From contig NC_019738.1 in the NCBI RefSeq assembly GCF_000317515.1, positions 3,684,001-3,748,000 on the forward strand: 64,000 bases of DNA, given 5' to 3'. The translations under genes and the position numbers were made by a program. Positions 1 to 64,000 of this stretch are shown here, piece by piece. The notes under the pieces are model-generated. The model saw only the letters and a list, made by a program, of their open reading frames with translations. It had not been told where the DNA came from and did no database searches. Each line of letters opens with the position of its first letter. The stretch's first letter is position 1. Source of the stretch: Allocoleopsis franciscana PCC 7113. Lineage in GTDB: Bacteria > Cyanobacteriota > Cyanobacteriia > Cyanobacteriales > Coleofasciculaceae.

Positions 1-502
1 ACCCAGCCGCAGCACCGGCAGCAATCATCTGGCGTCGGTGATCGGGAGAGGTGGGCACCCAATGGCTCAATTGAGCGGCTAAAGCTGCGCCGATGTGTAC
101 GGTTGGCCCTTGTCGCCCTAATGTCATTCCAGCAGACATGGCGAGAATGCTGGTTACCAACTTAACGAAAGCTACCCGTAAATTAAGGGCGATGGGAAAC
201 AGGGCAAGTGCTCCCTTAATTTGCGGAACGCCACTCCCCGTTGCCTCTGGTTCTAAACGCTCGATGATCAAACCGCAAAGGAGTCCTAAGGAGAGTCCGA
301 TCGCAGGTAAGACTAAACTAGCGGGTAATTGGTTAGACGCATGAACGCGCCATGTTCCAAGCCAGCCAGCACCTTGCTTGAGTAAGACGGCTGAAAGTCC
401 AGAGACGATACCAATCAGACAGGCTTCTGCGATCGCCAGTCGTCGTCTGGGCAATAGCCACTGGCGCAATCGGGCGGAAAGGAATACAGGTGACGTTGTC
501 AT
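1..502 (-). CDS. ClC-family chloride channel/antiporter, N-terminal part
   Basis: This is the first 167 codons of a ClC-type anion channel or H+/Cl- exchanger; the rest lies beyond the left edge. Translated leftward from an ATG at 502, it shows a basic N-terminus, a first membrane helix, the selectivity-filter signature GSGVPQIKGAL and the second signature LGRQGPTVHIG. In most ClC exchangers that second motif is GREGP, and its glutamate is the extracellular gating and proton-coupling residue. Here the codon is CAA, giving glutamine. The protein sits in the cytoplasmic membrane. It is divergent from thioredoxin, with about 230 bp between them. No clear Shine-Dalgarno precedes the chosen ATG, so the start is probable rather than certain. 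Family assignment is firm from the two motifs; transport mode is not known. Confidence 0.85.
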   Translation of the reverse strand, partial: MTTSPVFLSARLRQWLLPRRRLAIAEACLIGIVSGLSAVLLKQGAGWLGTWRVHASNQLPASLVLPAIGLSLGLLCGLIIERLEPEATGSGVPQIKGALALFPIALNLRVAFVKLVTSILAMSAGMTLGRQGPTVHIGAALAAQLSHWVPTSPDHRRQMIAAGAAAG

Positions 503-632
503 TTGTCAGTAGCAACGGACAACAGATACTAAACTACGAACATCAATGATCAGCCTTACCCTTTGGGTAAGGGTAGGAAAACAAAGCAGGTCAGTGTTCA
601 CAAAACCTGTCTCAATTAATAATTAATTGAAA

Positions 633-662
633 TTGAAAGTTAAGTCTATTAAGGTCTATAAT
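633..662 (+). promoter_or_regulatory. Sigma70-type promoter of thioredoxin gene
   Basis: A TTGAAA hexamer (633-638) is followed after 18 bp by a perfect TATAAT (657-662), 73 bp upstream of the thioredoxin ATG. The -10 box lies inside a 13-bp perfect palindrome, GTCTATAATAGAC (654-666). A similar AGTCTATTA half-copy lies just upstream. The palindrome could be an operator, but that is inference. Confidence 0.6.
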
Positions 663-735
663 AGACAGATGTTACATCAAAAAAACATATAACTTATAGT
701 TGTTTTTTGATCATCTAAAACATTGAGGAATATTC

Positions 736-1056
736 ATGAGTAAGGTAGCCCAGATCCAGGACAGTGAATTTGATGAACTTTTAACCGACGAAGGGCTAGT
801 TGTCGTGGATTTCACAGCTCCCTGGTGTGGCCCGTGTCGCAAAATTGCACCGTTAATGGAACAACTGGCTGAAGAATACGAAGGTCGTGTCAAGGTAGCG
901 AAGTTAGATATCGACCAAAACAAAATTAATGCCAAAAAATTTGGGATTAAAAGTATCCCAGCCGTCCTCATGTTTAAGGGGGGGGAGATGGTAGAAAATC
1001 TGGTGGGTGTTGCTCCTTATGAAAAATTTACCAGTGCTGTTAATCAGCACATTTAG
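736..1056 (+). CDS. trxA: Thioredoxin
   Basis: A 106-residue thioredoxin, the usual length for the family. It has the redox-active WCGPC motif (Trp30-Cys34) and the cis-proline segment KSIPAVLMF near residue 75 next to the active site. It reduces disulfides of cytosolic target proteins; in cyanobacteria it is reduced by NADPH- or ferredoxin-dependent thioredoxin reductase. The start is supported by GAGGA about 8 nt upstream and by a good promoter at 633-662. It appears to be a single-gene unit, since a hairpin follows and the next gene converges. The sequence resembles the common m-type/TrxA thioredoxins. The symbol is given by family only. Confidence 0.95.
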   Translation: MSKVAQIQDSEFDELLTDEGLVVVDFTAPWCGPCRKIAPLMEQLAEEYEGRVKVAKLDIDQNKINAKKFGIKSIPAVLMFKGGEMVENLVGVAPYEKFTSAVNQHI

Positions 1057-1177
1057 GCTTGGCTCTTACCTAAATCCTGGAAAGTTCACAAGATTAGGTT
1101 AATTGGCTTCACTTAATAGGTTTTGGGAGAATTAATAAAATTAGGTCTATGTTGATTAATTCTTCCAGAGCCAGCCT
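1055..1177. terminator. Nested inverted repeats between convergent genes
   Basis: Two nested inverted repeats lie between trx (+) and the HAD gene (-). The outer arms are AGGCTTGGCTCT (1055-1066) and AGAGCCAGCCT (1167-1177), with one base bulged. The inner arms are GGGAGAATTAAT (1125-1136) and ATTAATTCTTCC (1155-1166), pairing over 12 positions with one wobble or mismatch. No clean T-run follows. A bidirectional terminator is the simplest role. The outer repeat overlaps the thioredoxin stop codon. Confidence 0.45.
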
Positions 1178-1207
1178 TATACCAAATTTAGGATGTTCAA
1201 CGTCTCA

Positions 1208-1906
1208 TTAATCTAGACCCATCAGAGATACCAATGACTGTAAATCAGGTACCTCTAAATCTGGATTACTGCTGGCTGCAACTGTTGCACCAAAACCTTC
1301 TTGACCTTTTCTGCGGTTAACCCATACGGCAGTGATACCCATCGTCTTGGCGGGAACGATGTCGTGATAAATACTTTGGGCAACATGTAAAAGCTTGTCA
1401 GGATTGATGCCCATTCGCTGAATCGCAATTTCAAAATTCTGCACCGAGGGTTTATAGGATTTGACTTGTTCCGCTGTGATGAGCCAATCAAATTCTACCT
1501 CTAACTTTTTGGCAGAATAGGCAAATAATTCATCATCAATATTGGAAATAATCGTCAGTTTATATCTTGTTTTGAGTGCTTTGAGTGCCTTAACGGTATC
1601 TGGGAAAGGTTCCCAGTTTTGAATAGATTCAGCCAAAGCATTGACCTCAGACTCTGTAGGGGTAAAGTTGAACCTTTTCCCGAAGTCATGAACAACGTTT
1701 TTAAGCACATCTCTATACTTCAAGTAATCGCCTGACTCTTGAATTGATTCTTGTTGAGCAAATAACTCAAGAATTTCGTTGTCCCTCAGATGAATATTGT
1801 GGTTATAAAGAATTGTTTTTAATGCTGATAAAATTCCATTTTCCCAATTAATTAAAGTTCCATAGCAATCAAAACTTAATACTTCAAAATTCTGAAAATT
1901 CATCAT
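1208..1906 (-). CDS. Haloacid dehalogenase type II-like HAD hydrolase
   Basis: A 232-residue HAD-superfamily hydrolase. The nucleophile motif FDCYGT places Asp13 as the nucleophile. Because position +2 is Tyr rather than Asp, it fits the haloacid-dehalogenase subgroup (FDxYGT) better than the phosphatase subgroup. Later motifs are SNIDDE (motif II Ser), KSYKPS (motif III Lys) and HVAQSIYHDI in place of the usual acidic motif IV. An all-helical cap lies between motifs I and II, as in L-2-haloacid dehalogenases. Expected to be a cytosolic monomer or dimer. Physiological substrate unknown; dehalogenation is a family name, not evidence of that activity here. Two adjacent ATG codons (1906 and 1903) could serve as start. 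Confidence 0.85.
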   Translation of the reverse strand: MMNFQNFEVLSFDCYGTLINWENGILSALKTILYNHNIHLRDNEILELFAQQESIQESGDYLKYRDVLKNVVHDFGKRFNFTPTESEVNALAESIQNWEPFPDTVKALKALKTRYKLTIISNIDDELFAYSAKKLEVEFDWLITAEQVKSYKPSVQNFEIAIQRMGINPDKLLHVAQSIYHDIVPAKTMGITAVWVNRRKGQEGFGATVAASSNPDLEVPDLQSLVSLMGLD

Positions 1907-2088
1907 CTGATCGTTATTCCTTTTTAAGTTAACTTGGTATAAATTTTCTTATTAAGGGGTTAGAAAATTCAAAAATTGAAGCTGAAAGAATTTAAAAATT
2001 AATAGGGTTTGAAGGGGTGAAACTTAGAACTCATAAATCGACTCATGTTCCTACCTGTCAATTTATTGGTTATTCCCCCAACAAACAC

Positions 2089-3399
2089 CTAATTTCTCCC
2101 CGTAGTGGAGATGCCCTCAACAATGAGAGATGGGGTGTAGCAGGGGCCATTCCAGTCGGCATCATCACCTAATGCCACGAGTTGCTTAAGCACAGTGTAA
2201 ACGTTACCAGCAATCATGGTGTCTTTGACACGACCGATAATCTGTCCCTTCTGCACTCGATAGCCTAATTCAACGTTGACAGAAAACTCCCCACTAATGC
2301 CATCCCCTCCTCCCAGTAATTGATCGACGACTAACCCCTCATCCAGTTGTCCGATTAAGTCACAAAGTGACCCTTTTCCTGGTTGAACTAGCAAGTTGAC
2401 TAAACCTGGGGTTGGGTAACTACCCATGCCAGGGCGAAATCCGTTGCCAGTCGTGCCAGTACCCAGTAATCTCCCCGTCGTGCGATCGCCATAAAATTGT
2501 TGCAATCGTCCTTCTCGAATTAATAGAAGAGGTTGGGTTGGGGTACCTTCATCATCAAAGGGGCAGCTATAAGGGCCGGAATCGGGTTGCTGAGACAGCG
2601 TCAGGGGGTCTGCCATCACCACTTCACCCAAGCGATCGCTCCAAGGAGAGGCTCCCTCCAGCACCTGTCTGCCATTCAACGCCGCCTGAACCGTGTCCCA
2701 GAGCAAATCGGCGGCTTTTGCTGTCAACAAAATCGGCACACGACGACGTGGAGGGGAGACGTTTTCTTTCGCCCAGTTCAAGCGTTGTAAAATACTTTGA
2801 ACCACTTTGTCTGGGTCAAGCTTTCCCCGCTCCGTCTGTCCATCGGCAACATTGAGAAAGTCTTCGCCTCGTACCCATTCGGCGGCGAGGAAACAGCTCA
2901 GGGTGGTGTCGGTGTAATAACAATCTAACCCTTTAGAGTTCAGCAAGCGCGTGGTTTCTTCCTCACATTCCCACTCAGCCGTACAGAGGACTTCTGGGTA
3001 GGCATCGCGAATTTGAGCGATCGCGCCTTTGCCCATTTCCACCAGTGCTTCTACAGGTACAGCTTCTCCCAAGTCAGGATAGTGTTCGGTTCGGGCATCC
3101 GCCAGTTCTACGGGTTCCGGTTCATTGAGCTGCGTCATGGCGATCGCCCGATCCACTAAAGCTTGGGGTTCAACCGGACCATAAGCAACCGTCAATCCTG
3201 GACGCCCGTCTCGCCACAGTCGTAGCGCTACCCCTTCGGCTTGGCTGCTTTCTAGCTGCTTGAGCCGATTGGCTTCAAAAAAGACGGGTCGAGCCAGCGA
3301 TCGCGACTGATAGACTTCTGCATGTTGCGCCCCTGAGCGCAGGGCTAAATCTATCAGCTGCTCGGTGTGCAGCGACGAAGGCAAATCGTGATGAGCCAT
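2089..3399 (-). CDS. pmbA: TldE/PmbA-type component of TldD/TldE protease
   Basis: A 436-residue member of the TldD/PmbA family. It aligns by eye with an N-terminal domain starting AEVYQSRS and LKQLESSQAEGVALRLWRDG, and a C-terminal barrel region with GGDGISGEFSVNVELGYRV and IAGNVYTVLKQL. TldD carries the HExxxH zinc motif; no such motif is present here, so this is the non-catalytic TldE/PmbA partner. In bacteria the TldD-TldE heterodimer degrades unfolded peptides and matures certain modified peptides. The tldD partner is not in the window. A short hairpin repeat separates it from the Tab2-family gene on its upstream side. Confidence 0.85.
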   Translation of the reverse strand: MAHHDLPSSLHTEQLIDLALRSGAQHAEVYQSRSLARPVFFEANRLKQLESSQAEGVALRLWRDGRPGLTVAYGPVEPQALVDRAIAMTQLNEPEPVELADARTEHYPDLGEAVPVEALVEMGKGAIAQIRDAYPEVLCTAEWECEEETTRLLNSKGLDCYYTDTTLSCFLAAEWVRGEDFLNVADGQTERGKLDPDKVVQSILQRLNWAKENVSPPRRRVPILLTAKAADLLWDTVQAALNGRQVLEGASPWSDRLGEVVMADPLTLSQQPDSGPYSCPFDDEGTPTQPLLLIREGRLQQFYGDRTTGRLLGTGTTGNGFRPGMGSYPTPGLVNLLVQPGKGSLCDLIGQLDEGLVVDQLLGGGDGISGEFSVNVELGYRVQKGQIIGRVKDTMIAGNVYTVLKQLVALGDDADWNGPCYTPSLIVEGISTTGRN

Positions 3400-3433
3400 A
3401 TCTAAAAGCTGTTTGTCAGTTGTCAGTTGGCAG

Positions 3434-3488
3434 GACAGGCGGAACGCCTGTCTATCAGTTGGCGGTTGGTAGGACAGGCGTCCTGTCT
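3434..3488. repeat. Two GACAGGC hairpin repeats
   Basis: Two copies of a short palindromic unit lie between tldE and the Tab2-like gene. Copy one has arms GACAGGCG (3434-3441) and CGCCTGTC (3445-3452) around GAA. Copy two has arms GACAGG and CCTGTC around CGT (about 3473-3487). The flanking text TCAGTTGGC/TCAGTTGGCGG is also duplicated. This looks like an interspersed extragenic palindrome; it may also act as a transcript end for the upstream minus-strand gene. Confidence 0.5.
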
Positions 3489-3514
3489 GTCAATGACCAA
3501 TGACACGCCCCGCA

Positions 3515-4378
3515 CTACTTCAACTCTTGCAAGAGCCAAAATCCGGCAAAGGATTCTGAGGTTGGTGTTGACTGAATCGCCAAAAAATGCACCCCCTCCG
3601 CGTTTTGTTTAGTTAACTCAAACCCTTGAGCTTCTGCTAGGGTTTGCGAGTCTTTGAGCGTAGCCAGAATCCAGCTATCACTGGCACCAGTTTCCAGTAA
3701 CAATCTTGCGGATTCTGCACTATCAAATCTCACGAACGCTAGCTCTAAACCCGACATCCATCCTGCCAGGGGCGTTGCTCTAGAAGAGAATATAATAATT
3801 CCGGGGATTGGAGTATCGGGGGCTAGCCCCATCATGGACAGAGGAAAGGCTTCGCTAAAGCCGATGTCCCACTCATTCATTTCCTCAAACGCCCCTGCTT
3901 CTAACGTCACAAACGCCCACTTGTCATATTCCAATGCGTCTGGTAGAGGTTGAGGAATTTGGGGTTGATATTGAACAAATGATGAAGCAGCGGCTGTTGG
4001 TTTATATCCAGGATGCTTGGGATAAAATCCTAGTATTCGTTGTTCGAGCCACCGCTCTAGGGTGTAAGTGCGACGACTAGGGATAACTTGGATACCAAGC
4101 TCTTCGCAGGCTTTGGTAATCATATTGGTCATCTGACGCCGAAAGAAGCGAATTTTTTCGGGCGTTTGTTTGCTTTGTGCGATCGCCTCTGCTAACGCCT
4201 CCCGCAACCAGATGGAATTAACCTGCTGACTGGGACAAAACTGAGTATATTGAAACAGCTCATCAGGTGACTGGCGCGTATCCAAAGGACTCTCGCACAC
4301 TAAGATTTCCCAAATCTTTTTCTGATTTTCGTCTAAAATCGGTCGCGAGTAAAAATCTAATTCCCAAACGATACTCAT
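3515..4378 (-). CDS. Tab2/Atab2-family RNA-binding protein
   Basis: A 287-residue protein of the Tab2/Atab2 family (DUF1092), recognisable from the opening WELDFYSRPILDENQKKIWE and the segment IRFFRRQMTNMITKACEELGI. In plants and Chlamydomonas, relatives bind RNA and promote translation of photosystem I and II reaction-centre mRNAs; cyanobacterial homologues are widespread, but their role is less well defined. No membrane segment or signal peptide is apparent, so it should be cytosolic. It is read leftward between two short hairpin repeats and a Uma2 gene and shows no operon partner of obvious related function. Confidence 0.8.
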   Translation of the reverse strand: MSIVWELDFYSRPILDENQKKIWEILVCESPLDTRQSPDELFQYTQFCPSQQVNSIWLREALAEAIAQSKQTPEKIRFFRRQMTNMITKACEELGIQVIPSRRTYTLERWLEQRILGFYPKHPGYKPTAAASSFVQYQPQIPQPLPDALEYDKWAFVTLEAGAFEEMNEWDIGFSEAFPLSMMGLAPDTPIPGIIIFSSRATPLAGWMSGLELAFVRFDSAESARLLLETGASDSWILATLKDSQTLAEAQGFELTKQNAEGVHFLAIQSTPTSESFAGFWLLQELK

Positions 4379-4525
4379 GCCAAAAAATCATGATCTGATC
4401 CCTTCCTTATCATACGGGTCAAGGGTACTTCGCTTGAGTAAAGCTGTAATGGAGTTATTATTTTTATTGGCTACAGATGATTTCCTAGTAATTGATCATG
4501 GCTCATTGGTCAAGAGGGAATCGGT

Positions 4526-5143
4526 TTATTTCAACCTTTCACGTACTTTCTCGCGAAACTCCAGAACGGCTTCTAAGGGGTCAGGTTGCATCACATACTC
4601 TGCTAGCAGTGCAAAATCAAGACCGGGCAGCAACTCACTTTTGGGGACTTTCTCGTACTCCTCCCCCCGCAAGCGATGGATTGAGAACTGGTTATTTTGC
4701 CAGAACCAGACTTCAGTTACCCCCAATTTTTTGTAAACCGCCAGCTTATCCACACCGCCACTGCTAAATACCACCTCAATTGCCAAATCGGGAAACTCTT
4801 TTTCTGTGCCAATACAGTAGCATTCGTCTGGTTCCGTGCCGCCTTTCTTCTCTTGTTTGCGAAATGTCGTCGAACCCAGTCCCCAAAAATGAGTCCGGGT
4901 TTCTTCTAAATAGGCTTCTAGCAGCCTGCCGATATTCTTTTTGCCAAATTCGTGGCGGCGACTTGGCGACATTATTTCTAGCGTTCCTTCTAAATACGTT
5001 ACTCGATACCAGGGACTATCCCCCAACTGATGTAATAACGCCTCGTATTGCTCCCAACTTATCCCACTCGTAATAAACCGTTCCTCCGGGTCATCGGTTA
5101 CGAGTTCTAGATGGGCAAATTCTCTGAGCAATATTGAAGTCAT
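4526..5143 (-). CDS. Uma2-family (DUF820) endonuclease-like protein
   Basis: A 205-residue Uma2 (DUF820) protein with a PD-(D/E)xK-like core. It shows the N-terminal YLEGTLEIMSPSRRHE segment (strand and catalytic Glu region) followed by FPDLAIEVVFSSGGVDKLAVYKKLGVTEVWFW, which provides the Asp, Glu and Lys positions of the fold. The family is greatly expanded in cyanobacteria and its biological role is mostly unknown; nuclease activity is inferred from fold. It is one of three Uma2 genes in this window (also 31774-32517 and 59668-60357), and the three are clearly divergent. It has its own ATG at 5143; no strong ribosome binding site is apparent. Confidence 0.8.
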   Translation of the reverse strand: MTSILLREFAHLELVTDDPEERFITSGISWEQYEALLHQLGDSPWYRVTYLEGTLEIMSPSRRHEFGKKNIGRLLEAYLEETRTHFWGLGSTTFRKQEKKGGTEPDECYCIGTEKEFPDLAIEVVFSSGGVDKLAVYKKLGVTEVWFWQNNQFSIHRLRGEEYEKVPKSELLPGLDFALLAEYVMQPDPLEAVLEFREKVRERLK

Positions 5144-5251
5144 ATCAAGTCCGGTGGCATGTTTTTAAATACTTTTAAACTAGCCTAAGAGTGAATCAGA
5201 AGTTCATCGATGTTCATATCATCTGGTTCTCAACACCCACTGATGCATATA

Positions 5252-8200
5252 TTACTTCGTCTCCATCCAATTTTGCCCTGCATGAATATCAACCATCAGC
5301 GGAACACTCAACTCAACGGCTGATTCCATCGTCTCTCGAATTTTAGGCTGTAATTCTTCCCAAACATCGGGTCGAACTTCAAAGACTAATTCATCATGGA
5401 CTTGCAATAATAAACGTGCCTTTTCTTGATAATCCTGCAAGAGTTTATGCACATTCACCATCGCAATTTTGATGATGTCTGCACTTGAGCCTTGAATGGG
5501 AGCATTCGCCGCCGCACGTAACAAACCGGCATCGTATTGATCGCGCACTCCCAGCTTATTGAGTTCAATTTCCTGGGGATTTTTGCCTTTGAGGCTGCGA
5601 AGGGTACCACTGTTGAACTGGAAATAACGGCGGCGTCCTAGAATCGTTTCAACATAACCTTGTGCGATCGCTTCTCGTTGTAACTTCTGTAAATACTCAA
5701 AAACCTTGGGATAACGTTGGTTAAATCGCTCAATAAACTTCTTCCCTTCTGTCGCACTAACCCCAGCCTCCCGCGCAAAGCGTTGCGCCCCCATTCCATA
5801 AATTACGCCAAAATTAATCGTCTTACCCAAACGACGTTCATCGGGTGTCACCGTTTCTTTTTCAAACAATAACCTCGCCGTTACAGTGTGAACATCTTCC
5901 TGGTTTTGATACGTTTCAACCAGTATTGGTTCTTGACTAAAGTGCGCCAAGATGCGTAACTCAATTTGAGAATAATCGGCTGCTGCCAACAACCAATCGG
6001 CTTCCGGAATAAATGCCTGACGAATCTTCCGACTAAATGCAGTACGGATGGGAATATTTTGTAAATTAGGATTAGAAGATGACAAACGCCCTGTGCTAGT
6101 TGCCGTCTGATTATAATCTGTATGTACCCGTTGCGTATCTGAACGCACCAGTGCGGGTAATGCATCCACATAAGTTGATTTCAACTTAGATAGAGTGCGG
6201 TGTTCTAAAATTGCATCAACAACCGCATGATCGCCAGAAAGTTTTTCTAAAGTTGCCGCATCTGTAGAGTATCCCGTCTTTATTTTTCGGGATTTTTTCC
6301 GGTCTAATCCTAATGTTTCAAACAGTAATTCACTTAACTGTTTAGGAGAGCCTAAATTAAATTGTCCTCCTGCTGCCTGATAAGCGGTTTGCTCAATGGC
6401 GTCTAAATCTTGTTCTAGCTGTTGCGATAGTTCTTTAAGATAAGCCGTATCAATGCGAATGCCCTGATATTCCATCTCCGCTAAGACGGGTTCCAAAGGC
6501 TGTTCAACATTTAACAACAATTCGTGCAATTTTGGCACAGTTTCCAGTTCGGTTCTTAACTTGGAAACCAAGCTAAATGTGGTGTAAGCATCCATGCCGC
6601 AGTAATCAGCAACCGCTTGAATGCTCACATCAGCAATTGTCTTACCTTTCGGCACTAATTCTGAGTAACTTTTAGGCTTTATCCCTAAATATTTCTGAGA
6701 CAAATCCGTGAGGTTATGCGTCGTATCTGGATTGAGAATGTAACTCGCCAGCATCGTATCAAAGACAACCCCAGCCAACTCGATACCTTGACAACGTAGC
6801 ACTAAGCGGTCAAATTTAGCATTCTGCAATGCTTTGGGATAGTTGGCACTTTCTAAGATGGGACGCAGCGCTTCGAGAACGGTATCTTTATTTAAGTTAT
6901 TGCCCTCTTTATGACCGATGGGGATATAAGCAATTTTTACATCTAAAGGCTGAACTTCATTTGTGCCTCCCTCTTCAGTTCCTTTCTTTGATAAGGAAGG
7001 GCTAGGATCTATTGTCAAATCCGGAGCTCCCCCCTTGCCCTCCTCACTAAAGATCCGGTTAGAAAGGGGGGATAATTCAGTCAAAGTCCCCGGAAGAAAA
7101 AACAGCGTTCGCGAAGCGTTCTCCGAAGGAGTAGCATCTTCTGGCTTCCCCCTTTTTAAGGGGGACGGGAGGGGGATCTCCTTGGGGGATTTAGGGGGAT
7201 CTAAATCTGATGGGGTAGAGGCAAAACAACAACCAATCCCCACTAACTTCGCATCTCGTGGCTCTAAATCGCTAGTTTCTGTGTCCCACGCAACAGGAAT
7301 TGCTGAGTCAGTGCAGTTTTGTAGCTGTTTAACTAACTCGGCAAGTTTTTCGGGTGTATTGATGATGGTGGGTTCAATTCCAGACTGATTAGAAGAGGTT
7401 TGTTTCTGGTATTCTTCGGTATCAGCCGCACTGAAAAACCACAAATCCTCATCTTCAGGTTGTGGGAGTGGGAATACGGTAGAATCGGCTGCTATAGATT
7501 CCGATTGCAGTGAATCCGGATGTTGTGCTTCTTCCGGAGTTGGGGTTTCTTCTGCCGATCTTCCCCCAAAAATCTGCTGAAGCTGGTCAATTTTCCCTAA
7601 AAATTTCTGAAACTCCAACTTTTCTAAAAGGGGTTTCAAAATATCAGTATCAAATCCCTCTAATTTACCCTCGGCTAGAGTGATGTTTACTGGAGCATTA
7701 AACGATAGTTGGGCAAGATAGCGAGAATGCTCTGCCTCTTGTTTACCAACTTCTAGTTTGGTTTTAGTTGCGCCTTTAATCTCGTCAATCGCAGCATATA
7801 TTCCCTCCAGGGAGCCATAACGCTCTAGCAATTGGACGGCTGTTTTGTCCCCAATTCCCTTGACTCCAGGAATATTATCGGATTTATCACCACAGAGGGC
7901 TTTATAATCTACAACCTGATGGGGAAAAATGCCTAGTTTTTGCTTAACCTGTTCTGGGCCAAATTCCGTCGGGCCACTAGAACGTCCCTGCCTCAAAAAC
8001 TCGCTGCTCAGATACAAAATACTGATACTTTTTTCGGGATCGATTAGCTGATATAAATCGCGATCGCCGGTTAATATTTTGACCCGATAACCGGTTTCAC
8101 TGGCTTGTTTGGCTAACGTTGCCAAAATATCATCAGCTTCATAACCTGGAGATATCACCACCGGGACTTTTAACGCCGCCAGCAAGTCCTTGAGATTTTC

Positions 8201-8539
8201 TAAATCTTGGATGAAGTCTTCTGGGGTAGCGGGTCGGTCGGCTTTGTAGGTATCATCCGCTTTGTGGCGAAAGGTTGGTTCTTTCGTATCAAAGGCAACA
8301 GCCATTGAATGGAGTTGTTCTGAACCCATGACTTCCAAAAGCGACTGGAGAAAGCCAAAACAGACACTCGTGGGAATATTCGTCTGCTTGGTTCGCATTC
8401 CCCCGGTTCGGCTTTTGGCAAGGGCATAGTACGAACGAAAGGCTAAGGAATGACCATCAACCAAAATGAATAGGGGTTGCTCTACCGATGAGGCGTCGGC
8501 AGTAGCTTCAGGGTTAGAGGCAGGATTGGATTGAGACAT
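5252..8539 (-). CDS. polA: DNA polymerase I with repeat-derived insertion
   Basis: A 1095-residue family A polymerase, longer than the usual 930-980. In order it has the 5-prime nuclease domain (about 1-310, beginning LFILVDGHSLAFRSYYAL), the 3-prime to 5-prime exonuclease domain (about 400-640) and the polymerase domain (about 690-1095). All exonuclease motifs look intact: WDTETS (exo I), NAKFDRLVL (exo II) and YCGMDAYTTF (exo III), so proofreading is expected. Polymerase motifs A (DYSQIELR), B and C (VHDELVFEV) are present. Residues about 440-533, between GIGCCF and VKIAYIPIGH, are a foreign low-complexity stretch encoded by C-run/G-run interspersed repeats (about 6943-7222). The insertion keeps the frame. 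It functions in Okazaki fragment processing and repair. Confidence 0.95.
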   Translation of the reverse strand: MSQSNPASNPEATADASSVEQPLFILVDGHSLAFRSYYALAKSRTGGMRTKQTNIPTSVCFGFLQSLLEVMGSEQLHSMAVAFDTKEPTFRHKADDTYKADRPATPEDFIQDLENLKDLLAALKVPVVISPGYEADDILATLAKQASETGYRVKILTGDRDLYQLIDPEKSISILYLSSEFLRQGRSSGPTEFGPEQVKQKLGIFPHQVVDYKALCGDKSDNIPGVKGIGDKTAVQLLERYGSLEGIYAAIDEIKGATKTKLEVGKQEAEHSRYLAQLSFNAPVNITLAEGKLEGFDTDILKPLLEKLEFQKFLGKIDQLQQIFGGRSAEETPTPEEAQHPDSLQSESIAADSTVFPLPQPEDEDLWFFSAADTEEYQKQTSSNQSGIEPTIINTPEKLAELVKQLQNCTDSAIPVAWDTETSDLEPRDAKLVGIGCCFASTPSDLDPPKSPKEIPLPSPLKRGKPEDATPSENASRTLFFLPGTLTELSPLSNRIFSEEGKGGAPDLTIDPSPSLSKKGTEEGGTNEVQPLDVKIAYIPIGHKEGNNLNKDTVLEALRPILESANYPKALQNAKFDRLVLRCQGIELAGVVFDTMLASYILNPDTTHNLTDLSQKYLGIKPKSYSELVPKGKTIADVSIQAVADYCGMDAYTTFSLVSKLRTELETVPKLHELLLNVEQPLEPVLAEMEYQGIRIDTAYLKELSQQLEQDLDAIEQTAYQAAGGQFNLGSPKQLSELLFETLGLDRKKSRKIKTGYSTDAATLEKLSGDHAVVDAILEHRTLSKLKSTYVDALPALVRSDTQRVHTDYNQTATSTGRLSSSNPNLQNIPIRTAFSRKIRQAFIPEADWLLAAADYSQIELRILAHFSQEPILVETYQNQEDVHTVTARLLFEKETVTPDERRLGKTINFGVIYGMGAQRFAREAGVSATEGKKFIERFNQRYPKVFEYLQKLQREAIAQGYVETILGRRRYFQFNSGTLRSLKGKNPQEIELNKLGVRDQYDAGLLRAAANAPIQGSSADIIKIAMVNVHKLLQDYQEKARLLLQVHDELVFEVRPDVWEELQPKIRETMESAVELSVPLMVDIHAGQNWMETK
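6943..7222. repeat. Interspersed C-run/G-run repeats inserted in polA
   Basis: About 280 bp inside polA consist of several related palindromic units: a C5 run, a short T/A centre and a G5 run at about 7148-7164; a CCCCCCTTGCCC start with a distant GGGGGG at about 7029-7067; and CCTTTCTTTGATAAGGAAGG near 6980. The same type of unit recurs at 35682-35702, 35991-36005 and 57520-57600. The DNA reads in frame through polA. It does not align with the exonuclease-fold residues on either side. Confidence 0.7.
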
Positions 8540-9151
8540 AGCCCCATTTTAGCGACTTCCTCTCCCACTCCCCCATCCTTATCCTCGTAGGAGTTCCAGC
8601 CCTTCTGGAGTTAAATAGAAAAAAGCAGTTGGATCTCCCCGCCAACTGCTTTACAAGTCACTGAGTAAACCTTGTATTTTCAGACTTCTATTTGTATCTG
8701 ATTTAACAGCTATGTGTCTAGAAGTTTGGCATCTCTTGTTGAAAGCTTTATTTATTTCCCGATTTATATAAAGTTTTGATGGAAACTCTTGTCAGCACTC
8801 GCTGGGGCAAAAGTCAACAGAGCCTTAATCCGACAAGCTTTTCTCCCCGGATTTGGCTTTCTAGGCTAAGTATAATTACTTATTAAGTGTTCACAGTGAG
8901 CAGTTTGCTCCGTGACAATGTTGATAAAACATCCTAAACCTCTAGTTGGAAACTTTCACCGAAGTTTTTCCTTCTTTTGGTTTAACAGAAGTACCCAAAT
9001 CGGGGGATGGTCATTTTGTCAAACACTTGTTACGCTTTGTAATAACAGGAGAAAAGGCTGAGGTAGCTCACCGATACTGACCTCTCATATAGTCGGGGCT
9101 TCTGTGACCAAAACGTTCCTTCTCGTTAATCTAGTTAGCAAGGAGTTCACT
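8540..9151. other. Intergenic region between polA and nblA
   Basis: This 612-bp gap separates divergent polA and nblA and holds no convincing coding region. It contains a strong minus-strand terminator (8621-8652), a TATAAT hexamer on the plus strand at 8871-8876 without a good -35 partner, and an inverted TGTTA-N10-TAACA (9028-9047) upstream of nblA. I found no canonical NtcA site (GTA-N8-TAC), which would be expected for a classical nitrogen-stress nblA promoter. The long nblA leader may carry post-transcriptional control. Confidence 0.5.
8621..8658 (-). terminator. Intrinsic terminator reading leftward upstream of polA
   Basis: A perfect 11-bp stem, AAAGCAGTTGG (8622-8632) with CCAACTGCTTT (8642-8652), has a 9-nt loop and, on the minus strand, a run of six T residues (complement of 8619-8624). 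It therefore terminates leftward transcripts, yet it lies about 80 bp upstream of the polA start and no minus-strand gene precedes it. The right-hand side has only TTT, so it is weaker for rightward transcripts. Confidence 0.75.
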
Positions 9152-9352
9152 ATGTCTGGACCTATGAAACTCTCTTTGGAACAACAATTCAGCATCCGGT
9201 CTTTCCAAACTCAGGTTGACCAAATGAGCCGTGAGCAAGCCCAAGATTTCTTGGTTAAGCTCTATGAGCAAATGATGGTGCGTGAAAATATGTACAAAGA
9301 GTTTCTGAAGCATGAATGGGGACTCGCGGCCAATCCTCAGTTTGAGTCGTAG
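9152..9352 (+). CDS. nblA: NblA phycobilisome degradation protein
   Basis: A 66-residue NblA, within the family's usual 55-66 range. Characteristic features are LSLEQQFSIRSFQTQV near the N-terminus, a central helix ending LVKLYEQMMVRENMYKEFLKHEWG, and an all-helical composition. NblA binds phycobilisome subunits and delivers them to Clp protease during nutrient starvation. I chose ATG 9152 because AGGAG (9141-9145) sits 6 nt upstream; an upstream in-frame ATG at 9104 would add 16 residues not typical of the family and lacks a ribosome binding site. It is a single gene with long flanking gaps. Its targets, the core antenna genes, are in the same window at 24.5-30.2 kb. Confidence 0.92.
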   Translation: MSGPMKLSLEQQFSIRSFQTQVDQMSREQAQDFLVKLYEQMMVRENMYKEFLKHEWGLAANPQFES

Positions 9353-9752
9353 TAGCCCTGTCTATAGTGGGCGACCTCCGTCTCTTGCTCGGTTCCGCGC
9401 TCGGAAAGGAGCTGGGGGTGCTGGGGCGTCAACTCAAGTACCAAGGCGAAAATAGACTAAACAGTGGATTGAGATAAATTGCTACATCTTCCGAAATCTT
9501 TGACACAGAACGCCGTTGGCTAATGTAAAAGCTGGAGCCAAAGCCAAAAGATTTCCCATCAGCTCGTATAAGGTTATGAATGAATATGATGAGATCATCC
9601 CTGGGTTCGCTTGCTCTTTTCAATCAGCGAGAATCCAAGACCCATCCATTCATTAGTAAGAAGTTTTATCCAAATTCATTACTCATTCTTTTGAGGCAGT
9701 AGGAAGGGGAGCGGTTGGTGGTAGTGTTAAGAAAAAGCCATCTGCTCTGCGT
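9353..9752. other. Intergenic region after nblA
   Basis: A 400-bp gap. The first part has GC-rich inverted segments after the nblA stop (around 9370-9425) that might end its transcript, but without a clean T-run. A minus-strand 64-codon open frame at 9429-9623 shows no family resemblance or ribosome binding site and I do not call it. Otherwise nothing recognisable. Confidence 0.4.
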
Positions 9753-10631
9753 ATGTTTCAGCGTTGCTTAATCTGCACCGATTTTTCGGACGGTTTATAT
9801 CGGCTTGTAGAGTTTGTGCCCAGTTTGGCAGCTAGCGGCATCAAGCAGATCATTTTTTTGCATAGTGTTCCTTTGTGGGAAGAGGGAGAAATCCCTCGGA
9901 TAGACGAAGAAGCGATAGATAAGGCACGCGATCGCTTCCAAGAACGCCTGAAGAACGTGCCAGAAGGCGTGGAAGTCAAAATTGAGGTTACTTCAGGGCG
10001 TCCGCTCGATATAATCCCCAAGGTGGCAAAGAGTTATCAGGTGGATGTGATTTTCATCGGTATGCCAATGCGTAGCTTGTTGCAAGAAAAGCTGTTTGGC
10101 AGTACCTCAGCGGGTTTGGTGAGAGCATGTTCGACTCCAGTGCTGAGTCTACGACCCCAACTCATATCTGCCTATACTTGCGAAGAACTGAATCTGCGCT
10201 GCCAGCATTTATTCCGCTATTTGCTGCTTCCCTACGATGGCAGTAATGCCTCCAATTATATGGTGGAAAAGCTGAAACAGCAGGCTCAATCTCGACCCAA
10301 TGAATCACTCAAGCAATGTATGCTCATGTGGGTGATTGAGGAAGGGGGACGCAGGGCAATACCTAAAGATTATCAAGTACGAGAAGCGCAGGAAAAGCTA
10401 CAAGCTGTAAAAGCTGAGTTGGAACAGTTAGGTTTGCAGGTGAATGCAGAGGTGCGCTTGGGTAATGCCTATGAACAGATTTTGGATGCGGCATTAGAGT
10501 TTGATATCACTGCGATCGCTATTTCCTCCGATAATTTAGGAAAACTGATTGAGTGGCCTGTCCGTAGCTTTGCGGGTGAGTTGATGCGCCGCAGTTGGCA
10601 TCCGGTTCTGTTCTTCCCGCCGCAACGTTAG
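9753..10631 (+). CDS. Tandem universal stress protein (UspA-like)
   Basis: A 292-residue protein made of two UspA-type domains. Domain one (about 1-140) opens RCLICTDFSDGLYRLVEF and contains VDVIFIGMPMRSLLQEKLFGSTSAGLVRACSTPVLSLRP, which resembles the GxxGxSxxxxLLGSVxxxVxxxxxxPVLVV nucleotide-loop signature but is degenerate (IGMPMRS). Domain two (about 155-292) opens RYLLLPYDGSNASNYMVEKL and ends SFAGELMRRSWHPVLFFPP, also a degenerate signature. Usp proteins are cytosolic stress-responsive ATP-binding or non-binding proteins; the altered loops suggest weak or no ATP binding here. It is a single gene, with about 95 bp to the next gene on the same strand. Confidence 0.8.
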   Translation: MFQRCLICTDFSDGLYRLVEFVPSLAASGIKQIIFLHSVPLWEEGEIPRIDEEAIDKARDRFQERLKNVPEGVEVKIEVTSGRPLDIIPKVAKSYQVDVIFIGMPMRSLLQEKLFGSTSAGLVRACSTPVLSLRPQLISAYTCEELNLRCQHLFRYLLLPYDGSNASNYMVEKLKQQAQSRPNESLKQCMLMWVIEEGGRRAIPKDYQVREAQEKLQAVKAELEQLGLQVNAEVRLGNAYEQILDAALEFDITAIAISSDNLGKLIEWPVRSFAGELMRRSWHPVLFFPPQR

Positions 10632-10727
10632 TGTTAGAGGTGCTTGAGGACTCTTGCCTCTGACGACAACAAACACATCAAAATACTAGCGAACAGACCA
10701 CTCGTTTTACACTGAGCAATTTCTGTT

Positions 10728-11192
10728 ATGGTATCTATCTCTAATTCTGTCAAAACTGGTATTACTACAGGAACTTTACGTCGAGTACATCACATTGCCT
10801 TAAATGTACAGGATATGCAGGCTTCTCGTCACTTTTACGGTACTATTCTGGGTCTGCACGAATTGAAGGGCGAAGAGGTTCCCAAAACCCTCATTGAGTT
10901 AGTAGCGGCGGGGAAAGTGGCTAACTTTGTTACTCCCGATGGCACCGTAATTGATTTGTTTGGGGAACCTGAACTTGCACCACCCGACCCTGACCCGAAG
11001 CGGGGTTTTACTCGTGCCAATCACTTAGCATTTGATATCGCACCAGAGTTATTTGAGCAAGCGGTTGAAGTGCTGCGAGAAAATCAAATTCTGATCGATC
11101 ATGGCCCCGTTACACGCCCGACCGGACGAGGAATTTACTTTTATGACCCGGATGGATTTATGATTGAAATTCGCTGCGACCCTATGGATTAA
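10728..11192 (+). CDS. VOC-superfamily (glyoxalase/dioxygenase fold) protein
   Basis: A 154-residue vicinal-oxygen-chelate protein with two beta-alpha-beta-beta-beta modules. Module one contains VHHIALNVQDMQASRHFYG with a likely metal-binding His22. Module two contains ANHLAFDIAPELFEQAVEVL with His near residue 98 and YDPDGFMIEIR with Glu near residue 148. Together these give the His/His/Glu metal site of the superfamily. Substrate is not predictable: glyoxalase, fosfomycin-resistance and extradiol dioxygenase enzymes share the fold. It lies 96 bp after the Usp gene on the same strand, so the two could be co-transcribed. Confidence 0.75.
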   Translation: MVSISNSVKTGITTGTLRRVHHIALNVQDMQASRHFYGTILGLHELKGEEVPKTLIELVAAGKVANFVTPDGTVIDLFGEPELAPPDPDPKRGFTRANHLAFDIAPELFEQAVEVLRENQILIDHGPVTRPTGRGIYFYDPDGFMIEIRCDPMD

Positions 11193-11228
11193 AAACGATT
11201 AGGGGCATCATAACTCGCCTGACCATTC

Positions 11229-12809
11229 TTAACAAGAACGTAAGCGAGTTAACAACAAAACAATTTCATCAATCCCTTGGCGTAATGTTGTCAAAGATTG
11301 CTCCGATTGATTGACCATGATACTGAAAACCAAGGGTTGATAGCCAGGGACATCCAGATAACCGGATAAGGTAGAAACACCGGTCATACTACCCGTTTTA
11401 GCTTGAATATTACCTTGAGCGATTGTATTGCGAAAACGATTCTTCAGGGTACCACTAACGCCAGCAACAGGTAAGGAATTTCGATACACTCTAGCTTGCG
11501 GGGTTTTTGCCATAAGCTGGAGGGTTTGTACGATCGCTTTTGGGCTGACTAAATTGTGACGAGATAGCCCTGAACCATCTACAATAATATAGCTTTCCGG
11601 GTCAACTCCTAACGCGGTTAAAGTGGCTTTTAGTTGTTGGAGTCCTATATCCGCCGAGTTACTATTAGGACTGGTATCTGGAAATTGCTGTGCCGATATT
11701 TGTAAGGTTCGTAACAGCACCTCCGCATAAAGATTATTACTTTCCTGATTCGTCTCGAATACTAAAAGGGATAAGGGGGGAGATTCAACGGCGGCTAATT
11801 CTTGTTTCTGATTCGTGTTAGTCTTAAAGTCTACAGATGCCTGCTGAACCGTCATTCCTTCTAATGTCAATGCATTCCGGAAGTGCTGCAAGAAATTATT
11901 GGCAGGGTCAATAATTGCCATGTCAAATGTTTCGGGATTCGCATCAATAGGGAGTTGTCCTCTTATCCGCAATACGGGTTGACCTAAAACAGCCATAACG
12001 CTTACAGAATTGGGTGTTTTGGCTTCACTCGTCATGGATTCATTTTCAATTTTCCACTGCCTCGATGCCATTGCATCAGACCAACTTAAACGCAACGGTT
12101 GACCAGGTTTTTGGGGGGATAAGGTGAGTTCTACGGCATTTTGATTCAATATTAAGCTATTCACAGATGTGCCGTAATCGAACTGGATATCTTCCCATTC
12201 CCAGGTCGGATTGACTACATCCCCTTGCAGGTAATTATCCTCTAAAATGAGTTTTCTAATGGTACGAATTCCTTTATTTCTTAGCTGTTGCGCCAAGTCT
12301 TTCAATTGAGCATTTGTCAGGCTGGAGTCACCTCGTCCTACGACTTGTAATATACCCTCACCTGCATCATAAATAGAAGTACGAATTCGATAATCTGAAC
12401 CAAGTGCTAGTAAGGCAGCCGCAGTGGTTAGTAATTTGGTATTTGAGGCAGGGATAAAATAGCGATCGCTATTGAGATTATAAAGGGCGCGATCGCTTAT
12501 TTTTGGTGATAAAAATTCAACGAAAATACCCCAATGAGCACGGCGAAATTGGGGACGGTTAATAACTGCCTCAATCGCTGTTGCTAATTGGGCGGGACAG
12601 ATTGATTCAGCAGCTTGATTTTTCTGGGCAACAGGTAGATTGGGAGATTGGGAAGCTAAGGCATGAGCCGATTTATTCGTCAATAAACGACTATCAATCC
12701 CGAAGCCTATTAGACCCAGTATTATTAGCTTCAGTATCAATCCTGCCTTAAAATACAGTGGTTTCAAGGTTGCAGATTTAGAGATTTTTGTTGGTAATCG
12801 CAAGGTCAA
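11229..12809 (-). CDS. dacB: D-alanyl-D-alanine carboxypeptidase/endopeptidase (PBP4, S13)
   Basis: A 526-residue S13-family penicillin-binding protein. A signal anchor (LKLIILGLIGFGI) precedes the catalytic part. Active-site motifs are SxxK in IPASNTKLLTTAAAL, SxN in VDGSGLSRHNLVSP and KTG in IQAKTGSMTGVSTLSGYL. The large insertion between SxxK and SxN, with QLKDLAQQLRNKGIRTI and LPIDANPETFDMAIID, matches PBP4 domains II and III. It trims or cleaves peptide cross-links of peptidoglycan in the periplasm. It converges with the VOC gene and is followed on its upstream side by the GT2 gene on the same strand, 81 bp away. Confidence 0.92.
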   Translation of the reverse strand: MTLRLPTKISKSATLKPLYFKAGLILKLIILGLIGFGIDSRLLTNKSAHALASQSPNLPVAQKNQAAESICPAQLATAIEAVINRPQFRRAHWGIFVEFLSPKISDRALYNLNSDRYFIPASNTKLLTTAAALLALGSDYRIRTSIYDAGEGILQVVGRGDSSLTNAQLKDLAQQLRNKGIRTIRKLILEDNYLQGDVVNPTWEWEDIQFDYGTSVNSLILNQNAVELTLSPQKPGQPLRLSWSDAMASRQWKIENESMTSEAKTPNSVSVMAVLGQPVLRIRGQLPIDANPETFDMAIIDPANNFLQHFRNALTLEGMTVQQASVDFKTNTNQKQELAAVESPPLSLLVFETNQESNNLYAEVLLRTLQISAQQFPDTSPNSNSADIGLQQLKATLTALGVDPESYIIVDGSGLSRHNLVSPKAIVQTLQLMAKTPQARVYRNSLPVAGVSGTLKNRFRNTIAQGNIQAKTGSMTGVSTLSGYLDVPGYQPLVFSIMVNQSEQSLTTLRQGIDEIVLLLTRLRSC

Positions 12810-12890
12810 CTTAAGTATAAAGTATGGATTTTTTTAAGATGGCACTTAGCGTCGTTACGATAACATCTTTGACACTTCAGTTTTCCTGAT

Positions 12891-13829
12891 TCAAGTTCGT
12901 TTGTCAATCATGTCGGCTAGCAGGGCAAACATGGCGGTTTGAGTGGCAGCGATAAACAAAATCAGTGTTCTTTCCGTTAAATCTTCGCGCACAAAGATAT
13001 CCTGAATGAGGGTAAACATACAACCGCAAAAGAAGATAGTTGCCCAAGGCAAAAACACTCTCAGCGGAGCAAAGTAGACTCCAGTGCGTAAAATTAACTG
13101 CACAAAACGCAAGGTGTCTCGAATAGGCTTAATTTTACTTTTACCAATTCGATATCGATAGTCAATTGGCTCGTAATGAACAATATAATTGTTCGTGAGC
13201 ATGGCAATCGTGATGGTAGTGGTAAAACTGAAAGTATCGGGCAAGATTTTGAGGAAGGTTTCTACCACACTTTTGCGAAATACGCGCATTCCGCTATTCA
13301 AATCAGGGATGGAAGAGAGGGATACCCACTCGGCAAATCTCACGAGAAACCATTTGGGGATTTTGCGGATGGTTGGATATTGCACATTCGCCCCAATTCT
13401 GGCACCGACAACCATGTCCGCTTGGGTTGTCAGACTCACTAGTTGAGGAATTCGCTCATTCGGATAGGTACCATCGGCGTCGGTAATCACGATTAAGGGA
13501 TACTTGGCATGTCGAATTCCCGTCTTGAGTGCAGCACCATATCCTCGATTGCGATGATGCTCAATTAGCCGAATATCTTGACGATCGCACAAAATCTCCC
13601 CAGTGCGATCGGTGGAACCATCATTAACGGTGATAATCTCGTATTCAGAACCCGTAGAACGTAGAATGGTTTGGAGTTCATCGAGGGTTGACGCGATCGC
13701 TTCCTCTTCGTTATACACCGGGAGTACCAGCGAAAAAGCCGGACAAGTCGCCTCTATCAGTTCTCGCTTGGGGGAAAATGCCTCACCCAACCGTGTGCTT
13801 TTCTGCATGATCTGCTGTTTTCCAAGCAT
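12891..13829 (-). CDS. Family 2 glycosyltransferase (polyprenyl-phosphate type)
   Basis: A GT-A glycosyltransferase of family 2, similar to dolichyl- or undecaprenyl-phosphate sugar synthases. Motifs are SLVLPVYNEEEAIASTLDEL (nucleotide binding), EIITVNDGSTDRTGEIL, and the metal-binding ITDADGTYP. Two hydrophobic segments at the C-terminus (FLPWATIFFCGCMFTLIQDIF and ILFIAATQTAMFALLADMI) anchor it in the membrane. The open frame extends to a TTG at 13865, which would overlap the divergent membrane-protein gene; ATG 13829 or ATG 13808 is more likely, and the second has GGA upstream at suitable distance. Its divergent neighbour, a large multi-spanning protein, could use the lipid-linked sugar, but that is inference. 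Confidence 0.85.
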   Translation of the reverse strand: MLGKQQIMQKSTRLGEAFSPKRELIEATCPAFSLVLPVYNEEEAIASTLDELQTILRSTGSEYEIITVNDGSTDRTGEILCDRQDIRLIEHHRNRGYGAALKTGIRHAKYPLIVITDADGTYPNERIPQLVSLTTQADMVVGARIGANVQYPTIRKIPKWFLVRFAEWVSLSSIPDLNSGMRVFRKSVVETFLKILPDTFSFTTTITIAMLTNNYIVHYEPIDYRYRIGKSKIKPIRDTLRFVQLILRTGVYFAPLRVFLPWATIFFCGCMFTLIQDIFVREDLTERTLILFIAATQTAMFALLADMIDKRT

Positions 13830-13840
13830 CAGGACATGAG

Positions 13841-15721
13841 TTGCATTGTATGGCTCAAAGTACAACTGATGTTACGACTCCCATGATTCCATCTGCTGAT
13901 TCAAACTGGGTAACGCGCCTGCGTCAATGGCTAACGACTCCCACAGAGAAAACATCCAGTTCTCAGGTAATTTTTTGGTTCAGTTTAAGCCTATCTTGTG
14001 CTGCCATGTTCGGCTTGATGGCACTGCGAAAAGCCTTTAGTAGCCCTTATGTGGTGCAAGACGATGCGAGGCAGCATGTGTTTTGGATGCGGCGGTTTTT
14101 AGACTCCGAGTTGTTTCCCCAAGATTTAATTGCCGATTATTTTCAATCGGTGGCACAACCGGGTTATAAGGCAATCTATCAGCTAGCGGCGGCAATGGGA
14201 ATTGACCCGATTGTCTTCAGTAAAGGGTTGCCCTTCGTTCTGGGATTAATCGCCACCGCCTACTGTTTTGGGATATGCCTACAGTTGTTTCCTCTCCCGG
14301 CGGCAGGATTTGTTTCGGGGTTATTGCTGAATCACAGCTTTTGGCTGAAAGATGACTTGGTTTCGGGTACGGCTAGATCGTTTTTGTATCCGCTATTTCT
14401 GGCTTTTGTCTACTATTTACTGCGGCGTTCCCTGTTGCCTTGTTTAGTGGCACTGGCACTGCAAGGCTTATTTTATCCCTCGGTGATGCTGATTAGTGCT
14501 GGCGTTCTGTTTGTACGCTTATGGCGCTGGGAACAGGGAAAACTGCGACTATCCCCTAATCGCCAGGATTATCTTTTCTGTGCGACTGGCTTAGGCGTGA
14601 CACTGTTTGTCTTATTACCTCTAGCTTTGGAGTCCTCTCCCTTTGGCCCGGCTACCACAGTTGCCCAAGCGAGAATCATGCCAGAGTTTGCGGATGAAGG
14701 GCGATCGCGCTTTTTCCTCCATAGTCCCTTCGAGTTTTGGCTTTATGCCGATCGCAGTGGTTTGTTTCCTTATGAGTGGGCGCGTTTGCCTTACTTTTAT
14801 TTACCACTCTTATTCCTGGGCTTGACGCTGTTGTTGCTTTACGAACTCCGCCATCCGTCTCGTTTCCCTTTAGTCAAAGGGGTGACCCATAATATTCAGA
14901 TTTTATCAGAAATTGGCGTAGTTTCTTTGGGTTTGTTTCTTGCCGCCCATACCCTACTGTTTAAACTTTATTTGCCCAGTCGGTACACGCAGTATAGTTT
15001 CCGAATTTTAACGGCTCTAGCGGGTGCGATCGCAGTGATTATCTTCTGGGATGCTCTTTTCCGGTGGGCACAAGAGGGCACTCCTACCCAACGTTTAAGG
15101 CGACAGTTTAGGGCACTGACGTTAACCGCACTCATCGGTATTGCACTGGTTTCCTATCCCGTTGTCTTAAATCTGTTGAATTTGCAGGGCGTTCCCTTAC
15201 CCAATATTTCGGGTTATCGGGAGGGGAAGATGCCAGAACTGTATCAGTTCTTCTCGCAACAACCAAAGGATACTCTAATCGCATCCCTGGCACCCGTAAC
15301 CGATGACTTACCCACCTTTACCAATCGCTCCGTTTTAGTATCCCAGGAGTCTGCCCTGCCTTACCATCAAGGTTACTACACTCAGATTCGTCAGCGCGTG
15401 AGGGATTTGATTGATGCACAATATAGCCCAGATGTCAAGCAAGTGCAGGGCTTAATTCAGAAGTATGGTGTTGATTTTTGGATTGTAGAGCGATCGTACC
15501 TTGCCGCCTATCTCAACCCGAATTCCAGCCAAAAGCAACCCCCTCCTGAACTTAAGAGTCGCTGGCTGAAACAATTTCCGGCTACAGCCGAGGCTCGACT
15601 CAAGTGGGAGCAAGGGATTATCCCCGCTTTACCTAGGGTTGCACAGCGCTGTGCCGTTTTTCAGAACCAGGATTTAGTGGTTCTACAGGCATCTTGTATT
15701 ACCGAACAAGAGGGGGGATAA
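13841..15721 (+). CDS. Polytopic membrane protein, possibly GT-C-like
   Basis: A protein of about 625 residues with roughly ten hydrophobic spans between residues 45 and 430 and a soluble C-terminal part. The first periplasmic loop carries acidic residues (VVQDDARQHVFWMRRF), reminiscent of the loop-1 aspartates in GT-C glycosyltransferases. I do not recognise the exact family. The start may be TTG 13841, with AGGA 6 nt upstream, or ATG 13850, whose nearest AGGA is 15 nt away. It is divergent from a lipid-linked GT2 enzyme with almost no gap, a common pairing in cell-surface glycan loci. No signs of decay. Confidence 0.6.
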   Translation: MHCMAQSTTDVTTPMIPSADSNWVTRLRQWLTTPTEKTSSSQVIFWFSLSLSCAAMFGLMALRKAFSSPYVVQDDARQHVFWMRRFLDSELFPQDLIADYFQSVAQPGYKAIYQLAAAMGIDPIVFSKGLPFVLGLIATAYCFGICLQLFPLPAAGFVSGLLLNHSFWLKDDLVSGTARSFLYPLFLAFVYYLLRRSLLPCLVALALQGLFYPSVMLISAGVLFVRLWRWEQGKLRLSPNRQDYLFCATGLGVTLFVLLPLALESSPFGPATTVAQARIMPEFADEGRSRFFLHSPFEFWLYADRSGLFPYEWARLPYFYLPLLFLGLTLLLLYELRHPSRFPLVKGVTHNIQILSEIGVVSLGLFLAAHTLLFKLYLPSRYTQYSFRILTALAGAIAVIIFWDALFRWAQEGTPTQRLRRQFRALTLTALIGIALVSYPVVLNLLNLQGVPLPNISGYREGKMPELYQFFSQQPKDTLIASLAPVTDDLPTFTNRSVLVSQESALPYHQGYYTQIRQRVRDLIDAQYSPDVKQVQGLIQKYGVDFWIVERSYLAAYLNPNSSQKQPPPELKSRWLKQFPATAEARLKWEQGIIPALPRVAQRCAVFQNQDLVVLQASCITEQEGG

Positions 15722-15906
15722 GCTGTCCTGGAACTTGCCTATCTTCAAGACAGGTAATGGGAACTCTTTCGAGCTGTTGACATTCACTGTATTCAGCGAA
15801 TCTTTCGTAAGCTGTCCCAAAACAATGAAGACTGGATGAGAAATGGGGTAATTTCAGACTTCATCCTGCAACCTTCAGTTGAGCTTTTTCGTTAACAACT
15901 ACAGTG

Positions 15907-16026
15907 ATGACGGTACAAGAGACTGGACAAAAATGTCCAGGGAAAATGGTATTTCTACCGGATAAACCGATAGTTCCGATGAAACTTACAGCTAGAGGAG
16001 AGGAAAAGTTGGGCTTGCGGATATGA
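15907..16026 (+). CDS. 39-aa ORF coupled to TPR gene
   Basis: A 39-codon open frame starts at ATG 15907 and ends TGA 16024-16026, overlapping the TPR gene's ATG (16023) as ATGA. The overlap geometry suggests translational coupling or a leader peptide, and AGAGGAGAGGAAAAG inside it supplies purines upstream of the TPR start. There is no clear ribosome binding site for the short frame itself and no recognised family, so expression is uncertain. Confidence 0.35.
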   Translation: MTVQETGQKCPGKMVFLPDKPIVPMKLTARGEEKLGLRI

Positions 16027-17513
16027 GCAGCGACAAGGATAGACAAAACGAAATCATGGTTTTATCAGGGAATGGCAGAGTGTCGAGGAATTGTTCTAGC
16101 CTGACGGAAGGATTGGATTTAGCGAGTCAACACCAAGGGGTTGAAGGAAAATCGTTAGAACCTGTGGAACTTCCGATGAAGCCGGCTATTACCGGAGTGG
16201 TAACCCTAGAAGCCTCGGAATCTTTTAAGCAAGGACTCAATAAATTTCATCGCGGGGATTATCGCGGTGCGATTCAAGACTTTAACCAAGCGTTGCGGTT
16301 CAATGCTGATTTTGCCGAGGTTTACTATTACCGAGGGATGAGTCGCTATAAGAAGGGTGATTATCTCGGAGCAATCAATGATTATAGCCAAGTGCTGCGA
16401 GTTAATCCTCACAATGCAGAGGCTTACAGCGAGCGAGGTTTTGTCCGTGCTGTTTTAGCTGATCGCTGGGGAGCCATGCAGGATTATAACCAAGCGTTGC
16501 AGATTGATGCTAAGCATATCAAAACTTATTTGAATCGAATTCCATTGCGGGTGGAATTAGCGGATTATCAGGAAGCGATCGCAGATTGCAATGCAGCTTT
16601 GAATATTAATCCAAATTTACCTAAAGCCTACCTGTATCGAGGTATGGCTCATTTTGAATTAGAAGATTATCCCAATGCCATGGAAGATTACAATCAAGCT
16701 TTAAATATTAATCCCAATCTTGCCGAAGGTTACTTTAACCGAGGATTGAATCGCATCGGTTTGGGAGACTATCAAGAGGCGATCGCAGATTTTAACCAAG
16801 CCCTAAAACTGAATCCTAACTATACTCAAGCTTACCTCAACCGAGGTTATACCCGTTTGCAATTGGGTGATAATTGGGGAAGTCTTGAAGATTTTGATCA
16901 AGCACTGCATCTCGATCCTGTTTCAGCGAAGGCATTTTTTAGTCAAATGGCTCCGGCTTTTAGCCAGGAATTAGGTATTGTAGAGGATGAAAATCAGCAA
17001 CTAATCCAAGGTTTGATGCTCCAGGGTAATCTGAGATATGACTCAGGAGATTATCACGCAGCGCTCAATGCATTTAATCAGGTATTAAATCTCGATCCTA
17101 ATTATACTGAAGCCTACAACCGTCGCAGTACTGTTCGTTCTGCTCTGAGAGACTACGAAGGTGCATTAGAGGATTTAGAAACGGCTAAAAATCTTTCCTT
17201 AAGTCACCAGCCATCTTTACAGCCACCACCCGTGGTTCCAGTTGGACAAACGGCTAAGGATTACTATCATCAAGGGGTAGAAAAGCTTCAGATCGGAGAC
17301 TTTCAAGGAGCCATTGCAGATTTTAATCAAGTCTTGCAAATGAATGGCAATGATGCCACGACGCTTACCTGTCGGGGTTTTGCTTACAGTCGCGTTGGGG
17401 ACAAGGAAAAAGCGATTGAGGATTTACAAACTGCTGCGAAACTTTTCCATGAGCAAGGGGATGTTAAATCTTCTCAGGAAATAGTAGAGACAATCAAAAA
17501 GCTTCAGCCGTAG
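16023..17513 (+). CDS. Tetratricopeptide-repeat protein
   Basis: A 496-residue protein whose residues about 60-490 are around eleven degenerate 34-residue TPR units. Clear ones read GDYRGAIQDFNQALRFNADFAEVYYYRGMSRY, then LGDYQEAIADFNQALKLNPN. The first 55 residues are non-repetitive and polar, with no signal peptide. A break in the repeats near residues 305-330 (FFSQMAPAFSQELGIVEDEN) and a proline-rich linker near 405-415 divide it into subarrays. TPR arrays are protein-binding scaffolds; a specific partner cannot be named. It may be translationally coupled to a 39-codon frame through an ATGA overlap and ends before a 22-bp palindrome shared with the convergent gene. Confidence 0.85.
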   Translation: MSSDKDRQNEIMVLSGNGRVSRNCSSLTEGLDLASQHQGVEGKSLEPVELPMKPAITGVVTLEASESFKQGLNKFHRGDYRGAIQDFNQALRFNADFAEVYYYRGMSRYKKGDYLGAINDYSQVLRVNPHNAEAYSERGFVRAVLADRWGAMQDYNQALQIDAKHIKTYLNRIPLRVELADYQEAIADCNAALNINPNLPKAYLYRGMAHFELEDYPNAMEDYNQALNINPNLAEGYFNRGLNRIGLGDYQEAIADFNQALKLNPNYTQAYLNRGYTRLQLGDNWGSLEDFDQALHLDPVSAKAFFSQMAPAFSQELGIVEDENQQLIQGLMLQGNLRYDSGDYHAALNAFNQVLNLDPNYTEAYNRRSTVRSALRDYEGALEDLETAKNLSLSHQPSLQPPPVVPVGQTAKDYYHQGVEKLQIGDFQGAIADFNQVLQMNGNDATTLTCRGFAYSRVGDKEKAIEDLQTAAKLFHEQGDVKSSQEIVETIKKLQP

Positions 17514-17607
17514 TTAGACACCGTTGCATTGAAATTGATCGTAACAAGACCAAAGAGAGATGGACTGAATTTCTGACTCAGTCGTATGAAGACGACTTGA
17601 TCTATTA

Positions 17608-17629
17608 GCCAGGGAATTAATTCCCTGGC
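17608..17629. terminator. 22-bp perfect palindrome between convergent genes
   Basis: A perfect palindrome with left half GCCAGGGAATT (17608-17618) and its exact complement to 17629 lies midway between the TPR gene (+) and the coiled-coil gene (-). It could act as a bidirectional terminator by cruciform or hairpin formation, although with no loop or T-run a dimeric protein-binding site is equally possible. Confidence 0.4.
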
Positions 17630-17671
17630 GGGTGATTGCGACTGCTGCAAGATGTAAGCTATATCGTTTTT

Positions 17672-18127
17672 TTACCGCTGATTGCTAAGAAGATATTCTT
17701 CTGCCATTAGCTTTAATCTATCGCCTTCTAAGATGAAATCATCAATCGCATCCTTTAGCTCAAGATAAGGCTGTTGTGCAGCTTGCTTTTTTCGGGCAAT
17801 GGCGCGTCGAGTTGCTATCCTAACTTTCCCCGCCCACTTACGCTCTCCGAAAATATCTAAGCCGCCAGAAAAAATACTATCGGCTTTAGATTGAGAGGTT
17901 TGTTGGTTAATATCTCGTAGCGTTGCGTTGAGTTCTTTCTTAATCGCTCGAAGTTGCTTTTGAGCAAATGTAATCCGTTTGATTTGAAGCTTTACCGATT
18001 GGGGATCTTCAAATCTCAACGACATGTCCAACGCAATTTGTTGGATTTCTTCTAGGGTCTTCATGATTGCTTGTTTCTCGACTCCTGGTTTATCTGAAGG
18101 GAGAATATATTGAAGTGCGTATGACAT
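17672..18127 (-). CDS. Hypothetical coiled-coil protein
   Basis: A 151-residue protein that I do not recognise. It is rich in Lys, Gln and Glu with heptad-like helices (LQIKRITFAQKQLRAIKKELNATLRDINQQ) and an inner segment DSIFSGGLDIFGERKWAGKVRIATRRAIARKKQ, so it is probably an all-helical cytosolic protein. Two starts are possible: ATG 18127, which lacks a ribosome binding site but has TATAAT-like sequence just upstream, or ATG 18064 (MKTLEEIQQIALD), with AGGAG about 20 nt upstream. The later start gives a 130-residue protein that begins at the first convincing helix. It stands alone between a palindrome and a long gap. Confidence 0.6.
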   Translation of the reverse strand: MSYALQYILPSDKPGVEKQAIMKTLEEIQQIALDMSLRFEDPQSVKLQIKRITFAQKQLRAIKKELNATLRDINQQTSQSKADSIFSGGLDIFGERKWAGKVRIATRRAIARKKQAAQQPYLELKDAIDDFILEGDRLKLMAEEYLLSNQR

Positions 18128-18678
18128 TAATTTTTAATATTATAAACGCTAATCATTGACAACGGCTAGCCCTAGCTCTTCTAAGGTATTTACCCCTTAT
18201 TTAGGACTTAATTAATGCCTCATAATGCTCTTTTTAATTACCATAACTAGAGAATAAAATTGTGACCTATCTAAAGTTGTTAATAGTGCTAAGTAGGTAG
18301 GCACAAATAAACAATTATGTAAACAAATATTAAGACACTAAAGCTCCGATCGGTCCTCTGTCCTCGTATGAACTCCGGTCTGCCTTACCTCAACAAAAAA
18401 TATTAATACCGACCTACTAATGCTGAACCAATGCTCATCGAAGGGAAGCGATTGTGATGTTTAAAGCTATCCCTACTCAGCTCATATTTATAAAATTTTG
18501 TATCCACTTTTAGTCAAAAAAAACTATGGGGTAAATCAGGTTATATCACTTCGATGAAACCATTTTTCTCATAAAACCGATGCACTGCCTTATCTGCTTC
18601 TGCCCTTTCCCAAGAAAATGCCTGAATGAATTGTGATAATAATTAAAGAGTATCAAGATTGACGCAAGAGAGGGAATT
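18128..18678. other. Intergenic region with gene remnant and short repeat
   Basis: This 551-bp gap is AT-rich. It contains a 19-bp segment (18363-18381) that recurs inverted at 51696-51714, and a minus-strand acetyltransferase tail fragment (18541-18642). The rest shows nothing I can identify. Confidence 0.5.
18541..18642 (-). pseudogene. C-terminal fragment of a GNAT acetyltransferase
   Basis: The minus strand reads QAFSWERAEADKAVHRFYEK and then NGFIEVI before a stop at 18541-18543. The pattern of Ala/His followed by FYEKNGF is the typical last helix and strand of GCN5-related N-acetyltransferases. A stop codon interrupts the frame about 12 residues upstream and no start or remaining domain exists, so this is a relic rather than a gene. 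Confidence 0.6.
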
Positions 18679-18906
18679 ATGGGACTTGAGCGCAAAATGT
18701 TCAGGGGAATGTTTGCCCCCGGTGAAGTTGTTCAACTCCGACAGATGTGTTTTACCCCAGGACGAGTGTTTCAGCCCGGAAAATATATCGTAGGTGAATT
18801 GCCAGATGCTGCCTTTGACATGGGCTTAGTGGAACGATTACCCCCAGTGAAAGGTAACAGTGCGGAAATTCAATACACTGAGAATCCCCCAGAAACAGAA
18901 TCCTGA
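18679..18906 (+). CDS. Small conserved-looking hypothetical protein
   Basis: A 75-residue protein starting [18 protein letters not shown], with GAGAGGGAA just upstream as a ribosome binding site. No membrane span or signal is apparent and I cannot assign a family. Residues 12-45 look like small beta strands ([31 protein letters not shown]). Its stop TGA overlaps the bioF start as TGATG, so the two are almost certainly translated from one mRNA. A link to biotin synthesis is suggested only by this coupling. Confidence 0.7.
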
Positions 18907-20075
18907 TGCTAACCGATCCATACAACTGGATAGAACAATCTCTCACAACCATCCACAAAGCTGATTGGTATCGATCGGTGCAAACCATCCAAAGCCGCTC
19001 CGGTGCCATTGTGCAACTGGAAGGGCGTAAGGTGATTAATTTTGCCAGTAACGACTATCTGGGGTTGGCGGCGGATGAGCGTTTGATTCAAGCGGCGATC
19101 GCAGCGACTCAAGAATATGGTACAGGTAGCACAGGCTCTCGATTGTTGAGCGGACATCGGCAACTGCATCGAGAATTGGAAAATGCGATCGCATCTCTCA
19201 AACAAACCGAAGATGCGATCGTATTCAGTTCCGGATATCTGGCAAACTTGGGAACTATTGCCGCTTTAGTGGGGAAGCGGGATTTGATTTTAGCTGATCA
19301 GTACAATCACTCCAGCCTGAAAAATGGGGCAATTTTGAGCGGTGCAGTCGTTGTGGACTATGCTCACGCTGATGTTGAAGATTTAAAGAGTCAGCTAGTG
19401 CAACACCGACAACACTACCGCCGTTGCCTGATTGCCACTGATAGCGTATTTAGCATGGATGGTGATTTTTGTCCATTGCCAGAGATACTGGAATTAGCCG
19501 AAGAATTTAGTTGTATGGTGCTGGTAGATGAAGCTCATGCAACGGGAGTCTTGGGAGCCACGGGTGCTGGATGTGTGGAATACTTTGGTTGCACGGGAAA
19601 AACACTAATTCAAGTTGGCACCCTAAGTAAAGCGTTGGGAAGTTTAGGGGGATATGTGGCGGGTTCAACTGCCCTAATTGACTTCCTGCGAAATCGCGCT
19701 CCCAGTTGGATTTATACCACGGCTTTATCCCCTGCGGATACGGCTGCCGCATTGGCAGCCATTAACATTGTCCAACAAGAACCAAAACGCCGTACCCAAC
19801 TCCATCAAAATCTGGATACTCTCAAGCAGTTAATCGCTCAGAAACTACCTCATCTCAAACTGTTACCTTCAGAGTCACCCATTCTCTGTATTTCCTTAGA
19901 TAGTGCAGCAGATGCTCTTAAGGTTGGACAACAACTAAAAGCGGCTGGAATCTTTGCCCCAGCGATTCGTCCTCCTACGGTTCCCACCAGTCGAATTCGC
20001 ATTTCTGTAATGGCAACTCACGAACTCGCTCACCTAGAGAAATTGGTGGATGTTTTGAGTGCGATCGCTCGTTGA
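18906..20075 (+). CDS. bioF: 8-amino-7-oxononanoate synthase
   Basis: A 389-residue PLP-dependent alpha-oxoamine synthase. Condenses pimeloyl-ACP or pimeloyl-CoA with alanine in the first committed step of biotin ring assembly. Visible features are the N-terminal [14 protein letters not shown], the glycine-rich [21 protein letters not shown], the cofactor-binding [17 protein letters not shown] and Lys242 in [16 protein letters not shown], which forms the Schiff base. Length matches BioF rather than the longer Kbl or HemA forms, though Kbl is a close relative. The start overlaps the preceding stop (TGATG), implying translational coupling. No other bio genes are in the window, as is common in cyanobacteria. 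Confidence 0.9.
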
Positions 20076-20088
20076 GTGGGCAGCAAGG

Positions 20089-20311
20089 CGGTTGAATTTT
20101 AGAAATTCAATTCGCATCAACTCGCTTCGTTCCAATTCATACTTGTTAAGTACTTAGACAGGAATATTGACACATATAAGTTATTGCCAGTAGAGGAAGA
20201 TTTCAGGCTCTATACACCAGACAGAGGATTAGGATGTGTTTTTTAACCCGATGCCCTTTTACGGCAGGTGCTTAAGGTTATGGTAATCTTGCTAGATAGA
20301 ATAGCTTCTTT
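20089..20311 (-). other. Possible guide-RNA/right-end region downstream of TnpB
   Basis: On the minus strand, directly after the TnpB stop, lies a 220-bp non-coding stretch. It includes a possible two-part hairpin, AACC...TGCC(GTAAAAG)GGCA...GGTT (about 20230-20275), and further on TGTGTCAA. In TnpB elements the guide RNA begins within the 3-prime end of the gene and runs to the transposon right end, so this is where it should be. The structure is weak, and I cannot define the element end. Confidence 0.3.
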
Positions 20312-22207
20312 TTATTTCCTTTTTTTGCGCTTCTCGGTCTTCTTCCAACGTGGTTTTGTCGAAGCTTCTGGATGGGCTATTTCCCACACGCTATTAGCAA
20401 ATCTTGCACGCTGAGCGTTTGCTGAGAGTACCGTGTGCGGATTATTGCCAAACTGAGCCAATTCGATATTGACTCCCGAATTGACATCGCGATCGCATTC
20501 CCAACCACAAATAATGCATAGATAAAGACGGTTGCCTTCATCATCTACGTTATAGGATGCCTCATTCATTGAGCCGCAAACTGGACACTCTTTTGTTGTG
20601 TAGGGTGCAGGGTGCTGACTAAATACCCTACCAGCTCTGTCAGCCTTCTGTTTCAAAAAAGCAATTTTCCTTCCAGGTGATGCATCAGCAAGGCTCTTAC
20701 TCAGTCCCGATTTACGTTTTGCTCCGGTTTGTTCGTAACCTTGCCCATCTTCACGCTCTTTAGGCTTCGTACGTTTTCTTAGTTTCTCATCTTGTAAACC
20801 ATCTTCTACAGCAATAAAACCATAGTTACGAACAATCATAGTGGTAATTTTATGATCGTGATTTCGCCGTTGCAGGCTAATTTTTCGGTCAAGTTTGCGG
20901 ATAGCTTTCTCAAGAGCTTTTTGCTTTGCTCCAGAAAATGGGCTTTTATCCTTCATCGTTGGTGGTGCATCAGGTACAATATTATATTTCAATGTATTGA
21001 GCCTAGAAGCTCCTATTGCCTTGATTACCTCAGCCTCTGTTTTCGCAGCTCTTAAAGCTTCATAACTCTCATTGCTAATAGGGAAAAAATTTTTCCGAAT
21101 TTCTTGAATTGTTCGATCAGGATGATGAATCCACAGAATGAGCCTTTCCGTTAATTTTTTAGCCAGCTTCTGTTGTAGTTTAGCTCTACGTTCTTCCGAC
21201 TTTCTATAAAACTTTTGAGGCTGAATACGAGTACCATCTGAAAGGCTTAATTCGTACTGTAGCCCTGGATCGATTCCTATTGAAGCATTGGTGGCTTTGA
21301 CAGAGAAACTTCGTTGCACTTCACCTGAAAGCTGTATGTAGTATGCATCGGGACGCTTACAAATTTTGTATGTAGCAACTCTAGGAATAGAGCCATCAGG
21401 ATTTCGCCATCTCTTGTCAATTCCTTTACATCGAACTTTTCCAAGCTTTGGGATTCCTGCAAAGATATTATTGCCTACTAATCTTTCATTTGCACTAGGA
21501 TTGGTGTTGATTAAGGTCTGTAATTTATCCCTTTTACGCTTGTACTGTGGCTTTCCTCTTTTAACTTCGGATTGACCATACCGACTTTTCAAATATTCTT
21601 GCCATGCCGTATCGAGTTGCCCCATCTCTCCAGCACGGAATCTCTGAGGGATGTCGCTATCTTTCATCCATTGAGGGAGATTTTCAGTTTTGCTTACTAA
21701 ACTTAATCCACCAGAACCTTTATAAGTGGGATTCCGAATCATAGGCTCATACCAACTTGGATTTTCGACAGAGCCGTAACGAGGTATGGGACAAGAATAT
21801 CCTGTACAGTTAGAGTACTTGCGATCTTCATCATGATTCGACGGTAGCCAGCCCCAACTATCCTTCTTTTCAGCGGGAGTAGGAACTTTATAAATTGGTA
21901 GCTTTTTCACATACCAACGTGATTTTTCAGAAATAATTCTACAAAAGGGAGCTAAATACTTTCGATCCGACGTTTTCTCATGGGTTGGAATGCAAGCTTT
22001 CTCTTCCTCACTGAGCGGTCGATATTCGTATTGAATGGGACAACACGGTGCGTACTCCTTTTGTCCTTTAACATAACTGTAAAAGTCATCAAAGTCTTCT
22101 AAAGCTGCTAACCCCATATTCCAAAGGGATCTATTAATCTCAAGCCATCGGTCAATTTTTGCTTGTTGCTCTAGGCTGAAATCAGCCTTGAACTCTAGGG
22201 TAAGCAT
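20312..22207 (-). CDS. Enlarged TnpB-like RuvC nuclease (IS200/IS605 OrfB family)
   Basis: A 631-residue TnpB-family protein, much longer than the typical 350-450. The RuvC triad looks intact: Asp313 (SIGIDPGLQ), Glu468 (FIAVEDGL) and Asp574 (CDRDVNSGVNIE). A zinc ribbon sits between the last two (CPVCGS and CIICGW). The extra length lies in the N-terminal half (about residues 30-190, with several Cys and Trp) and between RuvC I and II (about 355-425). The C-terminus is strongly basic (KPRWKKTEKRKKRK). TnpB proteins are RNA-guided DNA endonucleases that cut at transposon-adjacent sites, using a guide RNA overlapping the tnpB 3-prime end. No tnpA accompanies it. Activity is inferred, not shown. 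Confidence 0.82.
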   Translation of the reverse strand: MLTLEFKADFSLEQQAKIDRWLEINRSLWNMGLAALEDFDDFYSYVKGQKEYAPCCPIQYEYRPLSEEEKACIPTHEKTSDRKYLAPFCRIISEKSRWYVKKLPIYKVPTPAEKKDSWGWLPSNHDEDRKYSNCTGYSCPIPRYGSVENPSWYEPMIRNPTYKGSGGLSLVSKTENLPQWMKDSDIPQRFRAGEMGQLDTAWQEYLKSRYGQSEVKRGKPQYKRKRDKLQTLINTNPSANERLVGNNIFAGIPKLGKVRCKGIDKRWRNPDGSIPRVATYKICKRPDAYYIQLSGEVQRSFSVKATNASIGIDPGLQYELSLSDGTRIQPQKFYRKSEERRAKLQQKLAKKLTERLILWIHHPDRTIQEIRKNFFPISNESYEALRAAKTEAEVIKAIGASRLNTLKYNIVPDAPPTMKDKSPFSGAKQKALEKAIRKLDRKISLQRRNHDHKITTMIVRNYGFIAVEDGLQDEKLRKRTKPKEREDGQGYEQTGAKRKSGLSKSLADASPGRKIAFLKQKADRAGRVFSQHPAPYTTKECPVCGSMNEASYNVDDEGNRLYLCIICGWECDRDVNSGVNIELAQFGNNPHTVLSANAQRARFANSVWEIAHPEASTKPRWKKTEKRKKRK

Positions 22208-22261
22208 AAGTTCAAATTACCAGTACAAATGTATTGTAATCATGTTACTATGTCTGATTAA

Positions 22262-22413
22262 GGCAGGGAAGTTTCCTACCATAGCCTTGAAGTCCTTGAA
22301 CTTCTAAATGACTGTGTAGCCTTTGGCAGCAGTAATCGAAAGAACTCCTGAAACAACAGGAGAATCCCTGATAGGTAGTGAGGGGCTGTGTAATGCAGTC
22401 CCTCACTCTCAAA
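22262..22413 (+). ncRNA. Hairpin-rich block, candidate structured RNA or IS605-type end
   Basis: Between tnpB (-) and the next gene (+) are four successive hairpins: GAAGT/ACTTC around 22289-22304; ACTG..GCC/GGC..CAGT around 22313-22334; CTCCTG/CAGGAG (22345-22350/22357-22362); and AGTGAGGGGCTG/CAGTCCCTCACT (22377-22388/22396-22407). The last 12-bp stem has a G-U wobble on the plus strand that would be a C-A mismatch on the minus strand, favouring a plus-strand RNA. TCAA follows 2 nt after the stem. The layout resembles the right end and guide RNA scaffold of IS200/IS605 elements, but no plus-strand tnpB is intact here. Confidence 0.4.
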
Positions 22414-22498
22414 TGTTGCGATCGCGGTTTTCCTACTTTTCCCTACAATGAATCTAACCCACTATTAAAACTCAGCCACTTGAATCGAAGGTGAATGG

Positions 22499-23143
22499 AT
22501 GGCGAAGGTTGTTGCGGTTACGGAAGCCATTAAGAGCCTTGCTGAAGCTGAATCAAGGTTGAACTTGAGCAGAGCTGAGGATGAGACTTTTTTTACAGAG
22601 TGGCAAACCCAATTGCCCAGCCTTAGTGATTCTGAACAGACTGCGTTGGATACGGTGCGGCGCAGATTGCTTTATCACAGAGCCGATGGAGAATTACTAG
22701 AAGGGGCAGTGACGTTGCTTGTGGTATCGCCTTTGTTAGAACTGGCAGGGTTCTACGATCCACCGTTTAAGATGAAGGCTGAAGCTGCGATCGAGATTGC
22801 GATTAATGATGGCGAAGAAACGCTGCGGGGGCGAATTGATGTCTTGATTTTGCAGAATCAGCTTTGGGTAATGGTTTTGGAGTCCAAAAAAACCATGATT
22901 TCGACGCGATCGGCATTACCTCAAGCCTTGGCTTACATGATGGCAAATCCAGATTTGGATAAACCGCGATTTGGTATGTTGACGAATGGCGATGATGTGT
23001 TGTTTGTGAAACTCTTGGCTCAGCCAACGCCCCAATACGGATTATCACGGGCATTTTCGATTTATACCATAGCCAGTGAACTGAGCTCGGCGTTTCAAGT
23101 CCTCAAGCATTTAGGGCAAGGTATTATACATCCAGAAAGTTAG
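22499..23143 (+). CDS. Type I restriction R-subunit-like N-domain protein
   Basis: A 214-residue protein resembling stand-alone HsdR N-terminal nuclease domains that are common in cyanobacteria. The core reads LLELAGFYDPPFKMKAEAAIEI, then RGRIDVLILQNQLWVMVLESKKTMISTRSALPQALAYMM. The Asp of GRIDVL and the Glu and Lys of ESKK form a PD-(D/E)xK arrangement. No helicase, specificity or methylase partner is nearby, so a working restriction system is unlikely from this locus alone. It lies next to the TnpB patch and converges with ftsW, only 17 bp away. Start ATG 22499 follows GAAGGTGA. Confidence 0.65.
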   Translation: MAKVVAVTEAIKSLAEAESRLNLSRAEDETFFTEWQTQLPSLSDSEQTALDTVRRRLLYHRADGELLEGAVTLLVVSPLLELAGFYDPPFKMKAEAAIEIAINDGEETLRGRIDVLILQNQLWVMVLESKKTMISTRSALPQALAYMMANPDLDKPRFGMLTNGDDVLFVKLLAQPTPQYGLSRAFSIYTIASELSSAFQVLKHLGQGIIHPES

Positions 23144-23160
23144 CCATTAATTTTTCGTTG

Positions 23161-24372
23161 TTACCGTTGTACCTGTGGTTTTTGCCGCCTTTGCCGCCGC
23201 CGTTCTGCTGCCGACGGGCGATTCGTTTGTATCGGTACAACCTGTGCCTCACTACTTTCTCGTGCCACCCGAATCAGCAGTCCCGCTGCCACCAAACTAG
23301 CAATCATGGAATTACCGCCATAACTAAAGAAGGGAAAGGGTAAACCTGTTGTGGGTAGAACGCCAGTCGCTACACCAATATTTAACAACGACTGCCCCAC
23401 AATTAAAATCATGGCTCCAATCGCAATGAGCTGATGAACTGTATTTCGCGCCTTTAACGCCACCCTAACTGCCACCGTCGCGTAAGTCATGATCAGCCCT
23501 AGCATCAATACACTACCCGCGAAACCAAATTCCTCAGCAAATACGGCAAAGATAAAATCAGTGTACTGAATCGGTAAATAAAACAGCTTTTGTTGCGATA
23601 GCCCAAATCCAGAACCCCAAGTGCCGCCCGAACCAACCGCCAGCAGGCTTTGAACCAGTTGGTAGCCATCGTTCATCGGGTCAGACCAAGGATTGAGAAA
23701 CGACATCACCCGACGCCGTTGGTATTCTTTGAGGCTAAGACTGATAAAACTGAGCAGTACACCGCCTAATGCTGTTCCTGCCATATAAGAATAAGGCATT
23801 CCTCCTGCCAAGGCGATCAGCCACAAGGTCATACCGCACAAGGCTGTGGTACTGAGATTCGGCTGTAACAGAATTCCCAGAAGTACGAGGGCAAAAATCC
23901 CCAGCCAAAACAAGCGTACTCGACCGTTAATTCGCTTCCACTGCCCAAAGAGTCGGGCACTCTGTAGTACCAAAAAGGGTTTAATTAACTCTGAAGGTTG
24001 TAGAGGAACAGGGCCAATGGCGATCCATCGAGTTGCACCATTAACGGTAGTGCCGACACCCGGAAGCAGGGTAATGAACAGAAACACCAACAGCGTGATC
24101 ACAAACCAGTGAGCGATGTTCAGGGTATAACGCAGGGGCGATCGCACCACGAGGTTAAACCCGATTAATCCTAACGCTACCCAAATCAACTGTCGCTTGA
24201 AGTAATACAGCCCATCGCCAAACTCAGCATCTGCACTCGGAAAAGAGGCCGAAAACAGAACGGCTAAGCCGATAAACATCCACACAAACGTTAGCCACTT
24301 CAACAACCGGGCATTCAGCGCCCATTCTTGTGCGGAGGGATTAACAAAGAAAATCAGGTCGCGTAGAGTCAC
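23161..24372 (-). CDS. ftsW: FtsW/RodA-family SEDS peptidoglycan glycosyltransferase
   Basis: A 403-residue SEDS protein with about ten membrane helices. It has QPSELIKPFLVL, GGTWGSGFGLSQQKLFYLPIQYTDFIFAVFAEEFGF (the conserved extracellular loop with the catalytic Asp in QYTDF) and GLPFPFFSYGGNSMIASLVAAGLL near the C-terminus. The tail is basic and cytosolic (RPSAAERRRQRRQK). These proteins polymerise lipid II together with class b penicillin-binding proteins. FtsW acts at the septum and RodA in elongation; EEFGF and SYGGNSM are more typical of FtsW, which I prefer. It is read in the same direction as the apc cluster but separated by a strong terminator. Confidence 0.9.
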   Translation of the reverse strand: MTLRDLIFFVNPSAQEWALNARLLKWLTFVWMFIGLAVLFSASFPSADAEFGDGLYYFKRQLIWVALGLIGFNLVVRSPLRYTLNIAHWFVITLLVFLFITLLPGVGTTVNGATRWIAIGPVPLQPSELIKPFLVLQSARLFGQWKRINGRVRLFWLGIFALVLLGILLQPNLSTTALCGMTLWLIALAGGMPYSYMAGTALGGVLLSFISLSLKEYQRRRVMSFLNPWSDPMNDGYQLVQSLLAVGSGGTWGSGFGLSQQKLFYLPIQYTDFIFAVFAEEFGFAGSVLMLGLIMTYATVAVRVALKARNTVHQLIAIGAMILIVGQSLLNIGVATGVLPTTGLPFPFFSYGGNSMIASLVAAGLLIRVARESSEAQVVPIQTNRPSAAERRRQRRQKPQVQR

Positions 24373-24510
24373 GAATATTTAATCCCTAACAACAACGCAG
24401 AGCTTTTGAACAGCGGTTTGACTGTAAACAACACTAACGTCACTGAATCAAGAATAGCTAATTCCTGCCAAAAGATTCGCTTCTGTTTGGCCTTAATCCG
24501 GCATTTTCAT

Positions 24511-24536
24511 AAAAAAGGGGGGCTTGGCAACCCCCT
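24511..24536 (-). terminator. Intrinsic terminator of apcC
   Basis: On the minus strand an AGGGGG/CCCCCT stem (24531-24536 with 24516-24522) and a 9-nt loop are followed by six T residues, about 34 bp after the apcC stop. A textbook rho-independent terminator that separates the apc transcript from ftsW. Confidence 0.85.
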
Positions 24537-24569
24537 ACTCTTCCCTGATCGAAATCCGTTTTTCCAGAA

Positions 24570-24773
24570 TTAGAGAAGACCCGTATTGGTACCGGGCTTA
24601 CCTGTGGCGAGTTCCACCTTAACGATTTTCCCGCCCATTTTCATAATCCGTTGCTGCTCACGAAACCAGCTATCGTAGGGAACCAGTTTCGTGAAATAGG
24701 TATTTTGTAATTCCCGCTGCGTTCTGATTCGGGTTTGGCTAGGAACGCACGCCGTCACTTTAAACATTCGCAT
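24570..24773 (-). CDS. apcC: Phycobilisome core linker Lc7.8
   Basis: A 67-residue small core linker, close to identical with known ApcC proteins (FKVTACVPSQTRIRTQRELQ, then KMGGKIVKVELATGKPGTN). It caps allophycocyanin trimers in core cylinders, fitting inside the trimer next to the ApcB chromophore. A CAGGAGAAAC ribosome binding site precedes ATG 24773. It is the last gene of apcE-A-B-C, separated from apcB by about 400 bp. Many cyanobacteria show such a gap and often a separate abundant apcC transcript. Confidence 0.96.
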   Translation of the reverse strand: MRMFKVTACVPSQTRIRTQRELQNTYFTKLVPYDSWFREQQRIMKMGGKIVKVELATGKPGTNTGLL

Positions 24774-25170
24774 GAGTTTGTTTCTCCTGTGGATAGGTTA
24801 AGAAATTTTAAATTTCAATTCAGTTTTTGAAGCGATTGCGCGTAGCACACCGCCTAAGGCGTTTGCTATTGCAATTTGCAAAATTCTTGGGTTCGTGGTG
24901 CTCAAAACTCAGCCTCAGCGTTAGTCATTCAGCAAGTCACTTGAAACGCTTTCCTTAATCTTTGGCTGCACCACAACGGCGAAACTTGAAGCCGTTATTC
25001 TTTAACACAACAAAGGTTGGGAGTCAATCGTCAATACTAGACCGCCAAAACTCATCTGCTTTACAAATATCTCAGCAAGACTCGCCTCTAACAAGCTAGC
25101 ACTCACAAATGACTTCCCAAACCTTAAGTAGACAACCGACTACAAGCTCAGAAATTAACTAAGAGAATAC
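24774..25170. other. apcB-apcC intergenic region
   Basis: A 397-bp gap without coding potential. It contains GC-rich short palindromes, for example ACCGCCTAAGGCG near 24850-24863 next to GCGATTGCGCG, and AT-rich ATTTAAAATTT near the apcC ribosome binding site. The length allows a separate apcC promoter or processing site, but I see no convincing -10/-35 pair. Confidence 0.5.
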
Positions 25171-25656
25171 TTAGCTTAAGCCAGAGCTGATGTAATCAAA
25201 ATAGACGCCCATTTCCTTACCCGCATCAGCACCAACCAAGCTGGCGGTGACTTCTTTCATGGCTTGGATGGCTTGAACGGTTGCGCCAACAGGAACGCCC
25301 AAAGAGTTGTAGGTTTCCTTCAATCCGTTGAGTACGCGCTCATCGAGGATGGAGGGGTCACCCGCCAACATTGCATAGGTCGCGTAGCGCAGGTAGTAGT
25401 CCAAGTCACGGATACAAGCGGCATAGCGGCGGGTGGTGTACATGTTGCCGCCTGGACGGGTGATATCCGAATACAGCAAGGACTTGGCAACAGCTTCCTT
25501 CACAATTGTGGAAGCGTTAGCGCTGATGGTGGTAGCCGCACGAACCCGCAGTTCGCCTGTGCTGAAATAGCCCTTAAGCTTGTCCAGGGCGGCATTATCC
25601 AAGTATTTACCTTGAACGTCAGAAGAGTTAATAACAGAGGTAATTGCGTCTTGCAT
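25171..25656 (-). CDS. apcB: Allophycocyanin beta subunit
   Basis: A 161-residue allophycocyanin beta chain. Cys81 ([22 protein letters not shown]) carries phycocyanobilin, and Asn71 or Asn72 in RPGGNMYTT is the conserved asparagine that is methylated in beta subunits. The globin-like fold spans the entire length. With ApcA it forms the trimers of the phycobilisome core that pass energy to ApcE and the reaction centres. A purine-rich AGGAAAT precedes the start. It lies 90 bp after apcA, so it is co-transcribed. Confidence 0.97.
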
Positions 25657-25746
25657 TTATCCGATTTCCTATTTCACCTAGTCTCTTGAATCCTTTGCAC
25701 AGACGCGAAACAGCGCGTCTGGAACAGTAGGGAAAAGATGCTTACC

Positions 25747-26232
25747 CTACTGCAACCCTCCAATCACATAGTCGAAGTAAGAGCCAGCTTCGGAGGCATC
25801 GTCACCAGACATCATGGAAGTAGCGGCATTCTTCATCGCCCGAACGCCTTCTGCAACTGCATCGATGGGGGTACCCAAAGACTTGTACATTTCACGGACG
25901 CCAACCAAACCAATTTCTTCAATTGGGGTGACATCACCAGAAACGATTCCGTAGGTGACTAGGCGTAGGTAGTAGTCCATATCACGCAAGCAAGTAGCGG
26001 TCATTTCTTCGCCGTAGGCGTTGCCACCGGGAGAAACAATATCAGGACGCTTCTGGAACAGTGCGTCACCCGCTTGCTTGACAAGGCGTTCGCGAGAGTC
26101 AGTTAGGGTTTGAGCGATGCGGAGGCGACGCTCACCAGAGGTAACAAACGCTTTGATCCGCTCTAGTTCGCCAGGGCTCAGATAACGTGCCTCAGCGTCT
26201 GCATTCACGATAGATTTCGTGACGATACTCAT
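25747..26232 (-). CDS. apcA: Allophycocyanin alpha subunit
   Basis: A 161-residue allophycocyanin alpha chain with phycocyanobilin-binding Cys81 in [24 protein letters not shown]. It starts [19 protein letters not shown], the canonical N-terminus. GGAGGAAT lies upstream of ATG 26232. It pairs with ApcB (25171-25656) to build core trimers. The long gap to apcE suggests its own promoter in addition to read-through, in line with the far higher amounts of ApcA and ApcB than ApcE needed per phycobilisome. Confidence 0.97.
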
Positions 26233-26818
26233 CGATAGGATTCCTCCAGAAAAGTTTAACCAGGTGTGTTTAAACTGGCATTCGCATTCTTGATCGCTAG
26301 TTCACTTGAGCTAATGTGCTGCACTTAATTTGTTTTCAGGGTGGCTTAAACCGCAACTCCTAAAATTTCTTAAGTATTTTTACGCTTCGTTGAAGCTATC
26401 AGCAATACATTAGTCAGGGATACAGCGACCTACCGCAAATATTCTGCGACAGATTGTTCACATTCTTCTCGGTATCTTAATATTTTGTAATATTCTTCCT
26501 CAGATTTCGGGAAGTCCGACAGGCACCAAGATCAGGAGGAACGGTAGCGCGTCCTCTGATTTTGAGACATCAACAGCGGGCTTGTGAGTGAGAACAGACG
26601 TAGAAAACTGAGCTGATCAACTCCCTTGTTCTCCCTTCCCTGGCTCTGTGTCCTCCTGTCTTCTTCCTGGCTTGTCTTGGTGTCCTTTGCTCTGAGGAAA
26701 GCTCCTCTGAACGGCTTTACACCGCTTCAGAGGAGAAGATAGTCAGCGGATTCATGCAAACGCAGCGCTGAACCCATGAGGTTTTGCTCACGCCGGAAGG
26801 CGAAAGTTTAGACCGAGG
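26233..26818. other. apcE-apcA intergenic region with hairpin
   Basis: A 586-bp gap. About 85 bp after the apcE stop is a stable hairpin (26702-26735). Nearer apcA, the minus strand carries AATATT-ACAA-AATATT (around 26470-26488) followed by TAAGAT, an AT-rich site that may be part of the apcA promoter. No reading frame of note. Confidence 0.5.
26702..26735 (-). terminator. Hairpin after apcE
   Basis: Perfect 10-bp arms CTCCTCTGAA (26702-26711) and TTCAGAGGAG (26726-26735) are extended inside by CGG/CCG with one bulged base. On the minus strand a pyrimidine-rich CTTTCCTC follows rather than a T-run. It probably partly terminates or stabilises the apcE message and so sets the apcE to apcA ratio. 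Confidence 0.55.
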
Positions 26819-30547
<3,729 letters not shown>

Positions 30548-31765
30548 ATGAATACCGAGCAAGACACTAGCACTGCTGTTCAGCGGCTTTACGATACTTA
30601 CCCTTTTCCTCCGGAACCGTTACTCGATGAGCCACCCCCTGGGTACAACTGGCGCTGGAATTGGTTAGCGGCTTACAGCTTTTGCACAGGTCAAAAACCC
30701 CCAAAACAGGACGTGCGGATTCTCGATGCGGGGTGTGGGACGGGTGTCGGGACAGAGTATTTGGTTCACCTCAATCCTCAAGCGTCTGTGGTGGGAATTG
30801 ATTTGAGTGCAGGTGCTTTGGAGGTGGCACGGGAACGTTGTCGTCGTTCAGGTGCGGATCGCGTTGAGTTTCATCACTTGAGTTTGTACGACGCGGATCA
30901 GCTTGAGGGTAAGTTCGATCTGATTAACTGTGTTGGAGTCTTGCATCATTTGCCTGATCCGATTCGAGGGATTCAATCTTTGGCGAAAAAGCTAGCACCT
31001 GGTGGCTTGATGCATATTTTCGTCTATGCGGAGTTGGGGCGGTGGGAAATCCAACTCATGCAAAAAGCGATCGCACTTGTTCAGGGTAATCAGCGAGGCG
31101 ACTACCAAGACGGTGTGAAGGTGGGTCGTCAATTGTTTGAATCTCTACCAGAAAATAATCGTTTAGTCAAGCGAGAAAAAGAACGTTGGTCGTTGGAAAA
31201 TCAGCGGGATGCCAACTTTGCGGATATGTACGTTCATCCCCAAGAAATTGACTACAACATTGAGACACTGTTTGAATTAATTGATGCGTCTGGTTTAGAG
31301 TTTATTGGCTTTTCTAATCCCCAATATTGGCAGTTGGAGCGGCTTGTGGGGAAGAATCCAGACTTAATGGAGCGGGCGAAGGGGTTGAGCAATCGCGAAC
31401 GTTATCGTTTAATTGAACTATTAGACCCAGAAGTTAGCCACTACGAATTTTTCCTAGGACGCCCTCCCATCCTTAAAGCAGATTGGTCATCGGATGAGGC
31501 TCTTTTGGCAGCAATTCCAGAGCGGAATCCTTGCCTGAGTGGATGGCCTAGTCAGAGTTTATTTAATCACGATTATCAGCTTATCCATCTGTCAGATGAA
31601 GAGTTTGAATTCCTGCAAGCTTGTGATGCGAATCCTACCGCCCCAACAGTCCCTAACCCAGATGAAGCAAAAACGGTGGGAGATATTTTGGCTGGTGTAA
31701 CGTTGGAGTTGAAGGGAGTGCGATCGCTCCTTAATCAACAGCTAATTATGTTGACTCCAGGGTGA
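30548..31765 (+). CDS. Class I SAM-dependent methyltransferase
   Basis: A 405-residue methyltransferase. The SAM-binding core reads VRILDAGCGTGVGTEYLVH (motif I), ASVVGIDLSAGALEVARERC (motif II) and FDLINCVGVLHHLPDPIRGIQSLAKKLAPGGLMHIFVYAELGR (motifs post-I to III). The N-terminal 60 residues include YDTYPFPPEPLLDEPPPGYNWRWNW, a Pro/Trp-rich segment seen in a cyanobacterial subgroup of these enzymes. The C-terminal 180 residues (DANFADMYVHPQEIDYNIETLFELIDASGLEFIGF) resemble substrate domains but give no substrate. Soluble, single gene, divergent from apcE. Confidence 0.85.
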   Translation: MNTEQDTSTAVQRLYDTYPFPPEPLLDEPPPGYNWRWNWLAAYSFCTGQKPPKQDVRILDAGCGTGVGTEYLVHLNPQASVVGIDLSAGALEVARERCRRSGADRVEFHHLSLYDADQLEGKFDLINCVGVLHHLPDPIRGIQSLAKKLAPGGLMHIFVYAELGRWEIQLMQKAIALVQGNQRGDYQDGVKVGRQLFESLPENNRLVKREKERWSLENQRDANFADMYVHPQEIDYNIETLFELIDASGLEFIGFSNPQYWQLERLVGKNPDLMERAKGLSNRERYRLIELLDPEVSHYEFFLGRPPILKADWSSDEALLAAIPERNPCLSGWPSQSLFNHDYQLIHLSDEEFEFLQACDANPTAPTVPNPDEAKTVGDILAGVTLELKGVRSLLNQQLIMLTPG

Positions 31766-31773
31766 ATGGGACA

Positions 31774-32517
31774 TTACTCAGGTAATTCTCCAAAGCGTTC
31801 TCGATAGCGAGCGAGCATGGCTTCCATTTCAGCAAGTTGTTGTTGAGCTAGTTCCCGTTGTTGACGTTCTTGTTCAGCTCGTTGGCGTTCTTGTTCGGCT
31901 TGTGTCTGTGCCAACAATCGTGCTTGAGTTTCCTGGTTGAGTGCGGCCACTAGTTCATCAGGAATTAGCAATTTTTCTCCAGTATCCTCTCGATAAAAGC
32001 CAATCAGTTTTCCTTCAACGGCTAACCGAAGTTTTAAGGGTTCGCTGCGACTATCTGTTATGGGTGTGTAGGTATCTTCCCGCAGGCGATATCCTTGCAA
32101 TTTTTCGGCTATCCACTCTCCCTTAGGATCAAATAGCCAGTATTCCTGAACACCTAGCTGCTCATACAAGGTTTTCTTAAAGGTCTTATCTTGGTCTTTT
32201 GTGCCTGGAGAAGTCATTTCAAAAATTACCACGGGTACTTGACCTTCTTCCCAAGTTTTGTAGTTGTCCCTGCCACCGGGAGCAACATCGAAAATCACCA
32301 TGACATCAGGGGCAGTTCGTACTTTGGGAAATCCCTGAGCATAGTAAAGGAATTGGTTGGCTAGAACGGTTGCTTGACGACCTACTAAGTATTGTTTTAG
32401 GACTTCTAAAGTGGTTAGGATGGCATAAAGATGATCGTAGGTTTCTGCCACGGGTTCACCATCGGCACTGGGGTAAACAATTGGGGTGGTTTGGGTTATG
32501 GGGGAAGTGGCTGTCAT
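31774..32517 (-). CDS. Uma2-family protein with C-terminal coiled coil
   Basis: A 247-residue Uma2 (DUF820) protein. The nuclease-like core includes RTAPDVMVIFDVAPGG, VPVVIFEMTSPGTKDQDKTFKKTLYEQLGVQEYWLFDP, which supply Asp, Glu and Lys of the PD-(D/E)xK fold. Residues about 195-245 are a Gln/Glu/Arg-rich coiled coil (QAEQERQRAEQERQQRELAQ) ending MLARYRERFGELPE, a frequent add-on in cyanobacterial Uma2 proteins. It converges with the methyltransferase gene, 8 bp apart. Function unknown beyond fold. Confidence 0.8.
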   Translation of the reverse strand: MTATSPITQTTPIVYPSADGEPVAETYDHLYAILTTLEVLKQYLVGRQATVLANQFLYYAQGFPKVRTAPDVMVIFDVAPGGRDNYKTWEEGQVPVVIFEMTSPGTKDQDKTFKKTLYEQLGVQEYWLFDPKGEWIAEKLQGYRLREDTYTPITDSRSEPLKLRLAVEGKLIGFYREDTGEKLLIPDELVAALNQETQARLLAQTQAEQERQRAEQERQQRELAQQQLAEMEAMLARYRERFGELPE

Positions 32518-32633
32518 GGTAACACAAAGTCGTCATCACGCTTTTATTCTAGAGTTGAATTCAGGTTGACTGCATAAGTGAAATGTGGCGAGAACTATAC
32601 TGCTGATGAGTCACTCATTGCACCTGATTAGCC

Positions 32634-35600
32634 ATGCGTCTCCCAAGAATTGGACTGACTGCTCTCATTACCATCCTGGCAACTATTGTGAATGTAGATT
32701 TGGGATTTCCAGGTTTAGGGCAATTCATCCAAAATCCCAGAGCTAAAATCCCTAGTTCCCAGGTGTTGGCTCAAACCCCAGATTCACGGAAAGCGGAAGC
32801 AGACCGACTGATTGAGCAGGGTATTGAGCAGTATAGAACCAGCCAATTTGAGGCGGCACTACAGTCTTGGCAACAGGCATTGATTATCTATCGAGAAATC
32901 AAAGACCGTTTAGGGGAGAGGAATGCTCTGAACAATCTAGGAATTGCTTACTATTCTCTAGGAGATTACACCAAAGCGATTGAGTACCAGCAGCAGAGTT
33001 TAGCCATCGCACGGGAAATCAAAGACCGCCGAGGGGAGGGGCAATCTCTGGGCAATCTGGGAAATGCTTACCATGCCCTAGGAGAATACGCCAAAGCCAT
33101 TGATTACCAGCAGCAGAGTTTAGCCATCGCACGGGAAATCAAAGACCGTTTGGGTGAGGGAGAATCTCTGGGCAGTCTGGGACTTGCTTACTCTTCCCTA
33201 GGAGAATACGCCAAAGCGATTGAGTACCATCAGCAGCATTTAGCCATTTCACGGGAAATCAAAGACCGTTTCGGGGAGGGAGCAGCTCTGGGCAATCTGG
33301 GAAATGCTTACCATTCCCTAAGAGATTATGCCAAAGCGATTGAGTACCAGCAGCAGAGTTTAGCCATCGCACGGGAAATCAAAGACCGCCGAGGGGAGGG
33401 GCAATCTCTAGGCAATCTGGGAAATGCTTACTATTCCCTAGGAGATTACGCCAAAGCGATTGATTACCAGCAGCAGCGTTTAGCTATCACACGGGAAATC
33501 AAAGACCGCCGAGGGGAGGGGCAATCTCTGAGCAATCTGGGAAATGCTTACTATTCCCTAGGAGATTACGCCAAGGGCATTGAGTACTACCAGCAGACTT
33601 TAGCCATCGTACGGGAAATTGGTGATAAGAACTGGGAGGGTTTGGTTCTGAACATTCTGGCATTTGCTCTCCAAAAATTACGGGAACGATCGGATAACGT
33701 AGAAGCAGACATACCGATACAACAAAGTGCAGAAGTAGACATACCGATACAACAAGGTGCGGAAGCAGACCGACTGTTTCAGCAAGGAATTCAGCAGTAT
33801 CAGACCAGTCAATTTGAGGCGGCATTGCAGTCTTGGCAACAGGCATTGATTATCTATCGAGAAATCAAAGACCGCCCAGGTGAGGGGAATGCTTTGGGCA
33901 ATCTGGGAGAGGCTTACCGTAACCTAGGAGATTACGCCAAAGCGATTGAGTACCAGCAGCAGCGTTTAGCTATTGCACGAGAAATCAAAGACCGCCAAGG
34001 TGAGGGGTATGCTCTGGGCAATCTGGGAAATGCTTACAATTCTCTGGGAGATTACGCCAAAGCAATTGATTACTACCAGCAGAGTTTAGCCATTTCACGG
34101 GAAATCAAAGACCGTTTGGGTGAGGGACAATCTCTGGGCAATCTGGGAGCTGCTTACCGTTCTCTGGGAGATTACGCCAAAGCGATTGAGTACCATCAGC
34201 AGCATTTAGCCATTTCACGGGAAATCAAAGACCGTTTAGGGCAGGGGCAATCTCTGAGCAATCTGGGAAATGCTTACTATTCTCTGGGAGATTACGCCAA
34301 AGCGATTGAGTACCAGCAGCAGCGTTTAGCCATCGCACGAGAAATCAAAGACCGTTTGGGCGAGGGGCATTCTCTGGGCAGTCTAGGACTTGCTTACCAA
34401 GATTTGGGAGATTACGTCCAAGCGATTGAGTACCATCAGCAGAGTTTAGCCATTGCACGAGAAATCAAAGACCGTTTGGGTGAGGGTACATCTTTGGGGC
34501 ATCTGGGAGCTGCTTACTATTCCCTAGGAGATTACCCCAAAGCCATTGATTACCAGCAGCAGCGTTTAGCTATTGCACGAGAAATCAAAGACTGCCAAGG
34601 GGAGGGAGCATCTCTGGGCGGTCTGGGAAATGCTTATTATTCTCTAGGAGATTACGCTATAGCCATTGATTACCAGCAGCAGCGTTTAGCTATTGCACGA
34701 GAAATCAAAGACCGCAAAGGGGAGGGAGCATCTCTGAGCGGTCTGGGAAATGCTTACTATTCTCTAGGAGATTACGCTAAAGCGATTGAGTACTACCAGC
34801 AGGATTTAGCCATTGCACGGGAAATCAAAAACCGCCAAGGTGAGGGGCAGTCTCTGAACAATCTAGGACTTGCTCTATTCAAATCTAGTAATCTCCCAGA
34901 AGCTGAAAAAACTCTCCGTGCTGGAATCGAGACATGGGAATCTCAGCGGGAACGATTGGGTAACAATGATGCCTACAAAGTGTCAATTTTTGAAGAGCAA
35001 GCTCGCACCTACCGCACTTTACAACAAGTTCTCATCGCCCAGAATAACCCTAATGCTGCTCTAGAAGTTGCGGAACGGGGACGTGCCAGGGCGTTTGTGG
35101 AGCTATTGCGTCAGCGCAACGCTACAACATCAGACTCTGCCAATTCTCCCCTCGCTCCACCCACTCTTGAGCAACTGCAACAAATCGCTAAGCAACAGAA
35201 TGCCACTCTGGTTGAGTATTCGATTATTTATAATGACTTCAAGATTAAGGGTAAAGAAGAATGGAAAGAATCAGAACTCTATATTTGGGTCATCAAGCCT
35301 ACAGGTGAAATTACCTTTCGCAAAACTGACCTTAAACCACTGTGGCAGCAACAAAATACCTCTCTAGCAGAACTCGTTACGATGAGTCGTGAATCTATCG
35401 GAGTCAGGAGTCGAGGATTGGGAGCCGTTGCCAAAGTGGATGACGCCACTCAAACAAATCGATTACAGCAACTCTATCAAATCCTAATTCAACCGATCGC
35501 AGATTTACTCCCCACGAATCCAGAAGCGCGTGTCATCTTTATCCCGCAAAGCTCGTTATTTCTGGTTCCGTTCCCAGCACTCAAAGATGAGCAGGGCAAA

Positions 35601-36359
35601 TACCTGATTGAGAAACACACTATCCTCACCTCTCCCTCGATTCAAGTCCTAGAACTAACCCGCAAACAACGGGAAAACTTACCCCCCCTTACCAAGGGGG
35701 GGACAGGGGGGGTTAACCTGGTTGTCGGGAATCCTACCATGCCTAGCGTCCCGCCCTATCCTGGGGAAAAACCGCAACAACTGGCACCTCTCCCAGGTGC
35801 GGAAGAGGAAGCAAAAGCCATTGCTCCCCTCCTCAACACCCAACCCCTCATCGGCAACCAAGCTACCGAATCAGCCGTTAAACAACTTTTACCCAAAGCG
35901 CGAATCATTCATCTAGCCACTCACGGCTTACTTGATGATATTCGAGGAATTGGCAGTGCTATTGCTCTTACTCCCGACTCCTCATCATCTCCCCTTGCCA
36001 AGGGGGGACAGGAGGGGGGTAACGGTTTACTCACGGCTGAAGAAATCCTAGACCTAAAATTAAATGCCGAATTAGTCGTTTTAAGTGCCTGCGATACCGG
36101 ACGAGGACGCATTACAGGTGATGGTGTAGTTGGACTTTCTCGTTCTTTAATTTCTGCCGGAGTTTCTAGTGTAATTGTTTCCTTATGGTCTGTACCCGAT
36201 GCACCAACAGCATCATTAATGACCGAATTTTATAATAATATCCAACAGCGCCAACTCGATAAAGCACAAGCCTTACGACAGGCGATGTTGACCACGATGA
36301 AACAACATCCTAATCCTAAAAATTGGGCAGCCTTTACTCTAATTGGAGAAGCAAAGTAA
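32634..36359 (+). CDS. TPR-repeat CHAT-domain protein (caspase-like peptidase)
   Basis: A 1241-residue protein. An N-terminal hydrophobic segment (GLTALITILATIVNVDLGFPG) may be a signal or anchor. Two TPR_12-type arrays of 40-residue units follow: six units (about 90-345) and eight units (about 420-745), each opened by the same cap (SQFEAALQSWQQALIIYREIKDR). The C-terminal CHAT peptidase domain (about 950-1240) has His in ARIIHLATHG and Cys in LVVLSACDTGRG, the catalytic pair of caspase-like clan CD peptidases. Short G/S/P-rich stretches (PPLTKGGTGG and SPLAKGGQEGG) come from interspersed repeats. Target unknown. TPR-CHAT proteins occur in signalling and conflict systems; no CRISPR or NLR gene adjoins it here. 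Confidence 0.88.
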   Translation: MRLPRIGLTALITILATIVNVDLGFPGLGQFIQNPRAKIPSSQVLAQTPDSRKAEADRLIEQGIEQYRTSQFEAALQSWQQALIIYREIKDRLGERNALNNLGIAYYSLGDYTKAIEYQQQSLAIAREIKDRRGEGQSLGNLGNAYHALGEYAKAIDYQQQSLAIAREIKDRLGEGESLGSLGLAYSSLGEYAKAIEYHQQHLAISREIKDRFGEGAALGNLGNAYHSLRDYAKAIEYQQQSLAIAREIKDRRGEGQSLGNLGNAYYSLGDYAKAIDYQQQRLAITREIKDRRGEGQSLSNLGNAYYSLGDYAKGIEYYQQTLAIVREIGDKNWEGLVLNILAFALQKLRERSDNVEADIPIQQSAEVDIPIQQGAEADRLFQQGIQQYQTSQFEAALQSWQQALIIYREIKDRPGEGNALGNLGEAYRNLGDYAKAIEYQQQRLAIAREIKDRQGEGYALGNLGNAYNSLGDYAKAIDYYQQSLAISREIKDRLGEGQSLGNLGAAYRSLGDYAKAIEYHQQHLAISREIKDRLGQGQSLSNLGNAYYSLGDYAKAIEYQQQRLAIAREIKDRLGEGHSLGSLGLAYQDLGDYVQAIEYHQQSLAIAREIKDRLGEGTSLGHLGAAYYSLGDYPKAIDYQQQRLAIAREIKDCQGEGASLGGLGNAYYSLGDYAIAIDYQQQRLAIAREIKDRKGEGASLSGLGNAYYSLGDYAKAIEYYQQDLAIAREIKNRQGEGQSLNNLGLALFKSSNLPEAEKTLRAGIETWESQRERLGNNDAYKVSIFEEQARTYRTLQQVLIAQNNPNAALEVAERGRARAFVELLRQRNATTSDSANSPLAPPTLEQLQQIAKQQNATLVEYSIIYNDFKIKGKEEWKESELYIWVIKPTGEITFRKTDLKPLWQQQNTSLAELVTMSRESIGVRSRGLGAVAKVDDATQTNRLQQLYQILIQPIADLLPTNPEARVIFIPQSSLFLVPFPALKDEQGKYLIEKHTILTSPSIQVLELTRKQRENLPPLTKGGTGGVNLVVGNPTMPSVPPYPGEKPQQLAPLPGAEEEAKAIAPLLNTQPLIGNQATESAVKQLLPKARIIHLATHGLLDDIRGIGSAIALTPDSSSSPLAKGGQEGGNGLLTAEEILDLKLNAELVVLSACDTGRGRITGDGVVGLSRSLISAGVSSVIVSLWSVPDAPTASLMTEFYNNIQQRQLDKAQALRQAMLTTMKQHPNPKNWAAFTLIGEAK
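32910..34870 (+). repeat. 120-bp tandem repeats encoding TPR units
   Basis: About fourteen 120-bp units, nearly identical in several stretches (CGGGAAATCAAAGACCG recurs in almost every unit), encode the TPR arrays. The two blocks (about 32910-33640 and 33860-34870) are separated by a short duplicated leader. The close DNA identity indicates recent duplication or gene conversion. Confidence 0.85.
35682..36020. repeat. Two interspersed C-run/G-run repeats in the CHAT coding region
   Basis: Unit one: C6TT-ACC-AAG6 (35682-35702) followed by GGACAGGGGGGGTT. Unit two: CCCCTTGCCAAGGGG (35991-36005) followed by GGACAGGAGGGGGG. The two share the same GGACAGG(A)GGGGGG tail, so they are copies of one element. 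Both stay in frame and encode linker-like residues, one before the catalytic His and one between His and Cys. Confidence 0.75.
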
Positions 36360-36483
36360 AGGTTAAATAGAATCGCAATTCAGGGTGTATCTAAATTAGG
36401 AAGTACAATTTCTTGTAGAGCAGATATCACCAAAAATTAGAGGGGCAGGGCAGACAGAATACCCATGCCAATAATATGAATTT

Positions 36484-37050
36484 TTATTTCACTAACTGAA
36501 ATGAAGTCATAAATTTTTCAACATCAGCCGACAACGCACTTTCTCTATCTTTGGGAATTTCTGTCGTTAATTGGTATAAGCGTTGTTTGACTAAATAAGT
36601 TCGATAGTTAACTATTTTGCCGCCAGGAGCTTCAAACTTAAATTCTTTGCCAGAATATTCTTCTAAGCGAATATCTTGCTGATTAATGAGTTTGAGTTTG
36701 CGATCGCTTGTAAAACGAGAAGATAGGCTATCTAAAATAAACTCAGGAGGAAGCTGAGCGATATCCTCCGGGAAATTTGTATAAGAAACACTATATTTTA
36801 CCTTACCTTCTTCTAATGAAGCGGTGAACAGATTAGCATCCAGAGATACCTTATTTCCATCAGTCGTTTGTCGGTTCTGAGTGGGTGCAACGGGCATTAA
36901 AACCGTAAAGCCTCCTTCAGAGGAAGAGATTTGTTCCCATTGTTGCTGTTGAACGAGAACTGGCTGTTCGGCTCGAACAGATTGAATCGCTGGATATCCA
37001 CTCATCAGCAGACTCGATAAAGCTGACAGTAATAAAAATTGAGTTCTCAT
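36484..37050 (-). CDS. Exported hypothetical protein
   Basis: A 188-residue protein with a signal peptide (LLLSALSSLLMSGYPAIQSVRA) and probable cleavage after VRA. The mature part begins with EQPVLVQQQQWEQISSSEGGFTVLMPVAPTQ and has the pattern of a small beta-rich domain seen in cyanobacterial exported proteins (FTVxMPxxPxxxxxxT, then YSVSYTNFP and GKIVNYRTYLVKQRLYQLTTEIP). No catalytic motif is visible. Convergent with the TPR-CHAT gene. Probably periplasmic or lumenal. Confidence 0.65.
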   Translation of the reverse strand: MRTQFLLLSALSSLLMSGYPAIQSVRAEQPVLVQQQQWEQISSSEGGFTVLMPVAPTQNRQTTDGNKVSLDANLFTASLEEGKVKYSVSYTNFPEDIAQLPPEFILDSLSSRFTSDRKLKLINQQDIRLEEYSGKEFKFEAPGGKIVNYRTYLVKQRLYQLTTEIPKDRESALSADVEKFMTSFQLVK

Positions 37051-37116
37051 ACTTTATATTCCTCAGCAACTTTGCCCCAAATCTTCGTCATTATACAGTA
37101 GTCGCTTGAGACAGAA

Positions 37117-37148
37117 ATAAAAAAGCGTCTGAACTCAGCCAGACGCTT
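37117..37148 (-). terminator. Intrinsic terminator of the atp operon
   Basis: A 9-bp perfect stem, AAGCGTCTG (37123-37131) with CAGACGCTT (37140-37148) and an 8-nt loop, is followed on the minus strand by TTTTTTATTT, about 37 bp after the gamma-subunit stop. It closes the atp transcript. Confidence 0.88.
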
Positions 37149-37184
37149 GCCATGTTTGACGTTTAAAGAATATGAAACCTGATT

Positions 37185-38135
37185 TTAGCCACTCAGTGCT
37201 TCGGCACCGCCCACAACTTCCAAAATTTCCTGGGTAATCGACGCTTGCCGTGCCTTGTTGTAAGACAGGGTTAAGCTGCTAATCAGTTCACTGGCATTAT
37301 CACTGGCGTTGTTCATCGCCGTCATCCGGGCTGCCAATTCGCTAGCGGCTGACTCTTGCAGCGCCCGCAGTAACTGGTTGTTCAAATACAAGGGCAACAA
37401 GGCATCCAGAATTTGCACTGGGTCTTGTTCAAAGATCATGTCACGGGGGAAGGGAGTGACTTGAGGTGCGACTTTCTCCCGTGTGACCTCAAAGTTGCCA
37501 CCACGACTTGTCAGCCTGAAGATTTCATCATCTTGTGCTTCTAGTCCTTGTGCCGTCAAGGGCAGCAGGGTTTGAACCACTGGACGAGAACTAATCAAGG
37601 AGACAAACTTGGTATAAACCAATTCAACCCGGTCTACGGATTCTGAGAGGAACAGGGAAAGCAGTTCGTCCGCAATCATTGAGGCTTCAGCGGCGGTAGG
37701 AACCTGCTCCAAGCCGGTATATTTAGCATTAATAGGCTGGTCGCGGCGCTGGAAATACTGAGAGGCTTTGCGTCCCACGAGGACGTACTTGTAATTCAGA
37801 TTTTCCTGCTGTAATTCCTTCGCACGGTTTTCAGCACGACGGATGACGTTGCTGTTGTAAGCGCCACAAAGACCGCGATCGCCTGAAATCACCAACAATC
37901 CAACCGTCTTGACTTCCCGTTGTTTGAGCAGGGGTAAGTCCACGTCTTCAAACCGCAGACGGTTCTGTAAGCCGTAGAGAACTTGTGCCAAGCGGTCGGC
38001 AAAGGGACGGGTGGCGGTCACCTGTTCTTGGGCGCGACGGACTTTGGCAGCGGCAACGAGGCGCATCGCCTCGGTAATTTTTTTCGTATTTTTGACCGAC
38101 AGAATGCGATCGCGAATAAATTTTAGATTGGCCAT
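37185..38135 (-). CDS. atpC: ATP synthase gamma subunit
   Basis: A 316-residue F1 gamma subunit (atpC in cyanobacterial naming, atpG elsewhere). N-terminal helix [36 protein letters not shown] and C-terminal helix [38 protein letters not shown] form the rotor coiled coil. The cyanobacterial insertion of about 30-40 residues (around 195-235, [22 protein letters not shown]) is present, and it lacks the two-cysteine redox motif of chloroplast gamma, as expected. Last gene of the operon, with a 185-bp repeat-rich gap after atpA. Confidence 0.96.
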
Positions 38136-38320
38136 ATCGGGGTTGAGGTGAACAGGTTGAAGGTTGAAAGTTGAGTTGAAGGTTGAACATTGAATTGAAG
38201 GTTGATTGGCAGGTTGAAAGTTGAAAGTTGAAGGGTCTAACTTTCAACCTGGTTTTGTCACCTTCAACCTTCAACCTGGTTTTGTCACCTTCAATCGGCT
38301 AGTGTTCAACCTGCAACCGA
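38136..38320. repeat. Heptamer (GGTTGAA) repeats and large hairpin between atpA and atpC
   Basis: The gap is built from GTTGAAG/GTTGAAA heptamers on the left and TTCAACC heptamers on the right. They meet in a 13-bp perfect stem, CAGGTTGAAAGTT (38210-38222) with AACTTTCAACCTG (38239-38251). To the right a segment with CAACCTGGTTTTGTCACC occurs twice in tandem. These are short tandem repeats of the STRR kind known from cyanobacteria. Confidence 0.85.
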
Positions 38321-39973
<1,653 letters not shown>

Positions 39974-40525
39974 TTAGCTGCTTAAGCGCAGACCAATTCG
40001 GCGGATTTGCCCCCGTAGACTGGCATCGATTAACTGAGAACCGACTTTAATAATCACACCACCAATTAAATCGGGGTCAATTTTTGTATCCAGTTCCACT
40101 TGATGGGCACTTGTCATCGACCGGACTTTTTCACGAACAGACTGCTTTTGCTCTTCTGTCAGTTCTACGGCTGAAGTGACTTCAGCTAGAACGGTTTGAT
40201 TCAACTTCCGCAAGAGTGCTTGATACTGCTGGCAAATTCCTTGCAAAAACAGGACGCGCCGCCGATCAACTAAGAAGTTCAAGAAATTATTGGTGTACTG
40301 ATGAAATTGCTCACCACCAATCTGTTTCAGTACAGCTTTTTTGTCTTCGGCTTTCACAATTGGATTGCCTAAAAACTGCTGTAACTCTTGAGATTCTTTC
40401 AAGAGATTGAGTAAGCCAGCAATATCTTCTCCGATTCGCTCTGTGAGGTTATTGGCCTGAGCGATCGACATTAATGCTTCTGCGTAAGGCTGATATACCT
40501 CGGCACTTAACGAGCCACCTTTCAC
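39974..40525 (-). CDS. atpH: ATP synthase delta subunit
   Basis: A 183-residue F1 delta subunit (atpD in older cyanobacterial naming, OSCP equivalent). The helical N-terminal domain (VYQPYAEALMSIAQANNLTERIGEDIAGLL) and the C-terminal strand segment DPDLIGGVIIKVGSQLIDASLRGQIRRIGLRL are typical. It joins the peripheral stalk to the top of F1. Its start lies 3 bp after the atpF stop, so the two are translationally linked. Confidence 0.95.
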   Translation of the reverse strand: MKGGSLSAEVYQPYAEALMSIAQANNLTERIGEDIAGLLNLLKESQELQQFLGNPIVKAEDKKAVLKQIGGEQFHQYTNNFLNFLVDRRRVLFLQGICQQYQALLRKLNQTVLAEVTSAVELTEEQKQSVREKVRSMTSAHQVELDTKIDPDLIGGVIIKVGSQLIDASLRGQIRRIGLRLSS

Positions 40526-40528
40526 GAT

Positions 40529-41086
40529 CTACCTCCCAATTGTAGCGATGCTGCGGTCAATTAACGTTTGTTGAGCGTGTTCATCTAAGCGCTCTTTAAG
40601 CTGTACTTCGACGCGCTGCATTGCCATTGCCGCAACTCGCACCCGAAGCTCTGCGATCGCTTTTTCTCTTTCGGTGTTCAAATCCTGAACGGCTGTTTCT
40701 CTCAGGCGTTCGACATCTTGACGCGACGCTTCTAAAATGGCGGCTTTTGCAGCCTGTGCATTTTCTTCGGCTGCTGCTCGAATTCGTTCTGCTTCTGCCT
40801 GAGCTTGTGCCAACTTCTGTTGAGCATCGGCTAAGGCTGTGGCTGCATCTTTCTGCCGTTTTTGAGCCTCTTGAATCGCTTCTTCAATTTTTGAGCGCCT
40901 CTCAGAGAGGGTCTTGCCTAAAAATTTACGCCCAAAGAAAAATAGCACCCCTATGATAATCACGAGGTTAATCAGGTTGGTTTCTAAAATGTTTGTGTTT
41001 AAACCAAAACCACCTTCTGAACCACCTTCCGCTGCGAGTTCTGCCGCTGCGGTAGCCAGGAATGAGAAAGTACTCATAATAGCCAT
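40529..41086 (-). CDS. atpF: ATP synthase subunit b
   Basis: F0 subunit b of the peripheral stalk. It has a short lumenal leader rich in Ala and Glu ([21 protein letters not shown]), one membrane helix ([20 protein letters not shown]) and a long Ala/Gln/Glu-rich coiled coil. I take ATG 41086 ([12 protein letters not shown]); the frame remains open up to a TTG at 41140, but family members start near the leader. It pairs with b-prime (41484-41984), as is usual in photosynthetic bacteria. A gap of about 400 bp separates it from the b-prime gene, unusually long for this operon. Confidence 0.93.
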
Positions 41087-41483
41087 ATACAACTGCGAAG
41101 ACTGAGTATTACTAATACTGTGACTGGTGGAACCAGCCAACAGCTAGGATGCTGCCAAAAACCTTGCGATTCATTATTTGGAGGCTTGAGAGAGCCTGAT
41201 TCTCTTAACCCACTCAAAGTTGCTACTCGAAGCGGGAGCGAGTTTTTCGACAGGACTATTCGTAAAACCATCGCGAACTTGAACTTGAGGCTGTTACCGC
41301 CAGAGTGTTAGCTTTGTGGAGCGATGGAAAAGCTGTTGCCGAAGACTAAGATTAACAAGTTGCTTGCCCTTGCTTGCGTCAAGCTTCTATATACCTAAAA
41401 ATTGCCACTCTCACACCGCTATATCCACTACACCCAATCACTCAAAAGCGGAGTTGTAAGCTTAACCTCAGCCAAGGCGACGC
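41087..41483. other. Gap between b-prime and b genes of the atp operon
   Basis: About 400 bp in the middle of the atp operon. The open frames (for example a plus-strand frame at 41120-41311) show no known family. There is an AGGCTTGAGAGAGCCT hairpin (about 41184-41199). Nothing else recognisable; it might be a decayed insertion. Confidence 0.4.
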
Positions 41484-41984
41484 TTATCGATTGACCAGTT
41501 CGGGTCCCAAAAGCTTCTCTATAATTTGTCGGCTTAGAGCATCCACTTGTTGTTCCAGCGAGGAGAGAGCCTCAGCTTTTTGCTGTTCAATTTCCTGTGC
41601 GGCTTGCTCTCGTTGAACTTGAGCTTCCCCTTGAGCTTGAGCCATTTTTTCAGCCGCAATTTTTTGAGCATCTGCTTGTGCAGCAGCAATTGTGGCTTGA
41701 GACTTGCGGCGAGTTTCTGCTAGCTCCTGCTCATACTGCTGAGCCAGTTTTTCCGCTTTGGTTAAACGTTCGCGTGCTTCTAACGAGTTTTTGCGGATAT
41801 AATCGTCGCGATCGTCAATAGCCTTGCTCAACGGTTTGTAGAATACCGCATTTAACACCACTACCAATAGGATAAATTGCAGTGCCATTAACGGCAGGGT
41901 GGCGTCAAAATCAAACAACCCCCCTTCTTTGGCAGTGGATGTAGCGGCTTCGACAGCTAGTAGAATTGTCCAATGTGTCATCAT
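41484..41984 (-). CDS. atpG: ATP synthase subunit b-prime
   Basis: A 166-residue b-prime subunit (atpG in cyanobacterial naming). It has a single membrane helix near residues 28-48 ([25 protein letters not shown]) and a long charged coiled coil ([43 protein letters not shown]). Together with b it forms the heterodimeric peripheral stalk. The short N-terminus carries [16 protein letters not shown], characteristic of b-prime rather than b. Confidence 0.93.
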
Positions 41985-42117
41985 TATTTTCAGATCCCAC
42001 AGCTTAAAAAAGGTCAGCTATTCAGTTGGGATAGGGGTACCTTTTGTACGGGTTGTCGAAAATTTTCCCAGCACTCAGACCGACTATTGCGCGCATCCTA
42101 AGTGCTGGGATAAAGTT

Positions 42118-42450
<333 letters not shown>

Positions 42451-42486
42451 TTAAATGAACTTGCACTGATGAAGGCTTCAACTTCA

Positions 42487-43251
42487 CTAGTGATGCTCCT
42501 CAAGTGCCTCTCCGATGTAGGCGGCAGCTAGAGTTGCAAAAATTAACGCTTGAATAGCACTCGTAAATAAGCCTAGTGCCATTACAGGGAGAGGGACAAA
42601 CAGGGGAACCAGCAGCACCAGCACTCCGACAACCAGTTCATCCGCTAGAATATTTCCGAACAGACGGAAGCTGAGCGAGAGGGGCTTCGTGAAATCTTCT
42701 AAAACCCGGAAAGGTAGAAGAATTGGCGTAGGTTGGGCATAACCTGCAAAGTACTTCACGACACCCTTCTTGCTAATCCCGGCGTAGAAGTACGCCAACG
42801 ATGTCAGAAGTGCAAAGGCAACGGTTGTATTGATATCACTTGTGGGAGAGGCTAACTCACCTTCTGGTAGATGAATCACTTTCCAAGGAACAAGCGCCCC
42901 AGACCAATTTGCCACAAAAATGAACAGAAATAGAGTGCCTACGAAAGGAACCCAAGGACGATATTCTTTTTCCCCTATCTGATTTTTTGCCAAATCCCGC
43001 AAAAATTCCAAGGCATACTCCATAAAATTCTGGATTCCACTTGGAATTCTTTGGATATTGCGAGATGCTGCAATTGAAGCCGTGATGAGAATGGCAATTA
43101 CAACCCAAGAAGTAATGAAAACCTGCCCATGTACTTTTAGGTTGCCAATGTGCCAGTATAAATGCTTGCCAACTTCTAATTCAGCAAGGGGGAAAGAATT
43201 CAGAACGCTCAAACCATCTAACATTTCCATTCCGGAGATTTCCCCATACAT
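42487..43251 (-). CDS. atpB: ATP synthase subunit a
   Basis: A 254-residue F0 subunit a (atpI in cyanobacterial naming). It has five or six membrane helices. The essential arginine lies in [23 protein letters not shown], and the C-terminal helix carries [23 protein letters not shown]. It provides the proton half-channels facing the c-ring. Start ATG 43251 ([12 protein letters not shown]) or internal ATG 43230 are possible. Confidence 0.96.
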
Positions 43252-43290
43252 CTAGAGAGGGCGAAAAGTTCAACTGACTGACCACTTAAC

Positions 43291-43818
43291 CTACTTAGAC
43301 GTAGGAAATAGGGTGCTTTGCAGCACATAGACGATGAGTGCGGCTTTGTAAGTCAGAAAACCTAAAAATATGGGCAAAATCTGCAATCGTTGCCAACGAG
43401 TAGCCACGATAAATAGCCCAATAAAAAGCGCGAACCGGGCAGGACTCGGACGGCTTTTTTGTTGGCCTAGCCGCTCAACGTCTTTAGCCAACATTCTCAA
43501 GTAAACCATACCTGTGCACGCCCCGATCAAATAATTCAGAGCAATGTCAAGTGAGTAAAAAAACCAGACACAGATAAAAACAATCCCTGTTATAGCAAGG
43601 GTGACCAACACCAAGGTTTGTTTGAGTTGGTAGTACTCTTGCATTGAGGAATCATTTTCGGGGGATGGAGAACTTCCTTGAGGCAGTTCTTCCATTACCG
43701 GGGTTGGTTGAGGAGAGTCGTCTGACAAGTTCACGGGTCGCAGCAACAGCCAGTCCAGAAGTGGAGCTCGCAGCAAACGAGCTTCACAGTAGGTAATCAT
43801 ATCACGTACCGGTAACAA
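43291..43818 (-). CDS. ATP synthase subunit I (Atp1/UncI-like)
   Basis: First gene of the atp operon. About 100 residues at the C-terminal end are hydrophobic with four helices ([51 protein letters not shown], and [19 protein letters not shown]), as in the Atp1/UncI assembly factors for the c-ring. The frame begins at ATG 43818, but the N-terminal 28 residues look unlike the family; a GTG at 43734 ([10 protein letters not shown]) or ATG 43644 (MQEYYQL) is plausible. None has a strong ribosome binding site. Divergent from ferredoxin. Confidence 0.8.
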
Positions 43819-43965
43819 TACTTAAAATTTCCTAAATGACGAGGTTGTGTAGGGGAACCCGCTAAACCCTTAGATAATAGAAATGCCAGAGGGAGGTAAA
43901 ATAAGCAGGTTCAAGTCCAGTTCCCCAACCTGGGGATTAAAAGTGTAAAGCCCAGAACTGACGCA

Positions 43966-44286
43966 ATGCCCAAGACTTACACTGTTGCAATTCACCATCA
44001 AGGCACAACTCACACCCTAGAGGTTCCAGAGGATAAACAAATTCTTCTCGCTGCCTCTGCGGCTGGAATCGACTTACCCAGTTCCTGTAATGCAGGAGTA
44101 TGTACTACTTGTGCCGCTCAACTTCTGGAAGGTACGGTAGAGCAGAGCGATGGAATGGGTTTGAGTCCAGAACTTCAAGCTGAAGGTTATGTGTTACTGT
44201 GTGTGGCTTATCCTCGCTCTAACCTAAAGGTTGAGACCGGGAAAGAAGATGAAGTATACGATCGCCAGTTTGGTCAGCCTCAATAG
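43966..44286 (+). CDS. Plant-type 2Fe-2S ferredoxin
   Basis: A 106-residue [2Fe-2S] ferredoxin. Cluster ligands are Cys41, Cys46, Cys49 (LPSSCNAGVCTTCAAQL) and Cys79 (VLLCVAYPRS). It is longer than the 97-99-residue PetF1 and less acidic at the C-terminus (YDRQFGQPQ), which is more like secondary ferredoxins than the main photosynthetic one. Transfers electrons in the cytosol, partner unknown. Divergent from the atp operon, sharing a 147-bp gap with a CCCC-AACCT-GGGG hairpin (43923-43935). Confidence 0.92.
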   Translation: MPKTYTVAIHHQGTTHTLEVPEDKQILLAASAAGIDLPSSCNAGVCTTCAAQLLEGTVEQSDGMGLSPELQAEGYVLLCVAYPRSNLKVETGKEDEVYDRQFGQPQ

Positions 44287-44327
44287 GGGAACCGTTGAAA
44301 AGTTGGCAAATGGGTAGGCTGAACATT

Positions 44328-44360
44328 GGTAGGTTGATGCCCTTGAAAATTCAACCTACC
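44328..44360. terminator. Hairpin after ferredoxin
   Basis: Perfect 10-bp arms GGTAGGTTGA (44328-44337) and TCAACCTACC (44351-44360) with a 13-nt loop. No T-run follows on either side. It probably ends or protects the transcripts of the convergent ferredoxin and protease genes. The arms resemble the GGTTGAA heptamers of the atp operon. Confidence 0.5.
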
Positions 44361-44428
44361 TCTACCCGTTGGGTTCTCCTTCAAAGTAGGGGGAACGCTT
44401 CGCGCATCACCCTCAACCTTCTGGCTTA

Positions 44429-45376
44429 TTAAGGCTTTTCTAACCGACAAGAGGCAAGAGCCAAATTAAAAATTCCTTTTTGATCAAAACATGTTGGGAT
44501 ATCATTCACTCTTTGGGCGTAATTTTCTTTCGCCAAGGTAGTAATCTTGCCCTCCCTGGTTATCTCGCAGGGACGATTGAGACTGCACTCAGGTTGTGAT
44601 AGAGCGTTATCATCGACACCCGTGTTAGCGATCGCAACCACGCGATTACTTTGGAGAGAGACAACAGGAGAACCTGACATTCCCCCGACTAAACTACAAC
44701 GATTGCGAATCGATTTCTCCCACTGATAAACATCTTCTCGTACATTCGCCGACTGTCCAATTTCGCAAACCGCTCGGTGAAGGAAACTCCGAGAAGGTTC
44801 CACACCATTGAGCGGAATCCCAACAATCTCAACAGGCTCTCCTACAGGAGCAGGAACTGGATCAATTTTCAAAGGAGTAAATCCCTCTTTCACCAATTGT
44901 TTAAAAGATGTATCCAGTTCCAAAACCGTGATATCAGTTCCTTTCATCGTTGCATAAACAACCCGCCTTACCCGAACTGAACGAACCCGATTGAGTCCAT
45001 CTTTAAAATAATTCAACTTAAAAACTAAATTAGAAGGCTGATTAATCAGGACTTCTTCAGGTTTGGGAAAGCTAGAACCATCATAGCAATGACCATTGGT
45101 TACGGCATAAGCGGGTGATTGATTAACCCCTTGAGTATCTAAGAAAAATGCAGTACAAATTCCAAAAGAGCTTTGCTCAAGCAAACCAATACCGCTATAT
45201 TGTTTGCCTTTTTCAACAGACAAAAGTTCCCAATTGACCTTGGAAGAGTTAACTTCGGTATCGGGTAACTTATTGCCATTTCGGTCAAAAATCACCGCTT
45301 GTGCCACGTTTGCTCCCAGCACTAATCCTAACCCTAGGGCGGCAAGTAGTATGTTCTTTAACCCAGTTTTTCGCAT
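44429..45376 (-). CDS. Secreted trypsin-like serine peptidase
   Basis: A 315-residue protein with a signal peptide (LKNILLAALGLGLVLGANVAQA) and a chymotrypsin-fold domain. Probable catalytic residues are His in AYAVTNGHCYDG, Asp in GTDITVLELDTSF and Ser in CSLVGGMSGSPVVSL. Four or more cysteines (CTAFF, HCYD, RCSL, CSLNRPCE, TCFDQKG and SCRLEKP) suggest disulfides and a periplasmic or extracellular location. The C-terminal 60 residues (DDNALSQPECSLNRPCEITREGK...) have no family I can name. Substrate unknown. Confidence 0.78.
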   Translation of the reverse strand: MRKTGLKNILLAALGLGLVLGANVAQAVIFDRNGNKLPDTEVNSSKVNWELLSVEKGKQYSGIGLLEQSSFGICTAFFLDTQGVNQSPAYAVTNGHCYDGSSFPKPEEVLINQPSNLVFKLNYFKDGLNRVRSVRVRRVVYATMKGTDITVLELDTSFKQLVKEGFTPLKIDPVPAPVGEPVEIVGIPLNGVEPSRSFLHRAVCEIGQSANVREDVYQWEKSIRNRCSLVGGMSGSPVVSLQSNRVVAIANTGVDDNALSQPECSLNRPCEITREGKITTLAKENYAQRVNDIPTCFDQKGIFNLALASCRLEKP

Positions 45377-45449
45377 ACGACAGGTACTCCGTCCGTCTTG
45401 GTTGATAATATTAAAGACCCACCTCAGGCATAGCCTTTACATCACCAAA

Positions 45450-45644
45450 ATGACAACTCACTTCATCACCGCAGAAATTAACCTCCAAGAGACACCCATA
45501 CAGCTACAGCAAGAAATTGAGGCAGAATTACAAAAACGAGGGGAACCGCTACGCTGGGCAGTGACTCGCGTGGATAGCGATCGCCAAATCGCCCAGGTAG
45601 AAGCGATTGTCACCGTTGAATCGGATACCGAAGTTTCACTGTGA
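45450..45644 (+). CDS. Small hypothetical protein upstream of DUF3326 gene
   Basis: A 64-residue protein starting MTTHFITAEINLQETPIQLQQEIEAELQKRGEPLRWAV (first ATG after the divergent protease gene). The open frame extends upstream to 45204 but that part overlaps the protease gene. The stop TGA overlaps the next gene's GTG as GTGA (45641-45644), so both are translated together. I do not recognise the family; linkage with DUF3326 is likely functional. Confidence 0.7.
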   Translation: MTTHFITAEINLQETPIQLQQEIEAELQKRGEPLRWAVTRVDSDRQIAQVEAIVTVESDTEVSL

Positions 45645-46768
45645 TTCAACGTCCTTACACCGTTGTCTTAATTATTCCTACAGGCGTTGGGGCAGCGATT
45701 GGGGGCTATGCGGGGGATGCCCTACCCGTAGCTAGAGCCATCTCGGCAATCTGCGATCGCCTAATCACCCACCCCAATGTCCTCAATGGTGCCCAGTTGT
45801 ACTGGAACTTACCCAACGCCCTCTATGTGGAAGGGTACGCTCTTGACAAATTCGCCTCTGGATGCATTGGATTGCAACCTGTACATCAGAATCGGGTGGG
45901 GTTAATTCTCGACCAAGGCATTGAACCGGAATTGCGCCTACGACACCTCCAAGTAGCAGATGCGGCTAGAGCGACACTGGGGTTGAATTTGACGGATTAT
46001 GTGGTCACGGATGCGCCTTTAAACGTGGAATTACGAACCGCCGCATCTGGGGCAAGTTGGGGTACGATTGGCAATCCTGACAGTTTGTTGCGATCGGCTG
46101 AAGTACTGATTGAGCAAGCCAAAGCAGATGCGATCGCCGTGGTTGCCCGTTTCCCGGATGACCTTGGCAGCGAGGCGTTGCAAGCGTATCGTCATGGACA
46201 GGGCGTAGACCCCCTCGCCGGTGCCGAAGCGGTGATTAGTCACCTAATCGTTCGCACCTTTCAAGTGCCTTGTGCCCATGCGCCGGCACTGATGCCCTTA
46301 CCCCTCGACCCCGACTTATCCCCTCGCTCCGCTGCCGAAGAATTAGGCTATACTTTCTTACCTTGTGTTCTAGTAGGATTGAGTCGTGCCCCTCAGTTCG
46401 TGGAACGTCAAAACCCCAATCCCAATTTTTTAGTTCAGACACAAAACTTTACCTCTCTCCCTGGAGATATTTGGGCGTCGGACGTAGATGCAGTCGTTGT
46501 CCCAGCAAGCGCCTGTGGTGGCAGTGCTTTACTCAGTTTAAGCCGCCAATCGCGAACTCAGATTATTGCGGTTGAAGAAAACCAAACCTCCATGCAAGTC
46601 TCCCCAGAAGATTTGGGTATTCAAGCAATCAGAGTAAACTCATATTTAGAGGCACTGGGCGTTTTAGTCGCTCATCGTGCCGGTATCAGTGCTGAGGCTC
46701 TCAGCCCTTCCCTATCCTCTTTGCATTGCTTATCTGTTCGTGGCAAACCAGCTTCCGGATCAACCTGA
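45641..46768 (+). CDS. DUF3326-family protein
   Basis: A 375-residue DUF3326 protein, widespread in cyanobacteria and plastid-bearing lineages, function unknown. Segments: VVLIIPTGVGAAIGGYAGDALPVARAI, LNGAQLYWNLPNALYVEGYALD, DVDAVVVPASACGGSALLSLS and AIRVNSYLEALGVLVAHRAGI. The alternating hydrophobic and Gly-rich pattern suggests a Rossmann-like cytosolic enzyme. It starts with GTG, overlapping the previous stop. The last 25 residues (LSPSLSSLHCLSVRGKPASGST) run into the CPBP gene region and look non-conserved. Confidence 0.8.
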   Translation: MIQRPYTVVLIIPTGVGAAIGGYAGDALPVARAISAICDRLITHPNVLNGAQLYWNLPNALYVEGYALDKFASGCIGLQPVHQNRVGLILDQGIEPELRLRHLQVADAARATLGLNLTDYVVTDAPLNVELRTAASGASWGTIGNPDSLLRSAEVLIEQAKADAIAVVARFPDDLGSEALQAYRHGQGVDPLAGAEAVISHLIVRTFQVPCAHAPALMPLPLDPDLSPRSAAEELGYTFLPCVLVGLSRAPQFVERQNPNPNFLVQTQNFTSLPGDIWASDVDAVVVPASACGGSALLSLSRQSRTQIIAVEENQTSMQVSPEDLGIQAIRVNSYLEALGVLVAHRAGISAEALSPSLSSLHCLSVRGKPASGST

Positions 46769-47333
46769 AATTGAACCTCTAACCCGCACCCAAGTGTTAA
46801 TTGCTATGGGGGTGACGGCTCTTGTATTACTATTCGTTGCCAAGCTTTGGCTGCACTTGGGTTCCGTTATCCTTCTGCCCCTAGAGGGTACGCCTGAAGC
46901 GTTACTTTTAGGACTGGGTATAGCGCTGGGCATTACGGTGTTAAGTAGTTTAGTTTATCGTCTGTGGCCTGCTTATCGCCAAAGTGCGGATTACTATCTG
47001 CAAATGGTTCTAAAGCCATTAGTTTTACCCGACTTAATTTGGCTGGGGTTGCTACCTGGGATGAGTGAAGAATTATTGTTTCGGGGTGTGATGCTGCCCG
47101 CTGTTGGGTTGAATGCCACTGGAGTTGTTGCTTCCAGTCTGCTATTTGGTGTTTTGCATTTGAGTGGGCCACAACAATGGCCTTATGTCGTTTGGGCCAC
47201 TGCGGTAGGGCTGCTGTTGGGATTTAGCGCCCTGGCAACGGGGAATTTACTCGTACCAATTGTGGCTCATATTGTTACCAATTTGCTTTCCAGTTATCTG
47301 TGGAAACTCGATCACAAACAAGCTGAAGCTTAA
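46677..47333 (+). CDS. CPBP-family intramembrane metalloprotease
   Basis: A 218-residue multi-spanning protein of the CPBP (CAAX/Abi) family. Motif 1 is GMSEELLFRGVMLPAVG (two Glu and Arg), motif 2 is SLLFGVLHLSG with His, and motif 3 is PIVAHIVTNLL with His and Asn. Several membrane helices lie on either side. The frame overlaps the DUF3326 gene by 92 bp; a GTG at 46677 is the apparent start. Relatives have about 60 extra N-terminal residues including a first helix, so either this copy is shortened or a frameshift joins it to the upstream gene's end. Confidence 0.75.
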   Translation: MPVSVLRLSALPYPLCIAYLFVANQLPDQPEIEPLTRTQVLIAMGVTALVLLFVAKLWLHLGSVILLPLEGTPEALLLGLGIALGITVLSSLVYRLWPAYRQSADYYLQMVLKPLVLPDLIWLGLLPGMSEELLFRGVMLPAVGLNATGVVASSLLFGVLHLSGPQQWPYVVWATAVGLLLGFSALATGNLLVPIVAHIVTNLLSSYLWKLDHKQAEA

Positions 47334-47388
47334 TCGTATTGAGAAGCTCTTTCTTGCATAAGTCAAACAGGGCGAAATATAGGAAACT

Positions 47389-48330
47389 GTGGATAAGCGC
47401 TATGACAGTATTCTATTAGCCATGTCTAACCCAAAACAACAGTTAAGCCTTACAACTGTGCCAGTAAGATTAATTGGTCTTCCGGTAACGCTCGTATTAT
47501 TTTTGACAGGTTGTGGGTTACAGAAATTAGTTGACCAACAAGTCTCTGATCGCGCTCGTTGTCCATTCAATGGGATGGAATTAACCCTACAAATTCAACC
47601 TCCCACAGGTGCTCGTGGCATCACACCTGAACTCAACGACGCTGTGAAAAACATCTTGAAGCAGCGAATTAGCGGTTTGGGCATAAAAGGGGCGGCAATA
47701 CAAACAATTAATCAAGAGCAACTGTTGATTCAACTCCCAGATGAGAAAGACGCGCAACAGGCAGAACGAGTACTGGGTAGCATAGGAGAGTTAGATTTTC
47801 GCCAGCAGAAATCGGGGACAGAAACACAGCTACCCATTGAACTTCAAGTCAGGGAAAGACTTCTACAAAAGCAGGACGAATTGAGGAAAACGGGTGATGC
47901 AAAGGCACTGGCGGAAAATCAAAAAGCCCTAGATAGAAGTCAAGAAGCGATCGCAAACTTATTTGAACGTACCGATTTAAGCGGTAAAAATCTCAAAGAT
48001 TCTTACTCACAGCCTAGCTCAGACAGTAGTCGCTGGGAAATTACCCTCCGTTTTGATGACAAAGGAGAGGAAGCGTTTGCTCAGTTGACCAAAGACTTGG
48101 CAGGTACAGGTCGTGCGATTGGTGTTTTCCTCGACAATAGTCTAATTAGCTCTCCCGTAGTTGGGCCAGAATATGCACAAACTGGCATTCTTGGTGGGAG
48201 TGCTGTTATTAGTGGTAACTTTACAGCTCAATCTGCCCATGAGTTAGCGATACAGTTACGAAGTGGAGCATTACCAGCTCCTTTAAAAGTACTGAGTAAT
48301 CTTCGAGTCAATAAAAACCGTTGTCCATAA
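47389..48330 (+). CDS. SecD periplasmic-domain-like lipoprotein
   Basis: A 313-residue protein resembling the first periplasmic domain of SecD (P1 head) but with no following membrane helices. The N-terminal segment VRLIGLPVTLVLFLTGCG ends in a lipobox, so it should be a lipoprotein. SecD-like parts are MELTLQIQPPTG, IKQRI-type repeats (ILKQRISGLGIKGAAIQTINQEQLLIQLP) and FLDNSLISSPVVGPEY...GGSAVISGNFTAQSAHELAIQLRSGALPAPLKV, which is SecD's conserved end. The GTG start at 47389 has AGGAAA close upstream; ATG 47422 is an alternative. Role unknown, perhaps helping protein export or folding outside the membrane. Confidence 0.72.
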   Translation: MDKRYDSILLAMSNPKQQLSLTTVPVRLIGLPVTLVLFLTGCGLQKLVDQQVSDRARCPFNGMELTLQIQPPTGARGITPELNDAVKNILKQRISGLGIKGAAIQTINQEQLLIQLPDEKDAQQAERVLGSIGELDFRQQKSGTETQLPIELQVRERLLQKQDELRKTGDAKALAENQKALDRSQEAIANLFERTDLSGKNLKDSYSQPSSDSSRWEITLRFDDKGEEAFAQLTKDLAGTGRAIGVFLDNSLISSPVVGPEYAQTGILGGSAVISGNFTAQSAHELAIQLRSGALPAPLKVLSNLRVNKNRCP

Positions 48331-48355
48331 GATATTTTTTTAACGCTGAACTTGC

Positions 48356-49027
48356 TTAAAGGGTTACTGAAGTCGTCCTAGGGGCAAGCTGCGCGATTGC
48401 TTGTGGTAAGATTCGATGCTCCTGGACTTGAATTCGAGCATGAAGAGTTTCTGGTGTATCAAGAGGCAACACCGGGACGGCAGCTTGTACCAAAATCAGG
48501 CCACTATCTACTTCTGGGCACACCAAATGTACTGTACAGCCAGTAATTTTTACACCCGCTTCTAGGGCTTTTTCTATAGCGTGAGCACCCTTAAAACTGG
48601 GTAATAAACTGGGATGGATGTTGATGATTTGGTCAGGAAAGGCGTTGATTAACACAGGTGTGACAATTCGCATCCAGCCTGCCATCACCACCCACTCTAC
48701 CTGGTACTGCTGCAACACTTCAACAATAGCCGTGTCTAACTCTTCTCGGCGTTTGTAGTCTCGATGATTGAGCAGTACAGAAGGAACGCCCCAACGTTCA
48801 GCTCTTTCTACGGCTTTGATACCGGGATTATTGTAAATTAAGACTTGAATTTGGGCGTTGAGTTGCCCGTCTTTTATCGCTTGAGCAACAGCCTCAAAAT
48901 TACTGCCACTTCCAGATGCCATGATTCCCAGTTTCATGGGAGAAGAATTTGTGGAGTGATGGGGAGAAATAGGGGGTGAAATTAAGAAGTCGGTAGTCGT
49001 ATCAACTAATACGGATTGATGATTCAT
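48356..49027 (-). CDS. purN: Phosphoribosylglycinamide formyltransferase
   Basis: A 223-residue GAR transformylase that uses 10-formyl-tetrahydrofolate in purine synthesis. Conserved segments are LGIMASGSGSNFEAVAQAI (phosphate-binding loop), VVMAGWMRIVTP, IINIHPSLLPSFKGAHA with catalytic His and the Asn nearby, and CTVHLVCPEVDSGLILVQAAVPV with the catalytic Asp. The N-terminal extension of about 30 residues before MKLGIMASG is Ser/Pro rich and occurs in other cyanobacterial PurN proteins; an internal ATG at 48937 could be used instead. Confidence 0.94.
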   Translation of the reverse strand: MNHQSVLVDTTTDFLISPPISPHHSTNSSPMKLGIMASGSGSNFEAVAQAIKDGQLNAQIQVLIYNNPGIKAVERAERWGVPSVLLNHRDYKRREELDTAIVEVLQQYQVEWVVMAGWMRIVTPVLINAFPDQIINIHPSLLPSFKGAHAIEKALEAGVKITGCTVHLVCPEVDSGLILVQAAVPVLPLDTPETLHARIQVQEHRILPQAIAQLAPRTTSVTL

Positions 49028-49066
49028 ACAACGTTATTTTTAGTAGTGCCTCCAAATTAAATCGTC

Positions 49067-49636
49067 TTACTTCGGACGACCAACATTCGTCGCAAAAGCT
49101 CCCTGCATGTTCCCAGGAGGATTGTAGTTACAAACAACGTAATACCCCTTTGACCCCTTAGCTTTCCCACAGCCCAATTCACCAGACCCTTTCCAAACAA
49201 CTTGGGTAAAGTGCCCGGTATTCATGCTAAAGGCTGGCTTGTTATAGTTATAGTCTTTAACTTCGTCGTACCACATTTGGACGACGGCGTTACCGGTCGC
49301 ATCAGCCGTTGACCAATAAAGGTTTTCTCCAGGCCCACTGTGTTGTAGCTTACCGAGCCTCGCTAGGTTCTGTGCCCATCTCTGGGCTTTTTGATTTAGG
49401 GTATTACTGAGCTTCATGGGAGGAGCGCCATGCTTAGCTCGAAGTTTGTTATGTGTGTCCAGAGCTTCTTGCCGAAACTTTGTGAGGTTTGTCGCTTGAG
49501 CAACAAGCGGTATGGGTGGCGGCTGGGAAGTCCCCTGTGATTTGGCGAGTACAGAAGTACCCACAACTCCAACAGTGGTGAGAGTCGTCGCGGTCAATCC
49601 AGTCAAAGCCAATATTGCAAAACGAAGAGGGTTCAT
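49067..49636 (-). CDS. CAP-domain (SCP/PR-1) secreted protein
   Basis: A 189-residue secreted CAP-superfamily protein. Signal peptide FAILALTGLTATTLTTVGVVGTSVLA, then a CAP domain: FRQEALDTHNKLRAKHGAPPMKLSNTLNQKAQRWAQNLARLGKLQHSGPGENLYWS, WYDEVKDYNYNKPAFSMNTGHFTQVVWKGSGELGCGKAKG and GYYVVCNYNPPGN. His and Glu of the CAP cavity are in LQHS, GENLYWS and GHFTQ. Two cysteines (LGCGK and VVCNY) form the usual disulfide. Function in bacteria unclear. Confidence 0.9.
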   Translation of the reverse strand: MNPLRFAILALTGLTATTLTTVGVVGTSVLAKSQGTSQPPPIPLVAQATNLTKFRQEALDTHNKLRAKHGAPPMKLSNTLNQKAQRWAQNLARLGKLQHSGPGENLYWSTADATGNAVVQMWYDEVKDYNYNKPAFSMNTGHFTQVVWKGSGELGCGKAKGSKGYYVVCNYNPPGNMQGAFATNVGRPK

Positions 49637-49773
49637 AACGTAACTTCCGTTCAGTTCGCTCTCTCAATCTCTGATAATACCTCCACAGTTTGCCATGATT
49701 AAAAACCAATTCAGGAAATCTTGGCACTCGGTATCCTCAAACTCACGCCTCACTTCTTGTAAACAGAAATGCT

Positions 49774-50670
49774 ATGACGAATAATTTTAAACCTTCCCCT
49801 CCGCAACCCTGGCTAGATAATGATGCGATCGCCGCCTGGATTTTCTTAGCCCCCGCCCTAATTCTCCTTGGATTCTTCCTGCTGTGGCCCATGGCTTATC
49901 TGGTATACCTGAGCTTTACTAGCGGAAGTTTCACCTTAACAGGTATTCATTGGATTGGTTTGAGAAACTATCTCCGCCTAGCCCTCGACCCCGATTTTTG
50001 GCAGGTTCTCGGCAATACGCTTTATTTCACCGTTGCCACCGTCCTGCCCAGCCTGATTATTCCCTTGGGATTAGGCATCTTACTCAATCAGTCATTAGCC
50101 CTGCGGGGACTGCTGCGAACCGCCTATTTCATTCCGTCCATTACCTCTTTAGTTGCCGTTGGACTAGGGTTTCGCTGGCTGTTTCAAACCGAAGGTCCCG
50201 TGAATGCATTGCTCAATTTTCTGGGTTTTGCATCGATTCCCTGGCTAGGCAGCACCACTTGGGCGATGCCCATCCTGATTTTATTAAGCAGTTGGAAACA
50301 GCTCGGTTTTAACATGGTGGTATTCCTGGCAGGACTCCAAGCCATTCCTCCGAGTCGCTATGAAGCGGCTGAATTAGATGGTGCTAATTCCTGGCAAAAA
50401 TTCTGGTACATTACCCTTCCCGGATTGCGACCTACCTTAATTTTTGCCACCATTACGACAGCAATTTTTACATTACGGAGTTTCGAGCAGGTTTATATGA
50501 TCACGGGCGGTGGCCCTCTCAACTCCACTAATGTACTGGTTTACTACATTTACGAACAAGCCTTTGCTTTGTTTGATTTTGGCTACGCTGCGGCGGCGGC
50601 TACCGTGTTGCTCTGCTTGACACTCGTGCTGGTTTATCTACAACTCAAAACCAGTGGCGACGAAAGTTGA
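49774..50670 (+). CDS. ABC sugar transporter permease (MalF/UgpA type)
   Basis: A 298-residue binding-protein-dependent permease with six membrane helices (first near 25-50, AIAAWIFLAPALILLGFFLLWPMAYL). The EAA loop that docks with the ATPase reads YEAAELDGANSWQKFWYITLPGLRPT. It belongs to the carbohydrate-uptake group (MalF, UgpA, LacF). The second permease, the binding protein and the ATPase are not nearby, so this is an orphan subunit, as is frequent in cyanobacteria. Substrate not predictable from sequence. It is followed on the same strand by the 155-codon frame with overlapping start. Confidence 0.88.
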   Translation: MTNNFKPSPPQPWLDNDAIAAWIFLAPALILLGFFLLWPMAYLVYLSFTSGSFTLTGIHWIGLRNYLRLALDPDFWQVLGNTLYFTVATVLPSLIIPLGLGILLNQSLALRGLLRTAYFIPSITSLVAVGLGFRWLFQTEGPVNALLNFLGFASIPWLGSTTWAMPILILLSSWKQLGFNMVVFLAGLQAIPPSRYEAAELDGANSWQKFWYITLPGLRPTLIFATITTAIFTLRSFEQVYMITGGGPLNSTNVLVYYIYEQAFALFDFGYAAAAATVLLCLTLVLVYLQLKTSGDES

Positions 50671-50698
50671 ACCTTCTATCCTAAAAAAAGGAGTGGAT

Positions 50699-51121
50699 GT
50701 GAGTGAAGTAAGTACAAAAGTTGTTCAAATTATTCCTCTAGATGACATTGAAGCGCGGATTTATCGTGTTGAGCAGGGCTATCGAGTCGAAGTTTCTAGC
50801 TGCCTGAGCGATTACTGGCATCCGGGGGTCTTTTGGGATTTACAGCAGTTAGAAGCATGGCTCTATCCTGAACTGGAAAAACTCAATGCTGGTTTTGCAT
50901 TGGGGGGCGACTGGATGATGCTGGAAGGTGACTTTGATGGCAACGGAAAATATCGAGATTGGTTTATTTGTCAAGCTCAAAATTGGCAAGGTTTCGATCC
51001 GATGACGAATTGCTGCTATAGCGCCCCTTCCTACATGGCGCTCATGGCAAAAATTGATCAAATTGAGGCGTTTCGTTCTGCCAACACGAGTGAAATAAGT
51101 AACCCACATTCTACACCCTAA
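50699..51121 (+). CDS. Hypothetical protein
   Basis: About 140 residues, not recognised. It is rich in aromatic residues (YWHPGVFWDLQQLEAWLYPELEKL, DWMMLEGDFDGNGKYRDWFICQAQNWQGFDPMTNCCYSAPSYMALMAKIDQIEAF) with no membrane segment. I start at GTG 50699 because GGAG lies 5 nt upstream; the frame remains open to ATG 50654, which overlaps the permease gene by 17 bp and lacks a ribosome binding site. Co-oriented with the permease. Confidence 0.6.
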   Translation: MSEVSTKVVQIIPLDDIEARIYRVEQGYRVEVSSCLSDYWHPGVFWDLQQLEAWLYPELEKLNAGFALGGDWMMLEGDFDGNGKYRDWFICQAQNWQGFDPMTNCCYSAPSYMALMAKIDQIEAFRSANTSEISNPHSTP

Positions 51122-51187
51122 AAGGTTACTATTTCCAGAGTAACGGCTTATTGAGGATACAGAATGTGAGCTGTAATCGGCTATCGC

Positions 51188-51559
51188 TTAAGTAATTGAA
51201 TCTAAATCTAGAGCTTTTGAGCCACCTTGCTCTAATTGATTCAACAGTTTACCCAATTGCAACCAAACAAGGACGCTAATAAATAGGGTGAGCGGTAGCG
51301 AGATAGAATAGGACAACCACCAGGGAAAGCCAAATATCTCTAATCCAGCCGCGAGAAAGACACAAATTCCCCCTGCAATTCCCAGAAACGGCATTTGTAA
51401 CTGGACTCCTTTCATTTGAGCTAGAGTCCGCGTGGAACGATTTTTCGACCATTCCCGGACTCTTTGTTTAAGAGTCGCTTCAAACGCGGCACCAGAGGTT
51501 ATGCCAGCAAACAAGCCGAAAATCAACAGAAAATATGGCGGTTCTGGAAAGGTATACAC
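51188..51559 (-). CDS. Small membrane protein
   Basis: A 123-residue protein with three hydrophobic stretches (PPYFLLIFGLFAGITSGAAF, MPFLGIAGGICVFLAAGLEIFGF and WWLSYSISLPLTLFISVLVWLQLGKLL). A basic cytosolic loop lies between the first two (LKQRVREWSKNRSTRTLAQMKG). No known family. Convergent with the aromatic-rich hypothetical gene. Start ATG 51559. Confidence 0.65.
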   Translation of the reverse strand: MYTFPEPPYFLLIFGLFAGITSGAAFEATLKQRVREWSKNRSTRTLAQMKGVQLQMPFLGIAGGICVFLAAGLEIFGFPWWLSYSISLPLTLFISVLVWLQLGKLLNQLEQGGSKALDLDSIT

Positions 51560-51695
51560 GAAGCACTCCTATGAGTATTCAGGAAGATACGGACAGATTT
51601 TAAAACACAAGGGATACGATAACTTAGCCTTGAGCAGCTACTAATAGCCTATCCGAAATTTCCTCCTAAAAAACATGAGTCTGGGATTAGAGGAG

Positions 51696-51714
51696 AGACC
51701 GGAGTTCATACGAG
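51696..51714 (-). repeat. 19-bp repeat shared with 18363-18381
   Basis: AGACCGGAGTTCATACGAG here is the exact reverse complement of 18363-18381. Both copies lie in gene-free DNA. It may be part of a longer decayed element, since a few flanking pyrimidines also agree. Confidence 0.5.
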
Positions 51715-51829
51715 AATGGGGGAGTTATGTTAATAGTAGTCCGATTTGAGTATTAACAAAAAGAGGATGCATCGGTTCAAAAACAAAGGCTCTTAATACC
51801 CATTGTTTCTTTTCTATCGAAAATAACCA

Positions 51830-53551
51830 CTATTCATTTTTCAGGATAGTAGCCAGCGGCAAAATTGAGGCTACACCTTCGATGGAAAGTTCAGTCAGAG
51901 AATTCAACGCAACATTGAACAAACGCCCTGGTTTCAAGTCATCTTTAACCAAATTCCAAAGACGTTGAACTTCTTGGGTGTGCAGTCGGTCATCTTCGGT
52001 TAAAGCGAGAAGCAGTTGACGGCGCAAAAACTGACCTTCCTCGGAGAGGATAAACTGCAACCCTAATTGAGCCGTGGGTAGTAAATCGAAGTGGTTGTCA
52101 GAACGAGCGATCGCAATCATATTCTCCAACCGCTGCCACTGGAATTTCTCATCTTTGAATAATACTTCAATCAGATGCCGCCGCATTTCTGGGGATTCAC
52201 CCGTAAGCAGACGCCGCGCTACATAGGGGTAGGATACCTCAACGATTTTGAAATTAGGATTCAACGTTAGTGCTAAGCCTTCCTGAGTCACCAACGAACG
52301 AATAATTAAAGCAAACTTCGCTGGTACACGGAACGGATAATCATACATCAACTCCGAAAATTGATCGGTAATGGTTTTGAAGTTGAAGTTCCGCACACTT
52401 TCACCCATCGCTTCTCCCAGCACCACCTCTAACGCTGGAATAATGGGCGTAATATCGGTATCTGGGGTTAAAAAGCCGAGTTTAACAAAGTTCTTCGCTA
52501 GTTCAACGTAGTCTTTATTAATCAGGTGGACGATGGATGCAGCGATCGTTTCCTTGGTATATTGCTCTAGCTGATCCATCATGCCAAAGTCAATATACGC
52601 CATGCGCCCATCCGGTAAGGCAAACAAGTTGCCGGGATGGGGATCAGCATGGAAAAATCCATGTTCCAAAAGCTGACGCAGACCCGAAATAACACCGACT
52701 TGAATGATTTTGTCTGTATCTAGTCCAGCCGCACTAATACTAGCGGTATCGGTTAACTTAAAGCCATGAATCCACTCTAAAGTGAGGACTCGTACACTAC
52801 TGTAGCGCCAGTAAATGATGGGGACTTTAACCGTTGCATCATCGCGGAAATTGTGGGCAAATTTTTCCGCGTTGCGTCCTTCGTTAATGTAATCGACTTC
52901 TTCAAATAATTTGATGCCGAATTCATCAACAATTAACGTTAAGTCATGCCCCAAATTCAGAGGAAGCCAGGGAGAAAGCCAACCCGCCGCCCAGCGCATC
53001 AAATACAGGTCTAAGGTCAGAGTAGGGAGCAAATTGGGGCGCTGCACCTTAACCGCTACTTCTTCTCCCGTGTGCAGAAAAGCTCGATACACTTGTCCGA
53101 GACTGGCGGCGGCAACTGGATTGGAAGAAATTTCGCTAAATAATTCTGTTACAGGTTGTCCCAACTCGGCTTCAATAATGGAGAACGCCAAGGCATTATC
53201 AAAGGGCGGTAGCTGATCTTGTAACTTAATCAGTTCGTCTAAAAAGTCTTTCCGCACTAAGTCAGGGCGTGTGGAGAGAGCTTGCCCGACTTTAATAAAG
53301 GTTGGTCCTAAGCGTGTGAGGATTTGCCGGAGCTGAGCCGCTCGTTTAAACTTGTTGCGCTCTGTTTGATTGCGCCAGTCATCCCACTTGAGACTGAAAA
53401 TAAATTGGGCAAAAGACCAGATAATCGTGAGGGCACGACCGATGGCTGCCCAAGGTCGGGAGCGGTAGTATCGTCCGATCGTTTTTGCGTCGTAGCGTCT
53501 GAGTGGTTCCCTTAAACCCTGAGCAGGAAAAACTTGGTTTAGCTGACTCAC
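51830..53551 (-). CDS. ABC1/UbiB-family atypical kinase
   Basis: A 573-residue UbiB-family protein kinase-like protein. Family marks are KVGQALSTRPDL (KxGQ motif), PVAAASLGQVYRA (Ala-rich loop replacing the Gly-rich loop), EEVAVKVQRPN, HADPHPGNLFALPDGRMAYIDFGMM (catalytic loop and metal-binding DFG). Homologues support isoprenoid quinone synthesis; in cyanobacteria several paralogues exist and some act in plastoquinone or tocopherol metabolism. A C-terminal hydrophobic region near 540-570 may bind membranes. Substrate unknown. The upstream gap to the ArsA gene is about 317 bp. Confidence 0.9.
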   Translation of the reverse strand: MSQLNQVFPAQGLREPLRRYDAKTIGRYYRSRPWAAIGRALTIIWSFAQFIFSLKWDDWRNQTERNKFKRAAQLRQILTRLGPTFIKVGQALSTRPDLVRKDFLDELIKLQDQLPPFDNALAFSIIEAELGQPVTELFSEISSNPVAAASLGQVYRAFLHTGEEVAVKVQRPNLLPTLTLDLYLMRWAAGWLSPWLPLNLGHDLTLIVDEFGIKLFEEVDYINEGRNAEKFAHNFRDDATVKVPIIYWRYSSVRVLTLEWIHGFKLTDTASISAAGLDTDKIIQVGVISGLRQLLEHGFFHADPHPGNLFALPDGRMAYIDFGMMDQLEQYTKETIAASIVHLINKDYVELAKNFVKLGFLTPDTDITPIIPALEVVLGEAMGESVRNFNFKTITDQFSELMYDYPFRVPAKFALIIRSLVTQEGLALTLNPNFKIVEVSYPYVARRLLTGESPEMRRHLIEVLFKDEKFQWQRLENMIAIARSDNHFDLLPTAQLGLQFILSEEGQFLRRQLLLALTEDDRLHTQEVQRLWNLVKDDLKPGRLFNVALNSLTELSIEGVASILPLATILKNE

Positions 53552-53868
53552 GCCTGTTATTTGCCTCTCAATCTAGAGAATTATTTCATTTTTTTGTTTT
53601 TATTAAATATAAGTATACATTAATACAAATTAAATGGGGTTTTTGTAACTTTAAATTCACACGAAGCTATACCAATGGTAACAATACTGTGGTTAAATTA
53701 AGGAATTTCCACCTAAAGTTCCACATGTTACCCTTAACATAATATAATAAAAACTTATAAAATAAGGGCACGATGATATCGTACCCCTACAACAACATTT
53801 CCCCAGAGGTTTACTAAAGGCTGCTGACTCCCGCTTGATGCGATCGCTTAGTTTGGTCAAACTACCCC
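53552..53868. other. Intergenic region with REP-like palindrome
   Basis: A 317-bp AT-rich gap. At 53766-53786 a short palindrome GGGCACGAT-GAT-ATCGTACCC (one mismatch) looks like a repeated extragenic element and could end the ArsA-like transcript. No reading frame. Confidence 0.45.
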
Positions 53869-55050
53869 TTAGACAGCAGCGGCAAACTGAATTTTGAGAT
53901 AATCTTCCTCCATCTTGGCTCCAGAAGGTTGCAGGGCGGCTAAGGCTTGAGGGAGCACTAAGTTACGCCGATGATTGCCAATCCGCACGTTCAGTTCATC
54001 CCCCGTCTTGCTTAGCTGGATCTGGTCTTTCGGGATACCCGGTAGATAGAGTTCCAGACTGTATTGATTGTTATTTTGTACCACCCTAATGGTATTTTCC
54101 TTGTAATAGACCTGAGTGGGGTCTTCTGAAGCATAGAGTGTTTCCTTCAGCCGCTCCAAAGCCTCTAAACCACACATCTCTTCTGAATACAGAGGAACTT
54201 CTTTCACCGGTAGTGGATGGAAGTTTTCATGAATTTCCTGGCGGTGCTGCTGTTGATTTTCCTTCCAGCGCTGAAAGAAGGGGTCAGTCACTTGGTCGGG
54301 AATAATCCGATTGGCGACCACTAAATCGGTAGCGACGTTGTACAAACTCAGATAGGCATGAGCGCGTAAGGATTCTTTAATCACCATTTTTTCAGGATTG
54401 GTGACTAAACGCACCGAGGTTTGGGTGTTGTCTGTGAGTATCTTTTCTAATGCTTCAATTTGCTCGTAGAACTCATAAGGAGCATCCATCACCTCTTTAT
54501 CCGGTAAGGAAAAACCCGCAATTGGTTTCCAAAAGGGTTCAACTAGGGGTCTCAAGGCAACCGACATACTTTGCAGTGGCTTGTAAAAGCGGCGCATATA
54601 CCAACCACTAACTTCCGGTAAGCTGAGTAATCGCAAAGCCGTACCCGTAGGAGCAGAGTCGATAATTAAAACGTCGTACTCATTTTCGTCATAATGACGT
54701 TTCATCCGCACAAGTCCGAAAATTTCATCCATGCCGGGAAGAATGGCTAATTCTTCTGCCTGAACACCATCTAATCCCCGTGCTTGCAGAACCTGGGTAA
54801 TATATCGTTTAACAGCACCCCAGTTCCCTTCCAATTCCATTAGAGCATCAAGTTCGGCTCCCCACAGATTGGGACGAACTAATCGGGGTTCATGGCTCAG
54901 TTCGATATCAAAACTATCTGCCAGAGAGTGAGCGGGGTCGGTGCTGAGAACGAGTGTTCGATAACCCAGTTCAGCACAACGGAGTCCCGTAGCTGCGGCA
55001 ACGGAAGTCTTGCCGACTCCGCCTTTGCCAGTCATAAGAATTACACGCAT
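53869..55050 (-). CDS. ArsA/GET3-like ATPase with C-terminal HSP20-like domain
   Basis: A 393-residue ArsA-type P-loop ATPase. [19 protein letters not shown] is the deviant Walker [14 protein letters not shown] is the switch I/A-loop; [21 protein letters not shown] is switch II. The C-terminal part (about 310-393, [54 protein letters not shown]) is an alpha-crystallin/HSP20-like fold, so this is the ArsA_HSP20 architecture. No arsenic ligand cysteines like those of ArsA. Relatives bind tail-anchored or other hydrophobic proteins; the role in cyanobacteria is unclear. Upstream of DUF2358. Confidence 0.9.
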
Positions 55051-55113
55051 GGATGATCTTGCGACACAATGGTTGCGTCTGCCTCATAAGTATTTACATT
55101 ATTTATTATCTCT

Positions 55114-55503
55114 TTAATTTTTTTCTTGGAACGGCAGGTGTTGTTTTAGGACATCCCAACGAGAGCAGTCCCAGTAGTCAATATGGGAAATAATCAGTTC
55201 ATCGACATTAAGCTTTAGTTCACTCCAACCGGGGATGGAAATTCGCGGACGCCAAGGTAAGGGGGTTGTCCAGCTCAGTGTCCAACGTGTCTTAATCGTG
55301 TCTTCTGAGCGATGAATCTCATGGAGATCCAGTTTGGGAGCGCCAAACCAGGTGTTGATAAAACCAATCATTTGCTTGTAACGCTCTATGCCCTGGAACT
55401 GGTTCAGGGGGTCTTTAAAGAAGACATCGGGCGCATAGATGCTATAGGTTTGGTCCGCTGGGAAGCGTTGATAGTCCTCTTTGAGAATTTGCAGAATGTC
55501 CAT
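55114..55503 (-). CDS. DUF2358-family protein
   Basis: A 129-residue DUF2358 protein, common in cyanobacteria and chloroplasts. Core: MDILQILKEDYQRFPADQTYSIYAPDVFFKDPLNQFQGIERYKQMIGFINTWFGAPKLDLHEI, then TRWTLSWTTPLPWRPRISIPGWSELKLN. The fold resembles the SnoaL/NTF2 cone. I start at ATG 55503 rather than 55572 because the upstream residues look like a non-coding leader. It is 64 bp upstream of the ArsA gene on the same strand and probably shares its transcript. Confidence 0.85.
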   Translation of the reverse strand: MDILQILKEDYQRFPADQTYSIYAPDVFFKDPLNQFQGIERYKQMIGFINTWFGAPKLDLHEIHRSEDTIKTRWTLSWTTPLPWRPRISIPGWSELKLNVDELIISHIDYWDCSRWDVLKQHLPFQEKN

Positions 55504-55698
55504 TGAGAGCTGATTGATCCAGTAAATCTTCAATATCTGTAGGGTGCGTGAACGAAGTGTAACGCACCTCACTCAAGGTGGTGCCTTCCGTGCTGATGTT
55601 TTTGCCTTTGCCAAAAGGCAAATAGCCTACCCCTTGCGTTTATGTAAATACTCTGTTACATTAATTTACATAAAGAAATATTAAGCAAGGAAAGCGAT

Positions 55699-55869
55699 AT
55701 GTACACCACCGTTAACGAACAAGGCATCCTAAACAACTACGCCCCTGAAACCAAGGTTTATTGCGCCGAATATCCAGCCGTGTGGGAACAGCAAAGATAC
55801 GCCATGCAAGGAGCGATCGCAATTGTATTTGTAAGCTTATTGATTTGGACAACATTTGCAGTGAGTTAA
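55699..55869 (+). CDS. Psb34-like small photosystem II assembly protein
   Basis: A 56-residue single-span protein starting MYTTVNEQGILNNYAPETKVYCAEYP and ending with one helix (GAIAIVFVSLLIWTTFAV). This is the pattern of Psb34, a small high-light-inducible-protein relative that binds photosystem II assembly intermediates. AAGGAAAG lies about 8 nt before ATG 55699, and a rho-independent terminator follows at 55928-55954. It is a monocistronic unit. Name is by pattern memory; another small HLIP-like protein is possible. Confidence 0.75.
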   Translation: MYTTVNEQGILNNYAPETKVYCAEYPAVWEQQRYAMQGAIAIVFVSLLIWTTFAVS

Positions 55870-55927
55870 GCTAAGCCATCTGCTCATTAAGTTTTGACTA
55901 GACAAGAACGAGATATTTCATACAAAC

Positions 55928-55954
55928 ACCCCAGTTGTGATGTGCTGGGGTTTT
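55928..55954 (+). terminator. Intrinsic terminator of the psb34-like gene
   Basis: Stem ACCCCAG (55928-55934) with CTGGGGT (55945-55951), 10-nt loop, followed by TTT. About 60 bp after the stop codon. Confidence 0.82.
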
Positions 55955-56006
55955 CTGTTGCGTTACAGTTAAGAGCCTTGTGGTCAAAATATGAAGAATT
56001 CTGCTT

Positions 56007-57482
56007 CTATAACCCAACAGGTAAGGTTAGGGTGAATGCAGTCTGTCCAGATAAGGGCGAGTCAAGCGTCAGGTCGCCACCGTGTGCTCGTGCAATTTCC
56101 CGCGCTAGCGAGAGTCCCAATCCAATTCCCTCCACTTTGCGCGTCCGGGCGGGATCTCCGCGATGGAAGCGGTCAAAAATGCGGCTTTGATCGCTCACTG
56201 CAATATCTTTCGAGCAATTACTAATGGTAATCGATACAGTTGTGCCCTGACGGTGAGCATCAATCCGAATCCAACCGTTTGGGAGATTGTATTTAATGGC
56301 ATTACTAATCAAGTTTTGCAAGACCTGAATGAGTAAGTCGTGATCGCCCTGTACACACAAAGCATCAGCAATTTCTGTTTGAATCTCTAGATGGGGTGCC
56401 AACAGTTCGATATCTTCCAACATCTCCATTAACAAGCCAGACAAATCCACCTCAACTCGATGCAGGTTCATTTGTCCGGCATCCGCTAGGGAAAGCAGCA
56501 ACAGTTTACGCACAATCCCACTGAGTCGGCGTACTTCATCTAGCAAATTACTCAGCCGTTGTTGAACTTGTGATCCAGGTTCCGCTTGTTGCAGGGTTCG
56601 TTCTAGTTCCCCTTGCAAAATCGCGAGTGGAGTTTTGAGTTCGTGTGCCGCATCCCCACTGAACCGAGACGCTTGTTTAAAGCTGCGTTCCAGACGTTCC
56701 AACATCTGGTTAAACACCTGAATCAACTCAACAAATTCAACATCTGTTGTCCCAATGGGAACTCGTTGTTCCAAACCGCTAGCGGTAACATTTCCAATAA
56801 CCGTGGTTAGCCGTCGGATGGAATGCAAACTACTTCCAGCAATTCCCCATGCACCACCAGCTACAAGCAGAAGTACCCCTGGAATTGAAATCAGGAAGAT
56901 ATTGCGGATGACTGCCATCTCTTGAGTGACTGCATTTAAGCTGACTGCGATCGCGACTTGAGTAAAGGGTGTCGTGACCGCACCAACCCGCCATGTTCCG
57001 GTGGTGGTGTGCTGAGTGGCGAATCGAGGAGTTGGCGGTGGTACTTCAGGCGGAGGCTGCAAACGTTCTGGAAAGGGTGGCTTGGCTGCGGGAAATGGGG
57101 CTGTTTGCCGCTCGAAGCGGGGTGAAGGAAAGGGCGGTAGTTGTGGACGTGATGTCCATAGGTTCGTGACATCCAAATCGGTAGCCCATTGCTGGGAACG
57201 ATACAGTATATTGCCATCTGCACCGATGACTAGGATGGCGATCGCTGTTTTTCCATTGGTTCCAAATGCCTGCCCAAGTGAGGTTTCATAAGACTGCCAG
57301 CCTTCTGAGGAGCGTGGACGCCCTGCCCGCATCAATTGACTTTCCAGTTCCGCATCCAGACGGCTTACTTTTGCCTCATAAATTAGCCACCAAGAGATTA
57401 ACCCAAACCCAACGAGGGCACCTCCTGCCAGAACAGCAGACAATAAGGCAATTCGGATACGGAAGGAACGCAGTTTCACCAT
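56007..57482 (-). CDS. Sensor histidine kinase (RppB/NrsS-like)
   Basis: A 491-residue membrane histidine kinase. N-terminal helix near 10-32 (IALLSAVLAGGALVGFGLISWWLIY), a periplasmic domain of about 140 residues with a Pro-rich stretch (RPQLPPFPSPRFERQTAPFPAAKPPFPERLQPPPEVPPPTP), a second helix (IFLISIPGVLLLVAGGAWGI), HAMP, the H-box SGDAAHELKTPLAILQGEL, N-box ILQNLISNAIKYN and G-box GIGLGLSLAREI. Pairs with the response regulator just upstream (57656-58333). I start at ATG 57482 (MVKLRSFRIRI); the frame extends 46 residues further only by reading through interspersed repeats. Signal unknown. Confidence 0.88.
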   Translation of the reverse strand: MVKLRSFRIRIALLSAVLAGGALVGFGLISWWLIYEAKVSRLDAELESQLMRAGRPRSSEGWQSYETSLGQAFGTNGKTAIAILVIGADGNILYRSQQWATDLDVTNLWTSRPQLPPFPSPRFERQTAPFPAAKPPFPERLQPPPEVPPPTPRFATQHTTTGTWRVGAVTTPFTQVAIAVSLNAVTQEMAVIRNIFLISIPGVLLLVAGGAWGIAGSSLHSIRRLTTVIGNVTASGLEQRVPIGTTDVEFVELIQVFNQMLERLERSFKQASRFSGDAAHELKTPLAILQGELERTLQQAEPGSQVQQRLSNLLDEVRRLSGIVRKLLLLSLADAGQMNLHRVEVDLSGLLMEMLEDIELLAPHLEIQTEIADALCVQGDHDLLIQVLQNLISNAIKYNLPNGWIRIDAHRQGTTVSITISNCSKDIAVSDQSRIFDRFHRGDPARTRKVEGIGLGLSLAREIARAHGGDLTLDSPLSGQTAFTLTLPVGL

Positions 57483-57655
57483 TAAGAGGCTGTTTCTTGC
57501 ATAAATGTAGATTCCCCTCGCATCCCCCTTAAAAAGGGGGACTTTGACTAAATTCTCCCCCCACCCAAGAGAGTTCTCCCCTAAAAGGGGAGAGGAGTAA
57601 GGACGAAGCCTTTTATTCAACGGGGGGCTGGGGGAGATCTCCGGGTAAACAGCCT
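57483..57655. repeat. Interspersed C-run/G-run repeats between regulator and kinase genes
   Basis: 173 bp holding at least two palindromic units of the same kind as in polA and the CHAT gene: CCCCCTTAAAAAGGGGG (about 57524-57540) and CTCCCCTAAAAGGGGAGAGGAG (split at about 57578-57597). The response-regulator stop and kinase start lie on opposite sides, so this element has been added inside a two-gene operon. Confidence 0.7.
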
Positions 57656-58333
57656 CTAAGACTCTGATTGACGGAATCGATAGCCAACGCCTCGAATGCT
57701 TTCAATCCACCCGGAACCACCGATGGAATCAATCTTTTTACGAATGCGTTGAACGCACACATCCACAACATTGGTATTGGGATTGAAATCATAGCCCCAG
57801 ATGTGTTCCAGGATTTGGGTTCGGGTGAAGACTCGTCCAGGCGATCGCATCAGGTATTCCAAGAGATTGAACTCGCGGGTGGTGAGTTCTACAATATGCT
57901 GATTGCAAGTGACTTCTCGCGTGATGCGATCGAGCTTGATCGGGCCGACGCGAACCAGGTTTTGGTGATCGCCCGCCGTTCGACGCACCACTGCATGAAT
58001 GCGGGCAACGAGTTCTTCAACGAAAAATGGTTTGGCTAAATAATCATCAGCACCCAAGTTTAGACCTTCAATTCGGTCATCCAATTCATTCCGGGCAGTC
58101 AGTAAAATCACTGGCACATTCTGTCCTTTCCGGCGCAGATTTTTGAGGATGGACAACCCATCTTTTCCTGGCACCATGATGTCAAGCACAAGCGCGTCAT
58201 ACTCGTTGTCCAAGGCGCGAGTATAGCCCTCATCTCCGTTGTCACAGTAATCGACAACAAATCCCTGTTCTTTCAACCCGGAGCGGACGAAGTTAGCAAT
58301 TTTCGCTTCATCTTCAACGAACAGAATATGCAT
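57656..58333 (-). CDS. OmpR-family response regulator (RppA/NrsR-like)
   Basis: A 225-residue response regulator. The receiver domain has phosphoacceptor Asp51 (ALVLDIMVPG), acidic pair EDE near residue 7-9, Thr in LLTARNE and Lys in LAKPFF. The C-terminal winged-helix DNA-binding domain reads LTTREFNLLEYLMRSPGRVFTRTQILEHIWGYDFNPNTNVVDVCVQRIRKKID. It is the likely partner of the kinase downstream. Similar pairs regulate metal or redox responses (CusR, NrsR, RppA), but the stimulus cannot be read from sequence. Confidence 0.9.
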   Translation of the reverse strand: MHILFVEDEAKIANFVRSGLKEQGFVVDYCDNGDEGYTRALDNEYDALVLDIMVPGKDGLSILKNLRRKGQNVPVILLTARNELDDRIEGLNLGADDYLAKPFFVEELVARIHAVVRRTAGDHQNLVRVGPIKLDRITREVTCNQHIVELTTREFNLLEYLMRSPGRVFTRTQILEHIWGYDFNPNTNVVDVCVQRIRKKIDSIGGSGWIESIRGVGYRFRQSES

Positions 58334-58484
58334 GGGTTTCTCATGCGTCGGACGGCTTGGGACATTTATTCAGTCTAACCGATGGCTATCTGTAAGCGAC
58401 AGGTTTCAATAAGTTTTCCGTGCAAAGTCAGAAGTTGGGTTTATCGGCTGGGCAATAATTGAATTGACCCATTTTGGTGGTTAT

Positions 58485-59216
58485 ATGAAGCTAAATCAGT
58501 TGATTGCTGTGTTGCAATCTGTTAAAGCCAATGCCAACAAGGGCAAAACCGAGGTATCGCAACTCTCTCAGAAGAGTACATTGTTTCAAGGATTGAGCAG
58601 AACTTACCAGCCTAGAGAAGAGGATGGATTTGTATATCCTCCTGAATCGCAAAAACTGACGCTGAAGGCTGAGGAGTTAATCGAAAAGTTTGTGCAATCT
58701 TGCTCTGAATTTTTAGACTTAGCAGCTACTCAGGACTACGCTAATACTGAGGCTAAAGCATCTGTAACAGTAGATGGACGGATTATTATTGCAGATGTTC
58801 CTGTTTCCTATCTATTATTTCTCGAAAAGCAGCTTCAGGATGTGAAGACGTTCATTGCTTCACTACCCGTGCTTTCGATTGACAAAGACTGGCAGCATGA
58901 CCCCAATCGAGGATGCTACGTCACCAGTCCCAAAGAAACTGTGAAAACCAAGAAAATTACTGATTTTGTCGTTGCCTATGAAGCAACGGAACATCACCCA
59001 GCTCAAATCAAGGAGGTTTCCAAAGATATTGTGGAAGGAACCTGGAGTTTGATTGAGTTTTCAGGCGCACTTCCTCAAGACCGCGTGAATATAATGCTGC
59101 GTAGAGTGGATATGTTACAAAAAGCAGTGATTCAAGCTAGAGAAGAAGCCAATGGCAGGGAAGTGCAGCAGCGGCAAGTTGCTAATGCGATTTTTGGCTA
59201 CTTATTTGCAGATTAA
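58485..59216 (+). CDS. Unrecognised protein upstream of tRNA-like RNAs
   Basis: A 243-residue protein I cannot assign with confidence. It begins MKLNQLIAVLQSVKANANKGKTEVSQLSQK, with long helices, then a central part with KASVTVDGRIIIADVPVSYLLFLEKQLQDVKTFI and a VSKDIVEGTWSLIEFSGALPQDRVNIMLRRVDMLQKAVIQAREEAN helix. No membrane span, signal or known catalytic motif. I start at ATG 58485 (GGTGG upstream) rather than 58464. The stop at 59216 lies 24 bp before the first of two tandem permuted tRNA-like RNA elements on the same strand, which end at an intrinsic terminator; a shared transcript and an RNA-binding role are inference. Confidence 0.7.
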   Translation: MKLNQLIAVLQSVKANANKGKTEVSQLSQKSTLFQGLSRTYQPREEDGFVYPPESQKLTLKAEELIEKFVQSCSEFLDLAATQDYANTEAKASVTVDGRIIIADVPVSYLLFLEKQLQDVKTFIASLPVLSIDKDWQHDPNRGCYVTSPKETVKTKKITDFVVAYEATEHHPAQIKEVSKDIVEGTWSLIEFSGALPQDRVNIMLRRVDMLQKAVIQAREEANGREVQQRQVANAIFGYLFAD

Positions 59217-59240
59217 ACTACACTGGATTTGGAGTACAAG

Positions 59241-59346
59241 TTCATTTTTAGCGAGTAGGGTATTTGCAGGTTCGACTCCTGCCCCCTAGACTATCTGGGG
59301 GTAGGCAAATGGTAAAGCCGCCCTAGCGCATTAAGCTCAAAATAAA
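59241..59346 (+). ncRNA. YrlA-like permuted tRNA-mimic RNA, copy A
   Basis: Read 5-prime to 3-prime: outer stem strand (59241-59252), anticodon-like strand TAGGG (59256-59260), TATTT, T-arm GCAGG-TTCGACT-CCTGC (59266-59282), acceptor strand CCCCTAG (59283-59289), linker ACTAT, acceptor strand CTGGGGG (59295-59301), TA, D-arm GGC-AAATGGTAAA-GCC (59304-59319), G, CCCTA (59321-59325), outer stem strand (59335-59346). CCCTA pairs perfectly with TAGGG; CTGGGGG pairs with CCCCTAG over 7/7 with one G-U; the outer strands pair at 10 of 12 positions. This is a tRNA cut open at the anticodon loop and closed at the acceptor end, the topology described for bacterial YrlA Y RNAs. No U33-bearing anticodon loop can be assembled. 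Ends are approximate. Confidence 0.6.
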
Positions 59347-59391
59347 GCTCAAGCTATTGCTCCAATCTCATTTTCAAAAATCGCTCCCTGT

Positions 59392-59494
59392 ATCTTTCTC
59401 TGTGGAACAAGCGTTGCGAGACGCGGGTTCAAATCCCGCTCCCTGCTCTAAGTATGCGGGGGTAGTTTAGTGGCAAAACCTCACAGCATCAGAT
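59392..59494 (+). ncRNA. YrlA-like permuted tRNA-mimic RNA, copy B
   Basis: Second element with the same order: ATCT (59392-59395), anticodon-like TGTGG (59401-59405), 17-nt variable segment, T-arm GCGGG-TTCAAAT-CCCGC (59423-59439), acceptor strand TCCCTGC (59440-59446), linker TCTAAGTAT, acceptor strand GCGGGGG (59456-59462), TA, D-arm GTTT-AGTGGCA-AAAC (59465-59479), C, TCACA (59481-59485), AGAT (59491-59494). TCACA pairs with TGTGG over 5/5 with one wobble; the acceptor strands pair over 7/7 with two wobbles. The outer stem is only 4 bp. A terminator follows at 59549. It differs in sequence from copy A throughout, so the shared fold is not simply a recent duplication. Confidence 0.55.
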
Positions 59495-59548
59495 TGATTC
59501 TGCGGAAACTGGTAAATCTCTGATATAGGCTCAGCGACTTAAATCTTT

Positions 59549-59580
59549 CCCGGCATTCAGGATACGAGTGCCGGGATTTT
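59549..59580 (+). terminator. Intrinsic terminator after the tRNA-like RNAs
   Basis: CCCGGCA (59549-59555) pairs with TGCCGGG (59569-59575), with a 13-nt loop and ATTTT following. It ends rightward transcription from the protein gene and the two RNA elements, before the Uma2 gene. Confidence 0.8.
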
Positions 59581-59667
59581 ACACTGGAGTTGTTCGTGAG
59601 GATGAGGATTAACCATTGGATATGATCGGAGGATGACCCGGCAAGAAACCCAAACCTACTACCAGCA

Positions 59668-60357
59668 ATGGTCAAAACACCTCCTCAACAAAAACCTTTA
59701 CTAATTCCACCGCTCGAAAGTGGCGATCGCTTAAATCGCTATGAATTTGAGCGGCGCTACAATGCCATGCCCCATCTTAGGAAAGCTGAACTGATTGAAG
59801 GAGTTGTCTACGTGCCTGCTGCACTGCGTTTTAGAAGTCATGGTCAACCTCACGCAAATTTGATCGTTTGGCTAGGCAATTACAAGGTTGCGACACCGGG
59901 TATTGAGTTGGGAATTGAACCCACGGTTCGTTTAGATTTGGACAATGAACCCCAACCCGATGCGGTGCTGATGATTGAGGAAGAGGCTGGAGGACAGGCA
60001 CGGCTGAGTGACGATGATTATATAGAAGGGGCACCGGAGTTGGTGGCAGAGATTGCGGCGAGTAGTGCAGCGATCGATCTTGGTGATAAAAAACGAGCTT
60101 ATCGTCGCAATGGGATTAGAGAGTATATCGTTTGGCAAGTGTTTGAGCAGAGACTCGATTGGTTTTATTTGCAAGAGGGCGAGTATGTTCCACTGCCAGT
60201 GGATGAGGATGGGGTGATTCGGAGTCAAGTGTTTCCAGGTTTGTGGTTGGCAGTGGATGATTTATTGGCTGGGAATATGGGGCGAGTGCTAGCTGTGTTG
60301 CAAGAAGGGTTGGCAGCAGCAGAACATACCGCATTTGTGCAGGGGTTAGGGAAATAG
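59668..60357 (+). CDS. Uma2-family (DUF820) endonuclease-like protein
   Basis: A 229-residue Uma2 protein. AELIEGVVYVPAALRFRSHGQPHANLIVWLG and LDNEPQPDAVLMIEEEAGGQARLSDDDYIEGAPELVAEIAASSAAIDLGDKKRAYRRNGIREYIVWQV provide the Glu, Asp, Glu and Lys pattern of the PD-(D/E)xK core. C-terminal part ends in a normal Uma2 strand region (VFPGLWLAVDDLLAGN). Third Uma2 in the window; belongs to the longer subgroup lacking a coiled-coil tail. Start ATG 59668 overlaps a short out-of-frame ORF beginning near 59632. Confidence 0.8.
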   Translation: MVKTPPQQKPLLIPPLESGDRLNRYEFERRYNAMPHLRKAELIEGVVYVPAALRFRSHGQPHANLIVWLGNYKVATPGIELGIEPTVRLDLDNEPQPDAVLMIEEEAGGQARLSDDDYIEGAPELVAEIAASSAAIDLGDKKRAYRRNGIREYIVWQVFEQRLDWFYLQEGEYVPLPVDEDGVIRSQVFPGLWLAVDDLLAGNMGRVLAVLQEGLAAAEHTAFVQGLGK

Positions 60358-60503
60358 TTAAGGTTGTGCGATCGCTAATGCTGTAAAACTACCTTCTTAG
60401 TGATGTTAGACGGCTTTATTCTGTAGTTTTACGAAATTCTGCTGTGTTAGATTGTATTCACTAATAAAGTATCTCCAATCAGGGTATTAGAGCAGTGGGG
60501 GCG

Positions 60504-60563
60504 GCATAACCTCATTGGCATAAGTGTTAGACTGCGAATCCGATACAACTAATAGTTATACGG
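60504..60563 (+). repeat. attC-like repeat, copy 1
   Basis: GCATAAC (60504-60510) and GTTATAC (60555-60561) form near-complementary ends of a 60-bp unit with an internal GTGTTAGAC (60524-60532). The same layout occurs at 63243-63304, with 22 bp from GCATAAC to GTTAGA in both. The arrangement recalls attC recombination sites, which have RYYYAAC and GTTRRRY ends, but the core matches are imperfect. Confidence 0.4.
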
Positions 60564-60621
60564 ATTAGATTGTGGGTGCAGCTATCATTTGTCATTTATC
60601 TGTTTGTCTTCTAAACTACTC

Positions 60622-61074
60622 ATGAATAAAGCACTTCAATTTACCTTGCCTTTACTGGTAAGTTGTTTGAGTTTTTCCGCTCTTGCCCAATTGTCAACAC
60701 CTGTCCTTGCTCAAACAAACAAAGAGCAGTGGGTAGAATTTGGTAAAACTAATAGCGGTGAAACACTAAGATTAAACGAAAAAAGTATTAAGTTTGAGAT
60801 GATGTTGGTTGATGATACTCTCAATAATGAAGATGGATATTATGACAACTTACCAAAGATAAGAGTTGTTGCCTTTGAGTACAGCGTTGGGGATCGAAAA
60901 AGAAGTGCATACACTAAATCTTGTAATCGTGGCAACTTAGCAGCTAAGCCAAGCTGGAGAACCTATACTTCTTTTATAGACTACTGGCCGCAATATTTTT
61001 CAGTTGAGGCTGATACTGTTGCTAGCAAGAGAATGTTACAACGAGTTTGCACTCTAAGTTTGTCTAAACAATAA
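60622..61074 (+). CDS. Secreted hypothetical protein
   Basis: A 150-residue protein with a signal peptide (LQFTLPLLVSCLSFSALAQLSTPVLAQ) and probable cleavage after LAQ. The mature part carries VEFGKTNSGETLRLNEKSIKFE and a pair of cysteines (KSCNRGN and RVCTLS), a pattern seen in small cyanobacterial exported beta-sheet proteins that contain a 'W-V..G' start. Start chosen at ATG 60622 (MNKALQF) rather than 60589. Function unknown. Next gene follows after 29 bp on the same strand. Confidence 0.65.
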   Translation: MNKALQFTLPLLVSCLSFSALAQLSTPVLAQTNKEQWVEFGKTNSGETLRLNEKSIKFEMMLVDDTLNNEDGYYDNLPKIRVVAFEYSVGDRKRSAYTKSCNRGNLAAKPSWRTYTSFIDYWPQYFSVEADTVASKRMLQRVCTLSLSKQ

Positions 61075-61103
61075 TTGAGCAAAAAACTAAAACTACAGAA
61101 CCT

Positions 61104-62174
61104 ATGTATCCTAGACTTGGCTTAACCGTTTTAGCTAGCCTGACTTTCTTAAGTTTGGTGTCTCCGGTTTTGGCGGAAGTTCTGGAAATCAAGTTACGCA
61201 AAAATATGCCATATCAGGATGCAAAAACTCTACTGGTAAATGCAGGTTGGCAGTATGCGAGTTTACCCACGTATGGCTATCGTGAGACCGATGAAAAAGT
61301 TAGGTCGGAGTGCTTCGGAGAAGTCAAAATCTGTAATGAATATCCAGAACTAGAAACATGCAGTGGTCAAGGATATTGCAAGATGTCATTCTATGACCAC
61401 TTTGGTAATGCTTTATCGGTGACAACCTACGGGAGACTCATGAGTAAAGAGCTTCATGTGATTGGTTGGAGCCTGAACTCGGACAAAGCCGATAGCAAGG
61501 AACAGTGGAATTTTCAGCAAGCACAGAAGATTATCTTGCCCTATCTTCAGAGTAATCACTGGAACAATGTTGAGAATTTCTGCGATGAAACCTCGTGTAG
61601 TCCAGTTCATACGTTTCTTAATCAGTACAAACTTCCCTATAAAAATAAAGAGGCAGTGCTTGTTGCGACAGCATCCATTAACAAAGGGTCTGACTGTCAC
61701 GCTTGTGCTCCACACCTGAGCTTTTTTGAGTTTGAGAAACAGACTGCCGGATGGAAGTTAGTCAATTCTTACCTCGCCGCTTCCCGTTGGGGTTCCTGGG
61801 GCAAGGTTGAACCCAGTGATATTACGGTGAAAGTATTAGGCAATAATGGTGATAATCTCTACGGTATAGTGCATGAGGGTAGTGGAATAGGACAAGGGTG
61901 GATGGTTTCTACTACATCAATATATGCAAAGGTAAGCGATTCTCTGCGCGAAGTATTACCCGTCCTCACAACCAGTGAAAATAATAGTGGGGCAGGTGGA
62001 GGGCAAGGTGGAAAGGCTTTAACCGATTGGGACAGTAAAATTACAATTCAACCAGGCACGAAGGGATTCTTTAACATATTGGTGGAGCGTAAGGGCATAC
62101 GTGAAGGAAAGCCCTTTTCTGAGAGGGAGCTATTTAAGTTCAACGGACAGAAATATGTTCCTAGTCAGGTTTAA
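61104..62174 (+). CDS. Secreted hypothetical protein
   Basis: A 356-residue protein with signal peptide (LGLTVLASLTFLSLVSPVLA). Residues about 25-125 contain KNMPYQDAKTLLVNAGWQY and several cysteines (RSECFGEVKICNEYPELETCSGQGYCKMSF), resembling small N-terminal domains of exported cyanobacterial proteins. A later part has FCDETSCSPVHTFLN and KGSDCHACAPHLSFFEFEKQTAGWKL, with DWDSKITIQPGTKGFFNILVERKG near the end. No catalytic motif that I can name. Forms a pair with the preceding secreted protein. Confidence 0.65.
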   Translation: MYPRLGLTVLASLTFLSLVSPVLAEVLEIKLRKNMPYQDAKTLLVNAGWQYASLPTYGYRETDEKVRSECFGEVKICNEYPELETCSGQGYCKMSFYDHFGNALSVTTYGRLMSKELHVIGWSLNSDKADSKEQWNFQQAQKIILPYLQSNHWNNVENFCDETSCSPVHTFLNQYKLPYKNKEAVLVATASINKGSDCHACAPHLSFFEFEKQTAGWKLVNSYLAASRWGSWGKVEPSDITVKVLGNNGDNLYGIVHEGSGIGQGWMVSTTSIYAKVSDSLREVLPVLTTSENNSGAGGGQGGKALTDWDSKITIQPGTKGFFNILVERKGIREGKPFSERELFKFNGQKYVPSQV

Positions 62175-62181
62175 AGCTGAT

Positions 62182-62209
62182 CTGCAACCGATGACGCTAG
62201 CCGTTAGAC
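62182..62209 (+). repeat. Partial attC-like site before the 221-aa membrane protein
   Basis: CTGCAAC (62182-62188) and CCGTTAGAC (62201-62209) frame a short GACGCTAG segment only 11 bp before ATG 62220. A GTTAGAC immediately before a start codon is the geometry of the cassette boundary in integrons. At 28 bp it is shorter than known attC sites, so this is tentative. Confidence 0.25.
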
Positions 62210-62219
62210 CTTAAAACAA

Positions 62220-62885
62220 ATGTACAAGTATCGCGCTATTTTGAAGCGGGTGGGTATTGTGCTGATCGCGGTCGGGATTCTCGATATCGCGTATTGGATC
62301 TATTGCATATCACAAGGTCAGAGCTATTCGTCCATCTTTAACATTCCAGCGGTGGTGGCGGGTGTGTTTCTTTTTCGGGGTAGTCTACGTGCTGTTCCCC
62401 TGGTCACCTGGGTCGCCGCTTTCATGCTCTCTAACTTAGTTAGCGACTTCATACTACTTCCCTTTTTGAAGCCAGCAGAACTCTGGGCAATTGAATTTCG
62501 CCTCGATGCGATTGCTCTTTGTAGGTCGCTTCTACTTACAATTATCCTGATCGCGCTTCATTGTTGGATCTACACACAGCTACGAGCTGCACCTGTAGTG
62601 TCGGCAAGCGTTAGATCTGGTCATTCTGCCTCCACTCCGAAGCTTGCATTTATCCTTGGGGTAGCGCTGGTAGTATTACCTGTTGGCATGATGCACTTCA
62701 TTCGAGGTGGCGCGACTGGAGCTAAAGCAGTGGAGGTAGCCCGTACACAATACGGAGAGGGCTATAAGTATCATCTCACAGGCATGGGCTGGTACTGGCC
62801 GAATGAGGTACATGCCAGCCTCACCGCATACAACGAACACGAGATAAAACCTGTTCAAGTCCAGTGGAAGCAGCGATCAAAGTAG
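62220..62885 (+). CDS. Hypothetical membrane protein, possible gene cassette
   Basis: A 221-residue protein with about five hydrophobic spans (VGIVLIAVGILDIAYWIYCISQG, FNIPAVVAGVFLFRG, LVTWVAAFMLSNLVSDFILLPF, SLLLTIILIALHCWIY and FILGVALVVLPVGMMHFI). After the last span comes a soluble part (AVEVARTQYGEGYKYHLTGMGWYWPNEVHASLTAYN). No family name; similar-looking proteins occur in mobile gene cassettes from other bacteria by my recollection. Start ATG 62220 directly follows a GTTAGAC motif. Confidence 0.6.
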   Translation: MYKYRAILKRVGIVLIAVGILDIAYWIYCISQGQSYSSIFNIPAVVAGVFLFRGSLRAVPLVTWVAAFMLSNLVSDFILLPFLKPAELWAIEFRLDAIALCRSLLLTIILIALHCWIYTQLRAAPVVSASVRSGHSASTPKLAFILGVALVVLPVGMMHFIRGGATGAKAVEVARTQYGEGYKYHLTGMGWYWPNEVHASLTAYNEHEIKPVQVQWKQRSK

Positions 62886-62980
62886 CAAAAGAGCGATCGC
62901 TGAGGCACAGCCGAAAGCTCATTCACATCTCAAAGTCACTGTCATCATTAAAATTAGTAGAGAGAGCTTAAAGGGAGAGA

Positions 62981-63229
62981 ATGCTAATGACATTGCAGGA
63001 ATTGCAAAAGCAGGCGTTGCAATTGCTAATTAGCGATCGCTGGCGTTTGGTTCAATCCGTGTTGGCATCAATTGAAAAAGAAACGTTGTCATCTATTTCA
63101 CCCAATTCAACGATACAACCTTTGACTAATCTTTATCCTTGGACTCAAAGACTAATCGGTTCGATTCAGCTAGATACAGACTATTCAACAGAATCCTATG
63201 TTGATTATCTAGAGGAAAAATATAGTTGA
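62981..63229 (+). CDS. Small antitoxin-like protein
   Basis: An 82-residue protein starting MLMTLQELQKQALQLLISDRWRLVQSVLASIEKE, a pattern common to cyanobacterial antitoxin-like proteins of addiction modules. GGGAGAG precedes the ATG. Ends YVDYLEEKYS. No toxin gene follows within the window, so this is an orphan or part of a divergent unit. Confidence 0.6.
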   Translation: MLMTLQELQKQALQLLISDRWRLVQSVLASIEKETLSSISPNSTIQPLTNLYPWTQRLIGSIQLDTDYSTESYVDYLEEKYS

Positions 63230-63242
63230 AGCGGTGGATACA

Positions 63243-63304
63243 GCATAACATCTTTGCTATGGGTGTTAGAGCGCACCTGTAGGATTGAATAAATAGTTAT
63301 GCGG
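63243..63304 (+). repeat. attC-like repeat, copy 2
   Basis: GCATAAC (63243-63249) and GTTATGC (63296-63302) are exact reverse complements and frame a 60-bp unit with an internal GTGTTAGA (63263-63270). It is clearly related to copy 1 at 60504-60563. Confidence 0.45.
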
Positions 63305-63394
63305 TTTCCGTTATTGGTCGGCGTAGTATGCGGAAATCATTTCTCTGAGTTCAGAGTTGTGTCACTGCAAAGCAATTGATGAAGGAGTATTTTC

Positions 63395-64000
63395 ATGGGC
63401 ATTAGGAGATTCAAATCAGTTATTTACATTGATAGAGATCTCAGTGAGCCAGCTCAAGGGTGGGGATGGGTAGAGGTTGATGTTGAGCATGTGAAACGAT
63501 TCGGAATTGATACAAAGCATCCTCAACACAGAGTAGTAACTAAATGAAAAATAAGGATTGATTCAATTTCTAACTCCGTTTATGAGTACGATGACCCCAA
63601 TCATTTTGTTCGCCCTCCAGCAAGAGGCAAGGCAGGCGGCAAAAAGTTTGTCCTCAATATCAATGGAGAACTCATTACAATAAAAGCTCAAAAATCCCTA
63701 ACAATCCAAGCAATCTCTACATGGGTAAAGACTTGGGCAAGCCCAGAGACTAAGATTATTACCCCTGGCAATCGATTACTTTCCTTGGATGGTGATAAAT
63801 TAGCGCATCAGGCTCATTTCATTTATTTCATACTGAACGAAGATAGCAAAGCTATCAAAATAGGTCGGGCGAAGAATTTGGAAAATAGGATAAAATCGCT
63901 GCAAACGTCTAGCCCAACACAATTAAAATTAATCAAGTCAATACAGGTTGAGAGTGGAGAGAAAGCCCAACAGTTGGAGCAGTCGTTGCACAAGAAGTTT
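63395..64000 (+). pseudogene. GIY-YIG/T5orf172-like gene interrupted by in-frame TGA, partial
   Basis: ATG 63395 (GGAG 8 nt upstream) opens a 50-codon frame (MGIRRFKSVIYIDRDLSEPA and on) that ends at TGA 63545-63547. The same frame continues open for 151 codons to the window edge with no ATG, GTG or TTG until near 63780. Its end reads AHFIYFILNEDSKAIKIGRAKNLENRI followed by a PTQLKLIKSI strand and a QLEQSLHKKF motif, the pattern of the T5orf172/Mug113 subgroup of GIY-YIG nucleases. The simplest reading is one gene split by a nonsense codon, either a pseudogene or a sequencing error; TGA readthrough is less likely. Confidence 0.6.

What the first reader, a model, noticed from the sequence alone, without database searches (positions are those of the whole stretch)
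59241..59580. Two tandem circularly permuted tRNA-like RNAs (YrlA-type) with their own terminator
Each element has T-arm, acceptor strand, 5- or 9-nt linker, acceptor strand, D-arm in that order, so a tRNA with 3-prime half first. In both, the acceptor strands (7/7 pairs allowing G-U) and anticodon-like strands (5/5) pair within the element, and T-loop (TTCGACT, TTCAAAT) and D-loop (ATGGTA, GTGGCA) identity bases are present. Copy A is enclosed by an outer stem (10 of 12 pairs). That is the plan described for bacterial Y RNAs of the YrlA class, which mimic tRNAs and bind Ro. A permuted tRNA gene in a bacterium would be the alternative and equally notable. No Ro gene is in view.
Basis: partly seen in the sequence, partly recalled or inferred. 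Interest (0 to 1): 0.9.

Follow-up and report, generated by a model that had tools for sequence, protein, structure and literature searches.

The report
Paired tRNA-mimic RNAs beside DUF7873
Just downstream of an uncharacterised bacterial gene (DUF7873) sit two small RNAs shaped like tRNAs whose two halves are swapped; the same gene-plus-two-RNAs cassette recurs in cyanobacteria, Streptomyces and many tRNA-rich phages, and it looks like a relative of the known Y RNA system in which a new protein takes the place of Ro.

Summary
Two tandem circularly permuted tRNA-like RNAs lie at 59231-59363 (A) and 59391-59514 (B), each with a covarying outer stem (strong for B, modest for A), followed by a hairpin terminator. 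They match Rfam YrlA weakly (25.5 and 23.0 bits; cut-off 69). Homologues found by DNA similarity alone keep the acceptor and T stems fully paired through compensatory changes. Downstream of 138 of 158 DUF7873 genes from cyanobacteria, actinomycetes, Ktedonobacterales, deltaproteobacteria and phages there is at least one such RNA, against 0 of 3160 shuffled segments. Five of six annotated phages examined carry the cassette inside a tRNA-gene cluster. The host genome has no Ro (TROVE) gene and 66 ordinary tRNAs; the conserved U33 of an anticodon loop is absent. So these are neither decayed tRNAs nor, probably, decoding permuted tRNAs. They are YrlA-type tRNA mimics that have traded Ro for DUF7873, a protein with no known function or recognised fold. 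Most likely DUF7873 holds the basal stems and presents the two tRNA heads to tRNA-handling enzymes, protecting or policing the tRNA pool. That function is inferred; transcription and binding are untested.

The parts
58485..59216 (+). DUF7873 (PF25283) protein gene, ATG start inferred at MKLNQ; probable protein partner of the RNAs
   Evidence: Pfam E 3.3e-95; gene + RNAs + terminator is the unit shared between unrelated contexts, about 58450-59603
59231..59363 (+). RNA element A: permuted tRNA-like RNA with basal stem
   Evidence: Model R2 67 bits (built with this sequence in it); Rfam YrlA 25.5 bits at 59241-59349
59231..59242 (+). A, basal (outer) stem 5' strand GGAGTACAAGTT
   Evidence: pairs with 59351-59363 (read; same pairing in close homologues); matched flanks pair better than swapped flanks, about 3 SD
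59256..59260 (+). A, anticodon-stem-like 3' strand TAGGG
   Evidence: 5/5 with 59321-59325
59266..59282 (+). A, T-arm GCAGG TTCGACT CCTGC
   Evidence: T stem 100% paired across homologues
59283..59289 (+). A, acceptor 3' strand CCCCTAG; linker 59290-59294 ACTAT follows
   Evidence: 7/7; compensatory changes at all 7 pairs in homologues
59295..59301 (+). A, acceptor 5' strand CTGGGGG
59304..59319 (+). A, D-arm GGC AAATGGTAAA GCC
59351..59363 (+). A, basal stem 3' strand, contains the conserved YGCTCY motif
   Evidence: motif in 20 of 27 non-redundant A elements against about 5% of shuffled flanks
59391..59514 (+). RNA element B: permuted tRNA-like RNA with basal stem
   Evidence: Model R1 75.6 bits (built with this sequence in it); Rfam YrlA 23.0 bits at 59402-59506
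59399..59410 (+). B, basal stem 5' strand, pairs with 59494-59506; outer UAUC 59391-59394 with GGUA 59511-59514
   Evidence: fold; matched -19.5 against swapped -11.7 kcal/mol over 66 non-redundant copies
59423..59439 (+). B, T-arm GCGGG TTCAAAT CCCGC
59440..59446 (+). B, acceptor 3' strand TCCCTGC; linker 59447-59455 TCTAAGTAT follows
59456..59462 (+). B, acceptor 5' strand GCGGGGG
59465..59479 (+). B, D-arm GTTT AGTGGCA AAAC
59548..59580 (+). hairpin terminator (11 bp, 7-nt loop) followed by UUUU
   Evidence: equivalent hairpin with changed stem sequence visible in homologues (read)

Best explanation
The locus encodes a small ribonucleoprotein cassette: the protein DUF7873 and two YrlA-type RNAs, A and B. 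Shown: both RNAs carry a conserved permuted tRNA head (acceptor, T and D arms) on a basal stem, A and B have different basal motifs, and the three genes travel together between genomes. Inferred: DUF7873 binds the basal stems in the way Ro binds Y RNAs, and the heads, which have no anticodon loop, dock on tRNA-handling enzymes (RNase P, tRNA modification enzymes, PNPase or tRNA nucleases) as bait, tether or competitor. The placing in phage tRNA arrays makes protection or quality control of the tRNA pool under stress or defence the likeliest purpose.
For: Linkage to DUF7873 in 138 of 158 loci against 0 of 3160 shuffled segments, plus model hits in ten further loci. Covariation in structure-selected sets and in a set found by blastn alone (acceptor and T stems 100% paired, 10 of their 12 pairs with double changes). 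Outer stem of B covaries. Different conserved basal motifs: B AUCRA / UAAACG, A YGCUCY. Purine 26 in 95-100% of copies, not imposed by the search. Cassette limits. Five of six annotated phages examined have the cassette inside a tRNA cluster; 31 of 36 DUF7873 phage records carry ordinary tRNAs. Same head as Ro-linked Y RNA-like elements in genomes that also carry DUF7873. YrlA: basal stem tethers Rsr, tRNA-like head modified by DusA and TruB (PMC8394870).
Against: No data on transcription, binding or phenotype. DUF7873 has no recognised RNA-binding fold. Basal stem of A covaries only modestly. Cellular copies are mostly not near tRNA arrays. No direct proof that DUF7873 rather than some other protein binds the RNAs.
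Confidence: 0.6

Rival explanations
1. Genuine permuted tRNA genes: the transcript is circularised at the anticodon side (for example by RtcB), cut in the linker, and becomes a decoding tRNA.
For: Order as in algal and archaeal permuted tRNA genes; discriminator A conserved in A (46 of 55), U or G in B; C74 in 49/55 and 107/122; RtcB present in the genome.
Against: U33 not conserved (22% and 38%), no conserved anticodon; outer stem with conserved internal loops continues where the anticodon loop should be; full CCA in only 15/55 and 29/122 linkers; 66 ordinary tRNAs in the genome.
Confidence: 0.07
2. Two-piece tRNA-like RNA: RNase P and 3' processing cut out the linker as in permuted (two-piece) tmRNA, leaving a chargeable acceptor end on an RNA that does not decode.
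For: Position 73 with C74 and pyrimidine 75 conserved in linkers of otherwise free sequence and length, as a bacterial RNase P site would favour; linkers from 5 to 59 nt.
Against: Third position of CCA not conserved; YrlA heads are described as having a closed acceptor loop (own knowledge); no processing data.
Confidence: 0.15
3. Canonical Y RNAs that serve a Ro60/Rsr protein encoded elsewhere.
For: Same head and plan as YrlA; TROVE present in 18 of 29 other DUF7873 genomes, 6 of 19 cyanobacteria and 7 of 49 phage records.
Against: No TROVE match in the window's genome or in 42 of 49 phage records (many are fragments); where Ro exists it often has its own Y RNA-like elements beside it.
Confidence: 0.1
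4. A cis-acting 3' UTR element that regulates DUF7873, for example by letting the protein or a tRNA enzyme bind its own message.
For: Element A begins about 14 nt after the stop codon and no promoter was found between.
Against: Two full, different copies with tRNA-grade constraint; a Klebsiella phage record annotates a promoter between gene and RNAs; in L213 and L214 the pair lies upstream of the gene.
Confidence: 0.07
5. Remnants of decayed or tandem ordinary tRNA genes.
For: The models also hit junctions of ordinary tandem tRNAs; a tandem duplication is a plausible origin.
Against: Compensatory changes in the acceptor across phyla; fixed linkage to DUF7873; covarying outer stem of B.
Confidence: 0.01

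Closest known systems
YrlA bacterial Y RNAs (RF02553) with Ro60/Rsr
   Same: Permuted tRNA head with T, acceptor and D arms, anticodon-stem position opening into a basal stem, often two tandem RNAs beside one protein gene, also found in phages
   Different: Partner gene is DUF7873, not Ro; Ro absent from this genome; distinct basal internal-loop motifs; far below the Rfam cut-off
Circularly permuted tRNA genes (algae, archaea)
   Same: 3' half precedes 5' half with a short linker
   Different: No conserved U33 or anticodon, extended basal stem, found in bacteria and phages
Two-piece (permuted-gene) tmRNA
   Same: Acceptor halves in swapped order with a linker; tRNA-like acceptor and T arm
   Different: No reading frame seen, alanine identity not tested, two copies beside DUF7873
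Phage-encoded tRNA arrays
   Same: The cassette sits inside them in several phages
   Different: Not ordinary tRNAs; not annotated, or annotated wrongly

Membership tests
YrlA / bacterial Y RNA | Permuted tRNA-like head (T, acceptor, D arms with tRNA identity bases) | tested here: met
YrlA / bacterial Y RNA | Basal stem formed by the 5' and 3' ends, with conserved internal loop | tested here: met
   B strongly (matched -19.5 against swapped -11.7), A modestly; motifs
YrlA / bacterial Y RNA | Reaches the Rfam gathering score (69 bits) | tested here: not met
   25.5 and 23.0 bits; Ro-linked examples reach only 29-43
YrlA / bacterial Y RNA | Encoded with or near a Ro60/Rsr (TROVE) gene | tested here: not met
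   no TROVE match in the genome
YrlA / bacterial Y RNA | Binds Ro and is modified by tRNA enzymes | not testable with these tools
   needs biochemistry
Permuted tRNA gene | Anticodon loop with U33 once the halves are joined | tested here: not met
   U at position 33 in 22% (A) and 38% (B), taking a 5-bp anticodon stem
Permuted tRNA gene | Mature tRNA made by circularisation and linker removal | not testable with these tools
   needs RNA sequencing
DUF7873 (PF25283) | Profile match above the curated cut-off | tested here: met
   318.9 bits, cut-off 27
TROVE/Ro fold for DUF7873 | Sequence or fold similarity to Ro | tested here: inconclusive
   Pfam gives only DUF7873 up to E 10; no significant Foldseek hit

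The most novel reading that the evidence does not exclude
A widespread, mobile Ro-independent Y RNP: DUF7873 with two permuted tRNA mimics, carried by bacteria and by tRNA-rich phages as a device that protects, repairs or polices tRNAs, for instance a decoy against tRNA-cleaving defence.
Probability: 0.5. Interest if true: 0.85.

Novelty: new variant of a known kind. Interest (0 to 1): 0.72.

Why it matters
Bacterial Y RNAs have been described as partners of Ro60. A large family with the same tRNA-mimic plan but another protein partner, shared between bacteria and phages with tRNA arrays, would separate the tRNA mimic from Ro, give a first role to an uncharacterised protein family, and add a candidate player to tRNA-centred phage-host conflict. 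The cassette is compact (about 1.1 kb) and occurs in cultured Streptomyces and in sequenced actinophages, so it can be tested directly.

Tried and rejected
ARAGORN found no tRNA in the window. Rfam at gathering level gave nothing for the window and no hit at the elements in 12 homologous loci. PHROGs and NCBIfam have no family for DUF7873; no solved relative. The AlphaFold model is good (pLDDT 87.8) but Foldseek gave nothing significant; VIA-align gave TolC-like rows at Z about 7 and 13-17 A rmsd, taken as no more than long helices plus long strands. The first DNA alignment mixed strands (loci were not turned) and was used only to read the terminator. One alignment of A and B together misaligned the D arms, so separate models were built. 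Models R1 and R2 were built with the window's copies included and also hit tandem ordinary tRNA junctions, so their hits alone were not used as proof. Covariation sets A6 and A7 were chosen by a structural search and are biased; A10, found by blastn, is the check. No paper on DUF7873 in the held library; the key YrlA papers (Chen 2014; Sim and Wolin 2018) are not held, so statements on them rest on citing papers and my own knowledge. A few DUF7873 loci show no RNA pair (for example L072, L049).

Full report
Observation. The region was read directly. Element A: T-arm 59266-59282, acceptor strands 59283-59289 and 59295-59301 with a 5-nt linker, D-arm 59304-59319, anticodon-like strands 59256-59260 and 59321-59325, outer stem 59231-59242 with 59351-59363. 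Element B: T-arm 59423-59439, acceptor strands 59440-59446 and 59456-59462 with a 9-nt linker, D-arm 59465-59479, anticodon-like strands with one A-C mismatch, outer stem 59399-59410 with 59494-59506. An 11-bp hairpin followed by UUUU closes the unit, although a strict terminator scan did not list it. ARAGORN finds no tRNA. Rfam at gathering level finds nothing; with a relaxed threshold the YrlA model aligns from position 1 to 114 in both copies with 25.5 and 23.0 bits, against a cut-off of 69. An unconstrained fold of A alone prefers a different structure; the tRNA-like fold rests on comparison, not on the energy of one sequence.

Beyond chance. A search of 147 relatives with the intergenic DNA alone found homologues in about a dozen genomes. 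In twelve copies of B found this way the acceptor and T stems are 100% paired, six of seven acceptor pairs and four of five T pairs show changes on both sides, and no shuffle of 500 reaches the covariation score. Larger, structure-selected sets of A and B from several phyla give the same with all seven acceptor pairs compensated; these sets are biased by selection. Independent of selection, position 26 is a purine in 95-100% of copies, as in tRNA. The anticodon-like stem is less well paired in these alignments (59-73%), partly because the variable region differs by one nucleotide between copies. For the outer stem, left flanks paired with their own right flanks are far more stable than with right flanks of other loci for B (-19.5 against -11.7 kcal/mol, SD of means 0.36, 66 copies) and moderately so for A (-15.2 against -13.1, SD 0.69, 25 copies). 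B carries AUCRA on the left and UAAACG on the right of an internal loop; A carries YGCUCY on the right.

The partner gene. The gene just upstream, 58485-59216, is DUF7873. A protein-based search in GTDB genomes and in IMG/VR returned loci from cyanobacteria, Streptomyces and other actinomycetes, a Ktedonobacterales bacterium, deltaproteobacteria and phages. A pattern search for the permuted tRNA plan finds at least one element in the 500 bases after 138 of 158 such genes (62 show both) and in 0 of 3160 dinucleotide shuffles. Covariance models recover the elements in ten loci that the pattern missed. A few loci have none. Pairwise DNA comparison shows that gene, A, B and terminator (about 58450-59603) are the shared unit between otherwise unrelated contexts. 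The nearest copies (92-93% identical DNA) lie in another family, while the one same-genus genome searched has no DUF7873, and only 12 of 386 genomes drawn across the phylum have it. This patchy pattern points to horizontal transfer.

Phages. DUF7873 is in 73 phage records, called hypothetical protein wherever annotation is shown. In Arthrobacter phage Mimi, Rhizobium phage RHph_TM30, Klebsiella phage FBKp24, Gordonia phage GodonK and Rhodococcus phage NiceHouse it sits inside a cluster of tRNA genes; in Pseudanabaena phage Pam2 it does not. Of 36 phage records tested, 31 have ordinary tRNAs. Within 8 kb of the gene, 30 of 80 viral loci have three or more tRNAs, against 1 of 80 cellular loci within 10 kb. 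No background rate for phages of this size was computed. Published work shows that phage tRNAs can defeat tRNA-cleaving host defences (PMC10264068, PMC11555353; abstracts), which makes tRNA protection a natural guess for a tRNA mimic found there.

What it is not. Decoding permuted tRNAs would need U33, which is present in only 22% (A) and 38% (B) of copies. The full CCA is present in a minority of linkers, although C74 and a pyrimidine at 75 are conserved, which leaves a cut linker (two-piece RNA) open. The genome has 66 ordinary tRNAs. The canonical Y RNA partner, a TROVE protein, is not found in the genome; it is present in 18 of 29 other DUF7873 genomes and 7 of 49 phage records. Where it is present, YrlA-like elements of 29-43 bits lie beside several of the Ro genes, so the DUF7873 pair looks like a parallel system. 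Rfam's cut-off also misses those Ro-linked RNAs.

The protein. DUF7873 models well (pLDDT 87.8, pTM 0.70) as long helices and long strands but matches no known fold convincingly and no solved sequence. Invariant residues include N86, A89, P105, W135, Q173, R218 and N222.

Working model. DUF7873 binds the basal stems of A and B; the heads, which look like the elbow and acceptor of tRNA but lack the anticodon loop, engage tRNA enzymes. In YrlA the basal stem tethers Rsr and the head is modified by DusA and TruB and contacts PNPase (PMC8394870); YrlA has been proposed as a competitor of an anticodon nuclease (PMC7790460). The structure, linkage and mobility are shown; binding, expression and function are inferred.

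Noticed in passing
L230 6012-6091 (Klebsiella phage vB_KpM_FBKp24): Part of element B is annotated as tRNA-Sup-TTA in the public record, apparently a misreading of the permuted RNA.
   Followed up: partly
L257 2774-2837, L258 2511-2620, L259 2513-2652, L261 542-607: Y RNA-like elements beside TROVE genes score 34-43 bits, all under the Rfam YrlA gathering score of 69, so the public model misses many Y RNAs.
   Followed up: partly
own genome G000:C1:2370590-2376214: A dense array of more than 20 ordinary tRNA genes, like the cryptic tRNA operons of other cyanobacteria; DUF7873 is not in it.
   Followed up: no
L213 and L214, about 200-350 nt upstream of the DUF7873 match: Here the RNA pair lies upstream of the gene instead of downstream, which argues against a 3' UTR-only role.
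   Followed up: no
window 59668-60357: A Uma2-family putative endonuclease gene follows the cassette; the similarity to most relatives stops before it.
   Followed up: no
L063 and L065 (G121, G105): DUF7873 is interrupted by stop codons while element B is intact: a possible RNA outliving its protein gene.
   Followed up: no
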